From Streptomyces rapamycinicus NRRL 5491 (GTDB taxonomy: Bacteria > Actinomycetota > Actinomycetes > Streptomycetales > Streptomycetaceae): a stretch of 64,000 nt of DNA. The stretch is from positions 5,208,001 through 5,272,000 of the forward strand of contig NZ_CP085193.1 of the NCBI RefSeq assembly GCF_024298965.1. The letters are read 5' to 3'. Of the stretch, positions 1-64,000 are shown piece after piece. Each line of letters opens with the position of its first letter. Positions within the stretch are counted from its first letter, which is position 1. The translations under genes and the position numbers were made by a program. The notes under the pieces are model-generated. The model did not search any database, was not told the DNA's origin, and was given only the letters and a program-made list of their open reading frames with translations.

Positions 1-16
1 GGGCCGGCCGGCCGGA

Positions 17-880
17 GTGCCGCTGACCGGCGCCCTCAAGGACACGGTCAAGCAGCTGATCCGCAAGCCCCTGCGGCCCGTCGCGTCCTGCCGGGTCACC
101 GCCGAGGGCGATCTGTCGGTGCTGCTGGAGCCCGCCGGCGTGCACGGCGGTGAGCTCGAACTGACCGTCACCCGCCGCAAGAGCGACGAGCCGCCCTTCC
201 ACATACCGCTGCTGCCCCCGGTCGGCGCCGCGCCGTCCGCGCCCTGGACGGCCACCCTCGACCGCGCGACGCTCGACCTCGACGAGGGCCGCTGGGACCT
301 GCATGTGGTCCGCCCCTCCGACGGCGTCCGCCGCCGGGTCGGCTGCCGCTTCGCCGAGGGGCGCGGGCTGCTGGACCTGGAGCCGCTGCCCGGCTCCCCG
401 TTCACCTGGTGGATCCCCTACTCCACCGTCGACGGCTATCTCGCGCTGCGCGCCTGGCGGCGCCCGGCCCACGCCGAGGCCCGGGTGATCCGCCTGGACG
501 CCGAGGGGATCGCCGTCGAAGGCACCCTGCACGGCGCGCGCTTCGGGCCCGACGCCGCCCCCGCCGCGGTGGCCACCCCGTCCAGGGGCCCGGCCCGCCC
601 GTTCCTCACCGGGGTCACCGCGCTCGACGGCGGCCGGTTCCGCTTCACCGTTCCGTACGAGCGGATCCGGGAGGCTCATGACGGCGAAGAGGGCGCCGCG
701 GGCTGGACCCTGACGCTCCACAAGTCGGCCCGGGGCGGGACCCCGATCCGGATCGGACGCATCGTCGGCGACATCGTGGACCGCGACAAAACGGACCTCT
801 TTCCGATCACTCACGGTGTCCGCCCCCACCTCACCCGCACCGGTGACCTCGCCATCATCTCCGTCACCACGGGGAATTGA
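17..880 (+). CDS. Unrecognised protein, probably the C-terminal part of a larger one
   Basis: The GTG at 17 opens a 287-residue frame, but the frame is already open back to base 2, so the true start probably lies outside the window. No catalytic motif is visible. The sequence looks like repeated beta-sandwich segments, each a short strand-rich block with a polar Arg/Thr/Asp pattern, and it ends in a hydrophilic tail with TGN. It resembles the C-terminal accessory region of some actinobacterial cell-wall glycosyl or glycerophosphate transferases, but that is only an impression. It ends 99 bases before the next gene. Function unknown. Confidence 0.6.
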   Translation: MPLTGALKDTVKQLIRKPLRPVASCRVTAEGDLSVLLEPAGVHGGELELTVTRRKSDEPPFHIPLLPPVGAAPSAPWTATLDRATLDLDEGRWDLHVVRPSDGVRRRVGCRFAEGRGLLDLEPLPGSPFTWWIPYSTVDGYLALRAWRRPAHAEARVIRLDAEGIAVEGTLHGARFGPDAAPAAVATPSRGPARPFLTGVTALDGGRFRFTVPYERIREAHDGEEGAAGWTLTLHKSARGGTPIRIGRIVGDIVDRDKTDLFPITHGVRPHLTRTGDLAIISVTTGN

Positions 881-979
881 GAGAATCGGTCCAAAGGTGC
901 CGTGTTTGCCGCCGAGATCACCGGTAACACTCGGTGATACCAGCCTCGAGCGAGGAAAATCTCTGCGGAAGGCACAGCG

Positions 980-1507
980 ATGTCAACAGTCACGCTCATC
1001 ATCCTGCTGGCGGCACTGGCCGCCATGGCCGGCCTTGTGATCGCCCCCTCGGTGCGGCAGGCCCGCAAGGGCGAGCTGCCGGTCCGAAGCCTGCCCTCGG
1101 AAGCCAGGGAGCAGTACGCGGCGCGGTGGGCGGGCCTGCAGGAGCGGTTCGTGGACTCCCCCGGATGGGCCCTGCGCGAAGCCGACCGGCTGCTGGGCGC
1201 GCTGGCCGTCGACCGCGGCTATCCGGCCGAGTCCGAGGAGAAGCGGATGGACGCGCTGTCCGTCCGCCACCCCGAGGAGATCGACGGCTACCGCCGGCTG
1301 CACGCCATGGCGGCGCGGGTGCACGAGGGCGAGACGGCCACGGAGCGGATGCGGGAGGCCCTGATCGCGGCGCGTCCCCTGTTCGAACAGCTGGTCCGTG
1401 CCCAGCCGCACGACGAGCGCCCGCTCCCGCCTCCGGTCCCCCGTCAGCGGGACCTCCAGCGGGGCCGTGTCCCGCGGCAGCGCCTCGGCCCGGCCGCCGA
1501 TCACTGA
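980..1507 (+). CDS. Small single-pass membrane or secreted protein, unknown function
   Basis: This 175-residue protein starts at ATG 980 behind a good ribosome site (GGAAGG about 8 bases upstream). Residues 3-25 form one strongly hydrophobic segment (TLIILLAALAAMAGLVI), which is a signal anchor. The rest is soluble, helical and Arg/Glu-rich, with a proline- and arginine-rich tail. I see no enzymatic motif. It resembles the short secreted hypothetical proteins common in Streptomyces. Its 3' end overlaps the stop of the convergent phosphatase gene by seven bases, so the two transcripts run into each other. Function not assigned. Confidence 0.7.
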   Translation: MSTVTLIILLAALAAMAGLVIAPSVRQARKGELPVRSLPSEAREQYAARWAGLQERFVDSPGWALREADRLLGALAVDRGYPAESEEKRMDALSVRHPEEIDGYRRLHAMAARVHEGETATERMREALIAARPLFEQLVRAQPHDERPLPPPVPRQRDLQRGRVPRQRLGPAADH

Positions 1508-2709
1508 CCGGTGAGCCGCACCGCCAGCGCGAGGGTGTCATCCGGATGCAGGATCACCGTGTGCATATCCTCCGCGATGGCGCCGGGGACCTCCTCCGTC
1601 GGGCTCTGCAGATGCTTGTGCGCGGCCTCGATCAGGCGCTTCTCGCCCTCGATCGGGTCCCGGCGGCTCTCGGTGAGACCGTCGGTGTAGAGCAGGAGGA
1701 GGTCCCCGGGGGCCAGCCGCTCGGTCAGCGGGGTCTCGCTGCCGGGCAGCGGAAAGCCGATTCCGCGCCCCCGGGCCTCCAGATACCGGGCCGTCCCGTC
1801 GCGGCGCAGCAGCAGCGCGGGCGGATGGCTCCCATTGGCCAGCCACAGCTCACCGGTGGCCGGATCGATCCGGGCCAGCTGCACGGTGGCCATCACGGAC
1901 CGGTCGAAGGGGCGCAGGATCTCGTCGGTGCGGGCCACGATCGACTCGAGCCGATGGCCCTCCAGGGCCAGGGTGCGCACCGCGTGGGTGACGTTGAGCG
2001 CGCTGCGCGTGCTGGTCACCCCATGGCCCAGCGCGTCCACGATGGTGATGTGGACGGTGCCGTCGGGCAGCACGAACCAGTCGTACAGATCCCCGCCGGT
2101 CGGCGCGTCGGTGCCGGCCGGCTCGTAGTGCACGGCGAGTTCGAGACCGTCGGCCTTGATGGGCGCCGGGCGCAGCGCGTCCTCCAGCTCCCGCAGGGTC
2201 TGGCCGTGCGCGGTGCGCAACTGCTTGTCCCGCTCGTCGAGCTGGACGTAGAGCGCGAGCACCCCGCTGTTGGTCTCGGCGAGTTCGTCATTGAGACGGC
2301 GGTGCTCGGAGGTGAGCGCGTCGGCGGCGGCCACGACCGCGCGCAGCTCCTCCGCGGCGAGGGCGTCCTCGTCGGGCGCCTCGGCCGCGGCGCCGGAGGG
2401 GGGTGACGCCGGGAGGCGCCAGACCGTCTCGCCCTCGGTCACCTCGTCGGGGGCCATCGGGAGATCCGCCGCCACCGGACCCGTATCGCCCGGGGTCCGC
2501 AGCACCACCGTGAGCAGTCCCCCGGCCGGTTCGTAACCCCACTCGAGGCCCGCCTCCCGACCGGCCCGCAGCGCCGCCCCGGCGGCCTCGGCGGCGGACA
2601 GCACAAGGCGGGCCCGGACCGCGGGGTCCAGGGCGTGCTCCCGGGCCAGCGCCCGAACGGCCCGGCTGAGCCCCGCCGTCGTGGCGCAGGTGAGGTTCCT
2701 CGTCGTCAT
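1501..2709 (-). CDS. SpoIIE/PP2C-type serine phosphatase (RsbU-like)
   Basis: The protein has 402 residues from ATG 2709, whose ATGA overlaps the stop of the preceding gene; the longer open frame upstream is a shadow. The first ~80 residues look like a degenerate anti-sigma/ATPase-like fold. A coiled-coil linker rich in Glu, Ala and Leu follows. The C-terminal ~230 residues are a SpoIIE phosphatase with GGDLYDWF, VDALGHGV, NGSHPPALL and LYTDGLTE, which carry the acidic metal ligands. RsbU-family enzymes dephosphorylate STAS anti-sigma-factor antagonists. As the last gene of the rsbRST operon it probably acts as the output or resetting phosphatase. Its substrate is not shown by the sequence. 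Confidence 0.9.
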   Translation of the reverse strand: MTTRNLTCATTAGLSRAVRALAREHALDPAVRARLVLSAAEAAGAALRAGREAGLEWGYEPAGGLLTVVLRTPGDTGPVAADLPMAPDEVTEGETVWRLPASPPSGAAAEAPDEDALAAEELRAVVAAADALTSEHRRLNDELAETNSGVLALYVQLDERDKQLRTAHGQTLRELEDALRPAPIKADGLELAVHYEPAGTDAPTGGDLYDWFVLPDGTVHITIVDALGHGVTSTRSALNVTHAVRTLALEGHRLESIVARTDEILRPFDRSVMATVQLARIDPATGELWLANGSHPPALLLRRDGTARYLEARGRGIGFPLPGSETPLTERLAPGDLLLLYTDGLTESRRDPIEGEKRLIEAAHKHLQSPTEEVPGAIAEDMHTVILHPDDTLALAVRLTGQ

Positions 2710-3725
2710 GGAAGCCTTAAGGGGGACCTGGCCGCGAGCACCGTGGCGTCGTCGCGGACGCGGCGATGGCCATGGGCGAGTGCGGCGGACAGCAGGGGCG
2801 GCGGGAGGCGGAGCACGGACGGGGGCGGGTCGAGCGACCAGCGGGCGTCGATGCCGTCGCTGTGCAGCACCGCCGTACCGCCCTGGGGCAGCGGGAAGTC
2901 GTGGACGCGGGGGGTGGGCATTCCCCAGCCGACGATACCGGGCTGGCCGATCAGCCGGTGCCGGACCCGGTCGTGGGTCAGGGCGAGGGCGCGGATGTTG
3001 CCGATGCCGCAGTAGTCGGCGTGCTCGGGACGCAGCCGCAGCACGCCCACGGCGGCGCCCCGGGTGTGCCGCAGGGCCCGGTTCATCCGGGTGAGCACCT
3101 CCGGCAGCGGCCGGTCCGGGTCGGTGTGGAAGGTACGCAGCGCCGCCTGGGCCGCCTCGGCGGCGGGCCGGCCGTGGCCGAGACCGTCCAGGACGACCGC
3201 GGTGCGGGCGGCGTCCGTGTCGACGACCGCGCAGGCGTCGCCGCAGCCCTCCTCCCCCTCGGCGGGCAGACAGACCGCACCCACCCCCTGCCACCCCGGC
3301 CGCTGCCCGCCCGGCGCGGTGAGGCGGGCGCAGGCCCAGGTGCCCGCGTGGGTCCCGTCGGCGCTGCGCATCTGGAAGTGGGTCGCCATCCGCTTGACGG
3401 CGCCGAGCCCGACCCCCAGCGTGCCGGACGTGGTGTAGCCGTCCGTCAGACAGCGCTCGGGGTCGTGCATACCGGGGCCGCGGTCGGCGGCGAGGATCTC
3501 CACCCCGTGGCCCAGCGGCAGCGGCTGTACGTAGAGCGTGCCGTCGTTGGCGTGCTTGTCCAGGTTGGTCGCCAGCTCCGAGGCGATCACGGCCGCCTGG
3601 TCGGGCAGCGCCCCCGGCAGCCCGCACGCCCGGGCTACCTCACGCGCCGCCTCGGCGGCCAGATGCACGGCACTGCGGTGGTCGACGCGCACCTGGACGG
3701 TGGGCGCCGTGAACGTATGGGTCAC
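2706..3725 (-). CDS. Fusion of RsbT-like ATPase and RsbX-like phosphatase
   Basis: This 339-residue protein has two domains. Residues ~1-135 are a GHKL ATPase domain with N-box SELATNLDKH, DRGPGMHD and glycine loop GTLGVGLGAVKRM. Residues ~145-335 are a compact PP2C-type phosphatase with VVLDGLGHG, GIGNIRA and LHSDGI. In Bacillus, RsbX resets the stressosome by dephosphorylating RsbR and RsbS, while RsbT phosphorylates them. One chain carrying both activities would be a built-in kinase/phosphatase module. It overlaps the upstream rsbT by four bases and the downstream phosphatase by four, implying translational coupling. The domain calls are firm; the physiological role is inferred. Confidence 0.88.
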   Translation of the reverse strand: MTHTFTAPTVQVRVDHRSAVHLAAEAAREVARACGLPGALPDQAAVIASELATNLDKHANDGTLYVQPLPLGHGVEILAADRGPGMHDPERCLTDGYTTSGTLGVGLGAVKRMATHFQMRSADGTHAGTWACARLTAPGGQRPGWQGVGAVCLPAEGEEGCGDACAVVDTDAARTAVVLDGLGHGRPAAEAAQAALRTFHTDPDRPLPEVLTRMNRALRHTRGAAVGVLRLRPEHADYCGIGNIRALALTHDRVRHRLIGQPGIVGWGMPTPRVHDFPLPQGGTAVLHSDGIDARWSLDPPPSVLRLPPPLLSAALAHGHRRVRDDATVLAARSPLRLP

Positions 3726-4201
3726 CGCACCGTCCAGCGGGTGACGACCACCACCGTGCCCTCACCCGGGCCGGTGCGCACCGAGAACTCGTCCATCAGC
3801 CGCCGGGCGCCGCCCAGCCCGTGGCCCAGGCCGGAGCCGGTGGTGAAGCCGTCGGTGAGCGCCGCGTCGAGGTCGGCGATCCCCGGCCCCTCGTCCTTGA
3901 CGACCAGCCGCAGCCCGCGCCGTCCGCGGGGGTCGCGCGGATACTCCAGGGTCACCGTGCCGCCGCCCCCGTGGACATAGGCGTTACGGGCCAGCTCGCT
4001 GGCGGCCGTGACCACCCGGGTCTGGTCCACCAGGCCGAAGCCCACCTCGACGGTGGCCGCGCGCACGGCATGGCGGACCGTCAGCAGGTCCTCCTCCGTC
4101 CGCACCGGGTACGAGGCCGGCGCGGGCGGGCGCCGGTCCTCCGTCCGCGAGGGCCTCTTGGGTCCCCGGGAGGCGAGGGTGAATTCACCGGGCAGTGCCA
4201 C
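3722..4201 (-). CDS. rsbT: RsbT-type switch serine kinase
   Basis: This 159-residue GHKL kinase has the N-box ELARNAYVHGG, metal/ATP motif DEGPGIAD and glycine loop GSGLGHGLGGARRL. Its size matches RsbT apart from an extra N-terminal stretch of ~30 polar residues rich in Arg and Pro. RsbT is held by the RsbR/RsbS complex, phosphorylates their STAS domains under stress, and is released to activate an RsbU-type phosphatase. The start lies 17 bases inside the end of rsbS, and the stop overlaps the next gene by four bases. Gene order and sequence both support the name. Confidence 0.9.
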   Translation of the reverse strand: MALPGEFTLASRGPKRPSRTEDRRPPAPASYPVRTEEDLLTVRHAVRAATVEVGFGLVDQTRVVTAASELARNAYVHGGGGTVTLEYPRDPRGRRGLRLVVKDEGPGIADLDAALTDGFTTGSGLGHGLGGARRLMDEFSVRTGPGEGTVVVVTRWTVR

Positions 4202-4595
4202 GTCGGGCCCCTTCCAGGGGCTGTGGGGCCTGACGCCACCCCAGCGCGGCCATGCCCTGCTCCGGATTGAGTGCCGTCTCCACGCCGACGAGCTCGATCC
4301 CGAGCTCGACCAGGGTGATCGCCACCGGCGGTCGCATCCCGGCCACGATCACCCGCGCCCCCAGCAGCCGGGCGACCGTGGTCAGCTCCATCAGCGTCCG
4401 GGCCACGAAGGAGTCGATGACCTCCAGCCGGGAGATGTCGATGAGCACCCCACGGGCGCCCTCGGCCGAGATCCGCTCGGTCAGCTCCTCGGTGAAGGCG
4501 ATGGCGGTCCGGTCGTCGAGCTCATTGAGCAGGCCGGTGACGAGGACGTCTCCCAGTCGCAGAATCGGAACGCCGGGCGAGCGATGACCGGTCAC
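4185..4595 (-). CDS. rsbS: RsbS-type STAS-domain stressosome scaffold
   Basis: A 136-residue STAS protein using GTG 4595, whose GTGA overlaps the end of rsbR. It carries PILRLGDVLVTGLLNELDD and then the STAS helix-loop LIDISRLEVIDSFVARTL. The serine in IDSF is at the position phosphorylated by RsbT in Bacillus RsbS. The tail beyond residue ~115 is a short basic extension where it overlaps rsbT. RsbS and RsbR co-assemble into the stressosome, which sequesters RsbT. The equivalence of the serine is inferred from the motif, not from an alignment. Confidence 0.9.
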   Translation of the reverse strand: MTGHRSPGVPILRLGDVLVTGLLNELDDRTAIAFTEELTERISAEGARGVLIDISRLEVIDSFVARTLMELTTVARLLGARVIVAGMRPPVAITLVELGIELVGVETALNPEQGMAALGWRQAPQPLEGARRGTAR

Positions 4596-5470
4596 CGACC
4601 GTCTCCTTCGTCACCGTCGGGCCCGGGCCCGTCGATCAGCTTGATCGCGGCGGCCAGCGCGTCGGCCAGCGTCGCCCGCGTGAGGATGGTGGAAAGGTCG
4701 ATGCCGAGCTGGGCGATGGTCTGGGCGATCGAGGGGCGCACCCCGCTGATCACACAGTCCGCGCCCATCAGCCGCACCGCGTTCACGGTCTGCATCAGAT
4801 GCTGGGCGACGGCGGTGTCCACCGTCGGCACACCCGTGATGTCGATGATCGCGACCAGCGCCTCATGGTCCTGGATGGCCTGGAGCAGATTCTCCATCAC
4901 CACCTGGGTCCGGGCGGTGTCCAGGGTGCCGATCAGCGGCACGGCCAGCACCTGCCGCCACAGCCGCACCACCGGCGTCGACTGCTCCATCAGCTGCTGG
5001 CTCTGCCGCCGGATGATCTCCTCCCGGCCGTCCACATACGTCTCGAAGGACAGCGCCCCGGCCACATCGAGCAGCCGGTTCATGAAGACGGCCGAGGCGA
5101 ACAGCTCCTCGGCGTCCCGGGTGTCCCGCTGCACCGCCCTCAGCAGCGCCTCCTTGAGCGCCAGCACCGCGAGCGAGGTCGCCGTCGGGGTGGCCCCGGC
5201 CCGCGCCCGGCGCAGCGACAGGCCGACCACGGCTTCGTGCAGCCCGGGGCTGGAGGTCACCACACGGTCCACCGGCACACCGCTCTGCAGTCCGGGGACC
5301 AGCGCCTCGATCAAGGCGTCGGCCTCCTCGTGGAGTTCGGCCTCCCCGATGTCGGTGTCGAGCAGGGCCTGCTCCATCTGCAGCTCGACCCAGCGATCGG
5401 CGATCTCCTCGCCGCGTTCATGGAGCGCCCTGGTCAGACGCTCTCGCACAGCGGCCTCGCTGGTACTCAC
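4592..5470 (-). CDS. rsbR: RsbR-type stressosome sensor
   Basis: This 292-residue protein starts at GTG 5470. The N-terminal ~150 residues are helical (RsbRD-like or globin-like sensor half, beginning VRERLTRALHERGEEIADRW). A linker leads to a C-terminal STAS domain (from ~175) containing LVAIIDITGVPTVDTAVAQHL. Threonines in that loop fall where Bacillus RsbR is phosphorylated. It heads the operon rsbR-rsbS-rsbT-ATPase/phosphatase-phosphatase, in which every junction overlaps. What it senses cannot be read from the sequence: I see no PAS, haem or flavin signature. Confidence 0.9.
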   Translation of the reverse strand: MSTSEAAVRERLTRALHERGEEIADRWVELQMEQALLDTDIGEAELHEEADALIEALVPGLQSGVPVDRVVTSSPGLHEAVVGLSLRRARAGATPTATSLAVLALKEALLRAVQRDTRDAEELFASAVFMNRLLDVAGALSFETYVDGREEIIRRQSQQLMEQSTPVVRLWRQVLAVPLIGTLDTARTQVVMENLLQAIQDHEALVAIIDITGVPTVDTAVAQHLMQTVNAVRLMGADCVISGVRPSIAQTIAQLGIDLSTILTRATLADALAAAIKLIDGPGPDGDEGDGR

Positions 5471-5510
5471 GCGGTTCCCTTCGCGGTCGGCGACCGTTGT
5501 CGGTTGGCAA

Positions 5511-5540
5511 ATTTTATCGATCTTCCGGGGGCCCCGGAAG
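5511..5540 (-). promoter_or_regulatory. Probable rsbR promoter area with a 19-base palindrome
   Basis: The 179-base gap between rsbR and truA holds an AT-rich patch; on the minus strand TAAAAT (5516-5511) could be a -10 box about 40 bases before the rsbR GTG. Just upstream lies a perfect palindrome, CTTCCGGGG-G-CCCCGGAAG, at 5522-5540. It could be an operator or the end of the truA transcript. No clear -35 box is seen, so this is tentative. Confidence 0.25.
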
Positions 5541-5649
5541 CCGCATCATGCCGATCGCCGCCCCGCCGTGACCTGTTCTCGCCTCCGCCGTACGCACACG
5601 ATGCGCGTGGCGAGTACCCCGTGATCGCCCGACCACACCCAGCCAGGCC

Positions 5650-6516
5650 TCAGCAGCAGCCGGAACCGATCGCCGTCGCGCCCGGCAGGGACCGCTTGTT
5701 GCGGGACTCGCGGTTACGGGCCGCGAGTTGGCCGTCGGCCGGGTAGCCGACCTCTTCCAGGGTCAGACCGTGGGGGCGTACGACATGGACGGCGGAGTCG
5801 CGCAGCCCGGCGGAGAGCACCCTGGCGGGCCAGTCCGGCGGGCGGTGTCCGTCGCCGACGAAGAGCAGCGCGCCCACCAGCGAGCGCACCATGTTGTGGC
5901 AGAAGGCGTCCGCCCGCACCGTGGCCGTGATCACGCCGTCCGCCCCGCGCAGCCAGTCCAGCCGCTGGAGGGTGCGGATGGTGGTGGCGCCGTCGCGCTT
6001 CTTGCAGTACGCGGCGAAGTCGTGCTCGCCCAGGAGCCGTGTCGAGGCCGCGTTCATGGCGTCCACGTCCAGCGGCCAGTCGTGCCACAGCACATGGCCG
6101 CGCAGCAGCGGGTCGACCCCGCCGGGGTGGTCGGTGACCCGGTAGGCGTAGCGCCGCCAGATCGCGGAGAAGCGGGCGTTGAACCCGTACGGGGCCTCGG
6201 CGACCCGCCAGACCCGTACGTCATGGGGCAGCCGCCCGGCCAGCCGCCGCAGCAGCCTGTCCCGGTGCTCGGCCCACAGCGCCTCGGGCAGATCCACGTG
6301 CACCACCTGGCCGCGGGCGTGGACCCCCGCGTCGGTGCGGCCCGCGACGGTCAGCTCGAAGGTCTCCGCGGAGCGCGTCACCGTCCGCAGCGCGCTCTCC
6401 AGCTCGCCCTGTACGGTGCGCCGCTCGCGCTGCTTGGCCCAGCCCGAGAAGTCCTTGCCGTCGTAACTCAGATCCAGCCGGACCCGTACGAAACCGGGCG
6501 CCGCCTCGTCACTCAC
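5650..6516 (-). CDS. truA: tRNA pseudouridine(38-40) synthase TruA
   Basis: TruA isomerises uridines 38-40 in the tRNA anticodon arm. The sequence shows [16 protein letters not shown] near the N terminus and the catalytic-aspartate motif [11 protein letters not shown] at about residues 60-70. Further conserved blocks are [16 protein letters not shown] and [15 protein letters not shown] chose GTG 6516 (288 residues) because GGAGAGGAA lies ~9 bases upstream. ATG 6534 would add six residues but has no ribosome site and abuts the rplQ terminator hairpin. It is the usual downstream neighbour of rplQ in actinobacteria. Confidence 0.95.
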
Positions 6517-6540
6517 CCAACCGTTCCTCTCCATGCGGAA

Positions 6541-6573
6541 CGGGCCCGCTCCCAGGATCTGGGGGCGGGCCCG
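6541..6573 (-). terminator. Strong hairpin after rplQ
   Basis: CGGGCCCGC and GCGGGCCCG arms plus an inner CCCAG/CTGGG pairing form a near-perfect stem of about 14 base pairs. It sits 28 bases past the rplQ stop and just before truA. There is no T-run, as is usual for Streptomyces. It probably ends or attenuates the alpha-operon transcript. Confidence 0.7.
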
Positions 6574-6600
6574 TCCGTACGACGAAAGCCGTCGAACGCC

Positions 6601-7122
6601 TCAGGCGTCCTTCGACTCCTCGGCCTCGGCCTCGGCCGGAGCCTCGGCGGCCTCGGCGGCCGGGGTCTCCTTCTTGAGGTCCGCGACGGCCTGGTCACCG
6701 GCAGCGTCCTTGGCGGTGCGCTGGGTGGCGGCCTCGGCCTCGCCGACCGCCTCCTGCTGCACGGTCAGCGCCTCGACCAGCTCGATGACCGCCATCGGGG
6801 CGTTGTCGCCACGGCGGTTACCGATCTTGGTGATGCGGGTGTAGCCACCCGGCCGGTTCTCGTAGCGCGGCCCGATCTCGGTGAAGAGGGTGTGCACGAC
6901 GCTCTTGTCGCGGATGGTCTGGAGCACCAGACGGCGGTTGTGAAGGTCGCCCTTCTTCGCCTTGGTGACCAGCTTCTCCGCGACCGGGCGCAGGCGGCGG
7001 GCCTTCGCCTCGGTGGTGGTGATCCGGCCGTGCTCGAACAGCGCGGTGGCGAGGTTCGCCAGCAGGAGCCGCTCGTGCGCGGCGCTGCCGCCCAGACGGG
7101 CGCCCTTGGTGGGCTTCGGCAT
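6601..7122 (-). CDS. rplQ: 50S ribosomal protein L17
   Basis: The core (residues ~1-120) is typical bacterial L17, with [41 protein letters not shown] and [18 protein letters not shown]. It is followed by a ~50-residue tail rich in Ala and Glu ending [10 protein letters not shown], a length extension common in actinobacterial L17. L17 lies near the exit tunnel of the large subunit. It is the last ribosomal gene of the alpha operon, 114 bases after rpoA and before a strong hairpin. Confidence 0.98.
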
Positions 7123-7182
7123 TGGTCAATCTCCTCGATGTCTGCACCGGCCGTATGAGGTACCGGTGTCAGTGAACAAAAT

Positions 7183-7206
7183 CCAGCCCGTCCGGCGATT
7201 GAGGAC
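7183..7206. repeat. Common Streptomyces intergenic repeat
   Basis: The rpoA-rplQ gap contains CCGTCCGGCGATTGAGGAC, a short sequence I recognise as recurring in intergenic regions across Streptomyces genomes, usually near transcript ends. Only one copy is seen in this window. Its function is unknown; it may be a small palindromic-type repeat or processing site. Confidence 0.5.
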
Positions 7207-7236
7207 AAGACCTCAGCCACAGCGGACCAGCAGGTT

Positions 7237-8259
7237 CTAGTACTGCTCGGTCTCCACGAAACCGGCGTCCGCGTCGTCGTCCGCGCCGAACGCGTCCGCC
7301 GCGGCGGTCGGGTCGAATCCGGGCGGGCTGTCCTTGAGCGCCAGGCCCATACCGGCCAGCTTCGCCTTGACCTCGTCGATCGACTTGGCGCCGAAGTTCC
7401 GGATGTCGAGCAGGTCCGCCTCGGACCGCGCCACGAGCTCACCCACGGAGTGGATGCCCTCGCGCTTGAGGCAGTTGTACGAACGGACGGTGAGCTCGAG
7501 CTCCTCGATCGGCAGCGCCAGATCGGCGGCGAGGGCGGCGTCCGTCGGGGACGGGCCCATGTCGATGCCCTCGGCGTCCACGTTCAGCTCGCGGGCCAGG
7601 CCGAACAGCTCGACCAGGGTCTTACCGGCCGACGCCATGGCGTCACGCGGCCGCATGGCCTGCTTGGTCTCGACGTCGACGATCAGCTTGTCGAAGTCGG
7701 TGCGCTGCTCGACACGGGTCGCCTCGACCTTGTAGGTGACCTTGAGCACCGGCGAGTAGATCGAGTCGACCGGGATCCGGCCGATCTCCTGGCCGACCTG
7801 CTTGTTCTGCACGGCGGAGACATAGCCGCGACCGCGCTCGACGGTCAGCTCCATCTCCAGCTTGCCCTTGCCGTTCAGCGTAGCCAGGACCAGGTCGGGG
7901 TTGTGCACCTCGACACCGGCCGGCGGCGCGATGTCGGCGGCGGTGACCAGACCCGGGCCCTGCTTGCGCAGGTACATCACGACCGGCTCGTCGTGCTCCG
8001 AGGAGACGACCAGCTGCTTGATGTTGAGGATCAGGTCGGTGACGTCCTCCTTGACGCCCGGCACGGTGGTGAACTCGTGCAGGACCCCGTCGATCCGGAT
8101 GCTGGTCACGGCCGCACCGGGGATCGAGGAGAGGAGCGTACGACGCAGGGAGTTTCCGAGGGTGTAGCCGAAGCCCGGCTCCAGCGGCTCGATCACGAAC
8201 CGGGAGCGGAACTCGTCGACGACCTCTTCGGTCAACGAGGGACGCTGAGCGATCAGCAT
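7237..8259 (-). CDS. rpoA: RNA polymerase alpha subunit
   Basis: The protein has 340 residues from ATG 8259, the usual Streptomyces start ([12 protein letters not shown]); 17 further codons open upstream are not needed. The N-terminal domain, which assembles with beta and beta', shows [20 protein letters not shown]. The C-terminal domain, which binds UP elements and activators, carries [18 protein letters not shown] and [17 protein letters not shown] short acidic tail ends in ETEQY. It lies between rpsD and rplQ, as expected for the alpha operon. Confidence 0.99.
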
Positions 8260-8309
8260 GGGTTTTGCCTCCAGTCTCCGGCGCCCGCTATTTGACGCCG
8301 AACCCTTCA

Positions 8310-8354
8310 ATGGTACGGGCGGTACGTGCCAAACGGCTCCGTACCGCCCGTATC
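8310..8354 (-). terminator. Hairpin between rpsD and rpoA
   Basis: Arms GGTACGGGCGGTACG (8312-8326) and CGTACCGCCCGTATC (8340-8354) form a long, nearly perfect stem with a 13-base loop. It sits ten bases past the rpsD stop. It probably acts as an attenuator or RNA stabiliser dividing ribosomal genes from rpoA, because rpoA is normally co-transcribed at a different level. Confidence 0.6.
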
Positions 8355-8364
8355 GTCTTGGCTA

Positions 8365-8991
8365 CTACTTGGAGTAGAGCTCGACGATCAGCTGCTCCTG
8401 CACCTGGGTGTCGATCACCTGGCGCTCGGGCATCGAGTGCACGAGGATCCGCAGCTGCGACGGAATGGCCTCCAGCCACGCCGGCACCGTGCGGTCGCCC
8501 GCCTCGGCCTGAGCCACCTGGAAGGGGGTCATGGTCCGGGACTTCGGACGAACCTCGACGATGTCGTTCACGGTGACCCGAGCCGACGGAATGTCGGTCT
8601 TGACGCCGTTCACGGTGAAGTGACCGTGGCGGACCAGCTGACGGGCGTGGTCGCGGGACTTGGCGAAGCCGGCCCGGTAAACCACGTTGTCCAGCCGGGT
8701 CTCGAGGATGCGAAGAAGGTTCTCACCGGTCTTGCCGGTCTTCTTGTTCGCCTCCGCGTAGTAACCACGGAACTGCTTCTCAAGGACTCCGTAGATGCGG
8801 GTCGCCTTCTGCTTCTCACGGAGCTGCAGCAGGTACTCGCTGTCCTTGGTGCGCCCGCGACCGTGCTCACCCGGGGGGTAAGGACGGATCTCGATCGGGC
8901 ACTTCGCGCTCTCGCACTTGCTCCCCTTGAGGAAGAGCTTCTGCTTCTCCCGACGGCAACGCTTGCAGTCGGCCCCGGTGTAACGCGCCAT
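8365..8991 (-). CDS. rpsD: 30S ribosomal protein S4 (zinc-binding form)
   Basis: S4 nucleates 30S assembly on 16S rRNA. This 208-residue protein has a zinc site at Cys9, Cys12, Cys26 and Cys31, so it is the C+ paralogue type. The S4 RNA-binding domain follows (LDNVVYRAGFAKSRDHARQL and VNDIVEVRPKS), ending LIVELYSK. Start ATG 8991. It is in normal order after rpsK. Confidence 0.98.
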   Translation of the reverse strand: MARYTGADCKRCRREKQKLFLKGSKCESAKCPIEIRPYPPGEHGRGRTKDSEYLLQLREKQKATRIYGVLEKQFRGYYAEANKKTGKTGENLLRILETRLDNVVYRAGFAKSRDHARQLVRHGHFTVNGVKTDIPSARVTVNDIVEVRPKSRTMTPFQVAQAEAGDRTVPAWLEAIPSQLRILVHSMPERQVIDTQVQEQLIVELYSK

Positions 8992-9019
8992 TGTTTCTGT
9001 TGTCTCCTACTTCAGCCGG

Positions 9020-9424
9020 TCAGACACGCCGACGCTTGGGCGGGCGGCATCCGTTGTGCGGAGTCGGGGTGACGTCCTGGATCGAACCCACCTCCAGGCC
9101 GGTGGCCTGGAGCGAGCGGATCGCGGTCTCACGGCCGGAGCCAGGACCCTTGACGAACACGTCGACCTTGCGCATGCCGTGCTCCTGCGCGCGGCGGGCG
9201 GCCGACTCGGCGGCCATCTGCGCGGCGAACGGAGTGGACTTGCGCGAGCCCTTGAAGCCGACGTGGCCGGCCGAGGCCCAAGAGATCACGTTCCCGGTCG
9301 GGTCCGTGATCGAAACGATGGTGTTGTTGAACGTGCTCTTGATGTGAGCGTGCCCGTGGGCGACGTTCTTCTTTTCCTTGCGGCGCACCTTCTTGGCGCC
9401 GGCCGTCCTGCTCTTCGGAGGCAT
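9020..9424 (-). CDS. rpsK: 30S ribosomal protein S11
   Basis: This 134-residue protein is typical S11: [37 protein letters not shown] and [16 protein letters not shown], ending [13 protein letters not shown]11 forms part of the platform that contacts mRNA in the E site. It lies 66 bases after rpsM and 28 before rpsD. Confidence 0.99.
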
Positions 9425-9490
9425 TCTCGAAATCTCCCGTGGAGGTGGTCGGTCCTACAGCTCGGACCGCTTGTCAGCGTCCGGTGCGGA

Positions 9491-9871
9491 CTACTTCTTG
9501 CCCGGCTTCTTCTTGCCGGCGATCGCGCGACGCGGGCCCTTGCGGGTGCGGGCGTTGGTCGACGTGCGCTGGCCGTGGACCGGAAGGCCGCGGCGGTGAC
9601 GCAGACCCTGGTAGCAGCCGATCTCGACCTTGCGACGGATGTCGGCCTGGATCTCGCGACGGAGGTCACCCTCGGTCTTGATGTTGTTGTCCACGTACTC
9701 GCGGATCTTGACCAGGTCCTCTTCGCCCAGGTCGCGAACGCGGGTGTCCGGGCTCACACCGGTGCTGGCGAGCGTCTGCTGGGCAAGGGTGCGACCGATG
9801 CCGAAGACGTAGGTGAGGGCGACCTCTACGCGCTTGTCGCGCGGGAGATCAACGCCTGCGAGGCGTGCCAT
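9491..9871 (-). CDS. rpsM: 30S ribosomal protein S13
   Basis: A 126-residue S13 with [19 protein letters not shown] at the start, RRDIQADIRR-type central basic block, and the diagnostic [20 protein letters not shown], ending in a lysine-rich tail. S13 sits in the 30S head and contacts 50S and tRNA. A 196-base gap to rpmJ upstream holds a hairpin and an AT-rich stretch (10000-10030), suggesting a secondary promoter here. Confidence 0.99.
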
Positions 9872-9970
9872 GAATCTGGCTCCAGATGGTTGTCGGAGGT
9901 CTTCCGCAGCACCACTCCCGGCCGCCGTACGGGACGGCTCCCGGGTCCCCGGCCTCCGACCGGGGGTGTC

Positions 9971-9989
9971 GTCCCCGCCAGGCGGGAAC
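9971..9989 (-). terminator. Hairpin between rpmJ and rpsM
   Basis: GTCCCCGCC-A-GGCGGGAAC at 9971-9989 is a compact GC-rich stem 79 bases after the rpmJ stop. It may end a short infA-rpmJ transcript or protect its 3' end. No T-run is present. Confidence 0.4.
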
Positions 9990-10067
9990 GGGTGACTGCG
10001 TATGTACGAAAAGTTATGACGTCGCGCGAAGATACTGCGAGTGGTGCAGGATTTCGGCCGGTGTGCG

Positions 10068-10181
10068 TCAGCCCTGGCGCTGCTTGTGGCGCAGGTTGTC
10101 GCAAATGACCATGACCCGGCCGTGGCGGCGGATCACCTTGCACTTGTCGCAGATCTTCTTGACGCTCGGCTTGACCTTCAT
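10068..10181 (-). CDS. rpmJ: 50S ribosomal protein L36 (zinc-binding form)
   Basis: A 37-residue protein starting at ATG 10181 ([20 protein letters not shown]). Cys11, Cys14, Cys27 and His32 form the zinc ribbon of the C+ form. L36 binds 23S rRNA near the GTPase-associated region. Its place between infA and rpsM is canonical. Confidence 0.98.
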
Positions 10182-10209
10182 GGGTGTGAGGTTCTCCGGG
10201 TCGTGAGAT

Positions 10210-10431
10210 CTACTTGTAGCGGTAGACGATCCGTCCGCGCGTGAGGTCGTACGGAGACAGCTCCACGACCACCCGGTCATCGGGCAGGATGCGGATGTAG
10301 TGCATACGCATCTTGCCGCTGATGTGCGCGAGGACCTTGTGACCGTTCTGAAGCTCCACCTTGAACATCGCGTTCGGCAGAGACTCGATCACGGTGCCCT
10401 CGATTTCGATGGCGCCTTGCTTCTTGGCCAT
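10210..10431 (-). CDS. infA: Translation initiation factor IF-1
   Basis: The protein has 73 residues from ATG 10431, beginning [20 protein letters not shown]. It is a single S1-like OB fold with [26 protein letters not shown] core (here PDD) and ends [11 protein letters not shown]-1 blocks the A site and aids 30S initiation-complex formation. Longer in-frame extension to 10485 is unlikely because the 73-residue form is the family length. Confidence 0.98.
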
Positions 10432-10460
10432 GTCCTGCTTTCGGGATCGGCTACCTTGAT

Positions 10461-10495
10461 CGGCTCGCAACATGCGGGAGGGCATGCGAGAGCCG
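10461..10495 (-). promoter_or_regulatory. Imperfect inverted repeat upstream of infA
   Basis: CGGCTCGCAACATGC pairs with GCATGCGAGAGCCG across a GGGAGG loop, 30 bases before the infA ATG. On the mRNA this would place a CCTCCC loop just ahead of the ribosome site. It may be a leader hairpin controlling infA or the end of the map transcript. Untested. Confidence 0.3.
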
Positions 10496-10534
10496 ACGTG
10501 TCAGTCTACGTCAGGGCATCCCGAAACACGAATC

Positions 10535-10551
10535 CGGGGCATCATGCCCCG
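10535..10551 (-). terminator. Hairpin between map and infA
   Basis: CGGGGCAT-C-ATGCCCCG is a perfect eight-pair stem 45 bases past the map stop. It is followed by T-rich sequence only when read on the plus strand, so termination of minus-strand transcripts here is uncertain. It separates the spc part from the infA-alpha part. Confidence 0.4.
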
Positions 10552-10595
10552 ATTTTGAGATCTTTATGCCCACGGAGATCGTCAGACGGAGATCG

Positions 10596-11432
10596 TCAAG
10601 CCAGCGGGTCGGGCGCGGTCTCCACGCCCAGCTCGGCCAGCTTGGCCTTGCCGCCGTCCACGGCGGTCAGCACCAGCGGGCCCTCCTCGGTCAGCGCGAC
10701 CGAGTGCTCCCAGTGGCTGGACCAGGTGCCGTCGTCCGTCTTGACCGTCCAGTCGTCGGCCAGCACATGCGTCTTCGCGGTGCCCAGGCTCACCATGGGC
10801 TCGATCGCGATGCAGAAGCCGGAGACCAGCCGGGGGCCCTTGCCGCGCTTCTTGGAGACGTAGTTCAGCAGATGCGGGTCCATGTGCATCTGGGTGCCGA
10901 TGCCGTGGCCGCCGTAGTCCTCGATGATCCCGTACTTGCCGGAGGCCGGGCGGGGCTGGCGGCGGATGTAGCCCTCGATCGCCTTGGAGATGTCGACCAG
11001 CCGGTTGCCCTTGCGGACCGCCGCGATCCCGGCCCACATCGACTCCTCGGTGACCCGGCTGAGCTCGTACAGCTCCGGGGCGTGACCGGTGCCCACGAAG
11101 GCGGTGAAGGCGGCGTCGCCGTGCCAGCCGTCCACGATCGCGCCCGCGTCGATGGAGATGATGTCGCCGTCCCTGAGGACGGTCTCCCGGTCCGGGATGC
11201 CGTGCACCACGATGTCGTTCACCGAGGTGCAGATGGTGGCGGGGAAGCCGCCGTACCCCAGGAAGTTCGACTTGGCGCCGTGGTCGGCGATGACCTTACG
11301 GGCGACGTCGTCCAGGTCCTTGGTGCTGGCGCCGGGGACGGCCGCCGCCCGGGTCGCCTCGTGAATGGCGGCGACGACCAGTCCCGCCTCACGCATCTTC
11401 GCGATCTGCTCGGGAGTCTTGATCTCCACCAT
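10596..11432 (-). CDS. map: Methionine aminopeptidase, type I
   Basis: It removes the initiator methionine from nascent proteins. The protein has 278 residues from ATG 11432 (MVEIKTPEQIAKMREAG); a start at 11489 would add 19 residues without a conserved look. Metal ligands are visible: both Asp in SIDAGAIVDGWHGDAA, His in GHGIGTQMH, Glu in CIAIEPMV and Glu in LTEEGPLVLT. It lies directly after adk, the classic secY-adk-map order. Confidence 0.98.
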   Translation of the reverse strand: MVEIKTPEQIAKMREAGLVVAAIHEATRAAAVPGASTKDLDDVARKVIADHGAKSNFLGYGGFPATICTSVNDIVVHGIPDRETVLRDGDIISIDAGAIVDGWHGDAAFTAFVGTGHAPELYELSRVTEESMWAGIAAVRKGNRLVDISKAIEGYIRRQPRPASGKYGIIEDYGGHGIGTQMHMDPHLLNYVSKKRGKGPRLVSGFCIAIEPMVSLGTAKTHVLADDWTVKTDDGTWSSHWEHSVALTEEGPLVLTAVDGGKAKLAELGVETAPDPLA

Positions 11433-11550
11433 TGGGGGCCTTCCGGGATCGGTCTCTGGTGCGGTCCGTGCTGTGACGTATCTGCTCAACGATACGGCCG
11501 CGGCGCCCGTGCCGGGCGCCGCGGCCGTTCCGTATGGGTTCTCGCGGCCG

Positions 11551-12207
11551 TCAGGCTGCCTTGGCGGCCAGGGCGTCCATCGCCCGCTGGGTGACCTCGG
11601 ACACCTTGCCCAGCGCCGAGATCGTCACGACCAGGCCCTTGGCCTTGTAGTAGTCGATGATCGGCTCGGTCTCCCGGTGGTAGACCTCGAGGCGCTTGCG
11701 GACCGTTTCCTCGCTGTCGTCCTCGCGCTGGTACAGCTCGCCGCCGCAGACGTCGCACACGCTCTGGGCCTTCGGCGGCTTGTACTCCACGTGGAAGGTG
11801 TGCGAGCTGTCGTTGCGGCAGGTACGACGGCCCGCGATGCGCTTGATCACCTCGGACTCGGGGACCTCCAGGTCCAGCACCGCGTCCAGCGAGACACCGC
11901 GCTGCCCCAGGTAGGTGTCCAGGGCCTCGGCCTGGATCTGGTTCCTCGGGAATCCGTCCAGCAGGAAGCCCGGCTGTGCGTCCTCCTGGTCCAGCCGGTC
12001 CTCCGCCATGCCGATGGTGACCTCGTCCGGTACCAGCTGTCCGGCCCGCATGTACTCCTGCGCCTGCTTGCCGAGGGGGGTGCCCTGGCTGATGTTCGCG
12101 CGGAACAGGTCGCCGGTGGAGATATGCGGGATCGACAGCTTCTCGGCGAGGTACGCGGCCTGCGTACCCTTGCCGGCTCCCGGAGGCCCGACGAGGACGA
12201 TTCGCAT
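11551..12207 (-). CDS. adk: Adenylate kinase
   Basis: It interconverts ATP + AMP and 2 ADP. The 218-residue chain starts at ATG 12207, whose A is shared with the secY stop (TGATG). The P-loop is GPPGAGKGTQ and the AMP-binding lid hinge is GFPRNQIQAEAL. The long LID carries GRRTCRNDSSHTFH and CDVCGG, a probable zinc site of the Gram-positive type. It is co-translated with secY. Confidence 0.98.
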   Translation of the reverse strand: MRIVLVGPPGAGKGTQAAYLAEKLSIPHISTGDLFRANISQGTPLGKQAQEYMRAGQLVPDEVTIGMAEDRLDQEDAQPGFLLDGFPRNQIQAEALDTYLGQRGVSLDAVLDLEVPESEVIKRIAGRRTCRNDSSHTFHVEYKPPKAQSVCDVCGGELYQREDDSEETVRKRLEVYHRETEPIIDYYKAKGLVVTISALGKVSEVTQRAMDALAAKAA

Positions 12208-13520
12208 CAGCGGAGGAACCCTTCGTAGTGTCGCTGCTGAAGCTGGCTCTCGATCTGCTTCACAGTCTCCAGGCCGACACCCACGATGATCAGGATGCTC
12301 GTGCCGCCGAACGGGAAGTTCTGATTGGCATTGAGCGTCACCAGCGCCACCGTGGGCACCAGGGCGATCAAGCCCAGATAGAGCGCACCGGGCCACGTGA
12401 TGCGGTTCAGCACGTAGCTCAGATACTCCGCGGTGGGACGACCAGCCCGGATACCCGGGATGAACCCACCATACTTCTTCATGTTGTCGGCAACTTCTTC
12501 GGGGTTGAAGCTGATGGCGACATAGAAGAATGCGAAGAAGACGATCAGCAGGAAGTACGTGGCGATGTAGATCGGGTGGTCGCCCTTGACGAAGTTCTGC
12601 GAGATCCAGGTCGCCCAGCCGGCCTTCGAATTCGAGAACTGGACGATCAGCGCCGGGATGTACAGCAGCGATGAGGCGAAGATCACGGGGATCACACCCG
12701 CCTGGTTCACCTTCATCGGGATGTAGGTGGACGTACCGCCGTAACTGCGACGGCCGATCATGCGTTTGGCGTATTGCACGGGGATCCGGCGCTGGGCCTG
12801 CTCGACGAAGACCACCAGGCCGACCATGGCCAGACCGCAGAGGATCACCAGGCCGAACTCCAGCCAGCCGTCCATGATCTTGCCCTGCTGCTTGATGCTC
12901 CACATCGCGCTCGGGAATCCGGCGGCGATGGAGACGAACATCAGGATCGACATGCCGTTGCCGATGCCGCGGTCGGTGACCAGTTCACCGAGCCACATGA
13001 TCAGCGCGGTGCCCGCGGTCATCGTGATGACCATCACGGCGGTGGTGAAGATCGAGTCGTCCCGTACGATCTGACCGCCGACCGGGCAGCTCTGGAAGAG
13101 CGAGCCGCTGCGGGCGGTGGCCACCAGGCCGGTGCCCTGGAGGATGGCCAGCGCGATGGTCAGATAGCGGGTGTACTGCGTGATCTTTCCTTGACCGGCC
13201 TGGCCCTCCTTCTTGAGGGCCTCGAGGCGCGGGATCACCACGGTCAGCAGCTGCAGGATGATGCTCGCCGTGATGTACGGCATGATCCCTAGCGCGAAGA
13301 TGGTGATCTGGAGCAGTGCGCCACCACTGAACATGTTGACCAGGCCGAACAGCCCCTGCTGGCCCTTGGCGAGGTCCATGCACGTCTGGACGTTCTTGTA
13401 GTCGATGCCCGGGATCGGGATATGTTGCCCGAGCCGGAAGAGCACGATGATGCCCAGCGTGAACAGCAGCTTCTTGCGCAGGTCGGGCGTCTTGAACGCC
13501 CGGGCGAACGCGGTGAGCAC
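12207..13520 (-). CDS. secY: Preprotein translocase subunit SecY
   Basis: SecY is the pore of the Sec channel in the cytoplasmic membrane. This 437-residue protein has about ten hydrophobic spans. Landmarks are RKKLLFTLGIIVLFRLGQHIP near the N terminus, the plug region FSGGALLQITIFALGIMPYI, and the C-terminal loop with QQRHYEGFLR. It is the first gene after a hairpin and a 204-base gap following rplO, and overlaps adk by one base. Confidence 0.98.
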   Translation of the reverse strand: MLTAFARAFKTPDLRKKLLFTLGIIVLFRLGQHIPIPGIDYKNVQTCMDLAKGQQGLFGLVNMFSGGALLQITIFALGIMPYITASIILQLLTVVIPRLEALKKEGQAGQGKITQYTRYLTIALAILQGTGLVATARSGSLFQSCPVGGQIVRDDSIFTTAVMVITMTAGTALIMWLGELVTDRGIGNGMSILMFVSIAAGFPSAMWSIKQQGKIMDGWLEFGLVILCGLAMVGLVVFVEQAQRRIPVQYAKRMIGRRSYGGTSTYIPMKVNQAGVIPVIFASSLLYIPALIVQFSNSKAGWATWISQNFVKGDHPIYIATYFLLIVFFAFFYVAISFNPEEVADNMKKYGGFIPGIRAGRPTAEYLSYVLNRITWPGALYLGLIALVPTVALVTLNANQNFPFGGTSILIIVGVGLETVKQIESQLQQRHYEGFLR

Positions 13521-13673
13521 GGTGCCTCCTGCGCCCCCCGCGTCGCTTCGCGAGAGGTGACGGTCTTGAGGATCGACGGATACTTATCAGCCAGGACCCG
13601 CGCGGAGACGTACCGCGCGGAAGGTAACAACGCCAGCCACCTTACCGGCGACCCGGCCCCGCTTGGAACGACC

Positions 13674-13708
13674 AACCGGGGATGCCCCGTATCTGGGGCA
13701 CCCCCGGT
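13674..13708 (-). terminator. Strong hairpin between rplO and secY
   Basis: ACCGGGG-ATGCCCC pairs with GGGGCAC-CCCCGGT around a GTATCT loop, giving a long GC stem that begins 17 bases after the rplO stop. It probably attenuates the spc operon so that secY-adk-map are expressed less than the ribosomal genes. A separate secY promoter may lie in the rest of the gap. Confidence 0.65.
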
Positions 13709-13724
13709 CAGAAACGCACCGTGC

Positions 13725-14180
13725 TCAGACGAGCTCGGTGACGGTGCCACCGGCGGCGGTGATCTTCTCCTTGGCGGAGCCGGAGACGGCGTCGACCGTC
13801 ACCTGGAGCGCCACGGAGACCTCACCGGAGCCCAGCACCTTGACGAGCTGGTTCTTGCGAACCGCACCCTTGGCGACCAGGTCGGCCACCGTGACCTCGC
13901 CACCCTCGGGGTAGAGCGCGGCCAGCCGGTCCAGGTTCACGACCTGGTACTCGGTGCGGAAGGGGTTCTTGAAGCCCTTGAGCTTCGGGAGCCGCATGTG
14001 GAGGGGCATCTGCCCACCCTCGAAGCGCTCCGGAACCTGGTAGCGGGCCTTGGTGCCCTTGGTGCCACGACCAGCGGTCTTACCCTTGGACGCCTCACCA
14101 CGACCGACACGGGTCTTGGCGGTCTTGGCGCCCGGGGCGGGCCGGAGGTTGTGGACCTTCAGCGGGTTGTTCTCCGCCAT
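13725..14180 (-). CDS. rplO: 50S ribosomal protein L15
   Basis: This 151-residue L15 shows the glycine-rich N-terminal half ([28 protein letters not shown]) and the C-terminal [20 protein letters not shown]15 binds 23S rRNA late in assembly. It starts one base after the rpmD stop and is followed by a strong hairpin. Confidence 0.98.
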
Positions 14181-14181
14181 G

Positions 14182-14364
14182 TCAGTCGACCTCCTCGACC
14201 GTCACGAGGTGCCGCACGGTCTGCGCCATGCCGCGGAACTCGGGGCGGTCCTCCTTGACGACCACGTCGCCGAGCCTCTTCAGCCCGAGCGAACGCAGAG
14301 TGTCGCGGTGGTTCTGCTTGCTGCCGATGTACGACTTCGTCTGCGTGATCTTGAGGCGGGCCAT
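14182..14364 (-). CDS. rpmD: 50S ribosomal protein L30
   Basis: A 60-residue protein starting at ATG 14364 ([20 protein letters not shown]), with [17 protein letters not shown] as the family signature. It lies between rpsE and rplO with gaps of two bases and one base, so all three are translationally coupled. Confidence 0.98.
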
Positions 14365-14366
14365 GC

Positions 14367-14972
14367 TCACACACCCACCCCGGCACGCGCCCGCAGCAGA
14401 GCGGCGGGAGCGACGTCCTCGAGCGGCAGACCACGGCGGGCGGCGATCTCCTCGGGGCGCTGAAGGCCCCGCAGAGCGGCCACCGTGGCGTGCACGATGT
14501 TGATCGGGTTCGAGGAGCCGAGCGACTTGCTCAGCACGTCGTGGATGCCCGCGCACTCCAGCACGGCGCGCACCGGGCCACCGGCGATCACACCGGTACC
14601 GGGGGACGCCGGCTTCAGCAGCACGACACCCGCGGCCTCCTCACCCTGGATCGGGTGCGGAATGGTGCCGGCGATCCGGGGGACCTTGAAGAAGTGCTTC
14701 TTGGCCTCCTCCACGCCCTTGGCGATCGCGGCCGGCACCTCCTTGGCCTTGCCGTAACCGACACCCACGGTGCCGTCACCGTCGCCCACCACGACCAGCG
14801 CGGTGAAGCTGAAGCGACGACCACCCTTCACAACCTTGGCGACGCGGTTGATCGCGACAACACGCTCGACGTAAGCGGTCTTCTCGGCGGCAGCGCCACC
14901 GTCCCGCCGGTCCTTCCGGTCCCGCCGCTCGCCGCCACCGGCGCCGCCACCGCGGCGCTGGGGTCCAGCCAT
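14367..14972 (-). CDS. rpsE: 30S ribosomal protein S5
   Basis: This 201-residue S5 has an N-terminal basic and glycine-rich tail ([19 protein letters not shown]). The double-stranded-RNA-type S5 domain follows ([21 protein letters not shown]), then [22 protein letters not shown]5 helps set decoding accuracy at the 30S mRNA entry. The C-terminal tail is Ala/Arg-rich, typical for actinobacteria. Confidence 0.98.
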
Positions 14973-15015
14973 TGGATTTACCTCTCTCGTTTCCGCTTTG
15001 CGTTGGAACCGGGGC

Positions 15016-15399
15016 TCAGAACTTCAGCCCGGCCTCGCGGGCGGCGTCCGCCAGAGCGGCGATGCGCCCGGCGTACTTGTTACCACCGCGGTCGAACACG
15101 ACGGCCTCGATGCCCGCGGCCTTCGCCCGCTCGGCCACCAGGGCGCCGACCTGCTGCGCCTGGGCGCTCTTGTCGCCCTCGGCCGCCCGGATGGAGCTGT
15201 CCAGCGTCGACGCCGAGGCCAGGGTGTGGCCCGCGATGTCGTCGATGACCTGCGCCACCATGTGACGGTTGGACCGCGTCACCACGAGGCGGGGGCGGAC
15301 CGGCGTACCGGAGACCCGCTTGCGGACGCGGATGTGACGCCGCTTGACGGCAGCGGCCTTGCGAGCGTTGCCCTTGGCAATCTTCACACCGTATGCCAT
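15016..15399 (-). CDS. rplR: 50S ribosomal protein L18
   Basis: A 127-residue L18 that binds 5S rRNA, with [38 protein letters not shown] and [24 protein letters not shown]. It starts three bases after rplF ends and is 43 bases before rpsE. Confidence 0.98.
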
Positions 15400-15402
15400 G
15401 GC

Positions 15403-15942
15403 TTACTTACCAGCCTTTCCGACCTTGCGGCGGATGACCTCGCCCGCGTACTTCACGCCCTTGGCCTTGTACGGGTCGGGCTTGCGCAGCTTGCGGATGT
15501 TCGCGGCGACCTCGCCGACCTTCTGCTTGTCGATGCCCTCGACGCTCAGCTTGGTCGGGGACTCCACCTTGAAGGTGATGCCCTCCGGTGCCTCGACCAG
15601 GATCGGGTGGCTGTAGCCCAGGGAGAACTCCAGGTTGGAGCCCTTGGCCTGGACGCGGTAACCGACACCGCTGATCTCGAGCGCCTTGCTGTAGCCCTGG
15701 GTCACGCCGGTGATCATGTTCGCCACCAGCGTGCGCGACAGGCCGTGCAGGGCCTTGTTCTGACGCTCGTCGTTCGGGCGGGTGACAACGAGGGCGTTGT
15801 CCTCACCCTTGGCGACCTCGATCGGCGCGGCGACGGTGTGCGAGAGAGAGCCCTTGGGACCCTTCACGGCGACCGTGCGGCCATCGATGGTGACGTCCAC
15901 ACCAGCGGGAACCTGGATGGGCAGCTTGCCAATGCGCGACAT
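15403..15942 (-). CDS. rplF: 50S ribosomal protein L6
   Basis: A 179-residue L6 with two repeated domains, [20 protein letters not shown] at the start and the L6 signature in the second half ([19 protein letters not shown]). L6 sits near the factor-binding site. It lies 20 bases after rpsH. Confidence 0.98.
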
Positions 15943-15962
15943 GTGCTTCCTCCGTTCCCTGG

Positions 15963-16361
15963 TTACCAGACGTAGGCGAGGACTTCCCCACCCACGCCCT
16001 TCTTGCCGGCCTGCTTGTCGGTGAGGAGCCCGTGCGACGTGGAGATGATCGCCACGCCCAGGCCGCCGAGCACCTTCGGCAGGTTGGTGGACTTTGCGTA
16101 GACCCGCAGACCCGGCTTCGAGATCCGCTTGATGCCGGCGATCGAGCGCTCGCGGTTGGGGCCGAACTTCAGCTCGAGGGTGAGGCTCTTGCCGACCTCG
16201 GCGTCCTCGACCTTCCAGCCGGTGATGTAGCCCTCCTGCTGGAGGATCTCCGCGATATGCGACTTGATCTTGCTGTGGGGCATCTCGACGGAGTCGTGGT
16301 ACGCCGAGTTCGCGTTTCGCAGACGCGTCAGCATGTCTGCGATCGGATCGGTCATGGTCAT
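15963..16361 (-). CDS. rpsH: 30S ribosomal protein S8
   Basis: A 132-residue S8 with [20 protein letters not shown], and [19 protein letters not shown] near the C terminus. Start could be ATG 16361 or 16355. S8 is the known translational repressor of the spc operon in E. coli. The unusual 262-base gap between rpsN and rpsH contains an inverted repeat (GGGCGGCGAGCGCCC, about 16471-16485) and AT-richer sequence. A secondary promoter or a leader there is plausible. Confidence 0.98.
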
Positions 16362-16623
16362 GATGGCCTTCGGCCTCTCTCGCCGGGGTTTCCTGTATGC
16401 GCCATCCCTCTCACCCGCTCAGTGGCGGGCACGGGTGCGGCGCGGGGACCTACGGCGTAGTAAGGATTCTGGGCGGCGAGCGCCCAACCCTTCTACTCTA
16501 CGGGAGCGGAAGGGCGGGCCTCGCCATCCATTTGCTTACCGAGAGCCCGGTATCAACCCAAAATTCCATCTTTCGCCCGCCAGGGCGTCCGTTGAGGGCG
16601 GTGGCGGGAGACGGGTGGGTTGA

Positions 16624-16809
16624 TTACCAGGAGCTCTTGGTCACGCCCGGCAGCTCGCCACGGTGAGCCATCTCACGGAGGCACACGCGGCACAGGCCGA
16701 ACTTGCGGTACACGGAGTGCGGACGTCCGCAGCGCTGGCAGCGCGTGTAACCACGCACGCCGAACTTGGGCTTGCGGCCGGCCTTGGCAATGAGAGCCTT
16801 CTTCGCCAC
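16624..16809 (-). CDS. rpsN: 30S ribosomal protein S14, type Z (zinc)
   Basis: A 61-residue zinc-type S14 starting [20 protein letters not shown]. The zinc ligands are in [10 protein letters not shown] and FGLCRVC. Cytosolic S14 occurs as this short zinc form (often called rpsZ) or a longer form without cysteines; this is the short one. It lies three bases after rplE. Confidence 0.98.
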
Positions 16810-16812
16810 GGC

Positions 16813-17373
16813 TCACGCCTCCTTGAACGGGAAGCCGAGGTGACGCAGCAGGGCGCGGCCCTCTTCGTCGTTGGTCGCCGTGGTCACCACGGTGATGTCC
16901 ATACCCCGGACGCGGTCGATCTTGTCCTGGTCGATCTCGTGGAACATGACCTGCTCCGTGAGACCGAAGGTGTAGTTGCCCCGGCCGTCGAACTGCTTCG
17001 GCGACAGACCGCGGAAGTCGCGGATGCGCGGAAGCGCGAGCGACACCAGGCGGTCCAGGAACTCCCACATGCGGTCACCGCGGAGGGTGACGTGGGCGCC
17101 GATCGGCTGGCCCTCACGCAGCTTGAACTGCGCGATGGACTTACGGGCCTTGGTGACGGCGGGCTTCTGGCCGGTGATCGTGGCGAGGTCGCGGATGGCG
17201 CCCTCGATCAGCTTGGAGTCGCGGGCGGCGTCGCCCACACCCATGTTGACCACGACCTTGGTCAGACCCGGGATCTGCATGACGTTCTCGTAGGAGAACT
17301 GCTCCTGCAGCTTGCCCTGGATCTCTTCGCGGTAGCGCGCCTTGAGGCGCGGTGCAGTGGTGGTGGCAGTCAT
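16813..17373 (-). CDS. rplE: 50S ribosomal protein L5
   Basis: A 186-residue L5 with [20 protein letters not shown] and [21 protein letters not shown], the family signature. It binds 5S rRNA and contacts P-site tRNA. The ATG shares its last base with the rplX stop (TGATG), so the two are coupled. Confidence 0.98.
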
Positions 17374-17696
17374 CAGATGTCCTCACCGGTCCGCTTGGCA
17401 ACGCGGATCTTGTTGCCCTCGTCGTCGAAGCGGTATCCGACGCGGGTGACGACCTTGTTTCCGTCCTTCTCCACCACGAGCTGCACATTGCTCACGTGGA
17501 TCGGGGCCTCGGTCGTCACGATGCCGCCGGTCTTCGAACCACGAGCGGTCTGTCCGGCCTTGGTGTGCTTCTTGACCCGGTTGACACCCTCGACCAGGAC
17601 CCGGTCCTCGCGCGGGAAGGCCGCGATGACCTTGCCCTGCTTGCCCTTGTCCTTACCGGTGATGACCTGGACCAGGTCGCCCTTCTTGATCTTCAT
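17373..17696 (-). CDS. rplX: 50S ribosomal protein L24
   Basis: A 107-residue L24 with the N-terminal KOW motif [21 protein letters not shown]24 is an assembly initiator at the 5' end of 23S rRNA. It follows rplN after three bases. Confidence 0.98.
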
Positions 17697-17699
17697 CGG

Positions 17700-18068
17700 T
17701 TACAGCACCTCCGGCGCGAGCGAGATGATCTTCATGAACTTCTTCTCGCGCAGCTCACGGCCCACCGGGCCGAAGATACGGGTGCCGCGGGGGTCGCCAT
17801 CGTTCTTGAGGATGACGGCCGCGTTCTCGTCGAAGCGGATGTACGAACCGTCCGGGCGGCGGCGCTCCTTCACGGTGCGCACGATGACCGCCTTGACGAC
17901 GTCACCCTTCTTCACGTTGCCACCGGGGATCGCGTCCTTGACGGTGGCGACGATGACGTCACCGATGCCCGCGTAGCGGCGACCGGAGCCACCGAGAACA
18001 CGGATGCAAAGGATCTCCTTCGCGCCCGTGTTGTCGGCGACGCGCAGTCGCGACTCCTGCTGGATCAC
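17700..18068 (-). CDS. rplN: 50S ribosomal protein L14
   Basis: A 122-residue L14 with [20 protein letters not shown] and [20 protein letters not shown]. It bridges the two subunits. A 103-base gap separates it from rpsQ and contains an inverted repeat (CAGGGGCTGGATATATCCAGCCCCTG, centred at about 18112), a possible attenuator. Confidence 0.98.
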
Positions 18069-18171
18069 GTCTATCTCCTGATCGTCTGCCGGTTCCCGGC
18101 AGGGGCTGGATATATCCAGCCCCTGCCGAGCCTGGCGGAACTGTCCTGCGGACTATTGCCCGCAGGAAGAA

Positions 18172-18459
18172 TTACTTGGCCTTCTCGAGGATCTCGACGA
18201 CGCGCCAGCGCTTGGTCGCGGACAGCGGCCGGGTCTCCATCAGGAGGACGCGGTCGCCGACACCCGCGGCGTTCTGCTCGTCGTGCGCCTTGAGCTTGTT
18301 GGTACGGCGGATGACCTTGCCGTACAGCGCGTGCTTGACGCGGTCCTCGACTGCGACGACGACGGTCTTGTCCATCTTGTCGCTGACGACCAGACCCTCA
18401 CGGGTCTTGCGGAAGCCGCGGTTCTGCGTTGCGTTCTCAGTCACATTCGTCTCGCTCAT
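18172..18459 (-). CDS. rpsQ: 30S ribosomal protein S17
   Basis: A 95-residue S17 with an N-terminal polar tail ([20 protein letters not shown]). The OB fold follows, containing [15 protein letters not shown] and [19 protein letters not shown]17 binds the 5' domain of 16S rRNA. Its first base is shared with the rpmC stop. Confidence 0.98.
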
Positions 18460-18683
18460 CAGGCGCTCTCCACCGTCTCGATGCCGAGCTCGCGCTCCCG
18501 CATCAGGGTGTAGATCCGGGCGATGTCCTTCCGGACGGCCTTCAGCCGGCCGTGGTTCTCGAGCTGTCCGGTCGCCGCCTGGAAGCGGAGGTTGAACAGC
18601 TCTTCCTTGGCCTCACGCAGCTTGCCAACGAGGTCCTCGTTGTTCAGCTCACGCAGCTCGGACGCCTTGGTACCGGCCGCCAT
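18459..18683 (-). CDS. rpmC: 50S ribosomal protein L29
   Basis: A 74-residue L29 with the usual two-helix hairpin ([20 protein letters not shown] and [16 protein letters not shown]). I chose ATG 18683, which overlaps the rplP stop by one base (TGATG). The GTG one codon earlier would only add a second methionine. L29 lies at the exit tunnel and helps dock trigger factor and SRP. Confidence 0.97.
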
Positions 18684-19102
18684 CACGACTCACCTGCCTC
18701 GCGCCGAACGATCCGGCACTTCATCGGGAGCTTGTGAGCAGCGCGGGTGAGCGCCTCACGCGCAGTCTTCTCGTTCGGGTAGGACAGCTCGAACATCACC
18801 CGACCGGGCTTGACGTTCGCGATCCACCACTCCGGCGAGCCCTTACCGGAACCCATGCGGGTCTCCGCAGGCTTCTTCGTCAGCGGACGGTCCGGGTAGA
18901 TGTTGATCCAGACCTTGCCGCCACGCTTGATGTGGCGGGTCATCGCGATACGAGCGGCCTCGATCTGACGGTTGGTGACGTACGCCGGGGTGACGGCCTG
19001 GATGCCGTACTCGCCGAACGCCAGCTCCGTACCGCCCTTGGCCATGCCGGACCGCTTGGGGTGGTGCTGCTTGCGGTGCTTGACCCTGCGAGGGATCAGC
19101 AT
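18683..19102 (-). CDS. rplP: 50S ribosomal protein L16
   Basis: A 139-residue L16 from ATG 19102 ([20 protein letters not shown]), with [20 protein letters not shown] and [21 protein letters not shown]16 helps shape the A-site region of the 50S subunit. The open frame upstream of 19102 overlaps rpsC and is not part of the gene. Confidence 0.98.
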
Positions 19103-19106
19103 GGGG

Positions 19107-19940
19107 TCAGCTCTCCTTTCCGGCTGCGCTGGGCTCGGCCGCCGCCGCGGCGGGCGCCTCGGCCTTGCCGGCCTCGGTGGTGGGCGCGGCGGACTGCTGC
19201 GGCTTACGGCCACGGCCACCGCGCTCGCCACCACGGCGCTGCGGGCGGTCGCTGCCACCACGCGACGGGCGGTTGCCGGCGCGGGCGGCCGCGTTCTCGG
19301 CGCGGACCTCGGCGATGTTCTTCACGTCGCCCTTGTAGATCCACACCTTGACGCCGATGCGGCCGAAGGTGGTCTTGGCCTCGAAGAAGCCGTAGTCGAC
19401 GTTCGCGCGGAGCGTGTGCAGGGGCACGCGGCCCTCGCGGTAGAACTCCGAGCGGGACATCTCGGCGCCGCCGAGACGGCCACCACACTGGATCTTGATG
19501 CCCTTGGCACCGGCCTTCATCGAGCTCTGCATCGACTTGCGCATCGCACGACGGAAGGAGACGCGGGAGGAGAGCTGCTCGGCGACGGCCTGGGCCACCA
19601 GCTGAGCGTCCACCTCGGGGTTCTTCACCTCGAGGATGTTGAGCTGCACCTGCTTGCCGGTGAGCTTCTCCAGCTCGCCGCGGATACGGTCGGCCTCCGC
19701 GCCGCGGCGGCCGATGACGATGCCCGGCCGGGCGGTGTGGATGTCGACGCGGACGCGGTCACGGGTGCGCTCGATCTCCACCTTGGAGATACCGGCGCGC
19801 TCCATGCCCTTCGTCATCATCCGGCGGATGGCGACGTCTTCCTTGACGTAGTCCTTGTACAGCTTGTCGGCGTACCAACGCGACTTGAAGTCGGTGGTGA
19901 TGCCGAGCCGGAACCCGTGCGGGTTTACCTTCTGGCCCAT
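19107..19940 (-). CDS. rpsC: 30S ribosomal protein S3
   Basis: A 277-residue S3 with [20 protein letters not shown], the KH RNA-binding domain ([18 protein letters not shown]) and the S3 C-terminal domain ([20 protein letters not shown]). A long tail from about residue 215, rich in Arg, Gly and Ala, is typical of actinobacterial S3. S3 lines the mRNA entry channel. Its first base is shared with the rplV stop. Confidence 0.98.
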
Positions 19941-20287
19941 TACCGGGTTCCTTCCTTGCTGCTGACGACCACGGTGATGTGGCTGGTCCGCTTGCGGATC
20001 CGGTAGGCGCGGCCCTGGGCGCGCGGACGGAACCGCTTCAGAGTCGGGCCCTCGTCGACGTACGCCTCGGAGATGACGAGGCTGTCGGCGTCGGTGTGGT
20101 CGTAGTTGTGCGCGGCGTTGGCGATGGCGCTGTCCAGCACCTTGCCGACCGGCACGCTCGCGGCCTGCGGGGCGAAACGCAGGACCGCCTGGGCCTCCGT
20201 GGCACTCATGCCACGGATGAGGTCCACCACGCGGCGGGCCTTCATGGGCGTGACGCGGATGTACCGCGCCTGGGCCCTGGCTTCCAT
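19940..20287 (-). CDS. rplV: 50S ribosomal protein L22
   Basis: The protein has 115 residues from ATG 20287 ([20 protein letters not shown]). I chose this start because GAAGGGA lies six bases upstream; the earlier ATG would add nine residues without a site as good. L22 lines the exit tunnel, and its beta-hairpin includes [20 protein letters not shown], the region where macrolide-resistance changes arise. No obvious deletion is present. Confidence 0.97.
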
Positions 20288-20327
20288 GGTTGTCCCTTCA
20301 GTGTCTGTCATGAGTCTTTTCCGCTGA

Positions 20328-20609
20328 TCAGCGACGACGCGACTTGCGGTCGTCCTTCTCATGGCCGCGGAAGGTGCGGGTCGGCGCGAACTCGCCGAGC
20401 TTGTGGCCGACCATCGACTCGGTGACGAACACCGGGACGTGCTTGCGGCCGTCGTGCACCGCGATCGTGTGGCCGAGCATGGCCGGGACGATCATCGAGC
20501 GGCGGGACCAGGTCTTGATGACGTTCTTGGTGCCTGCTTCGTTCTGCGTGTCCACCTTCTTGATCAGGTGGTCGTCGACGAAGGGCCCCTTCTTGAGACT
20601 GCGCGGCAT
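20328..20609 (-). CDS. rpsS: 30S ribosomal protein S19
   Basis: A 93-residue S19 beginning [20 protein letters not shown] with the signature [29 protein letters not shown] split across its middle. It forms a complex with S13 in the 30S head. It lies 12 bases after rplB. Confidence 0.98.
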
Positions 20610-20621
20610 CTAAACCCGCTC

Positions 20622-21458
20622 CTAGCGCTTCTTGTTCGTCTTGCGGCGGCGGACGATGTACTTGTTGCTGGCCTTCTTCGGCGAGCGCGTACGGCCCTCC
20701 TTCTGACCCCACGGCGAGACCGGGTGGCGACCACCGGAGGTCTTGCCCTCACCACCACCGTGCGGGTGGTCGACGGGGTTCATGACCACACCACGAACGG
20801 TCGGGCGGACGCCCTTCCAGCGCATGCGGCCGGCCTTGCCCCAGTTGATGTTCGACTGCTCGGCGTTGCCGACCTCGCCGACGGTGGCGCGGCAGCGGAC
20901 GTCGACCAGGCGGATCTCACCGGACGGCATGCGCAGGTGGGCCATGGAGCCCTCCTTCGCCAGCAGCTGCACGGAGGCACCCGCGGAGCGGGCGAACTTC
21001 GCGCCGCCACCGGGCCGCAGCTCGATGGCGTGGAGCGTGGTACCAACCGGGATGTTGCGCAGCGCGAGGTTGTTACCGGGCTTGATGTCGGCGCCGGGGC
21101 CGTTCTCGATCCGGTCGCCCTGCGTCAGGCCGCGCGGCGCGAGGATGTAGCGCTTCTCGCCGTCGGCGTAGTGCAGCAGCGCGATGCGCGCGGTGCGGTT
21201 GGGGTCGTATTCGATGTGCGCGACCTTCGCCGGGACGCCGTCCTTGTCGTGACGGCGGAAGTCGATCACGCGGTACGCACGCTTGTGACCGCCACCCTGG
21301 TGGCGGACCGTGATGCGGCCGGCGTTGTTACGACCACCCTTGCTGTGCAGCGGGCGGACCAGCGACTTCTCCGGCGTGGACCGCGTGATCTCGACGAAGT
21401 CGGCGACGCTGGAGCCACGACGGCCCGGGGTCGTCGGCTTGTACTTGCGGATACCCAT
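20622..21458 (-). CDS. rplB: 50S ribosomal protein L2
   Basis: A 278-residue L2 with [20 protein letters not shown] and the peptidyl-transferase-proximal loop [20 protein letters not shown], which includes the conserved histidine of the family. L2 is needed for subunit association. It follows rplW after 47 bases. Confidence 0.99.
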
Positions 21459-21505
21459 TTCTCAGTCCTCGGAAGATTCCGGACTTCTGGACGTTCCGAT
21501 CCCCG

Positions 21506-21832
21506 TTAGGAGACCGGGCCGCCGAAGATGTCGATGCGGTCGCCCTCGGCGAGGGTCACGATGGCGCGCTTGGTGTCCTTGCGCTTGCCGTAGCCGGTGC
21601 GGGTGCGCTTGCGCTTGCCCTGCCGGTTGATCGTGTTGACCCCGGTGACCTTGACCGAGAAGACCGCCTCGACGGCCTGCTTGATCTGGGTCTTGTTCGC
21701 GCGCGGGTCGACGATGAACGTGTACTTGTTCTCGTCCAGCAGCGCGTAGCTCTTCTCCGAGACCACCGGCTTGACGAGGACGTCGCGGGGGTCGGTGAAG
21801 GTCTTGCTGGTGACAGCGGTCGCCTCACTCAT
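21506..21832 (-). CDS. rplW: 50S ribosomal protein L23
   Basis: A 108-residue L23 with [21 protein letters not shown] and [21 protein letters not shown]. It sits at the exit tunnel, where trigger factor and SRP dock. Its first base overlaps the rplD stop. Confidence 0.98.
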
Positions 21833-22485
21833 CAGGCGGCGCTCCCTTCGGTCTTCTCAGCGGCCTTGGGACCAGCCACGAAGGACTCGAAGGCGGCCTT
21901 GGTGAAGACCACGTCGTCGGAGACGAGCACGTCGTACGTGTTCAGCTGGCCCGGCTCCAGGATGTGCACCTGGGGCAGGTTGCGGGCGGACAGCCACGCG
22001 GCCTCGTCGCTCCGCTCGGCGATCAGGAGCACGTTCTTGCGCTCACTGATCCTGCCCAGCAGGGTCTTCGCGGCCTTGGTGGAGATCTCACCGTCGACCA
22101 CGCCGGTCACGACGTGAATGCGCTCGTGACGCGCCCGGTCGGAGAGGGCGCCGCGCAGCGCGGCGGCCTTCATCTTCTTCGGGGTGCGCTGGCTGTAGTC
22201 GCGCGGCACGGGGCCGTGCACGACGCCACCGCCGGCGAACTGCGGCGCGCGGGTCGAACCCTGGCGCGCGCGGCCGGTGCCCTTCTGGCGGTACGGCTTC
22301 TTGCCACCGCCGCGGACCTCACCACGGGTCTTGGTCTTGTGCGTGCCCTGTCGGGCAGCGGCCAGCTGGGCGACGACGACCTGGTGGATCAGCGGAACGC
22401 TGACCTGCGCGTCGAAGATCTCCGCGGGGAGCTCGACGGACCCGGCCTTGTCGCCTGCCGGCGAAAGGATGTCAATGGTGCTCAT
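21832..22485 (-). CDS. rplD: 50S ribosomal protein L4
   Basis: A 217-residue L4 with the tunnel loop [19 protein letters not shown] and [18 protein letters not shown]4 lines the exit tunnel and in E. coli represses the S10 operon by binding its leader. It follows rplC after eight bases. Confidence 0.98.
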
Positions 22486-22493
22486 CGGTTACC

Positions 22494-23138
22494 TCAGGCC
22501 CCCTTGGCCGCGGTACGGACCAGGACGAGGCCGCCGTTCGGACCAGGAACCGCTCCCTTGATCAGGAGCAGACCCTTCTCCGCGTCAACGGCGTGGACGG
22601 TCAGGTTCTGGGTGGTGACCCGCTCATTGCCCATGCGGCCGGCCATGCGCAGGCCCTTGAACACGCGGCCCGGGGTGGCGCAGCCACCGATGGAGCCCGG
22701 CGAGCGGTGCTTGCGCTGGGTGCCGTGGCCGGCGCCGAGGCCGCCGAAGCCGTGGCGCTTCATGACACCGGCGGTGCCCTTGCCCTTGCTGGTGCCGGTC
22801 ACGTCGACCTTGACACCGGACTCGAACACCTCGGCCGTGACCTCCTGGCCGAGCGTGTACTCACCGGCGTCGGCGGTACGCAGCTCCACCAGGTGGCGGC
22901 GCGGGGTCACATCCGCCTTGGCGAAGTGGCCCTTGAGCGGCTTGTTCACCTTGCGCGGGTCGATCTCGCCGAAGGCGATCTGGACGGCGCTGTAGCCGTC
23001 CGCGTCATCGGTGCGGACCTGGGTCACGACGCAGGGACCGGCCTTGACGACGGTGACCGGGACGACGCGGTTGTTCTCGTCCCACACCTGCGTCATGCCG
23101 AGCTTCTCGCCCAGGACGCCCTTGATCTGCTTAGCCAT
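22494..23138 (-). CDS. rplC: 50S ribosomal protein L3
   Basis: The protein has 214 residues from ATG 23138 ([20 protein letters not shown]). The family signature is around [21 protein letters not shown]3 initiates 50S assembly near the peptidyl-transferase centre. It starts 13 bases after rpsJ. Confidence 0.98.
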
Positions 23139-23151
23139 CTCGCGCGTCACC

Positions 23152-23460
23152 TCAGAGCTTGATCTCGATGTCGACGCCGGCCGGCAGGTCGAGACGCATC
23201 AGCGAGTCAACCGTCTTCGGCGTGGGGTCGAGGATGTCGATGAGGCGCTTGTGCGTACGCATCTCGAAGTGCTCGCGCGAGTCCTTGTACTTGTGCGGCG
23301 ACTTGATGACGCAGTACACGTTCTTCTCTGTGGGCAGCGGCACCGGGCCCGCGACCGACGCACCAGTCCGGGTCACCGTCTCGACGATCTTCTTCGCCGA
23401 GGAGTCGATGACCTCGTGGTCGTAAGCCTTGAGCCGGATGCGGATCTTCTGTCCCGCCAT
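23152..23460 (-). CDS. rpsJ: 30S ribosomal protein S10
   Basis: A 102-residue S10 (NusE) beginning [19 protein letters not shown], with the loop around [20 protein letters not shown]. It is both a ribosomal protein and an antitermination factor with NusB. It heads the S10-spc-alpha block and is preceded by a structured leader. Confidence 0.99.
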
Positions 23461-23531
23461 GGCTACTTCGTAGTCCTGTCTCTCGTAACGCTCTGGGACC
23501 CGATGGCGTTCGTGTCCTCCTCCACCTCACT

Positions 23532-23607
23532 CCCGACCCACGCGGTCGGGCGTGTCGCAACCCCTCCCGTAAATCTCCGCACGGAGATCCCTGATGAAGG
23601 GGGTTGC
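23532..23607 (-). promoter_or_regulatory. Structured mRNA leader of the S10 operon
   Basis: Read as mRNA, an outer stem (GCAACCCC, paired from 23600-23607 with 23557-23564) encloses a perfect seven-pair hairpin (ATCTCCG-TG-CGGAGAT, 23573-23588). It is followed at once by a third hairpin, CCCGACC-loop-GGTCGGG (23532-23550). The 3' part, about 26 bases, matches the leader of rpsL with one difference. It ends about 70 bases before the rpsJ ATG. A regulatory or processing element is inferred. Confidence 0.6.
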
Positions 23608-24067
23608 TGGGGGAGAAATTCACCCACCGGGCGCCTGGCTGGGGCCCCGCTGACGCTTCCCGGAAGATTCCCGTACTTCCGCCCCTGATCAGGGGCGACG
23701 AGTACTGTGGGACTCGCTTCCGGTCCTCCCGGCGGGAGGCGCGCAGCATCGGCACTCAACCGAGCAACCTGGTCAGTGTGCCATAGCGGCTGCTCCGGAC
23801 GCCAATCAGGGGCCCGGAAGCGTACCCCGCGCGGGGCGCACTTCAAACTCGGCGCGCACCGGGGGGGGCGGCACAGTGGCACGTGCGACTGTGCTGTCCA
23901 ATGTGACCCCGCGCGCAACAGGGGCACAAGCCCCAACCGGTCACCCTCCCCACACGTCTCTCCAGGGGAACACACGACACACTCGCACTCCGGAGCACCG
24001 ACGGCTCACGCGGCATGCGCACGCGGCCGATTCACCCGCCCCGCTGACACCCCCTGGAAGCGCCCCC
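23608..24067. other. Intergenic region with S10 operon promoter and a palindrome
   Basis: No gene is convincing here. A perfect 18-base palindrome, CGCCCCTGATCAGGGGCG, lies at 23680-23697. On the minus strand TTGGAC (23901-23896) is 17 bases from CACTGT (23878-23873), a possible promoter for rpsJ, but the -10 box is weak. The start of the divergent DUF3152 gene at 24068 closes the region. Confidence 0.35.
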
Positions 24068-24880
24068 ATGACCTCCACCGCGCAGGCCCCCGGCCCATCC
24101 ACCTCACCACCGAGACGACGGGGGCGCACCACCCGGAGCGCCCGCCCCCGGAACGTGGTGGTGGCACTGGCCGCCGGTGCGGCCCTGATCGCCGGGGTCG
24201 TGTTCGCGTTACGCGGCGACGGCGGCGGTAAGGGCGCGGCCCGCGCCACGGCCCCGGCGGCCCCGCCGCCCGACGCCATCTCGGCCACCTCCAGACCCCC
24301 TCGCCCGGGCTCCCCCACCACCGCGACCGGCGAGTTCGACACCGCGCGGTCCTCCGGCGCGGTGATCGGCAAGGGAAGCGATCCGCGGCGGTTCAAGGTC
24401 ATGGTGGAGAAGGGCACCGGCATCAACGCGAAGCGGGCCGCGGCCGAAATCTCGGCAATCCTCGCCGACAAGCGCGGCTGGACCAACGACGGCGAGCACT
24501 CCTTCCAGCTGGTCGCCGACGGCCCCTCCGACTTCGAGGTGAAGATCGCCACCCCGGACACGGTCGACGAGATCTGCGGCGCCGTGGGCCTGGACACCCA
24601 TGGCGAGGTCAACTGCGACGCCGGCAGCCAGATCATGGTGAACCTCAAACGCTGGAACACCGGCTCACCGGAGTTCTCCGGCCCCATCGGCGGCTACCGG
24701 GCGCTGATCATCAACCACGAGGTCGGCCACCGCATCGGCCACGGCCACGAGACCTGCCCCGGGAAGGACAGACGGGCGCCGGTGATGATGCAGCAGATAT
24801 ACGGGCTCAAGGGCTGTGTCGCGAACGAGTGGCCCTACGACGCGGAGGGCAGGTACATCGGGGGCCCGGCGGTGTCATGA
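24068..24880 (+). CDS. DUF3152-family membrane-anchored metalloprotease-like protein
   Basis: This 270-residue protein starts at ATG 24068; open sequence upstream is ignored. An Arg-rich N terminus precedes one membrane segment (NVVVALAAGAALIAGVVFAL, ~30-49). A Pro/Ala-rich linker leads to the extracellular DUF3152 domain from ~95 (FKVMVEKGTGINAKRAA). Near residue 217 is HEVGHRIGHGH, which fits the metzincin pattern HExxHxxGxxH, and APVMMQQ follows as a likely Met-turn. The family is called unknown-function in actinobacteria; the zinc-protease reading is inferred from these motifs. Paired cysteines may form disulphides. Confidence 0.85.
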   Translation: MTSTAQAPGPSTSPPRRRGRTTRSARPRNVVVALAAGAALIAGVVFALRGDGGGKGAARATAPAAPPPDAISATSRPPRPGSPTTATGEFDTARSSGAVIGKGSDPRRFKVMVEKGTGINAKRAAAEISAILADKRGWTNDGEHSFQLVADGPSDFEVKIATPDTVDEICGAVGLDTHGEVNCDAGSQIMVNLKRWNTGSPEFSGPIGGYRALIINHEVGHRIGHGHETCPGKDRRAPVMMQQIYGLKGCVANEWPYDAEGRYIGGPAVS

Positions 24881-24883
24881 CGA

Positions 24884-25300
24884 CTACATGTGATCGATCT
24901 GGGTCAGGTCGATGTCGATCATGAAGGGGACGGTCAGCTTCAGCCGCTCGTGATAGATGCCGGTGTTCGTGTAGGAGTTGGTCACCGGGTCCAGCTCATA
25001 GGTGTGCACGGCCGGGCGATCGTTCTCCCCCGCCATCTCGACCAGCCAGAAGTGGGGAATGCCCGCGGCGGCGTACTTGAGGGGCTTGGTCTCGCGGTCC
25101 CGCTCCTCGGAATCCGGCGAGACGACTTCCACAGCGAGCACCACGTCGGCCGCTTCGTACCGAGTCTGCCGCCGACTCTGCTCCGCCTCCGCGCGCACCA
25201 CCAGAAGATCGGGCTCCGGGGCGTGCGGGACCCCCGCGTGGAGCGGCTGCCGAGCGTCCGCCCGAAAGACGGCGTGAGCGACCCCGGCGAAAACGGCCAC
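24884..25300 (-). pseudogene. Uma2-family endonuclease-fold protein, N-terminally truncated
   Basis: The frame encodes the C-terminal two-thirds of a Uma2 (DUF820) protein: PEPDLLVV, then VLAVEVVSPDSEERDRETKPL, KYAAAGIPHFWLVEM, and a strand-rich end. These carry the PD and (E)xVSP blocks of the restriction-like fold. The first ~60 residues of the family are absent. Upstream of ~25300 the DNA matches a different broken gene on the opposite strand, so the truncation is a junction, not a wrong start. An initiating ATG exists, so a short product is possible. Uma2 proteins are abundant in Streptomyces and of unknown role. Confidence 0.65.
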
Positions 25301-25311
25301 GGGCTCCTGCT

Positions 25312-25800
25312 CGTCGAGGAACTGGCGGACCCCTGCGGGAGCTGGAGCAGCACGGGTACCTCGAGCGGGTCCGGGAGCGTACGCCCGAGGGGCGAATCCT
25401 CACCCGGACGTTCTCGTACAACGCCCCGGAGATCACCCGCGCCCGCCGCCGCGCCGGGGAGCCCCGGCCGACGCCGTCCCGCCCGCACCGCCCGTCCAGT
25501 CCCCGCCGCCCCCGGCGCCCGTACCGGTCCGGACTCCCGCGCCGCGACGTCACTCCTCGCGGAGCTGCGCCGCGACGACGACCGCTTACTCCTGCCGAAG
25601 CGGGACGTGCGCCGCCTCGCCCCCGCCGTCACCACCTGGCTGGAGCGGGGCACCACCCCCGAGGCCGTACGCCGCACCCTGGGCGGGAACCTCCCGCCCG
25701 ACCTGCGTCACCCGGCCGCCCTGCTCGCCCATCGCCGAAGCCCGGCCTCTGCCGGGACTGCCAAGAACCCGAGCAGGGGGACACGCCCACCGCCGCCTGA
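25312..25800 (+). pseudogene. Helix-turn-helix regulator remnant with frameshifts
   Basis: Three pieces of one Streptomyces helix-turn-helix protein family lie in different frames. First is the wing-like LRELEQHGYLERVRERTPEG (25333 on) with TRTFSYN. Then, shifted by one frame, comes LLAELRRDDDRLLLPKRDVR, with WLERGTTPEAVRRTL and HPAALLAH. Back in the first frame, the zinc-like end GLCRDCQEPEQGD runs to a stop at 25800. The N terminus and about 40 residues before CRDC are missing. It is broken at the same point (near 25300-25315) as the convergent Uma2 gene. Family recognition is from memory of homologues. Confidence 0.55.
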
Positions 25801-26356
25801 AGGAATCGCCCAGCAAGGTGCGTCTCGGAGTACGAGTACGACACCGTCTCGCGCCTTCGGCGCATGTGAGCATGGGTCCGGGGGATGGGGGGCGAGCGCC
25901 GCCGCCGACTGCCGGGCCGGTTGGGTGTTGAGGCCGTGGCGGCTCGGCGACGCGGGAGCGACGTCCGATCTGGAGTCCGGTGGATCCGGGGCGGCCCCTC
26001 CGGATACCCCCCTCGAAAACGCTTGATCTAACGCAACTAATTTATCAAACAGTTTCCAGGGGTACCCCCACCCCGGCAGTCCGGCGACGGCCCCGCCCTC
26101 CCCGGCGCGGATGCCGCCACCGGCACCCGCTGCGACCGGCCCGGCGCCCGGCGACGCGGCCCGCGCCCCCACTCCCTGCTCCGCTGCTCAATGGCGCCGA
26201 AGGCGCGAAACGAACCCCGCGCCCGGCCACCGGCACCCACTCCGGCCCCGGCCCCGCTCGCCCAGGGCCCCAGCCCGAACCGCCCGGCTCGCTAGCATGG
26301 TTTTGCAGGCTTCCCGTTGCCCGGCGCGGCCGCCGGCCGAGAGAGGAGCGAGCGCC
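25801..26356. other. Non-coding decayed region
   Basis: I see no supportable gene in these 556 bases. Open frames on both strands look like GC-driven shadows. The one notable element is an AT-rich inverted repeat at 26015-26057, listed separately. The region lies between two degraded genes and is best read as debris of former accessory DNA. Confidence 0.5.
26015..26057. promoter_or_regulatory. AT-rich imperfect inverted repeat
   Basis: In a GC-rich setting, GAAAACGCTTGATCTAAC and the reverse complement of TAATTTATCAAACAGTTTCC align as arms of ~18 bases around a GCAA centre. The inner boxes are TTGAT and ATCAA. It looks like a regulator operator or a promoter left from a lost gene pair. No flanking intact gene starts nearby. 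Confidence 0.35.
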
Positions 26357-26613
26357 ATGACGATCGCCCCGGATCACGCTGACCGTGACGCCCTCCGCTA
26401 TCAGTCGATGCGGGACATCGTCGAGCTCCACAGCTCGGCATCCCCGTGTATGTGATCTTCGATCCCCGAACGGGCGAGGGCTCCGTGCTGTCCGACATCC
26501 ACCGCACCCCGCACGGTCCTCGCTACGCGACCCGAAAGGACTTCGTCTACGGGGAGGACATCACGATCGGCGAGTGGACCGTCTCGACCGAGAACCTGCC
26601 GCACTACACATAG
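26357..26613 (+). pseudogene. Second Uma2 gene, internally deleted and frameshifted
   Basis: ATG 26357 begins a Uma2-like N terminus (MTIAPDHADRDALRYQSMRD) that runs into a stop after 32 codons. From 26431, one frame over, the family C terminus appears intact: LGIPVYVIFDPRTGEG, then TPHGPRYATRKDFVYGEDI and IGEWTVST, ending at TAG 26611-26613. The central ~100 residues with the active-site acids are gone. It is a clear remnant, unrelated in position to the other Uma2 fragment. Confidence 0.75.
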
Positions 26614-26704
26614 GGAGCACCGCCCTCGGGAGGCATGCTGGTGCGGCGGACCGGGCCCACGGTAGGTTCGGCGCGCCAGGTCGCCGGGACGAGGGGGGAT
26701 CGGG

Positions 26705-27694
26705 ATGGCCGGGGTGCCGCTGCGGGTGGAGATCTTACGGGCGGGCGAGGAGCATGTGGAGCAGATCGCCCGGCTCGCCGAGTCACGGAGTCTGAACGGG
26801 CCGGACGGCGCCCAGGGGACGGTGGAGGGGGGCTTCCTGGTCTCGGCGTACACCGAGGCCGACTACCGCGCCCGGCTGGAGAGCGCCGAGCACTTCTACG
26901 TGGCGGTCAAGGGCGGGCATGCGCTGGCGTTCCTGCTGGCCTACAGCTCCGCCCAGGTCGAGCCGGACGAATGGCTGAACCGCCGGATCAAGACGGCGCT
27001 CGGCAACTTCCTGGTGATCAAGCAGATCTGTGTGGCCCGTGAGGCGGCGCGGAGCGGCATCGCCTCGATGCTCTACTACCACGTCCTCGACCAGTGGGAC
27101 GAGAGCCCCGTGATCGCCGCCGTGGTCAACGATCCCCCCAACGACGCGTCCGCCCACTTCCACCACAAGCTCGGCTTCCAGGAGCTGACCCGGCTGACCC
27201 CGCCCGACGGGCTGCCCCGGGTGGTGTGGGTGTGGCGCAAACCGCGTGAGGCGATGCTGCACGCGCAGTACGGGATCGCGGTGGACCTCTACAAGCACGA
27301 GGACAACCTCAACTGGCAGAAGCTGAACAACTTCTTCTACATCACCGCGGGCCTCGCGGCCGCCACCGCCTTCTGCCTGGGCAAGGAGGGCGCGGGCGGC
27401 TCCCTCGGCAAGGGGCTGGCGATGATCATCGCGGTCATCGGCGTCGGAGTGTCGCTGGGCTTCTCGCTGATGCTGCGGTTCGGGCGGCAGTACCTCCTGG
27501 CGCGCAAGGAGGCCGTGATCGAGCTCGAGGAGTACATGGCCTGGCACGGCGGCGAGCGGATCGTGAACCGCCGCACCGACGACCCCGGCGCCACCTATCT
27601 GAAGGTGTCCCCGACCGGCGCGATCATGATGCTGCTGCCGGTGCTGGTCGCGGCCTGCTGGCTCGCGGTGCTCGGGGTGCTGATCGCCGACTGA
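26705..27694 (+). CDS. GNAT acetyltransferase fused to a membrane domain
   Basis: This 329-residue protein starts at ATG 26705. Residues ~1-175 look like a GNAT acyltransferase: VKGGHALAFLLAYSS, VIKQICVAREAARSGIASML (the acetyl-CoA loop region) and ASAHFHHKLGFQELTRL. A short acidic linker, YGIAVDLYKHEDNLNWQKLN, is followed by two hydrophobic spans (~212-233 and ~243-265). A basic segment and a last span (~306-328) follow. The linker-plus-two-spans resembles SLATT-type membrane domains found in some defence proteins; that likeness is tentative. The enzyme is predicted at the inner membrane face. Substrate unknown. Confidence 0.75.
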   Translation: MAGVPLRVEILRAGEEHVEQIARLAESRSLNGPDGAQGTVEGGFLVSAYTEADYRARLESAEHFYVAVKGGHALAFLLAYSSAQVEPDEWLNRRIKTALGNFLVIKQICVAREAARSGIASMLYYHVLDQWDESPVIAAVVNDPPNDASAHFHHKLGFQELTRLTPPDGLPRVVWVWRKPREAMLHAQYGIAVDLYKHEDNLNWQKLNNFFYITAGLAAATAFCLGKEGAGGSLGKGLAMIIAVIGVGVSLGFSLMLRFGRQYLLARKEAVIELEEYMAWHGGERIVNRRTDDPGATYLKVSPTGAIMMLLPVLVAACWLAVLGVLIAD

Positions 27695-27863
27695 CGTGGC
27701 CGAAAGGGCCGGCCCCGGCGGGATGCGTCGGCCCCGTGACGGCGATGTGCCCAATCTGTGACCGACACCTCCCGGCCATCGGACAACCTGTCAAGATCAC
27801 CAACCGTCCCTTCACTCGGAGCAGCCGGAGACTACGCGCTGCCGAAGTGACAGGGTCACCAAA

Positions 27864-30017
27864 TTGAACAGTCGATGGACATCGCGGGGGACGCGGACCA
27901 CCCGCAGGCAGACGCTCGCCGCGCTGGCGGCGCTCACCGCCGGGGGAGCCGTGGGGGTTGCCGGGGTCACCGGGATCGCCGGATGCGGGGCCGGACATTC
28001 GCGAGGCGCGGCGGCCGGGCCGGCGCGGGCCAGTGAGCCCGGGGCGGCGGAGCCGTTCACCTCGACGGTGGGCGACAAGCGGGCGCTGCTGCTGCAGATC
28101 ATGGCGCACCCCGACGACGATCTGTACTTCATGAACCCGGACGCCGAGCATGTGCTGCGCTCCGGAGTCCCGGTGGTGAGCGTGTACGTCACGGCCGGTG
28201 AGGCCCGGGGGATCAACCATCAGGCGGGGACGCCGATCCCGGACGCCGACAAGGCCGCGTACTCCGCCTCCCGCCACCAGGGGCTGCGGCAGGCGTACGC
28301 GCAGATGATGGGGCTGAACCAGTTCGCGCCCTGGCAGCGGTCGGTGCTGCGGCTGCCCGGCGGGGTCACGGCGGAGACCAACACCCTCGCGAACGGCGCC
28401 CGCGGCGCCCGGCTGATCTTCCTCAACATCGCGATGCTGTCGGACGGCGGCGTACGGATCCCCGCGCTGTGGGACACCCCGGGCACCGTGATGCGCACCC
28501 TCCTGGCCACCGGTTCCCCGGTGGCGCACCCCAGTTCGTACGGCCATCGGACGCTGGTCGACGTGCTCGCCGGGATCATGGACCGCTATCGGCCCACGCT
28601 GATCCACACACTGGACCCGGACCCCGACTTCCAGGTGCACGACGTGCTGCACCCCAAGGACAACGATCAGCCGGGCTGCTCGGACCACCGCGACCACACC
28701 CCGGTCGCGCTGTTCACCTGGAAGGCGATCGCCCAGTGGGTGACCGCGTCCACACAGCGCGACGAGCGCGCCCCGCGCTTCACCACCACCGCGTTCCGCG
28801 GCTACTACAACCAGCGCTGGCCGCACAATCTGCCGCCCGCGGTGCTCGCCCAGAAGGCCCGGGCGATCAAGTCCTACGGCGGTGCGCCGGACTGGGACTG
28901 CGGCAACGCGGCGGGCTGCGGCGACTACAGCCAGGGCGGGGTGCGCCCGCTGCGGAACCGCAAGGGCTGGATCCGCTCCACCCACTACCGCTACCCCGCC
29001 TCGCTGCCCGCCCCCACCACGGACGCCCAGGGGCGGCTCGTGGCGTACGGCGTGCTCGGCGCCCAGGCCGTGCGGTGGCGCGAGACGGCGGCCGGCAGCG
29101 GACGGTTCGGGGCGCCTCAGGGGCTCGGCGGCGGACCGCTCGCCCCGGCGCTCGCCGCGGTGCGGGACAGCGCTGGGCGGCAGGTGCTGTTCGCCCTGCG
29201 GTTCGCGGCGCTGGCGGGGCAGGGCGCGGCCGACCTCCGCGAGATCGTGGTGCTGGAGCAGCGCCGCCCGGACGGCCCGTTCCGCCCCTGGACCGGGCTC
29301 GGCACCCCTGAGAGCGACCCCGAGCACGGCCGCCGGGTCGGCTGCCCGGCGGCGGTCGCCACCCCGGACGGCCGGGTGCACCTCTTCGTACGGACCGCGG
29401 ACAAGAGCCTGGCCACCCGGGTACGGGACGCCAGCGGCCACTGGGGTCCCTGGCAGCGGCTCGGCGGCGCCGAGATCCAGGACGGGCTGACCGCGCTGCT
29501 GGACGCGGACGGGCAGGTCCATGTCCTCGCCCCCGGCCGCGACACCGTCCACCACTGGGCGCAGGAGTGGGCCGGCGGCCCGGTCGCCCTGCGCCCGCCG
29601 TCCGGTCTGCCGCGCCCCGGCGGGGATCCGCTGGGTGCCGCGGTGGCCCCCGACGGCACGCTCGCGCTGATCTACCGCACCCCCACGGCCACCGTGCCCG
29701 CCGTCCACGGCGACACCTCCCTCACGGTGCGGCACTTCGAGGGCTACGGGGCGATCGCCGCCCACACCGTGGCCGAACCGTCCGGCCGCCACGAGGCGAA
29801 GACGCTGCTGCTGGCCGGGCGCGACCTGGGCGGGGAGGTCCAGGTCCAGTACGGCACCGGCCCGGACGCCAAACCGCTGCGCTCCCCCGGCCATCTGACC
29901 CCGGTCGGTGCCCCGGCCCTCCTGGCGGACGACGGCCACCAGGGCGTCTGCGTGGTGGGCCTGTCCGCCGACGCCACCCCCTGGATCTGGCGCCCCCGCC
30001 CCACGAAACGGGCCTGA
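27864..30017 (+). CDS. Exported PIG-L-family deacetylase with C-terminal beta-propeller
   Basis: The 717-residue protein starts at TTG 27864. Residues 1-45 combine an Arg-rich Tat-like region (RRQTLAALAAL) with a lipobox-like IAGC at Cys41, so it is probably an exported lipoprotein. The PIG-L zinc motif AHPDDD is at ~81-86, and SDHRDHTPVALF gives further ligands near 275. This family removes acetyl groups from N-acetylglucosamine-like sugars. Residues ~385-710 form repeats with Trp/Gly/Asp-rich strands (LFVRTADKSLATRVRDASGH), likely a carbohydrate-binding propeller. Cell-surface glycan deacetylation is inferred. Confidence 0.85.
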   Translation: MNSRWTSRGTRTTRRQTLAALAALTAGGAVGVAGVTGIAGCGAGHSRGAAAGPARASEPGAAEPFTSTVGDKRALLLQIMAHPDDDLYFMNPDAEHVLRSGVPVVSVYVTAGEARGINHQAGTPIPDADKAAYSASRHQGLRQAYAQMMGLNQFAPWQRSVLRLPGGVTAETNTLANGARGARLIFLNIAMLSDGGVRIPALWDTPGTVMRTLLATGSPVAHPSSYGHRTLVDVLAGIMDRYRPTLIHTLDPDPDFQVHDVLHPKDNDQPGCSDHRDHTPVALFTWKAIAQWVTASTQRDERAPRFTTTAFRGYYNQRWPHNLPPAVLAQKARAIKSYGGAPDWDCGNAAGCGDYSQGGVRPLRNRKGWIRSTHYRYPASLPAPTTDAQGRLVAYGVLGAQAVRWRETAAGSGRFGAPQGLGGGPLAPALAAVRDSAGRQVLFALRFAALAGQGAADLREIVVLEQRRPDGPFRPWTGLGTPESDPEHGRRVGCPAAVATPDGRVHLFVRTADKSLATRVRDASGHWGPWQRLGGAEIQDGLTALLDADGQVHVLAPGRDTVHHWAQEWAGGPVALRPPSGLPRPGGDPLGAAVAPDGTLALIYRTPTATVPAVHGDTSLTVRHFEGYGAIAAHTVAEPSGRHEAKTLLLAGRDLGGEVQVQYGTGPDAKPLRSPGHLTPVGAPALLADDGHQGVCVVGLSADATPWIWRPRPTKRA

Positions 30018-30361
30018 CGGCCCGGCCCACCACCGGGTGAGGCGGGGCCGGGGGCACCGTCCCCGGCCCCGCGTCATCCGGCCCACGCCCCGCGCCATAC
30101 ATCCCGGTGGTGCCGGGTCTGCCCCGGCCCCCGGCCAGGGGCGTCGCCACCGGCCCGGGGGCTGGGTGACGTGGCCCGGCCGCGTCCCCTACCCCGCCCG
30201 ATTCGCGTTCGCCGTGGAGCTTCGCCTATGGGCGGGCGGCACGGCCTGGCGGCATGGGCGGGCGGCACGGCCTGGCGGCATGGGCGGGCCCCACCCGCCG
30301 TCTCTGGGCTGGGTGGGGCCCGGTCATGTTCTGCCCAGGGCGGGGGTGTTCCGGTGGGTGC
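30018..30361. other. Intergenic, convergent transcripts, with tandem repeat
   Basis: The PIG-L gene and the minus-strand SRPBCC gene converge here. No gene is supported. The main feature is the tandem repeat at 30228-30290. GC-rich inverted segments are frequent and could act as bidirectional terminators, but none stands out. Confidence 0.5.
30228..30290. repeat. 26-base tandem repeat, 2.4 copies
   Basis: Two exact adjacent copies of a 26-base unit (beginning ATGGGCGGGCGGCACGGCCT) occupy 30228-30253 and 30254-30279. A partial third copy runs to 30290. It lies in non-coding sequence between convergent genes and probably arose by slippage. Confidence 0.8.
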
Positions 30362-31456
30362 TCAGCGACGGGCCGCTGCGGCGCGCCGTCGAGGGCGGTC
30401 GTCGGCCTCGGGCTCCTCGTCGAGGTCCTCGACCTCCTCGGGGTCCTCCTCGTACGCCTCGGGTTCCTCGGCCTCGTCCGGCTCCCCGGCGGCCTCCGGC
30501 TCCTCCTCGTACTCCTCGTCGTACTCCTCGGACTCGCCGCCTGCGGGCTCCTCCTCGTACTCGTCCCCAGCCCCAGCCTCAGCCGCCTCGTCCGGCTCAT
30601 CGGCCTCTCCCCCGGTCTCCTCACCCTCACCGGTCCCGGCGGCCTCGTCGGCCTGCTCGTGCTCTTCCTCCTCCACGGCCGTCTCGTGGTCCCGCACGAC
30701 CTCGCCGTCCCGGATCTCGCCGCGCCAGCCGTCCGTGGCCTCGCCGCGCATCATGATGAACTTCCGGTAGAGCTTCAGATCGAGCCGGGCCCGTCGGCCC
30801 TGGGCCCGCCAGATGTTGCCGGTCTTCTCGAAGAGGCCCTTGGGGAAGTACTCGAGAACCAGCAGCACCCGGGTGAGGTTGTCACCGAGCGGGTGAAAGG
30901 TGACGACGCCCTTGACGGTGCCCTTGGCGCCCTCCGTGGTCCAGCTGATCCGCTCGTCGGCGACCTGCTCGGTGACGTTCGCCCGCCAGCTGCGGGTGGA
31001 CTTGGCGACCTTCACCTTCCAGTTGCTGCTGGTGTCGTCGGCCTTCTCGACGCTGACGACCCCCTTGGCGAAGGTGCTGAACTCCTGGAACTGGGTCCAC
31101 TGGTTGTACGCCTCGCGGACCGGCACCCCGACGTCGATGTCCTCGACGACCGTCACGCTCTTCGATTTGCCGCCCCCGCTCTTGCCCTTGCCGCCTTTGC
31201 CGAAGACCCCTCTGACCTTCTCCTTCAGCGAGTCCTTGAGCGAGTCCTTCAGCTGGGACGTACCGGCCTTCATCAGGGCCTGTCCCGGAGACTTGCCCTC
31301 GGAGAGGGACTGCGCGCCCTTGGCGAGGCCCGAGCCGAGGCCGGAGATCGCATGGGTCGCCCGCGCCTGGACATAGTTCCGCAGCTCGTCCTTCAGACGG
31401 TCGGTGGCCGGATTCTTGACGATGTCGTCCTTGAGCTTGCCGAGCGTGTCAGCCAT
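30362..31456 (-). CDS. SRPBCC (polyketide cyclase/dehydrase-like) protein with acidic tail
   Basis: In this 364-residue protein residues 1-100 are a helical, lysine/serine-rich region (SLKDSLKEKVRGVFGKGGKG). Residues ~100-245 are an SRPBCC domain (VTVVEDIDVGVPVREAYNQW, then WTQFQEFSTFAKGV and HPLGDNLTRVLLVLEY). The last ~110 residues are almost wholly Glu, Asp, Ala and Gly, then a short Arg/Ala end. Such SRPBCC genes occur in Streptomyces gas-vesicle loci beside the partner seen here, but no gvp gene is present in the window. It overlaps its upstream neighbour by eight bases. Ligand unknown. Confidence 0.8.
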   Translation of the reverse strand: MADTLGKLKDDIVKNPATDRLKDELRNYVQARATHAISGLGSGLAKGAQSLSEGKSPGQALMKAGTSQLKDSLKDSLKEKVRGVFGKGGKGKSGGGKSKSVTVVEDIDVGVPVREAYNQWTQFQEFSTFAKGVVSVEKADDTSSNWKVKVAKSTRSWRANVTEQVADERISWTTEGAKGTVKGVVTFHPLGDNLTRVLLVLEYFPKGLFEKTGNIWRAQGRRARLDLKLYRKFIMMRGEATDGWRGEIRDGEVVRDHETAVEEEEHEQADEAAGTGEGEETGGEADEPDEAAEAGAGDEYEEEPAGGESEEYDEEYEEEPEAAGEPDEAEEPEAYEEDPEEVEDLDEEPEADDRPRRRAAAARR

Positions 31457-32036
31457 TGCGGCCCCCCGCGGTCCTGGCGGTCTTCTTCGCCGTGGCCTTC
31501 TTCGCCGTGGTCTTCTTGGCCGCGGCCTTCTTCGCCGTGGCGGAACCGGACGCGGCGGTCTTCTTCGCCGGGCGGGCCGGGGCCTTGGCCGCCGCCTTGC
31601 GCGGAGGCCTCGGCGGCTTCGGTTTCCGCTTCGGCCCGGATTCCGCCTCGCCCTCCGGCCCCTCGGCGGGCTCCTCGTCCTCGCCCCGGTCCCTCTCGTC
31701 CTCGGCGTCGGCCTCCTCGCCCTCGTCTTCGTCCCCGCCTTCGCCGCGCAGCAGCGCCGTGCGCTCGTGCAGCGAATCGGCGAGGCCGCTCACCCGGTCG
31801 GAGACGGCCTTGGTCGCGGCCTGCCGGGTGGCGTCGGCGAGTTCCTTGCGCACCTCCGAGTTGAGGCCGCTCAGCAGCGGCGCCTGGGCGAGGGACTTCT
31901 TCAGCTGCTGCGGATCCAGCGAGATCTTCTTCCCGGCCAGCAACATGCCCAGCCCGACAGCGAGTTTCGCCTTCTTCGTACGCCCGAGGAGATAGCCCCC
32001 CACGACCGCGACCGTGATCTTGCCATTTGTCATCAT
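31449..32036 (-). CDS. Histone-H1-like basic-tail protein
   Basis: This 195-residue protein starts at ATG 32036 or 32033. The N-terminal segment is glycine-rich and amphipathic ([20 protein letters not shown]). A helical region follows ([20 protein letters not shown]), then an acidic block (~105-140) and a Lys/Ala/Pro tail resembling histone H1 repeats ([20 protein letters not shown]). Similar proteins are often mislabelled DNA primase next to SRPBCC genes in gas-vesicle loci. The basic tail could bind DNA or the acidic tail of the next gene product. No enzymatic motif is seen. Confidence 0.75.
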
Positions 32037-32094
32037 CTGTTCGCTCCCGAAGTCGAACGCGGCTTCGATGTGGACGGCCGGGTACCCACATACG

Positions 32095-32131
32095 AAAGAG
32101 CCCCACCCGCAAGAAGCGAATGGGGCTCTTT
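32095..32131 (-). terminator. tuf terminator
   Basis: Perfect 11-pair stem: AAAGAGCCCCA at 32095-32105 and TGGGGCTCTTT at 32121-32131, with a 15-base loop, starting 18 bases after the tuf stop. Read on the minus strand the stem ends in T-rich sequence, so this is a good intrinsic terminator for the str operon. Confidence 0.85.
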
Positions 32132-32149
32132 GCTCCGGGGAGCGTCAGG

Positions 32150-33343
<1,194 letters not shown>

Positions 33344-33474
33344 TGGGGTCCTCCTGTGGAGTGGTTCTGTACGCATCCACACTTTGCGGATGGGTTCAGG
33401 TGGTCTTACCGAACCGGCCAGGACCCCGAGGGGGATGCCCTTCGCCGTATTCGTATGGGGGCCGGCGGCCGGGG

Positions 33475-33511
33475 CCCGGCATGGAACGCGGTGAACGCGC
33501 TCCATGCCGGG
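33475..33511 (-). terminator. Hairpin between fusA and tuf
   Basis: CCCGGCATGGA (33475-33485) pairs perfectly with TCCATGCCGGG (33501-33511) around a 15-base loop. It is in the fusA-tuf gap, 58 bases after fusA stops. It likely attenuates read-through or marks a processing site before a tuf-specific promoter. Confidence 0.55.
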
Positions 33512-33568
33512 ATGCCCCGATGCCTTGTGCTTCCAGCCTAAAGGGTGAGAAATGCGGATGAACCCGCG

Positions 33569-35689
<2,121 letters not shown>

Positions 35690-35727
35690 ATGGCTCAGTC
35701 TTCTCTCGGTTCTCGATGGGGTAGCGA

Positions 35728-36198
35728 CTACCAGCGGTAGTGCGCGAAGGCCTTGTTGGACTCGGCCATCTTGTGGGTGTCCTCGCGACGCTTGACGGAG
35801 GCGCCCAGACCATTGCTGGCGTCCAGCAGTTCGTTCATCAGGCGCTCGGTCATGGTCTTCTCGCGGCGGGCGCGGGAGTAACCCACCAGCCAGCGCAGCG
35901 CGAGGGTGGAGGAGCGGCCGGGACGGACCTCGACCGGCACCTGGTAGGTGGCGCCACCGACACGGCGGGAACGGACCTCGAGGGTCGGCTTGACGTTCTC
36001 CAGCGCGCGCTTGAGGGTGATGACCGGGTCGTTGCCGGACTTCTCGCGCAGGCCCTCCATGGCGCCGTAGACAATGCGCTCGGCAGTGGAGCGCTTGCCG
36101 TTCAGCAGGACCTTGTTGATGAGGGACGTCACCAGAGGAGAGTTGTAGACCGGGTCGATGATGACCGGGCGCTTCGGGGCGGGACCCTTACGAGGCAT
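35728..36198 (-). CDS. rpsG: 30S ribosomal protein S7
   Basis: A 156-residue S7 ([20 protein letters not shown]), with the RNA-binding [20 protein letters not shown] motif. S7 organises the 30S head and represses the str operon in E. coli. It lies two bases after rpsL. Confidence 0.99.
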
Positions 36199-36200
36199 TC

Positions 36201-36572
36201 TTACTTCTCCTTCTTGGCGCCGTAGCGGCTGCGAGCCTGCTTGCGGTTCTTGACGCCCTGCGTGTCGAGGGAGCCGCGGATGATCTTGTAACGAACACCC
36301 GGCAGGTCCTTCACACGACCGCCGCGCACGAGCACGATGGAGTGCTCCTGCAAGTTGTGCCCCTCACCCGGGACATAGGCGGTGACCTCGATCCCACTGC
36401 TCAGCCGGACACGCGCGACCTTGCGGAGCGCCGAGTTCGGCTTCTTCGGCGTCGTGGTGAACACGCGAGTGCATGTACCACGGCGCTGCGGCGACCCCGC
36501 GAGGGCGGGGGTCTTGTTCTTCTCGACCTTGTCCTGACGGCCCTTGCGGACCAGCTGCTGGATCGTAGGCAC
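36201..36572 (-). CDS. rpsL: 30S ribosomal protein S12
   Basis: The protein has 123 residues from GTG 36572, with GGAG six bases upstream. S12 monitors decoding. Lys43 (in [10 protein letters not shown]) and Lys88 (in GGRVKDLPG) are both wild type, so the sequence predicts streptomycin sensitivity at this locus. It is the first gene of the str operon. Confidence 0.99.
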
Positions 36573-36622
36573 CGTTTCTCCGGTTTCTGTGTGCCAGTCT
36601 CGGTAAAGCTAACCTGGAGTTT

Positions 36623-36684
36623 CTCCGACCCACGCGGTCGGGTGTGTCGCGCACCGCAGCTCTCCGCGGAAGCTCAGAGAGTGC
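36623..36684 (-). promoter_or_regulatory. Structured mRNA leader of the str operon
   Basis: As mRNA, GCAC/GTGC (36681-36684 with 36651-36654) closes a hairpin with core TCCGCGGA (36658-36674). This is followed directly by CCGACC-loop-GGTCGG (36625-36641) and the flanking GCGACAC sequence. The 3' element matches the rpsJ leader over ~26 bases with one change. It ends ~50 bases before the rpsL start. Two unrelated 5' stems with the same layout suggest conserved RNA structure. Confidence 0.6.
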
Positions 36685-36767
36685 AGATTGTTGGTGTCGA
36701 CACTCCAGCTCCCCACGCGGACGAGTGCACGCGCGAGGACCCGGGCACACCCCAGGCACAAGGTCTG

Positions 36768-36796
36768 AGCGTACCTACCTCATCGACTTCGGTCAA
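36768..36796 (-). promoter_or_regulatory. Probable vegetative promoter of the str operon
   Basis: On the minus strand TTGACC (36796-36791) and TACGCT (36773-36768) are separated by exactly 17 bases, matching the principal Streptomyces sigma factor consensus. The predicted start lies near 36761, giving a leader of ~190 bases that contains the structured element. Confidence 0.7.
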
Positions 36797-37061
36797 AACA
36801 ATGCACCGGACCCCGACACGCCGGAATTGTCCCGCCGGGCCCCGCCCTCGGCAACAGTCGCGGCGGCGGCTCGCGGACCGCTGCCCGAGGAGAGCCCGCT
36901 CTCCCGGCTGCTCTCCTCCTCCCATCCGGAACGCCGCAGAGCGGCCACCCCGCGAGGGGGTGACCGCCCTGTGAGCGATACCGGTCCTACTGGCCGTCAC
37001 CTTCATACGGACATGAGGTGCGCCCTTACGGACCTCGGTCCGCTATGGGCCTCGGTCCGCG
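36797..37061. other. Intergenic upstream of the str promoter
   Basis: Together with the leader and promoter this makes the 489-base gap between rpsL and the FG-GAP gene. I see no gene and no further strong repeat in the distal part. Confidence 0.5.
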
Positions 37062-37913
37062 TCAGCTGATGGCGGTCACATCGCGCCAGCTCTTCGCCAC
37101 CACCACGGGCTCCCGGAAGACGGCGGTGGGGTCGTTGGGGTCGAAGGTGCCGCTGTGGGCGTAGGCCACGAGCGAGCCGTCCTGCCGCAGGCCGAGCAGG
37201 TCCGGCCGGCCGTCGCCGTTGATGTCCGTGACATCGATGATGTCCAGCGTGTCCCAGCCGTGGCCGATCGTGTGCCAGCGGCCCTCGCCCACCGGCTCCC
37301 CGTGGGGGTCCAGGCCCTCGTCGGGCGTGAGGTAGAGGGCGAGGTCGCCGTTGTCATGGAGGACGAGCAGTTCGGGGCGGCCGGAGCCGGTGACGTCGGC
37401 GGCACCCAGGGGGATGTCCGTCGCCCCGAGGGTGGCCAGCCGCACAGGCGCGTCGAAGCTGTTGGTGCCATCGACCTCGCCGGCGAAGGGAATGATGTCG
37501 ATCTTGCTGGTGCCGCCCTGCCTGCCGATGATGTCGGTCTTGCCGTCGGCGTTCATATCGGCGAGGGCGATCGTGTCGTAGGCGACCTCCGGCAGTTTCC
37601 CGCCGATGTGGACCGGTTCCGCCAGAGTGTCCAGTCCGGCGAGACCGCCGCGATTGAGGAAGATATAGCCCTGTTCTTCCACGGTGAGCGCGAACACATC
37701 AGCCCTGCCGTCACCCGTGAAATCGCCGGCCCCCACCCATAGATAGTGATCGGGGAGAATATCGACACCGATCTTCATGGGTTCGCCGTACGTTTTCAAT
37801 CCATTCAGCGCACCGGATCCCGGGTAGACGAATAATTCGCTCCCATGCCGGACGAGAATATCCTGCCTACCGTTCCCGTCGAACGAACCGGAATGACCGG
37901 TGTAGAACAGCAT
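37062..37913 (-). CDS. FG-GAP/VCBS-repeat beta-propeller protein
   Basis: The protein has 283 residues from ATG 37913, chosen because GGGGAGAG lies just upstream; the frame is open to 37991 but without a better site. It is built of six or seven repeats containing the calcium-binding pattern D-x-D/N-x-D-G: GSFDGNGRQD, GDFTGDGRAD, ADMNADGKTD, ADVTGSGRPE and TDINGDGRPD. Such propellers usually sit outside the cell, but no signal peptide is seen with this start. It converges on nothing and borders the biosynthetic locus. Role unknown. Confidence 0.8.
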   Translation of the reverse strand: MLFYTGHSGSFDGNGRQDILVRHGSELFVYPGSGALNGLKTYGEPMKIGVDILPDHYLWVGAGDFTGDGRADVFALTVEEQGYIFLNRGGLAGLDTLAEPVHIGGKLPEVAYDTIALADMNADGKTDIIGRQGGTSKIDIIPFAGEVDGTNSFDAPVRLATLGATDIPLGAADVTGSGRPELLVLHDNGDLALYLTPDEGLDPHGEPVGEGRWHTIGHGWDTLDIIDVTDINGDGRPDLLGLRQDGSLVAYAHSGTFDPNDPTAVFREPVVVAKSWRDVTAIS

Positions 37914-38016
37914 CGACTCTCCCCGCTCCAGGGTTCGACAAGCGCCCCCATGCGGAATTACCGAGGAGCGCGCCACCAGGCATTTGCCCATCCTATGGGC
38001 GCTGTTCGCCCGGTAA

Positions 38017-38036
38017 ACCCCTAGACCAACCCCTAG
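38017..38036. promoter_or_regulatory. Direct repeats ACCCCTAG upstream of the LAL gene
   Basis: Two copies of ACCCCTAG, 12 bases apart, sit at 38017-38024 and 38029-38036. A third lies at 38210-38217 within TACCCCTAGGGA. The extended form CCAACCCCTA is found inverted at 45421-45430, between the two tailoring genes. They are candidate sites for the pathway regulator; binding is not shown. Confidence 0.35.
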
Positions 38037-38371
38037 TACCGCTCCATCAGGCTTGCCTTGATCTTGGCGTCGTTCCGCTGGACAGGGGCTGGTGGCAGGT
38101 GACGCAGATGCCGGTCCAGCACCTCAGCAGGCGTTGGAGGGTGTCGAGGATCTTGACAGCGACCGCTCCGGGCCCGAACCTGATGGCGTTGCCGCAGGTC
38201 AACCTGGGTACCCCTAGGGAACTCGGCCCAGGTCCACGACAGTTGGCGGCCGTGGCGGAACGACCCATCGACCGGGTGAATGCCCACTTCAGGCCCCGGT
38301 GCGATGAACGTCACGTTTTCCGCACGGCATGTCCCGCCCGTCCCGAAATAAATGGTGAGATGGCGGCACAT
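38033..38371 (-). pseudogene. Unrecognised minus-strand frame, possibly a frameshifted gene
   Basis: The 112-codon frame shows coding-like third-position GC in its first half (SFRHGRQLSWTWAEFPRGTQ). In the second half the coding signal moves to a neighbouring frame (VKILDTLQRLLRCWTGICVT), as in a frameshifted remnant. I do not recognise either part. It may be old mobile DNA at the edge of the cluster, or chance. Confidence 0.2.
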
Positions 38372-38517
38372 AGTGGCACCCCAATTAGTAATGGATCAGT
38401 AAGGCGCTTTTTTTAGCTTGACCGTTCTGTGACCAGGCCACACCATCGATAGCGATGGACGCGGTGCAATCGCGCACGCCATTTACCGCTAGGACCGAGA
38501 CTCGCAAAGGGGGATTT

Positions 38518-41304
38518 GTGGAGCTGGCCGAACGGATGGGCGAACTCACTCAGCTACGATCCATGCTGTCGACCTGCCTCGCAGGCGAAGGAGGGGTCAC
38601 TCTGGTGACGGGGGCAGTGGCCTGTGGAAAGACCAGCCTGCTGAACACCTTCGCCCGGGATGTCAAAGACGCGGGAGCGCTGTTCCTCCATGCCGGCGCG
38701 TCCCGCGCCGAGCAGCTCCTGCCGCTCGGTGTGGTGGGGCAGCTATTAGACAGCGCCCCGCTGTCGGCAAGCCAGTCGCAGCGAAGCGCCCGGCTGAGCG
38801 CCGAATGTGTGACGGAACGGCCCGATCAAGACTCGGAAACCCTTGAGCAACAGCACGCACGCGTCATTCACGAGTTCTGCACCCTGCTCCTGGAGCTGAC
38901 CACCCAGGGCCCCCTCGTCGTGGGGATCGACGATGTCCAGTACGCCGACCGACTGTCCCTGCAATTCCTGTCCTACCTGACCAGGCGCCTCGCGGCGGAG
39001 CCGATCCTCATCGTGCTGAACGAGTGGGCGGTGCTGGAGCCCGCGCTCGACTCCTTCCGCGCCGAACTGATCAGCCACTCCCACTGCCGCCGCATCCGGC
39101 TGGGGCCGCTGTCCCCCGCCGGTGTCGCCGAACTGCTCGCGGACCACACGGACACCTGGCCGTCCAGCCCGCTGCCCACCGCCTGCGCGGAGATCAGCGG
39201 GGGCAATCCGCTGCTGATCCGCGCGCTGATCGAGGACCATGCCACGGTCGCCGGGCGGGTCTCCACGGAGGACCTGGCCGGGCCCGTCGTCGCCGACGCC
39301 TTCCGGGAGGCCGTGCTGGTCTGTGTCCACCGCTGTGGACCCGATGTGCTCGAGGGCGCCCAGGGGCTCGCGGTGCTCGACGACGCCGGCACCCCCGCAC
39401 TGCTGGCCCGGCTGCTCGACATCGAACCGCACCAGGCCGACCACATCGTGGAGGTGCTGACCATGGCCGGGCTGCTGGCGGACGGCCACTTCCGGCATCC
39501 GGCCGCCCGCACCGCCGTTCTCGACAACATCGCCGGGAAGGACCGCACGCGTCTGCACCGCCGGGCCGCCGAGCTGCTCTACCAGGAGGGCGCCCAGGCG
39601 ACGACCGTCGCCGCCCACCTGATCACCTCGAACCAGACCGATGCGCCCTGGACGGTGCCGGTGCTGCGGGAAGCGGCGGACCAGGCGCTGGTCGGGGACC
39701 AGGTCGAGCAGGCGATCAAGCTGCTCAAGCTGGCCCGGCGGAACTGCGCCGACAAACGCCAGCAGGCCGCCGTCACCACCCTGCTCGCCGAGGTCGAATG
39801 GCGGCTCAACCCCTCGGCCGCCGCCCGGCTGCTGCCCGAGCTGATCGAGGCCGTCCGCGCCGGAGTGATGGAGACCGACGTCACCGCCCCGGTCGGCCTC
39901 CTGCTGTGGAACGGCGAGCTGGCGCACGCCATCGACGCGCTCAACCAGCTCTACGCGACGGTCGACCGCTCGGACTCCCAGGCCGTGACCGAACTGCACA
40001 TCCTCAGGCTGTGGGCGGGCTGCTCCTACCCGGTGCTGCTGCGCCGCGCTCCCGAGCCGTCCGGCTTTCCCCATCCCGACGACTCGCTGAGCGAGGCCGC
40101 CGCGACGGACATGCGGCTGCGGGCCCTGACCGCGTTCACCACCGTGCTGCGGCAGGACACCCACGCCAAGGCCGTCACCGCCGCCGAACAGGTGCTGCAG
40201 AGCTGCCACCTCGGCCACGCGGTCATGGACCCGGTGATCCCCGCGCTGCTGACCCTGACCTACGCGGACCGGCTGGACAAGGCGGCGCCCTGGTGCGACG
40301 CCCTGCTGGCCGAGGCCCGCGCCCGGCACGTCCCCGCCTGGCAGGCGATACTGTCCGCGGTCCGCGCCGACATCGCGTTGCGCCAGGGCGACCCCGAGGC
40401 CGCCGAGCAGCACGCCCGCTCCGCCCTCGGCGCGATATCCGACCGCAGCTGGGGCGTGGCCCTCGGCGCACCACTGGGCATCCTGCTGCAGGCCCTGACC
40501 TCGCTCGGACGCCACGCCGAAGCCGAGGAGCTGACCCGGGCGGCGCCACCGGAGGTGTTCCAGACCCGCTGGGGGGTGCTCTACCTGTACGCGCGGGGCC
40601 GCTGCCACCTGGCGGCCAACCGGCTGCAGGCCGGCCTGAGCGACCTCACCACCTGCGGTGAGCTCCTGGCCGCCTGGGACATGGACCTGCCGGGCTTCCT
40701 GCCCTGGCGCGCCGACGCCGCGCGGATCCATCTGCGGCTGGGAAACGTGCGGCAGGCGCGGCGGCTGGCCGAGGAGCAGCTCACCCGGCCCCTCACCCGT
40801 GGCTCCCGCACCCATGGCATCGCCCTGCGCACGCTGGCCGCCTGCAGCGAGCTCAAACAGCGGCCGCATCTGCTGCGCAAGGCCGCCGAGGAGCTCCAGG
40901 AGCAGGGCGACAGACTGGAATTGGCGGAGACCCTCACCGATCTCAGCGAGGCCCACTACGCGCTCGGGGAGTCCGACCGGGCCCGGATGATGGCGCGCAG
41001 AGCGTGGCACGTCGCCACCGAGTGCCGTACGGACGTGCTGCGGGAGCGGCTGTCGGTGTGCCTGGCGGAGGAGGACGCCGCGCCCCTGATCGACACGGCG
41101 GGGGTGACCGCGCTGAGCGACGCGGAGCGGCGGGTGGCCACCCTCGCGGCCAAGGGGCACACCAACCGGGAGATCGCCCGCAAGCTCTACATCACGGTCA
41201 GCACCGTGGAGCAGCACCTGACCAGGGCGTACCGCAAGCTCGACGTGCGCAGCCGGGTGGATCTGCCCGTCTGGCTGCAGCCGAGCGGCGCGGCGACGAC
41301 GTAA
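38518..41304 (+). CDS. LAL-family LuxR regulator (pathway activator)
   Basis: The protein has 928 residues from GTG 38518, chosen because AAAGGGGG precedes it; ATG 38455 would add 21 residues. An N-terminal ATPase carries a Walker A variant, GAVACGKTS, and Walker B VVGIDDVQ. A long helical repeat region follows. The C terminus is a LuxR helix-turn-helix (LSDAERRVATLAAKGHTNRE, then IARKLYITVSTVEQHL). LAL proteins are cluster-situated activators of PKS genes. Codon 77 is TTA (38746-38748), so translation probably depends on bldA tRNA. In Walker A an Ala replaces the usual Gly before Cys-Gly-Lys. Confidence 0.93.
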   Translation: MELAERMGELTQLRSMLSTCLAGEGGVTLVTGAVACGKTSLLNTFARDVKDAGALFLHAGASRAEQLLPLGVVGQLLDSAPLSASQSQRSARLSAECVTERPDQDSETLEQQHARVIHEFCTLLLELTTQGPLVVGIDDVQYADRLSLQFLSYLTRRLAAEPILIVLNEWAVLEPALDSFRAELISHSHCRRIRLGPLSPAGVAELLADHTDTWPSSPLPTACAEISGGNPLLIRALIEDHATVAGRVSTEDLAGPVVADAFREAVLVCVHRCGPDVLEGAQGLAVLDDAGTPALLARLLDIEPHQADHIVEVLTMAGLLADGHFRHPAARTAVLDNIAGKDRTRLHRRAAELLYQEGAQATTVAAHLITSNQTDAPWTVPVLREAADQALVGDQVEQAIKLLKLARRNCADKRQQAAVTTLLAEVEWRLNPSAAARLLPELIEAVRAGVMETDVTAPVGLLLWNGELAHAIDALNQLYATVDRSDSQAVTELHILRLWAGCSYPVLLRRAPEPSGFPHPDDSLSEAAATDMRLRALTAFTTVLRQDTHAKAVTAAEQVLQSCHLGHAVMDPVIPALLTLTYADRLDKAAPWCDALLAEARARHVPAWQAILSAVRADIALRQGDPEAAEQHARSALGAISDRSWGVALGAPLGILLQALTSLGRHAEAEELTRAAPPEVFQTRWGVLYLYARGRCHLAANRLQAGLSDLTTCGELLAAWDMDLPGFLPWRADAARIHLRLGNVRQARRLAEEQLTRPLTRGSRTHGIALRTLAACSELKQRPHLLRKAAEELQEQGDRLELAETLTDLSEAHYALGESDRARMMARRAWHVATECRTDVLRERLSVCLAEEDAAPLIDTAGVTALSDAERRVATLAAKGHTNREIARKLYITVSTVEQHLTRAYRKLDVRSRVDLPVWLQPSGAATT

Positions 41305-41321
41305 AGGCATGCCGCGCCCTG

Positions 41322-42041
41322 TCAGGAGACCGGCCGGTGAGGGCCGTAGGCGCGGAGGAACGCGCGGACGCCGCTGACGACGATCCGCTCGATCTCGGCG
41401 TCGCCCACGGGCACGACGCCGAAAAGGGAACGGTGGTTCACGCTGCTGGTCACCAGCGCTCCGAAGTGGGCGGCGGCCTCCACCGGGTCGGGCACGGCGA
41501 GGGCACCGCGCTCGGCCAGTTCCCCCAGCCGCTCGGCCAGGGCCCGCTGCTCGATGCCCGGCCCCCGCCAGCGGTCGAGCAGCGCGGGGAAGTGGGGCGC
41601 CTCGGTGATCACCAGCCGGATCGCCGCGGCGCGGCCCACCGAGCGCGCCACGGTGGTGCCCAGCTCGCAGCCGAAGCGGACCAGGGGCGCCTCGATGTCG
41701 TCGGCCTCTCCGAGGGCGCTGTCCTCCCCGAGGGTACGGTCCAGGATCTCCGAGAACTGCTCCGCGTACGCCTCCTCGGCGTCCTCGATGACGGAGAGGA
41801 ACAGCCGCTCCTTGCTGCCGTAATAGTCGTAGACCGTGCGCTTGGAGACGCCCGCTTCGGCGGCGACGGCATCCACGCTGGTGCCGGCCACCCCATGGGC
41901 CACGAACAGCTCGAACGCCGCCCGTGCGATCGCCGCGCGCTTCTTCGGGGAGCCCTGACGCAGCCGCTTGCCCGCGCCGGACGCCGGACGGTCCCCGGCG
42001 GCGGCTGCGGGCGGCGGGGCGCTCCGTGCGTTGGTAACCAC
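41322..42041 (-). CDS. TetR-family repressor of the adjacent transporter
   Basis: The protein has 239 residues from GTG 42041. The ATG at 42071 is rejected because it lies inside the operator. The N-terminal helix-turn-helix is AIARAAFELFVAHGVAGTSV, then AAEAGVSKRTVYDYYGSKER. The C-terminal ligand domain is variable, with a TetR_C-like YAEQFSEILDRTLGE. On the minus strand TACCCT (42054-42049) is seven bases before the GTG, so the mRNA is probably leaderless. It is divergent from an MFS pump and likely represses both. The inducer is probably a pathway product, by inference. Confidence 0.9.
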   Translation of the reverse strand: MVTNARSAPPPAAAAGDRPASGAGKRLRQGSPKKRAAIARAAFELFVAHGVAGTSVDAVAAEAGVSKRTVYDYYGSKERLFLSVIEDAEEAYAEQFSEILDRTLGEDSALGEADDIEAPLVRFGCELGTTVARSVGRAAAIRLVITEAPHFPALLDRWRGPGIEQRALAERLGELAERGALAVPDPVEAAAHFGALVTSSVNHRSLFGVVPVGDAEIERIVVSGVRAFLRAYGPHRPVS

Positions 42042-42060
42042 AATGAGGAGGGTACAGCAA

Positions 42061-42078
42061 CTACACCACACGGTGTAG
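42061..42078. promoter_or_regulatory. Shared TetR operator
   Basis: Perfect palindrome CTACACC-ACAC-GGTGTAG between tetR and the MFS gene. It overlaps the MFS -10 box (TAGAGT, 42076-42081) and covers the -35 position expected for tetR, so binding would block both promoters. Seven-base arms are typical of TetR sites. Confidence 0.75.
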
Positions 42079-42088
42079 AGTCCCTCGC

Positions 42089-43582
42089 ATGACTAGCCCG
42101 TCCGCGGGGGCCGCTCCTTCCGCCCCCGAGCAATCCGCATCCGACCGGCTGGACCCCGCGCTCATCCGACTCGGTGTGATCCTGGTGATCGGCGCCATCG
42201 CCTCGATGCTGGACACCACGATCGTCAGCGTCGCGATCGACGGCCTCTCGCGCGAGTTCGACACCGACATCTCCACCATCCAATGGGCCAGCACCGGGTA
42301 TCTGCTCGCGCTTTCCGCGGTCATCCCGCTCACCGGCTGGGCCGTGGAGCGCTTCGGCGCCCGCACGATGTGGCTCTTCTCGCTGACCGCCTTCCTGGGC
42401 GGGTCCGCGCTCTGCGGCGCCGCGTGGTCGGTCGGCAGCCTGATCGCCTTCCGGGTCCTCCAGGGCATCGGCGGCGGCCTGATCACCCCGGTGATGCAGA
42501 CCATCCTGGTCCGCGCGGCCGGTCCCCAGCGGATCGGCCGCATCATGAGCATCGTGGCGGTGCCCGGCCATCTCTCCCCGATCGTCGGTCCATTGGTCGG
42601 CGGCGCCATCATCGACTCCGTCAGCTGGCGCTGGATCTTCTACGTCAACGTGCCCATCTGCGCTATCGCCCTGCTGCTGGCCCGGCGGGGCGTTCCGCGC
42701 GACACCAGGAGCGACACCGCCGCCCGGCTGGACGTGCTCGGGCTGGCGCTGCTGTCCCCCGGCCTCGCGGCGGTCATCTACGGGCTGTCGCAGACCAGCA
42801 GGCCCGCGGGGTTCGGGGCGGCCCCGGTGGTGGTCTCCCTGTCGCTGGGCGCGGTTCTGCTGGCCGCCTTCGCGGCCCATGCGCTGCGCACCCGGATCAC
42901 CCCGGTCCTGGACCTGCGGCTGTTCCGGCACCGGTCGTTCACCGCGGCCACCTTGCTGATGTTCCTCGGCGGCATGTCCGTCTTCGGCGCGATGCTGCTG
43001 ATGCCGCTCTACTACCAGCAGGTGCGCGACAAGAGCGCGCTCGACGCGGGCCTGCTGCTCGCACCGCAGTCCATCGGCACCATCATCGCGCTGACCTACG
43101 TCGGCAAGCTGACCGACCGGATCGGCTCCCGGCCCATCGTGCTCACCGGTGTCGCCATCGGCGTGGCCGGCACCCTCGCCTACACCCAGGTCCAGCCGGA
43201 CACCAGCGTGTGGCTGCTCAGCGCGTCCCTGCTGGTCTGGGGGATCGGCATCGCGGCCTCGATGGTGCCCATCATGAGCGCGGCCTACCAGGGGCTGGAG
43301 CCGGCCGCCATCCCCCGGGCCACCAGCGCCATTTCGGTGATCCAGCGGCTGGGCGGCTCGTTCGGCACCGCGGTGCTCTCGGTCATCCTGCAGCGCCAGA
43401 TCATCCGGCACAGCGACGGCGGGCAGCCGGACCCCGACTCGCTGACCAAGGCGTTCGACACCACCTTCTGGTGGGTCCTGGGCTTCACCGCCCTCACCCT
43501 GGTACCGGCCCTGCTCCTCCCCCAGGTGAAGAAGCGGGAGCCCGCCAGGCCCACTCCGGAGCCCGCCGCCGCCGAGCGGTGA
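42089..43582 (+). CDS. MFS drug exporter, DHA2 (14-span) family
   Basis: A 497-residue protein starting at ATG 42089, eight bases downstream of a TAGAGT -10 box, so probably leaderless. It has about 14 hydrophobic spans. Motifs of the EmrB/QacA group include LDTTIVSVAIDGLSREF in span 1, TGWAVERFGARTMW and GIGGGLITPVMQT. PIVGPLVGGAIIDSVSWRW follows in motif C. It is predicted to export the polyketide or a related toxic compound, using the proton gradient. Its pairing with TetR fits self-resistance. Confidence 0.92.
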   Translation: MTSPSAGAAPSAPEQSASDRLDPALIRLGVILVIGAIASMLDTTIVSVAIDGLSREFDTDISTIQWASTGYLLALSAVIPLTGWAVERFGARTMWLFSLTAFLGGSALCGAAWSVGSLIAFRVLQGIGGGLITPVMQTILVRAAGPQRIGRIMSIVAVPGHLSPIVGPLVGGAIIDSVSWRWIFYVNVPICAIALLLARRGVPRDTRSDTAARLDVLGLALLSPGLAAVIYGLSQTSRPAGFGAAPVVVSLSLGAVLLAAFAAHALRTRITPVLDLRLFRHRSFTAATLLMFLGGMSVFGAMLLMPLYYQQVRDKSALDAGLLLAPQSIGTIIALTYVGKLTDRIGSRPIVLTGVAIGVAGTLAYTQVQPDTSVWLLSASLLVWGIGIAASMVPIMSAAYQGLEPAAIPRATSAISVIQRLGGSFGTAVLSVILQRQIIRHSDGGQPDPDSLTKAFDTTFWWVLGFTALTLVPALLLPQVKKREPARPTPEPAAAER

Positions 43583-43662
43583 GGCGTCCGGCGCCGGGCC
43601 GCCCGGCGATCCGTCCCGAGGACCGCCGGGCACCCCGCGTCCGGGCGGCCGGGCCGGGGCCG

Positions 43663-45303
43663 TCAGCCGAACCAGCGGGTCAGCGCCGTGCGCAGGGCAG
43701 CGTCGTCCGGACCGGTGTCCTCCTGGGCCGCCCAGCACACATGGCCGTCCGGCCTGATGAGCACGGCCGATACGTCCAGCCCCGCCACCGGACCGGCCAC
43801 CACATGGCCGATCCGGTCGGCCCGGCCGTGCAGGGCGGACGCCAGCCGGCCGGGGCCGTCGGCCTCCGCCGCCTCGTCCGCCACCTCCTCCGACAACTCC
43901 AGCAACACGCCCCGGCCCGTGTGCATCAGCTCGCTGAAGCGCACCGGTTCGCCGCCCACGGTCAGGTCCAGATCCGGCATCAGCCCGCCCACCAGAGGGT
44001 GGCCGTCGCCGTCGGACGCGTCGTAGCGGATGGTCAGACCCGAGGTGAGACCCGCCAGATAGCGGTTGGTCTCCGGCAGGTCCACGAGCGAGGTCAGCAG
44101 GTCGCGCAGCGCCGTCATGTCCTGCTCCCGGCTCAGCAGGGTGGACTGCGCGCGGGCCGAGCCCAGGATCGCGGCGGCCACCGGGTGGCGTTCGCCGTGG
44201 TAGGTGTCCAGGAGCCCGTCCGGCGCCCAGCCCTTGACCGCGGCGGCCAGCTTCCAGCCGAGGTTGAAGGCGTCCTGCAGCCCGAGGTTCATGCCCTGGC
44301 CACCGATCGGGAAGACGATGTGGGCGGCGTCCCCGGCGAGCAGCGCCCGCCCCACTCGGTACCGGTCCACCTGCCGGCAGGCGTCGCCGAACCGGGAGGC
44401 CCACAGCAGTTCCTTCATCTCGGCGGCAGGACCGCCGACGGCACGGAGGACGTCCTGGACCTCCTGCTCGGTGATCGGGGCGTCCCGGAGGATCGCCCGG
44501 CCGCCCGTCTGCTCCGGGTCGGAGAACATCAGCCGGTAGACGTCGTTCTCCAGCCCCACCAGCGAGAAGTGCGTCTGACGGCCGCCCTCGCTCAAGGTGA
44601 TCATGCCGGTCAGTCCCACGTCCGGCAGCATCCGGACATCCCGGCCGTCCACCTCGCCGACCCCGTCGTGCGGGCCCTGGCCCTCGAACCACTTCTCGGG
44701 CGGCCGCACCAGCACGACATCGGCCGCCACCCGGGTCTGGGGGCCGCCGTCCGTGCCGTCGAACGGCAGGTCCAGCACCCTGCGCACCCTGCTCCGCGAA
44801 CCGTCGCACCCCACGAGGTAGCGGGCACGCAACGGCGTCTCCGACCCGTCCGGTCCCCGGACGGTGGCCGTAACGCCGTGCTCGTCCTGCTCGAAGCCGA
44901 CGAGTTCCCGGCCGCGCTCCACGGTGATTCCATGAACGGTGTCCAGCCGTTCCTCCAGCATCGCTTCCACCCGCGATTGCAGAACGCCGATCTGCTGGGG
45001 ATACCGGGACCCGAACGGTTCATTGTCGAGGGCCACCGGAATTCCGGCGAAGAAGCTGCGCGTCAGAAATCCCAGCTGAATGGGGTGTTTCCGGAGACCG
45101 GTCAGCAGACCGCGCAGATCCAGGATTTCCGCGGTGCGTGGATGCAGGTTCAGCGCCCTGGACTGTCCGGTGGGCTCCGCCAGAGTTTCCAGCACTGTTG
45201 GCCGCACCCCCGCCAGGGCCAGCTCATTGGCCAGCAGGAGACCGGTGGGCCCGGCTCCGGCCACGATGACGTCCGTCTCCCGGACGTGTCCTTGAGGGCT
45301 CAA
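43663..45303 (-). CDS. FAD-dependent aromatic-ring-type monooxygenase
   Basis: The protein has 546 residues from TTG 45303, with GAGGTGA five bases upstream. The Rossmann motif VIVAGAGPTGLLLANEL is at residues ~13-29. The NAD(P)H/FAD DG motif is VGCDGSRSRVRRVL, and the FAD GD motif is LLAGDAAHIVFPIGGQGMNL. The C-terminal thioredoxin-like domain marks the PheA/TfdB/RdmE group, which hydroxylates phenols or performs Baeyer-Villiger-like steps. It is divergent from the dioxygenase and probably tailors the polyketide. The substrate is not known. Confidence 0.9.
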   Translation of the reverse strand: MSPQGHVRETDVIVAGAGPTGLLLANELALAGVRPTVLETLAEPTGQSRALNLHPRTAEILDLRGLLTGLRKHPIQLGFLTRSFFAGIPVALDNEPFGSRYPQQIGVLQSRVEAMLEERLDTVHGITVERGRELVGFEQDEHGVTATVRGPDGSETPLRARYLVGCDGSRSRVRRVLDLPFDGTDGGPQTRVAADVVLVRPPEKWFEGQGPHDGVGEVDGRDVRMLPDVGLTGMITLSEGGRQTHFSLVGLENDVYRLMFSDPEQTGGRAILRDAPITEQEVQDVLRAVGGPAAEMKELLWASRFGDACRQVDRYRVGRALLAGDAAHIVFPIGGQGMNLGLQDAFNLGWKLAAAVKGWAPDGLLDTYHGERHPVAAAILGSARAQSTLLSREQDMTALRDLLTSLVDLPETNRYLAGLTSGLTIRYDASDGDGHPLVGGLMPDLDLTVGGEPVRFSELMHTGRGVLLELSEEVADEAAEADGPGRLASALHGRADRIGHVVAGPVAGLDVSAVLIRPDGHVCWAAQEDTGPDDAALRTALTRWFG

Positions 45304-45404
45304 CTCATCACCTCAGCAGACCAGTTGGACGGCGGCCACAACCTCACCACCCTTACGTCGGCGGACCCTACGCCGCACGGAAGCATTCACTCCATCCCTT
45401 GGCG

Positions 45405-45440
45405 CCCCTATTTTCAGCATTAGGGGTTGGTGTCACCAAC
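45405..45440. promoter_or_regulatory. Inverted repeat and palindrome in the divergent promoter
   Basis: CCCCTA (45405-45410) and TAGGGG (45421-45426) form an inverted repeat spaced by ten bases. GTTGGTG-T-CACCAAC (45426-45440), a perfect 15-base palindrome, follows at once. Both lie between the divergent monooxygenase and dioxygenase. The CCCCTA half-site matches repeats upstream of the LAL gene, so this may be its target. Confidence 0.45.
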
Positions 45441-45500
45441 AAGCGTCAGTAGCGTTACGGCGACACCGCGATCGGCGAATTTCCACGGGACGAGGTGGCC

Positions 45501-46427
45501 ATGACCGTGCAAGCCCCCGAAGCACCGTTGCGCGAACTCACGGATGAGGAGGTGGCCGCCTACCGCGACGACGGTGCCATACGAGCGTCGGGACTGTTCT
45601 CCGACGAGTGGGTGGGCCGGATAGCAGAGGCCGTCGACTACGTTCTGGCCAATCCATCCGTACTGGCGCAGGCGACCGCCGACTTCTCCGATGGAAAGGC
45701 GAACGGCGACGCTTTCATGTGGAAAACACATGAGGCATTCCGTGATTTCGTCTTCCGCTCACCGGCCTCCCGCGTCGCCCAGCGGCTCTTCGGCTCCCGG
45801 ACCGTCACCGCCTTCTACGACCAGGTGTTCACCAAGCCGCGGGGCACCTCGAAGCCCACTCCGTTCCACGAGGACGCCACGTCCTTCCCCGTCGACGGGG
45901 ACCAGGTCTGCGCGATGTGGATCGCCCTGGACAGCTGCGGCCCCGACACCGCCGCCCTGACCGTCGTCCGTGGCTCACACCGCTGGGAGCGGGACCGGGC
46001 CCCGGTCACCTCCAGCCTGATGCACCGGGCCATGAAGTCGGACCGGGCGGAGACCGCCGCACCGGGCCCCGAAACCCGGCGCGACGTGCTCACCTGGGAC
46101 GAGAAGGACCTGCTCGCCTGGGATCTGGCCCCCGGCGACGCGGTGATTTTCCACCCGGCCGCGCTGCACGGGGCCACCGGCACCGCACCGGCCCACGGCC
46201 GTCGGGCCTTCGTGTCCCGCTGGCTCGGCGACGGCGTCACCTTCCAGCCGAAGAAGGGCGTCATGCCCATCCTGTGGGACCCGGGGCTGGCGCCCGGCGA
46301 CCCGATGGGCGGACCGCTCTTCCCCCGCGTCCTGCCGGCCGTCGACACGGACGAGGGCCAGTGGGAGGCACAGCAGCCCGACCCCGAGCGGCTGGGCCAC
46401 TTCCTGCGGCGGATCGGCAGGGGCTGA
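45501..46427 (+). CDS. PhyH-type Fe(II)/2-oxoglutarate dioxygenase
   Basis: The protein has 308 residues from ATG 45501 (GAGG upstream); a GTG two codons earlier is less likely. The iron ligands fit PFHEDATSF (His123, Asp125) and LHGATGTA (His223), and RRAFVSRW supplies a 2-oxoglutarate-binding Arg near 234. It resembles phytanoyl-CoA dioxygenases that hydroxylate or desaturate secondary metabolites. It converges with the PKS gene, which ends 160 bases away. The reaction on this pathway is unknown. Confidence 0.9.
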   Translation: MTVQAPEAPLRELTDEEVAAYRDDGAIRASGLFSDEWVGRIAEAVDYVLANPSVLAQATADFSDGKANGDAFMWKTHEAFRDFVFRSPASRVAQRLFGSRTVTAFYDQVFTKPRGTSKPTPFHEDATSFPVDGDQVCAMWIALDSCGPDTAALTVVRGSHRWERDRAPVTSSLMHRAMKSDRAETAAPGPETRRDVLTWDEKDLLAWDLAPGDAVIFHPAALHGATGTAPAHGRRAFVSRWLGDGVTFQPKKGVMPILWDPGLAPGDPMGGPLFPRVLPAVDTDEGQWEAQQPDPERLGHFLRRIGRG

Positions 46428-46587
46428 CCACCGCCCGCCGCCGGCCGTCCGGCCCTCGGGGACGCTTCGGCCCTCGGGGGCCGTTCGGTTGCTGGGGGCC
46501 GTTCGGTCATCGGGGGCCGTTCGGTCGTCGGAGACCGCGGCGCAGAGGGGCCCGTGGACACCACTGTCCACGGGCCCTCTCCGTCGT

Positions 46588-49500
46588 TCACTCCCCGGCG
46601 GCCTGTGCCGCGGCCAGCTCCGCGCTCAGATATCCGGCCAGCGCGACCGGAGTCGGGCAGTCGTAGACCACCGTCGCGGGCAGCGTCAGCCCGGTGGCGG
46701 CCGTCAGCCGGTCCCGCAGCTCGATCGCTCCGAGCGAGGCGAACCCCATCTCCAGGAACGCCCGTTCGCCGTCGACCTCCGCCGCGGAGGGGTGGCCCAG
46801 GACGGCGGCCGCCTGTCCGCGCACCACGTCGAGAAGCATCCGGTCGCGCTCCGGCCCGGACGCCTCCCACAGCTCCGACGCCACCGTCCGCGGACCGGTC
46901 TGCGCGTCGAAGGCCCCGGGGCGCCGCCCGGTCGCGAACTCCGGCAGAAGGTCGAACAGCCGGCTGGGGCGGGCCGTGGTGAACACCTCGCCGAACCGCT
47001 CCCAGTCGACGGCGGCGGCGAGTACGGTCCCCTCCGCACCGCCGACCGTCCGGCGCAGCACGGCGATCCCCTCCGCCGGTTCCAGGGAGCCGAGCCCCAG
47101 CTCCAGCAGCCGGCCGGCGAGCGCGTCGGTACTCCACGGCCCCCAGGCCACGGAGGTGACCGGCAGCCCGCGGGCCGCGCGCCGCCCGGCCAGGGCGTCC
47201 GCGTACGCCTCCGTCATCGCCCGTACGGCCTGGCCGACACCGCCCACCGTGCCGGTGATGGACGAGAAGACGACGAAGGCCGACAGTTCGAGGTCCTCGG
47301 CGAGCTCGTACAGATGGGTCAGACCGGCCAGCCGACCGGACACCAGCTCGTCGTACCGCGCGCCGGGCAGCCCGACGACCGGGTGGTCCTCGACCACGCC
47401 CTCGGTGTGGACGATGGCGTCCGGCGGGTACTCCGCCAGCAGACGCGCCAGCGCGTCGCGGTCGTCCAGCGGGCAGGAGGCGACAGTGACGCGTGCACCG
47501 GCCGCGCCGAGCTCCGCCGCGAGGCCGTGCGAGTCCGAGCCGTCCCCGGTCAGGACGAGATGCCGCGCGCCGTCGGCCGCCAGCCAGCGGGCGACGTGCG
47601 CACCCACGCCCTCAATGCCGCCGGTCACCAGCACCGTACCGGCCGGATTCCACCGCGGTCCCGCGGTGTTCTCGGTGTTCTCCGTGTTCTCGGCGCTTTG
47701 GGGGTTCTCGATGCTCTGGGGGTTCTGGGTGTTCTGGGGGTTCTGGGGGTTCTGGGTGTTCCGCTCAGTCTGGGCGTCCGCGCGCACCAGACGGCGGCCG
47801 AGGGCTCCGGCGGAGCGGATGGCCACCTGATCCTCACCGGTCGAGCTCGTGAGGACACGACACAGCCGGGTCAGCGCGCGTGCGTCGAGCCGCTCGGGGA
47901 GGTCCACGAGACCGCCCCACCGCTCGGGGTGCTCCAGCGCGGCCACCCGGCCGAGCCCCCACAGCAGCGCCGCCGAGGCCGAGGGCGCGGGCTCGGAGGG
48001 GGCGACCCCGACCGCACCATGGGTCAGCCACCACAGGGGGGCTTCAAGCCCCAGCTCGTCTGCCGCACGGACCAGTTCGACGGCCCAGGACCCGGTCCGG
48101 GGCAGGGCCACCATCCCCCGGACCGCGTCCGCCGAGGCCGCCTTCAGGGACTCGGTGAGTGAGTCACCGTCCGCCGTCACCAGCCGGACCCGCGCACCGT
48201 GCCGCTCCAGGCCCCGGGCCACGCGTCGGACCACGTCGTCCTCGTCCGGGACGGCGTCCCCGTCCAGGGCACCGTCCCCGTCCAGGGCGGCATCCGCGCC
48301 CAGAGCCGCACCCTCGCTCAAGACGGCATCCGTGCCCCGCTGTCCGGGCACCACCAGGAGCCAGGTTCCGTCGAGCACGGGCGGGCCGTCGGCATCGACG
48401 CCGGGCAGTGGCTCCCAGCCGATCCGGTACCGCAGACCGTCGCGGAGGTCCTGGGAACGGTCCCGTGCCCGCCAAGCCGACAGCGCGGGCAGCGCGGCGT
48501 CGAGCGTGGCTCGCCCGTCCGGGTCCGTGACGCCCAGCGCCTCGGCCAGTGTCCCGAGGTCTCCGCACTCCACGGCCGCCCAGAAGCGGTCCTCCCGTTC
48601 CTGAGGTGCGGGCTGGTCCGCCCGGCCGTCCCGCATCCAGTAGCGGTCACGGGCGAACGCGTAGGTCGGCAGCTCCACCGTGCGCGCTCCCGCGAACAGC
48701 GCTGACCAGTCCACGCGGACGCCGTGCGCGGACGCCTGGGCCACCGCGCCGACCAGGGCCTCGGCCTCGGGGCGGCCGCTTCGGAGGACGGGCACCAGCA
48801 GGATGTCGTCCGCGTCCGCCACGTCGGCCAGGCAGTCCTGGGCCATCGCCGACAGCACGCCGTCCGGGCCCAGTTCGAGACAGGTCCGTACGCCCAGGTC
48901 GCGCAGCGACCGCACGCCCTCGTGGAACCGTACGGTCTCGCGGACGTGCCGTGTCCAGTAGTCCGCCGAGCACACCTCCTCGGCGGGCACCGGCACCCCG
49001 GTGAGGTTGGACACCAGGGGGATGCTCGGCGGGCGGTAGGTCAGTCCGTCCGCGACGGCGCGGAACTCGTCCAGCATGTCCTCCATGTGCGGCGAGTGGA
49101 ACGCGTGGCTGACCCTCAGCCGCCGGGTGCGCCGTCCCTCGGCGACCCATTGGTCGGCGATGTCCAGTACGGCGTCGAGGTCACCGGAGACGACCGTGGC
49201 GGCCGGGCCGTTGACGGCGGCGACACTCACGAAGCTCTCGAGGCCCACCAGCGACTCCCGCACCTCCTCCTCGCTCGCCCGGATCGCCACCATGGCGCCG
49301 CCGTCCGGCGCGGCCTGCATCAGCCGGGCACGGGCGGACACCAGCGCGCAGGCGTCGTCCAGGTCGAGGACCCCGGCGGCGTGGGCGGCGGTCAGCTCGC
49401 CCAGGGAGTGGCCCATGACGCAGTCGGGGCGGATGCCCCAGGACTCCAGCAGCCGGAGCAGGGCGGTCTCGACGGCGAACAGGGCGGGCTGGGCGTACTC

Positions 49501-52500
49501 CGTACGGTCCAGCAGCTCCTGGCCGGCTCCGAACACCACGTCTTTCAGGGGCAGCGGAACCCGGTCGCACACCGCGTCGAACGCCTCGGCGAACACGGGA
49601 TACGTGTCGTACAGCTCCCGTCCCATGCCGACCCGTTGGGCGCCCTGGCCGGTGAAGACGAAGGCCGTCCCGCGGTCGGTGGCGGTGGCGGTCGCGGTCG
49701 CGTTCACGTGGAAGGTGTTCGCGGCGGGGAGGTCGTCGTACAGCGCCGACAGGCCCTGTAGGACGTCGGCGCGCTCGGCGGCCACCACCGCGCCCCGGAA
49801 GGGGAAGAAGCTCCGCGTGGACACCAGCGACCAGCCGACGTCGACCGGGCGCAGTCCCGGGTGGGCGATGAGGTGGTCGCGCAGCCGGAGCGCCTGCCGG
49901 CGGAGGGCCTGGGCGGAGCGCGCGGAGAGCAGAAGGGGAACGACTGGCCGGGTGCGGTCACGGTCGGGCGGTTCGGAGGTTTCGGAGATCTCGGAGATTT
50001 CCGGGGTCACGGTGGTTTCCGGGCTATCCCGGGTTTCCGGGGTGATCGCTTCCCGCTGTGTTTCGGTGGGGCCGGTTTCGGGGGCCTGTTCCAGGATGAC
50101 GTGAGCGTTGGTACCGCTGATCCCGAACGAGGACACCCCCGCCCGACGCGGACGCTCACCCACCTCCGGCCACTCCCGAGCCTCCCTCAGCAGCGACACC
50201 CCACCCGACGACCAGTCCACATGCGGCGACGGCTCATCCACATGCAACGTGCCCGGCAGCACCCCGTGCCGCATCGCCATCACCATCTTGATCACACCCG
50301 CCACACCCGCCGCCGCCTGCGCATGCCCAATATTCGACTTCACCGACCCCAACCACAACGGCTCACCACCCGACCGCTCCCGCCCATACACCGCCTGCAA
50401 CGCCTGCGCCTCAATCGGATCACCCAACACCGTCCCCGTCCCATGCCCCTCCACCACATCCACCTCACCCGCCACCACACCCGCACGACCCAACGCCTGC
50501 CGAATCACCCGCTGCTGCGACGGACCATTCGGCGCCGTCAACCCATTCGACGCACCATCCTGATTCACCGCACTACCCCGCACCACCGCCACCACCCGAT
50601 GACCCCGCCGCCGCGCCTCCGACAACCGCTCCACCACCAACACCCCCACACCCTCCGACCACCCCGTCCCATCCGCCGCCCCCGCAAACGACTTGCACCG
50701 CCCATCAACAGCCAACCCCCGCTGCCTGCTGAACTCCACAAACGTCCCCGGAGACGACATCACCGTCACACCACCCACCACCGCCATCGAACACTCCCCC
50801 GCCCGCAACGCCTGACCCGCCATATGCAACGCCACCAACGACGACGAACACGCCGTATCCACCGTCACCGCCGGACCCTCGAACCCCAGCGCATACGCCA
50901 CCCGCCCCGACAACACACTCGCCGTATTCCCCGTCCCCACATAACCCTCAACACCCTCAGGCAAAACCCCCAGCCGGGACGCATAGTCGTAATACATCAC
51001 CCCCGCATACACACCCACATCACGCCCACGCAGCTCACCCGGCACCAACCCACCGGACTCCAACGCCTCCCATACCACCTCCAGCAACAACCGCTGCTGC
51101 GGATCCATCGCCACCGCCTCACGCGGCGAAATACCGAAGAACTCCGCATCAAACTCCGCAGCCCCGTAGAGGAAGCCGCCCTCGCGCACATAGCTCTTCC
51201 CCCAGCGTCCCGGGTCCCGGTCGTAGAGCGCCTCCACGTCCCAGTCCCGGTCCACCGGGAACACGGACACCCCGTCGCCGCCGGAGGCCACCAGGTCCCA
51301 CAACCCCTCGGGGGATTCCACCCCACCCGGGAAACGGCACGCCATCCCCACGATCGCCAACGGCTCATCACTCGCCACCCCCGCACCCGACGACGGCACC
51401 ACAACGGCATCCGCCTCACCACCGAACAGCTCACCACCCAGCTGAGCCGCCAGCGCCGCAGGCGTCGGATAGTCGAACACCAACGTCGCCGGAAGCAGGA
51501 GTCCGGTGGCCTCGTTGAGCCGGTTCCGCAGGTCCACACCGGTCAGCGAGTCGAAGCCCAACTCGCCGAACGGGCGCTGCGGATCGATGCCGTCCGAGGA
51601 GCGGTGACCCAGCGCCGCAGCGGTCTGCCGACGGACGAAGTCGAGCAGGGCCTGGTCCCGCTGGTCCGCGGGCAGGGAGCGCAGCCGGTCCCGTACCGCG
51701 CTGCCGGAGGCCGCACGGGCCGCACGGCGCACCGGCGCGGGGACGAGGTCGGCCAGCAGCGGCGGGACGTGGTCCGGGCGGTGGCGCAGCGCGGCGGTGT
51801 CCAGCCGCATCGGCAGCAGCACGGAGTCCCGCGCGGGGAGGGCGGCGTCGAAGAGGGCAAGCCCCTCGTCGGCGGACAGCGCACCGAGCCCGGCGCGCCG
51901 CATCCTCTCGGCGTCCGCCCGCGAGAGCTCGCCGGCCATGCCCATGGCGCCCTGCTCCCAGGGGCCCCAGGCCAGGGAGAGCGCGGGCAGGCCATGGGCG
52001 CGGCGCCGGCCGGCAAGAGCGTCCAGGAAGGCGTTGGCCGCCGCATAGTTGGCCTGCCCCGGGCCACCCAGAGTGCCGGACGCCGACGAGAACAGCACGA
52101 ACGCCGACAGATCCAACCCCGCCGTCAACTCATGCAGATACCACGCCGCATCCACCTTCGGACGCAACACCGCATCCAACCGCTCCGCCGTCAACGAACC
52201 AACCACACCGTCATCCAGCACCCCCGCCGCATGCACCACCCACGCCAAATCCCCCACACCCGCCACCACACCCGCCAACGCCCCACGATCCCCCACATCA
52301 CACGCCACCACCGACACCTCAGCACCCAGCTCCAACAACTCCTCCCGCAGCCCCACTGCACCCGGCGCCTCCACACCCCGCCGACTCACCAACACCAACC
52401 GCCGCACACCACGCTCCACCACCAAATGCCGAGCCACCACCCCACCCAACGCACCCGTACCACCCGTAATCAACGCCGCACCCCGAGCCCCGAAAACCTC

Positions 52501-55500
52501 CCCACCCTCCGACACCGACACACCACGAAGCCGCGGAACCAGAACCGTCCCGCCACGTACCGCCATCTGCGGCTCCCCGGAGGCCAGTACGGCCGCCAGT
52601 GCGCCCGTGAGCCCCGGGCCGTGCACATCGTCACAGCTGGTCAGGTCCACGAGCACGATCCGGCCCGGGTGCTCGGACTGCGCCGACCGCACCAGCCCCC
52701 ATACCGCCGCTCCCGCCGGGTCGGCGGTCTCCTCCTCCGACACCGCGACCGCCCCGCTGGTCACCACGGCGAGCCGGGTGCCCGCGAACCGTTCGTCGGA
52801 CAGCCAGGACCGGAGCGCCGCCAGCACCTGTCGGGTGGCGGTGTGCGCCGCGGTGGCCGGGTCATCCCCGCCGGGGACGGGAGCGGGGACCACCACCACG
52901 TCCGGCGGCGGCCCGGCCGAGGCCACCGCGTCGTCCCACATCCGGATGTCCGGCGCGGCAGACGTGTCCCCGGCAGCCGCGTCCCCGGCGGCCGGTTCGA
53001 CCGGGGACCACACGGTCCGGAACAGCGAACGGCGGAGCGCGGCCCGCGCCGCACCGGCGAACTGTTCCTCGGACACCTGACGGAACAGCAATGACTCCAC
53101 CGAGAGCAGCGGCGCTCCGGTCTCGTCCGCCACCTCCACGGACAGGGCGTCCTCGGCCGAGGGCGACAGCCGTACCCGGACGGTGTCGGCGCCGGCCGCG
53201 TGCAGCCGTACCGTCGTCCACAGGAACGGCAGACGGGCCGCCGCCCGGCCGGGTTCGGCGAGCAGCGAGACCGGGTGCAGCGCGGCGTCGAGCAGGGCGG
53301 GGTGGAGGCCGTACCGCCCGGCCTCGGTCCGGTGTTCCTCCGGAAGAGCCACCTCGGCGTAGATGTCGTCGCCGACCGCCCAGGCGGCCCGTACCGCCCG
53401 GAACGCGGGGCCGTAGCGGAAGCCCGCCTCGGCCAGGCCCGGGTAGAGACCGGTCACGTCGAGCGGTTCCGCGTGCGGCGGTGGCCAGGCCGAGGCCCAG
53501 GCGCACCCGTCCGTGGCCGCCTCGCGGGTGGCCGCCTCATGGGTGGCCGCGAGGGCTCCGCGTGCGTGCCGCGTCCAGCCGTCCGCCTCCTGGTCGGCCG
53601 TCGCGTCGCCGGGGCGGGAGTAGATCTCCAGTGGCCGCCGTCCCCGGTCGTCAGGGGCCCCGACCGTCAGCTGCAGCTGGACGGACCCGTCGCGGGGCAG
53701 GACGAGCGGGGTCTCCAGGGCGAGTTCGTCGAGGCGGTCGCAGCCGGTCAGCTGGGCGGCCCGGAGCGCGAGCTCGGCGAAGGCGGTCCCCGGCAACAGG
53801 ACGGTGTCACCGACCACATGTCCACCGAGCCACGGCTGCCCCGCCAGGGACAGCCGGCCGGTCAGCACCAGCCCGTCGTGGTCGGCGGGTGTCACGGCGG
53901 CGCCCAGCAGCGGATGTCCGGCCGAACTCAGGCCGAGAGCGGTGACGTCACCCGCTGGGGCGCCGCCGTCCAGCCAGTACCGCTGCCGCTGGAACGGATA
54001 GGTCGGCAGGTCCACCCGCCGGGCCCCGGCCGGGAGCAGCGCCGTCCAGTCCACCGCGACGCCACGCACATGGCCGGACGCGACGGCCGAGCGCACGGAG
54101 GCGGCTTCCGGCCGGCCCTCGCGCAGCAGCGGAATCAGCGCGCAGGACGCGGAGACGGACTCCTGCCCCATGGCGGACAGCGCCCCCGCCGGTCCGAGCT
54201 CCAGGCAGGTGGCGACGCCCTGGCCAGCCAGTCGGCTCATCCCGTCGTGGAACCGTACGCACTCGCGGACGTGCCGCACCCAGTAGTCGGCCGTGCGGAT
54301 CTCGGCGGCGCCGACGACGCGGCCGGTCAGGTCGGAGACGATCGCGATCCGTGGGGGCTCGTACGACACGCTCTCGGCGACCCGGCGGAACGGTTCGAGC
54401 ATCGCGTCCATGAGCGGCGAGTGGAAGGCATGGCTGACCCTGAGGCGTTTCACCCGGCGGCCGGCCTCCTCCCAGCGCGACGCGACCGCGGCGACCTCCG
54501 CCTCGGCGCCCGAGATCACCGTGGCTTCCGGGCCGTTGACGGCCGCGACGGCGACCTGGTCATAGCCGGTCAGCGACTCGCGCACCTCGGCCTCGGCGGC
54601 GCGCACCGAGACCATGGCGCCGCCCGGCGGCAGCGCCTGCATCAGCCGCCCGCGCGCCGCGACGAGCCGGCAGGCGTCCGGAAGGGAGAGGACGCCGGAG
54701 ACATGAGCGGCCGCGAGTTCGCCGACCGAATGCCCCAGCAGATAGTCGGGGCGCACCCCCCAGGACTCCAGCAGCCGGAACAGCGCCACCTCGACGGCGA
54801 ACAGGGCGGGCTGCGCGTACTCGGTGCGGTCCAGCAGCTCCTGGTCGGCCCCGAACACCACGCCCTTGAGCGGCGTCGCCGTCTCCAGCCGCTCGCAGAC
54901 CGCGTCGAACGCCGCGGCGAAGACGGGGTACGTCTCGTACAACTCCCGCCCCATGCCGACGCGTTGGGAACCCTGTCCGGGGAAGAGGAAAGCACACTCG
55001 CCCTCCGCGACCGTGCCCGTCACGGTGTCGGGGTCCGGCTCGTCCGCCGCGAGGGCGTCCAGCGCCCGCCGGAACCCCTCCTCGTCCGCCGCGAAGAGCA
55101 CGGCCCGCCGCTCCAGCCCGGCCCGGAGCGTGGCCAGCGCCACGCCGACGTCGGCGGGACGGGCCTCGGGGCGGTCGTCGAGGAAGGCGCGGAGCCGCTC
55201 CGCCTGGGCCCGGAGGGCCTGGCCGCTCCTGGCCGACAGAACCCAGGGCAGCGGCGTCGGCGCGGTGCCGGTGAGGCCGTGGCGAACGGCTGGGTCGGCC
55301 TCCTCCCGGGGCGGTGCGTCCGGCGCCTGTTCGACGATCACGTGGGCGTTGGTGCCGCTGATGCCGAAGGACGAGACACCGGCCCGCCGGGGGCGTCCCG
55401 TCTCCGGCCACGGCAGCGGCTCGGCCAGCAGCGACACCGCACCGGCCGACCAGTCCACATGCGGGGTCGGCTCGTCCACGTGCAGCGTCCTCGGCAGCGT

Positions 55501-56706
55501 ACGGTGGCGGATGGCCATCACCGCCTTGATGACCCCGGCGACACCGGCGGCGGTCTGGGTGTGGCCGATGTTCGACTTGACCGTGCCAAGCCACAGCGGC
55601 CGGTCGGCCGGCCGGTCCTGGCCGTACGTCGCCAGCAGCGCCTGCGCCTCGATCGGATCGCCCAGCGAAGTGCCCGTGCCGTGCGCCTCCACCAGATCGA
55701 CGGCGTCGGCGGACATCTGGGCGGCGGCCAGCGCCTGCCGGATCACCCGCTGCTGCGCGAGACCGTTCGGGGCCGTGAGCCCGTTGCTGGCGCCGTCCTG
55801 GTTGACTGCCGTACCCCGCACCACGGCCAGCACCTGGTGCCCGAGGCGCCGCGCGTCGGACAGGCGCTCCAGCAGCAGGACGCCCACGCCCTCGCCCCAG
55901 GCCGTACCGTCCGCGGCTGCCGAGAACGCCTTGCACCGTCCGTCGACGGCCAGCCCCCGCTGCCTGCTGAACTCCACGAACATCGTCGGCACCGACATCA
56001 CCGACACCCCGGCGACCAGCGCCATCGAGCACTCGTTCTGCCGCAGCGACTGGCCTGCCAGATGGAGCGCCACCAGGGAGGACGAGCACGCCGTGTCCAC
56101 GCTCACCGCGGGGCCCTCCAGCCCCAGGGTGTAGGCCACCCGGCCGGAGACCACGCTCGCCGCTCCCCCGGTCAGCAGATAGCCCTCCACCTCGTCGTCC
56201 ACCGCGCTCGCCCCGGACCCGTAGCCGAGCTGGGCAGCGCCGACGAACACCCCCGTACGGCTGCCACGCAGAGCGGTGGCGTCGATCCCCGCCCGTTCGA
56301 ACGCCTCCCAGGACGTCTCCAGCAGCAGCCGCTGCTGCGGGTCCATGGCGAGCGCCTCGCGGGGGTTGATGCCGAAGAAGCCGGCGTCGAAGTCGGCGAC
56401 GTCACGGACGAACCCTCCCTCGCGGACATAGCTCGTCCCGGGCCGGTCCGGGTCCGGGCTGTAGAGCGCGTCCAGGTCCCAGCCCCGGTCGTCCGACAGC
56501 GGGCCCATCGCGTCACCGCCGGAGCCCACGAGCCGCCACAGGTCCTCCGGGGACCGGACGTCACCGGGGAAACGGCAGCTCATGCCCACGATCGCCAGGG
56601 GTTCACGAGAGGTCTCGGTCAGATGGCGGTTCCGCTGCCGAAGCCGCTCGACTTCCTTGACGGATGCCCGAAGCGCCTCGACAAGTTCGTTGTTCGGTGT
56701 GGTCAT
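46588..56706 (-). CDS. Type I polyketide synthase, two modules (terminal in the window)
   Basis: The synthase has 3,372 residues from ATG 56706, with an N-terminal coiled-coil docking domain ([20 protein letters not shown]). Module 1: KS (Cys ~205 in VDTACSSS), malonyl AT (GHSVGE, HAFH), DH (HPLLGAAV ~934; RYGPAFRAV), KR (GGTGALGG ~1411; NYAAAN; LDD, B-type), ACP (GFDSLTGV ~1719). Module 2: KS (Cys ~1949), malonyl AT (GHSLGE, HAFH), KR with the active site destroyed (~3026-3160), ACP (GFASLGAI ~3324). There is no thioesterase and no C-terminal docking helix. Three repeat-rich linkers occur in module 2. Confidence 0.95.
47668..47762 (-). repeat. Coding minisatellite inside the second KR region
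   Basis: About eleven copies of a nine-base unit resembling GTTCTGGGG encode a low-complexity Asn/Pro/Gln/Glu/Thr stretch ([15 protein letters not shown]). It lies just before the dead KR nucleotide-binding motif. Copy number is likely to vary between strains. Confidence 0.8.
50191..50580 (-). repeat. Direct repeat copy A within a KS region
   Basis: Near-identical to 61964-62353 at a constant offset of 11,773 bases, covering part of the ketosynthase from the NIGHAQ to SAVNQDG region. The codon choice differs sharply from flanking PKS DNA (G- and T-rich coding strand). It is a recombination or gene-conversion tract. Confidence 0.75.
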
Positions 56707-56731
56707 CACGGTCTCCGCTGGTCGAGCGCCT

Positions 56732-59700
56732 TCAGGACTCGGACTGTTGCAGGGCGAGTTCGATGAGACTCTGGGTGTCCATGGTGTCGATCCGGCCGTC
56801 CTTGTCCTCGGCCCCTCCGCCACCGTCACCGTCACCGGGCACCGAGGGTTCCTCGTACAGTCCGGCGAGCTCCAGCAGGGCGTCCATCAGCCCGGCGTCC
56901 CGGAGGCGGGTGATCGGGATGGCGGCCAGCGCCTGCCGGACCCGGGCCTCCGTCCCGTCGGGATCGTCCTGCGGCTCGGTGTCCGCCACCAGCTCCGCCA
57001 GGAGGTGGCGGACCAGCGCGGCGGGGGTCGGGTGGTCGAAGACGAGGGCGGCGGGCAGCCGCAGCCCGGTGGCGGCGTTCAGCCGGTTGCGCAGCTCGAC
57101 GGCGGTGAGCGAGTCGAACCCGATGTCCTTGAACGCCCTGTTGGCCTGGACGGTGTCCGATGAGGCATGGCCGAGAACGGCGGCCACTTGGTCACGCACC
57201 AAGTCCATCAGCACACTGTGCCGTTCCCCCGCCGACAGCCCGGCCAGCCGGTGGGGCAGCGCGGACCGGTCGACGGCCGCCTGGCCGCCCATGAGCGTCT
57301 TCCGCGAGGGCCCCCGGGTCAGGCCACGCAGCAACGGGGGCAGCAGATCCGCCCGCGCCGCCAACTCGGAGGTGTTCAGGCGGATCGGGAACAGCTGTGC
57401 CCGTTCGGCGGCCAGGGCGGTGTCGAAGAGGGCCAGGCCCTCGTCGTTGGACAGTCCGCTCACCCCAGAGCCACCCATCCGCCGGAGGTCGGTGCGGTCC
57501 AGATGTCCGGTCATGCCGCTGGCCTCCTGCCACAGGCCCCAGGCGAGGGACTGGGCGGGCAGGCCCTGGGCCCGGCGGTGCTGGGCGAGCGCGTCCAGAT
57601 AACTGTTCGCCGCCGCGTAGTTCGCCTGACCAGGACCACCCAAGGTCCCGGACGCCGAGGAGAACAGCACGAACGCCGACAGATCCACATCGCGGGTCAG
57701 CTCATGCAGATGCCACGCCGCGTCCGCCTTCGGACGCAACACCGTCTCCACCCGCTCAGGCGTCAGGGATTCCACCACCGCGTCATCCAGGACACCCGCC
57801 GCATGCACCACCCCCGACAGATCCCCTATACGTGCGATGACCTCCGCCAGCGCCTCACGATCCGCCACATCACACGCCACCACCGACACCTCAGCACCCA
57901 GAGCCGACAACTCGGCACACAACTCCTCCGCACCCTCAGCCGCCAGACCCCGCCGACTGGTCAGCACCAAACGACGCACACCACGCGCCTCCACCAAATG
58001 CCGCGCCACCAACGCACCCAGGACGCCCGTGCCGCCTGTGATCAGGACCGTGCCCTGACCATCCAGCGGCACCGGAACCGTCAGCACCACCTTGCCCACA
58101 TGCCGCGCCTGACCCATAAAACGGAACGCCTCACGCGCCCGCCGCACATCCCACACCGTCAACGGAAGCGGCCGCAGCACACCCTCCCGGAACAGGGACA
58201 TCAGCTCGGACAGCATCTCCCCGATCCGCTCCGGACCCGCCTCAATCAGATCAAACGCCCGATACCCCGCCACCCCCTCCCGCACATCCGTCTTCCCCAG
58301 CTCCAGAAACCGACCACCCCCCGCCAACAACCCCAACGACACATCCACAAACTCACCCGCCAACGAATTCAGCACCACATCCACACCCCGACCCCCCGTA
58401 GCCGCAAGGAACCGCTCCCCGAACTCCAAATCCCGCGACGAAGCGATGCGCTCCGCATCCAGCCCCATCTCCCGCAGCACACCCCACTTCACCGGACTCG
58501 CCGTCGCCCACACCTCCGCACCCACATGCCGCGCCAACTGCACCGCCGCCATCCCCACCCCACCAGCAGCCGCATGCACCAACACCGACTCACCCGACCC
58601 CAACCCAGCCAGATCCACCAGCCCGTAGTACGCGGTCAAGAACACCACCGGCACAGAAGCCGCCTCCGCGAACGACCACCCCTCCGGCATCCGCGCCACC
58701 ATCCGGCAATCCGCCACCGCCACCGACCCAATCGACCCCGGAAACAACCCGAACACCCGGTCCCCCACACCCAGCCCCACCACATCAGGCCCCACTTCGA
58801 GCACCACACCCGCACCCTCGCTGCCCAGCCCCTCCTGACCCACCACCCCAAGCGTCAACAACACATCCCGGAAATTCACCCCCGCCGCACGCACCCCGAC
58901 CCGCACCTGACCAGACCCCAACGACTCCTCGACGGCCTCTGGGCCGGGAACCAGCGCCAGACCGTCCAAGGTGCCCTTCTCCATCGCCTCCAGCCGCCAC
59001 GCCCGCTCACCGGCCGGGACAGTCAGCGTGTCGTCGCCGCCCCACCGGGCCAGCCGGGGCAGGAACACCTCACCGGCTCGTACGGCCACTTGCGGTTCCT
59101 CGGTGTGCACGGCGGCGGCCAGCGCTGCCCATGAGGACTCGCCGCCATCGATGTCGGCCAGGACGAACCGGCCCGGGTTCTCCGACTGTGCCGAACGCAC
59201 CAGAGCCCACACGGCGGCGGCGGCGAGATCCTCGACGTCCTCGTGCGCCCTGGTGGCGATCGCCCCACGGGTCACGACCAGGAGTCGGGACGAGCCGAAA
59301 CGCTCCTCTGCAAGCCACGCCTGCACCATCGACAGCGCCCGGCCGACCGCCTCATGAATCGCGGCCGGGGTGCCATCGGACTCCGTATGGAAGGGGGCGA
59401 CGACCACCTCCGGGCTCTCGGCGCCCGAGCCGATGGCGTCGGCGAGCGCTATCAGGTCCGGGTGGGCGGGGAGCGCTGGAGCGGGACCGGCTCCGCCCGT
59501 GTCCAGCGTCGCCCACCCGTCGGTGGACCCGGGCGACGTCATGGACGACGCCACGGACGGGGTCACGGACGGGGCCGCCACCCAGTCCAGCTGGAACAGC
59601 GAGTTGCTAGTCATGGTCTGCGCCATGCGCAGCTGCTCGGCGGAGACGGAGCGGAGGACCAGAGAGTCGATCGAGATCACCGGCTGCCCGGCGTCGTCGG

Positions 59701-62700
59701 TGGCCGTCAGCGTCACGCCTTCGGACGTCGTGCGGGTGATCCGGACGCGCAGTGCGGAAGCGCCGGCAGCGTGGAGGGTCACCCCCTCCCACGAGAACGG
59801 GAGCAGGACGTGCCCGGGGTGGTGAGGGAGATCGGTCAGGCTCATCGCGTGCAACGCGGCGTCGAGCAGGGCGGGGTGCAGCACGAACCCGTCGGCGTCG
59901 GCATCGCTCGGGAGCCGCACTTCGGCCAGCACCTCGGCGCCCTGCCGCCAGGCGGCCGAGAGGCCCCGGAAGGAAGGTCCGTAGTCGAGCCCGGCTTCGG
60001 CGAACCGCTCGTACAGACCGTCGAGATCCGCCGGAGCCGCCCCGGCCGGGGGCCAAGGGGCGTTCTGGGCCTCGGGTGTGACCGCGCCGCGACTCACGAG
60101 GCCGGTGGCGTGCCGCAGCCACGGCTGATCGTCCGGGGCGTCCTCGGCTCGGGAGTAGACGGTGAGCGTCCGGACGCCGTTGTCGTCCGGCTCGGCCACG
60201 GTGACCTGGAGCTGGGTGGCACCGTCCTGCGGAATGACCAGCGGGGTCTCCAGGGTCAACTCGTCCAGACGGTCACAACCGACCTCGTCCCCAGCACGCA
60301 TCGCCATCTCGACAAAGGCCGTACCCGGCAGCAACACCCGGCCCATGACCACGTGATCCGCCAGCCACGAATGCGACCCCACCGACAACCGCCCCGTCAG
60401 CACCACCCCAGCACCATCAGGCGACCGCACCACCGCCCCCAACAACCCATGCTCCACCACACCCAACCCCACAGCCGACACATCACCCGACACCACCGGC
60501 ACATCAAGCCAATAACGCCGCCGCTGAAAGGCATACGTCGGCAACTCGACCCGCCGCGCACCCCCGAACAACGAGGACCAGTCCACCGCCACACCATGGA
60601 CATACGCCTCCCCCACAGACCGCAAAAACCGGTCCAACCCGCCATCGTCACGACGCAGCGACCCCAAAACCACAGCCCCCGCACCCGCCGCGTCAATGCT
60701 CTCCTGCACCCCGACCGCGAGCACCGGATGCGCACTGGCCTCAATAAACACATCGAAACCGTCGTCAAGGAGCGCCTTGGTCGCGGTCGCGAAACGCACC
60801 GTCTCCCGCAGATTCCGATACCAGTACTCCGCATCCAGCTGCTCGGTGTCGATCCAGTCACCCGTCACCGTGGAGAAGAACGGCACCCGGGACCGCACCG
60901 GAGCAATCCCGCCCAACTCCTCCAACAACCGCTCCCGCAACACCTCCACACCCACCGAATGCGACGCGTAATCCACCTCAACCCGCCGCGCCCGCACCCC
61001 CTCCACCCCACACACCCCAACAAACTCATCCAACGCCTCCCCATCACCCGACACCACAACCGAGGACGGCCCATTGACAGCCGCCACACCGACCCGGCCA
61101 TCCCACCGCTCCAACAGCACACCAACCTCGTCGGCGGAAACCGCCACTGACACCATGCCCCCACCACCCGCCAACACCCTCAACGCCCGACTCCGCAAAG
61201 CCACCACACGCGCCCCGTCCTCCAACGACAACGCACCCGCCACACACGCCGCCGCAATCTCCCCCTGCGAATGCCCCACCACCGCACCCGGCACCACACC
61301 AAAGGACTCCCACAACGCCCCCAACGACACCATCACCGCCCACAACACCGGCTGCACCACATCCACCCGCCCCAACGCAGACCCGTCCTCCAACACCCCC
61401 GCCAACGACCAATCCACATACGCCGACAAAGCCCGCTCACACTCCGCCATCCGCCCCGCAAACACCGACGAAACCCCCAACAACTCCACCGCCATCCCCA
61501 CCCACTGCGACCCCTGCCCCGGAAACACCACCACCGACTTCCCCACACCCGAACCCCCACCAGCAACCAACCCCGGAGCCGAAACCCCCTCGGCCAACGC
61601 CACCAAACCAGCACGAAGCCCCCCGACACCATCCCCCACCACCACCGCCCGATCCGGCAACGCCGCCCGCGACGCCGCGAGAGACAGCCCCACATCGGCC
61701 GGACACAGATCCGTACGGCCCTCCGTGAACGACACCAGACGCCCCGCCTGCTCACGCAGCGCCCGTTCACCCCGAGCCGACAGCGGCCAGACAACCGGCC
61801 CATCCGCCGCCAGATCCCCCGGCCCCTCCACGACCCCGGCATCATCGGCCTCGACGACCTGCTCAAGGATCACGTGCGCATTGGTCCCACTGACCCCGAA
61901 GGAGGAGATGCCGGCCCGGCGCGGACGGCCGTCCACCTCCGGCCACTCCCGGGCCTCCGTCAACAGCGACACCCCACCCGACGACCAGTCCACATGCGGC
62001 GACGGCTCATCCACATGCAACGTGCGCGGCAGTACCCCGTGCCGCATCGCCATCACCATCTTGATCACACCCGCCACACCCGCCGCCGCCTGCGCATGCC
62101 CGATATTCGACTTCAACGACCCCAACCACAGAGGCCGATCAACCGCACGCCCCTGCCCATACGTCGCCAACAACGCCTGCGCCTCGATCGGATCACCCAG
62201 CGTCGTCCCCGTCCCATGCCCCTCCACCACATCGACATCACCCGACGACAACCCCGCACCCACCAACGCCTGCCGGATCACCCGCTGCTGCGACGGACCA
62301 TTCGGCGCCGTCAAACCATTCGACGCACCATCCTGATTCACCGCACTACCCCGCACCACCGCCAACACCCGAAGCCCACGCCGCCGCGCCTCCGACAACC
62401 GCGTCACCAACAACACACCCACACCCTCGCCCCAGCCGGTGCCGTCCGTGGCGGCTGCGAACGCCTTGCACCGGCCGTCCGCCGCAAGCCCGCGCTGCCT
62501 GCTGAACTCCACGAAGGCGCCCGGGGTGGCCATCAGCGCCACCCCGCCCGCCAGCGCCATCGAGCACTCGCCCTTCCGCAGCGCCTGGGCGGCCAGATGC
62601 AGCGCCACCAGCGACGACGAGCACGCCGTGTCCACCGTCAGCGCCGGGCCCTCCAGCCCGAAGGTGTACGCCACCCGCCCGGACACCACACTGGCCGAAG

Positions 62701-64000
62701 TACCGGTCAGCAGATAGCCCTCGGTGCTCTCCGCCGCCTGCTGGACGAGTGCCGCGTACTCCTGGCCGCTGACCCCCACGAACACCCCGGTGTGGCTGCC
62801 CCGCAGCGAGGACGGATCGATCCCGGCCCGCTCCAGCGCCTCCCACGACGCCTCCAGCAGGAGCCGCTGCTGCGGGTCCATGGCCAGCGCCTCACGTGGG
62901 CTGATCCCGAAGAACTCCGCGTCGAAGTCGCCGACGCCGTTCACGAAGCCGCCCTCGCGGACGTACGACGTGCCGGGGTGGTCGGGATCCGGGTGGTACA
63001 ACGCGTCCACGTCCCAGCCCCGGTCGGTGGGGAACGTGGTCATCCCGTCACGGCCCTCGGCCACCAGCCGCCACAGGTCCTCGGGCGACTCCACATCGCC
63101 CGGGAGGCGGCAGGCCATCGCCACGATCGCGACGGGGTCGTCATCGGCGGCGGCCACCGCCGTGGCCTCGGTGACGTCCTCCACACCGAGCAGCTCGGCA
63201 CGCAGGTGCTGGGCCAGCGCGTTCGGCGAGGGGTGGTCGAAGACGAGAGTGGCGGGCAGCCGCAGTCCGGTGGCGGCGTTCAGCCGGTTGCGGAGTTCCA
63301 CGGCGGTGAGCGAGTCGAAGCCCAGCTCCTTGAACGCCTTCGCCGCGTCCACCGCTTCCTGCGAGGCGTGCCCGAGCACGGCGGCCACGTCGGCGCGCAC
63401 CAGGTCCAGCAGGATCCGCCGGCGTTCGGGTTCGGACGCGGCGACCAGTCGGCGGTGCAGCGCCGAGCCCCCCGCGCCGGTGGCGTCGCCGGACGCGGCG
63501 ACGCGCCGGGACGGCTGCCTGCGCACCAGCCCCTGGAACAGCGCGGGTAGCGCACCTGCCCTGCGGAGCGCGGCCACGTCGAGGTGGAGGGGGAGCAGCA
63601 CCGCGTGTCCTCGAGCCAGCGCGGCCTCGAACAGGTCCAGGGCGTCCTCTGTGGCCAGAGGAGCCATCCCGGCGCGCGTCATCCGGCTGATGTCGGCGTC
63701 GTCGAGGTGCGCGGTCATGCCGCTGGCCTCCTGCCACAGACCCCAGGCGAGGGACTGGGCGGGCAGGCCCTGGGCCCGGCGGTGCTGGGCGAGCGCGTCC
63801 AGATAACTGTTCGCCGCCGCGTAGTTCGCCTGACCAGGACCACCCAAGGTCCCGGACGCCGAGGAGAACAGCACAAACGCCGACAGATCCACATCGCGGG
63901 TCAGCTCATGCAGATGCCACGCCGCGTCCACCTTCGGGCGCAACACCGTCTCCACCCGCTCGGGCGTCAGGGATTCCACCACCGCGTCATCCAGGACACC
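56732..64000 (-). CDS. Type I polyketide synthase, 5' end beyond the window
   Basis: Partial: the frame is open at 64000, inside a KR (GVLDD, then NYAAAN). Order: [KR]-ACP (GFDSLTAV ~63310), then a full module. KS has Cys at ~62625. AT is methylmalonyl type (GHSQGE ~61275; YASH ~60970). DH shows HGLLGAVV ~60450 and DYGPSF. ER shows GVNFRDVLL ~58880 and [11 protein letters not shown] ~58560. KR shows [10 protein letters not shown] and LDD, B-type. ACP lies at ~57120. A C-terminal docking helix follows ([20 protein letters not shown]). It feeds the next synthase, 25 bases downstream; its module adds a fully reduced methyl-branched unit. Confidence 0.95.
57509..57796 (-). repeat. Direct repeat copy 1 within KR
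   Basis: This 288-base tract is nearly identical to 63713-64000 (same offset of 6,204 bases throughout, only a handful of mismatches). It codes for the KR core around [12 protein letters not shown] in both successive modules. The copy at the window edge probably continues beyond it. Confidence 0.85.
61964..62353 (-). repeat. Direct repeat copy B within a KS region
   Basis: Partner of 50191-50580. Both copies keep unusual codon choice (coding strand rich in GTG, GGT and TTG), while the DNA on either side returns to GC-ending codons. This supports recent transfer between the KS domains of different modules. Confidence 0.75.
63713..64000 (-). repeat. Direct repeat copy 2 within KR
   Basis: Partner of 57509-57796, truncated by the window edge. 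It encodes the KR of the upstream, incompletely seen module. Confidence 0.85.

Follow-up and report, generated by a model that had tools for sequence, protein, structure and literature searches.

A short near-invariant sequence block in the rpsJ and rpsL leaders of Streptomyces rapamycinicus and its class

In the window, which is the whole stretch of 64,000 nucleotides of Streptomyces rapamycinicus DNA analysed here, the leaders of two ribosomal operons, str (rpsL-rpsG-fusA-tuf) and S10 (rpsJ-rplC...), have one short sequence in common. This raises the question of whether it is a shared regulatory site and, if so, whether it is read as structure or as sequence. The sequence is the 26-base block GCGACAC[G/A]CCCGACCGCGTGGGTCGG, found on the minus strand in both leaders, and the single difference between the two copies is a G in rpsJ and an A in rpsL. 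The genes, the copies and the stem-loops adjoining them are the following:

23152..23460, minus strand: rpsJ (S10), first gene of the S10 operon, named from its translation and from matches in other genomes
23533..23558, minus strand: rpsJ copy of the block, GCGACACGCCCGACCGCGTGGGTCGG, from the motif match in the window and the genome
23557..23607, minus strand: 5' stem-loop adjoining the rpsJ block, proposed earlier; folds well here, elsewhere no commoner than chance
36201..36572, minus strand: rpsL (S12), GTG start, first gene of the str operon, named from its translation and from matches elsewhere
36625..36650, minus strand: rpsL copy of the block, GCGACACACCCGACCGCGTGGGTCGG, from the motif match in the window and the genome and from leader alignment
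36654..36686, minus strand: 5' stem-loop adjoining the rpsL block, proposed earlier; elsewhere not clearly above chance

The start codons lie 72 nt (rpsJ) and 52 nt (rpsL) 3' of the respective blocks. A sequence-only reading of this DNA had reported a block of about 26 bases in the two leaders, differing at one position, and both copies were recovered on the minus strand where it had placed them; the layout that it described, a 5' stem-loop followed by a CCGACC/GGTCGG hairpin, is also how both window leaders fold. The fold energy is unusual for the rpsJ leader (z -4.18, none of 200 shuffles as good) and ordinary for the rpsL leader (z -1.35, 16 of 200 shuffles as good). The 26-mer has two matches in the window and none in 100 shuffles, and the 23-base core of the block, with up to three mismatches allowed, matches the 12.47-Mb genome only at the rpsJ and rpsL copies. 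A slightly longer and looser pattern gives one extra match in this genome, at three mismatches, which is read as chance.

When the window leaders were compared with 4227 Rfam families, nothing rose above the gathering cut-off and nothing relevant appeared at E<=10. Elsewhere in the window, positions 7142-7191 of the minus strand match the known L17 ribosomal leader (RF03132), and three stretches of the plus strand, 50338-50412, 55576-55650 and 62111-62185, match the Rfam family ASpks (antisense in polyketide synthase genes), perhaps because of repeated PKS coding sequence.

Distribution of the block

A pattern search over 197 genomes of the class returned a block match in 176, the reversed pattern being mostly absent. 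Leaders were taken as the 503-base stretch ending with the start codon; this covered 113 rpsL and 83 rpsJ genes (196 leaders), from a subset of the 143 genomes, out of 148 of the class, in which rpsL was found by protein. At up to three mismatches the block occurs in 87 of the 113 rpsL leaders and 42 of the 83 rpsJ leaders, in a set that includes the loci L033-L072, chosen because of a block match. Outside the match-chosen loci it occurs, at the same threshold, in 58 of 74 rpsL leaders (22 families) and 17 of 52 rpsJ leaders (19 families), a set in which two regions (L123, L142) were located via the match list. The reversed pattern gives nothing below six mismatches in the leaders, and shuffled leaders give nothing below five. 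Orientation is fixed, given that 129 of the 196 leaders have the block on the sense strand at up to three mismatches and, with the sense site masked, none has it on the opposite strand. In each of the 34 families read, out of 40 family codes in the class sample, at least one genome has the block (up to three mismatches) before rpsL or rpsJ, and in some families it is not present in every genome.

The block is limited to the class. In a sample of the phylum, it was found at up to two mismatches in all 10 genomes of the same class and in none of 109 genomes of other classes; at three mismatches, seven of these 109 have a lone match and five have a control match. Named records hold at least 120 stretches with the exact block, and among the 80 matches listed, 54 precede rpsJ, 25 precede rpsL and the remaining one is truncated by a contig end. 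These 80 records are named for genera that we take to be members of this class. Viral contigs gave no exact block.

Third matches to the block do exist in single genomes, some of them of the genus Streptomyces. In family f18, each of the eight that were retrieved falls inside a long open frame, and six share one frame of a HAMP-like protein (named by eye); a third regulon member in this family was therefore rejected. The sequence-only reading had named, as the case that would count against it, a block spread outside leaders as an ordinary repeat, and the opposite was seen in the 79 of 80 listed exact matches that precede rpsJ or rpsL.

Sequence and structure of the block

The class-wide consensus of the block, first taken from match-selected loci, is CGACACRCCCGACCNCGKGGGTCGG. 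Alignment A2 was made from those of the 196 leaders that lie within five mismatches of the consensus, with within-genus duplicates dropped, which left 130 rows. Nine block positions never vary in the 130 rows, which had been preselected at up to five mismatches, and the nearly unchanging stretch extends over about 24 bases. The least variable parts include the asymmetric 5' half (CGACAC) and the loop (CGKG), and the most variable is the 3' arm GGTCGG.

The columns of the CCGACC/GGTCGG helix pair in 85.1% of cells, against 19.7-65.1% for helices slid by one to three columns, with all six pairs present in 63 of the 130 rows, five or six in 102, and three or fewer in 13. Nonetheless, column shuffles pair just as often (85.4%), and only one of 780 cells is compensatory. 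The hairpin can thus form in most rows, but changes in its 3' arm are unanswered by the 5' arm. The 5' stem that closes at the block edge fares no better, its frequency being 0.32 against 0.32 with shuffled flanks in the class set (n=139) and 0.30 against 0.29 in named rpsJ leaders (n=54); in named rpsL leaders it is slightly commoner, 0.28 against 0.21 (n=25). Given that the hairpin lacks covariation and the 5' stem behaves as with shuffled flanks, selection appears to act mainly on sequence, and the block seems to be kept mainly for its primary sequence. Of the earlier claim of selection on RNA structure plus a fixed recognition sequence, the fixed sequence stands, in the form of the near-invariant block, and the structural part is not supported, since an absence of covariation, which that reading had itself set against its proposal, is what was found for the proposed structure.

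Some weaker signs of pairing were seen. A small competing hairpin 5' of the block, GnGYG[CGACA]CRCCC, has at its pair -4/+4 18 double-changed cells against 10.3 in shuffles, and p is 0.04 when the shuffling is kept within family and gene, which makes it a weak lead. The block also pairs with upstream sequence more than with shuffled flanks, an excess that may come from conserved G-rich bases just 5' of it, and pairs with downstream sequence no more than with shuffled flanks. In an alternative CCCG/CGKG mini-hairpin within the block, three of the four pairs are invariant and hence no covariation can be read. Two other candidates were rejected: a leader peptide, given that the block has no frame preference (counts of an in-frame start were 98, 96 and 100 out of 139 in the three frames), and mimicry of or complementarity to rRNA, which at the sequence level and for one rRNA operon of this genome was no better than in shuffles.

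Place in the transcript and number of copies

The block lies in the predicted 5' UTR of the ribosomal-protein operons, between a predicted promoter and the start codon. The features upstream of the two copies are the following:

36768..36796, minus strand: predicted rpsL promoter, TTGACC-17-TACGCT, kept in 28 aligned Streptomyces-type leaders
36739..36757, minus strand: 5'-terminal hairpin of the rpsL mRNA, GCCTGGG(GTGTG)CCCGGGT, from stem scoring
23775..23805, minus strand: predicted rpsJ promoter, TTGGCG..CACACT, by eye, with a similar CANACT..AGGTTGC in other families
23605..23781, minus strand: structured RNA of 177 nt that precedes the block in the Streptomyces rpsJ leader, with compensatory changes

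A scan with an E. coli-type consensus found no promoter in either window leader, and the promoter calls therefore rest on conservation. The pattern TTGAC[CT]-16..18-TAnnnT was found before rpsL in 49 genera of a set of 67, and in 46 of these 49 the block lies at about +17 to +195 from the predicted start, the other three having no block. The fact that the predicted rpsL promoter is upstream of the block places the block inside the predicted transcript, and the range of distances, about 17-195 nt, indicates that the spacing is free. From the end of the block to the start codon there are 28-146 nt in the rpsL leaders read and 42-228 nt in the rpsJ leaders, and a terminator scan found none 3' of the block in either window leader. 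In nine family alignments, few stretches between promoter and ribosome-binding site are kept as well as the block. The conserved islands of the 28 Streptomyces-type rpsL leaders are the promoter, the start region, the block, CCAGGTTAGCTT and the ribosome-binding site, where CCAGGTTAGCTT lies just 3' of the block, at 36606-36617 on the minus strand of the window. In the rpsJ leader, the start region at 23765-23780 (minus strand), CANACTG..CAGGTTGC, looks kept beyond Streptomyces (for example in f13, f19, f24; L184, L195).

The number of copies appears to follow the transcription units. Where rpsJ leaders carry a block, the gap between tuf and rpsJ is 183-8689 nt (36 measured, and six without tuf in the retrieved locus); where they do not, it is 74-810 nt, with a median of 146 (n=41), a difference with a Mann-Whitney p of 1.7e-11 when kinship is ignored. 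That a separate rpsJ block occurs mainly where tuf and rpsJ are apart suggests about one block per transcription unit of the str and S10 operons. We infer that where rpsJ follows close behind tuf the rpsL copy would serve both, and that otherwise each transcript would have its own. The rule is not clean, since families f17 (10 of 10) and f18 (6 of 6) have no rpsJ block at gaps of 165-326 nt, which overlap those of block-bearing leaders, and the operon boundaries are putative.

Among the 82 genomes with both leaders read, at up to four mismatches, 35 have the block in both, 40 in rpsL only, six in rpsJ only and one in neither. Two of the six, from f4, keep a decayed rpsL copy at five to six mismatches, which leaves four that have no rpsL block, a weak hint at a regulator that belongs to the S10 operon. 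At the same threshold, 16 of the 113 rpsL leaders have no block, including all five of family f36, and in the f36 genome G106 it is missing from both leaders. When block loss in this family was set against the divergence of single proteins, likeness was low for every one of the five compared and lowest for S12, S7, EF-G and S10, so that no single one is pointed to. All five blockless f36 rpsL leaders (L135, L136, L137, L138, L039) carry GCTGTCACCGTGCAGCA ahead of the start instead, and four of them also carry CCCCCACGGCATACCCA upstream within the 140-base stretches.

Two further structures share these leaders with the block. A 5' hairpin with a stem score of at least 7 is present in 81% of 73 rpsL leaders, which are those with a promoter match after duplicates were dropped, compared with 18% of 730 shuffles and 18% of the 73 in stretches further downstream. 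By inspection, its arms vary by family and yet remain complementary (GCCTGGG/CCCGGGC, GCCCGT/ACGGGT, GCTCT/AGAGC and others), and it is present in f36 although the rpsL block is lost there. The 177-nt RNA, which overlaps the predicted -10 hexamer and start with its first ~12 positions, has double changes at 9 of 55 pairs (33 cells against 11.0 in shuffles). It occurs as a single copy in 23 of 25 genomes of the same genus and in none of 16 others, scores at most 21 bits in 98 other loci against 202 for the window, and is directly followed by the block and rpsJ in 10 of 10 loci checked. It has no Rfam match and is a candidate new ribosomal leader of Streptomyces. In Streptomyces rpsJ leaders it is as strictly kept as the block, and this counts against a reading centred on the block.

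What the block may do

Computation establishes the near-invariance of the block, its limit to the class, its orientation, its place downstream of the predicted promoter and upstream of the start codon, and the association of a separate rpsJ copy with separation of rpsJ from tuf. Very probably the block is a shared regulatory site that acts at the RNA level. The fuller reading, in which it is a transcribed cis element read by its sequence and present about once per unit in the str and S10 leaders of this class, has an even chance of being right. A trans-acting factor would bind the block in nascent or mature mRNA, with CGACACRCCCG read as single strand or weak hairpin and the CCGACC/GGTCGG hairpin serving as a common but dispensable scaffold, and the bound factor would adjust both operons together. 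Most likely a ribosomal protein encoded in the S10 operon would exert feedback in this way, the prior candidate, from E. coli, being L4. The argument for a ribosomal protein as the reader is the parallel with E. coli L4 and S7 (PMC10931766), and its chances fall a little short of even. Given a distance of 28-228 nt between block and start codon and no excess of downstream pairing, the output is more likely to pass through transcript elongation or mRNA lifetime than through direct masking of the ribosome-binding site.

The known systems offer partial parallels. In E. coli the S10 leader is regulated by L4 and str by S7, and the block is like these r-leaders in concerning the S10 and str operons and in a presumed coordination by ribosomal proteins (PMC10931766). 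Unlike them, it is one short near-invariant sequence common to two operons, without covariation, without any rRNA likeness found (a frequent but not universal trait of r-leaders) and without a sign of start-site masking; moreover, E. coli S7 binds between rpsL and rpsG and not in the rpsL leader. The lack of covariation in the block hairpin, unlike typical ribosomal-protein leaders, counts against the preferred explanation.

The S10 r-leader of Firmicutes (PMC7247131) and the rpsJ motif RLC-47-1 of Peptostreptococcaceae/Clostridioides (PMC11109978) are also upstream of rpsJ, but in another phylum. In PMC7247131, a table of 20 new r-leaders has only L17 and L31 as Actinobacteria entries and none for S10 or S12; this survey sought covarying structures and could therefore miss a site made of sequence only. 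The rpsL-leaders of Naville and Gautheret (PMC2965389) also belong to the str operon, but are based on terminators, which were not found 3' of the block in the window leaders; they are given for Listeria, Xanthomonas, Pseudomonas and Rickettsia, and before fusA in streptococci. PMC3207917 describes ribosomal genes with long 5' UTRs in M. tuberculosis and aligns other leader pairs, rpoA/rpsM and infA/infC. PMC8269248 reports a list of premature transcripts in S. clavuligerus. According to PMC8470358, actinobacterial control of ribosomal-protein operons is almost unstudied. A literature search that included sequence strings of the block, with most subscription papers outside its scope, found no description of it. 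A 2015 work by Cortes and Cox is said to deal with the rpsJ operon of the tubercle bacillus.

The position-tolerant nut/boxA, put and ops elements, which occur once per transcript and have a short recognition sequence, resemble the block in these traits. A rival reading is a processive antitermination or elongation signal that works like them, in which the nascent block would load Nus-type factors on RNA polymerase so that the long ribosomal operons are read through. The presence of about one block per transcript, its free distance to start codon and promoter, and the long operons downstream are all consistent with this. Nonetheless, it is an unlikely reading: unlike nut/boxA, the block is not in the rRNA operon examined in this genome, nor anywhere else in the genome at up to three mismatches, other long operons would need it equally, and no viral contig carries it exactly. 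It is rather improbable that the block is an mRNA processing or stability element, a site of cleavage or protection that sets the lifetime of both mRNAs. Such a role would fit with the conserved 5'-terminal hairpin that rpsL mRNAs also have, a feature typical of stabilised mRNAs, but near-invariance over about 20 bases exceeds what known nucleases, to our knowledge, need. A DNA operator, on which a class-specific DNA-binding protein would sit downstream of the start site, is quite improbable. The block is partly palindromic, given the inverted repeat CCGACC-N5-GGTCGG, and its primary sequence is kept more than its pairing. DNA operators, however, act as duplex and usually in either orientation, while the block keeps one orientation in every one of the 129 leaders that have it at up to three mismatches, has its asymmetric CGACAC half and CGKG loop among its most invariant parts, and lies at a variable distance, about 17-195 nt, from the predicted promoter. 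An ordinary repeat or coding coincidence, which some third matches in single genomes might have favoured, has next to no probability and is ruled out by the class-limited distribution and by the leader context of the listed exact matches, the eight third matches retrieved from f18 all lying inside long open frames.

With the RNA-level, sequence-read site as the preferred reading, it is conceivable, though doubtful, that a dedicated sequence-specific reader, through one copy of the block per transcript, ties the str and S10 operons of the class into one switch for ribosome production, with control exerted by primary sequence and not by a structured rRNA mimic. As rpsL promoters with their leaders are used for gene expression in Streptomyces, the block may also matter in practice. 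Being present in every family read, and so far before two operons only, it is a direct bait for the regulator and lends itself to a simple mutation test, and it may be the site at which ribosome production is coordinated in these bacteria.
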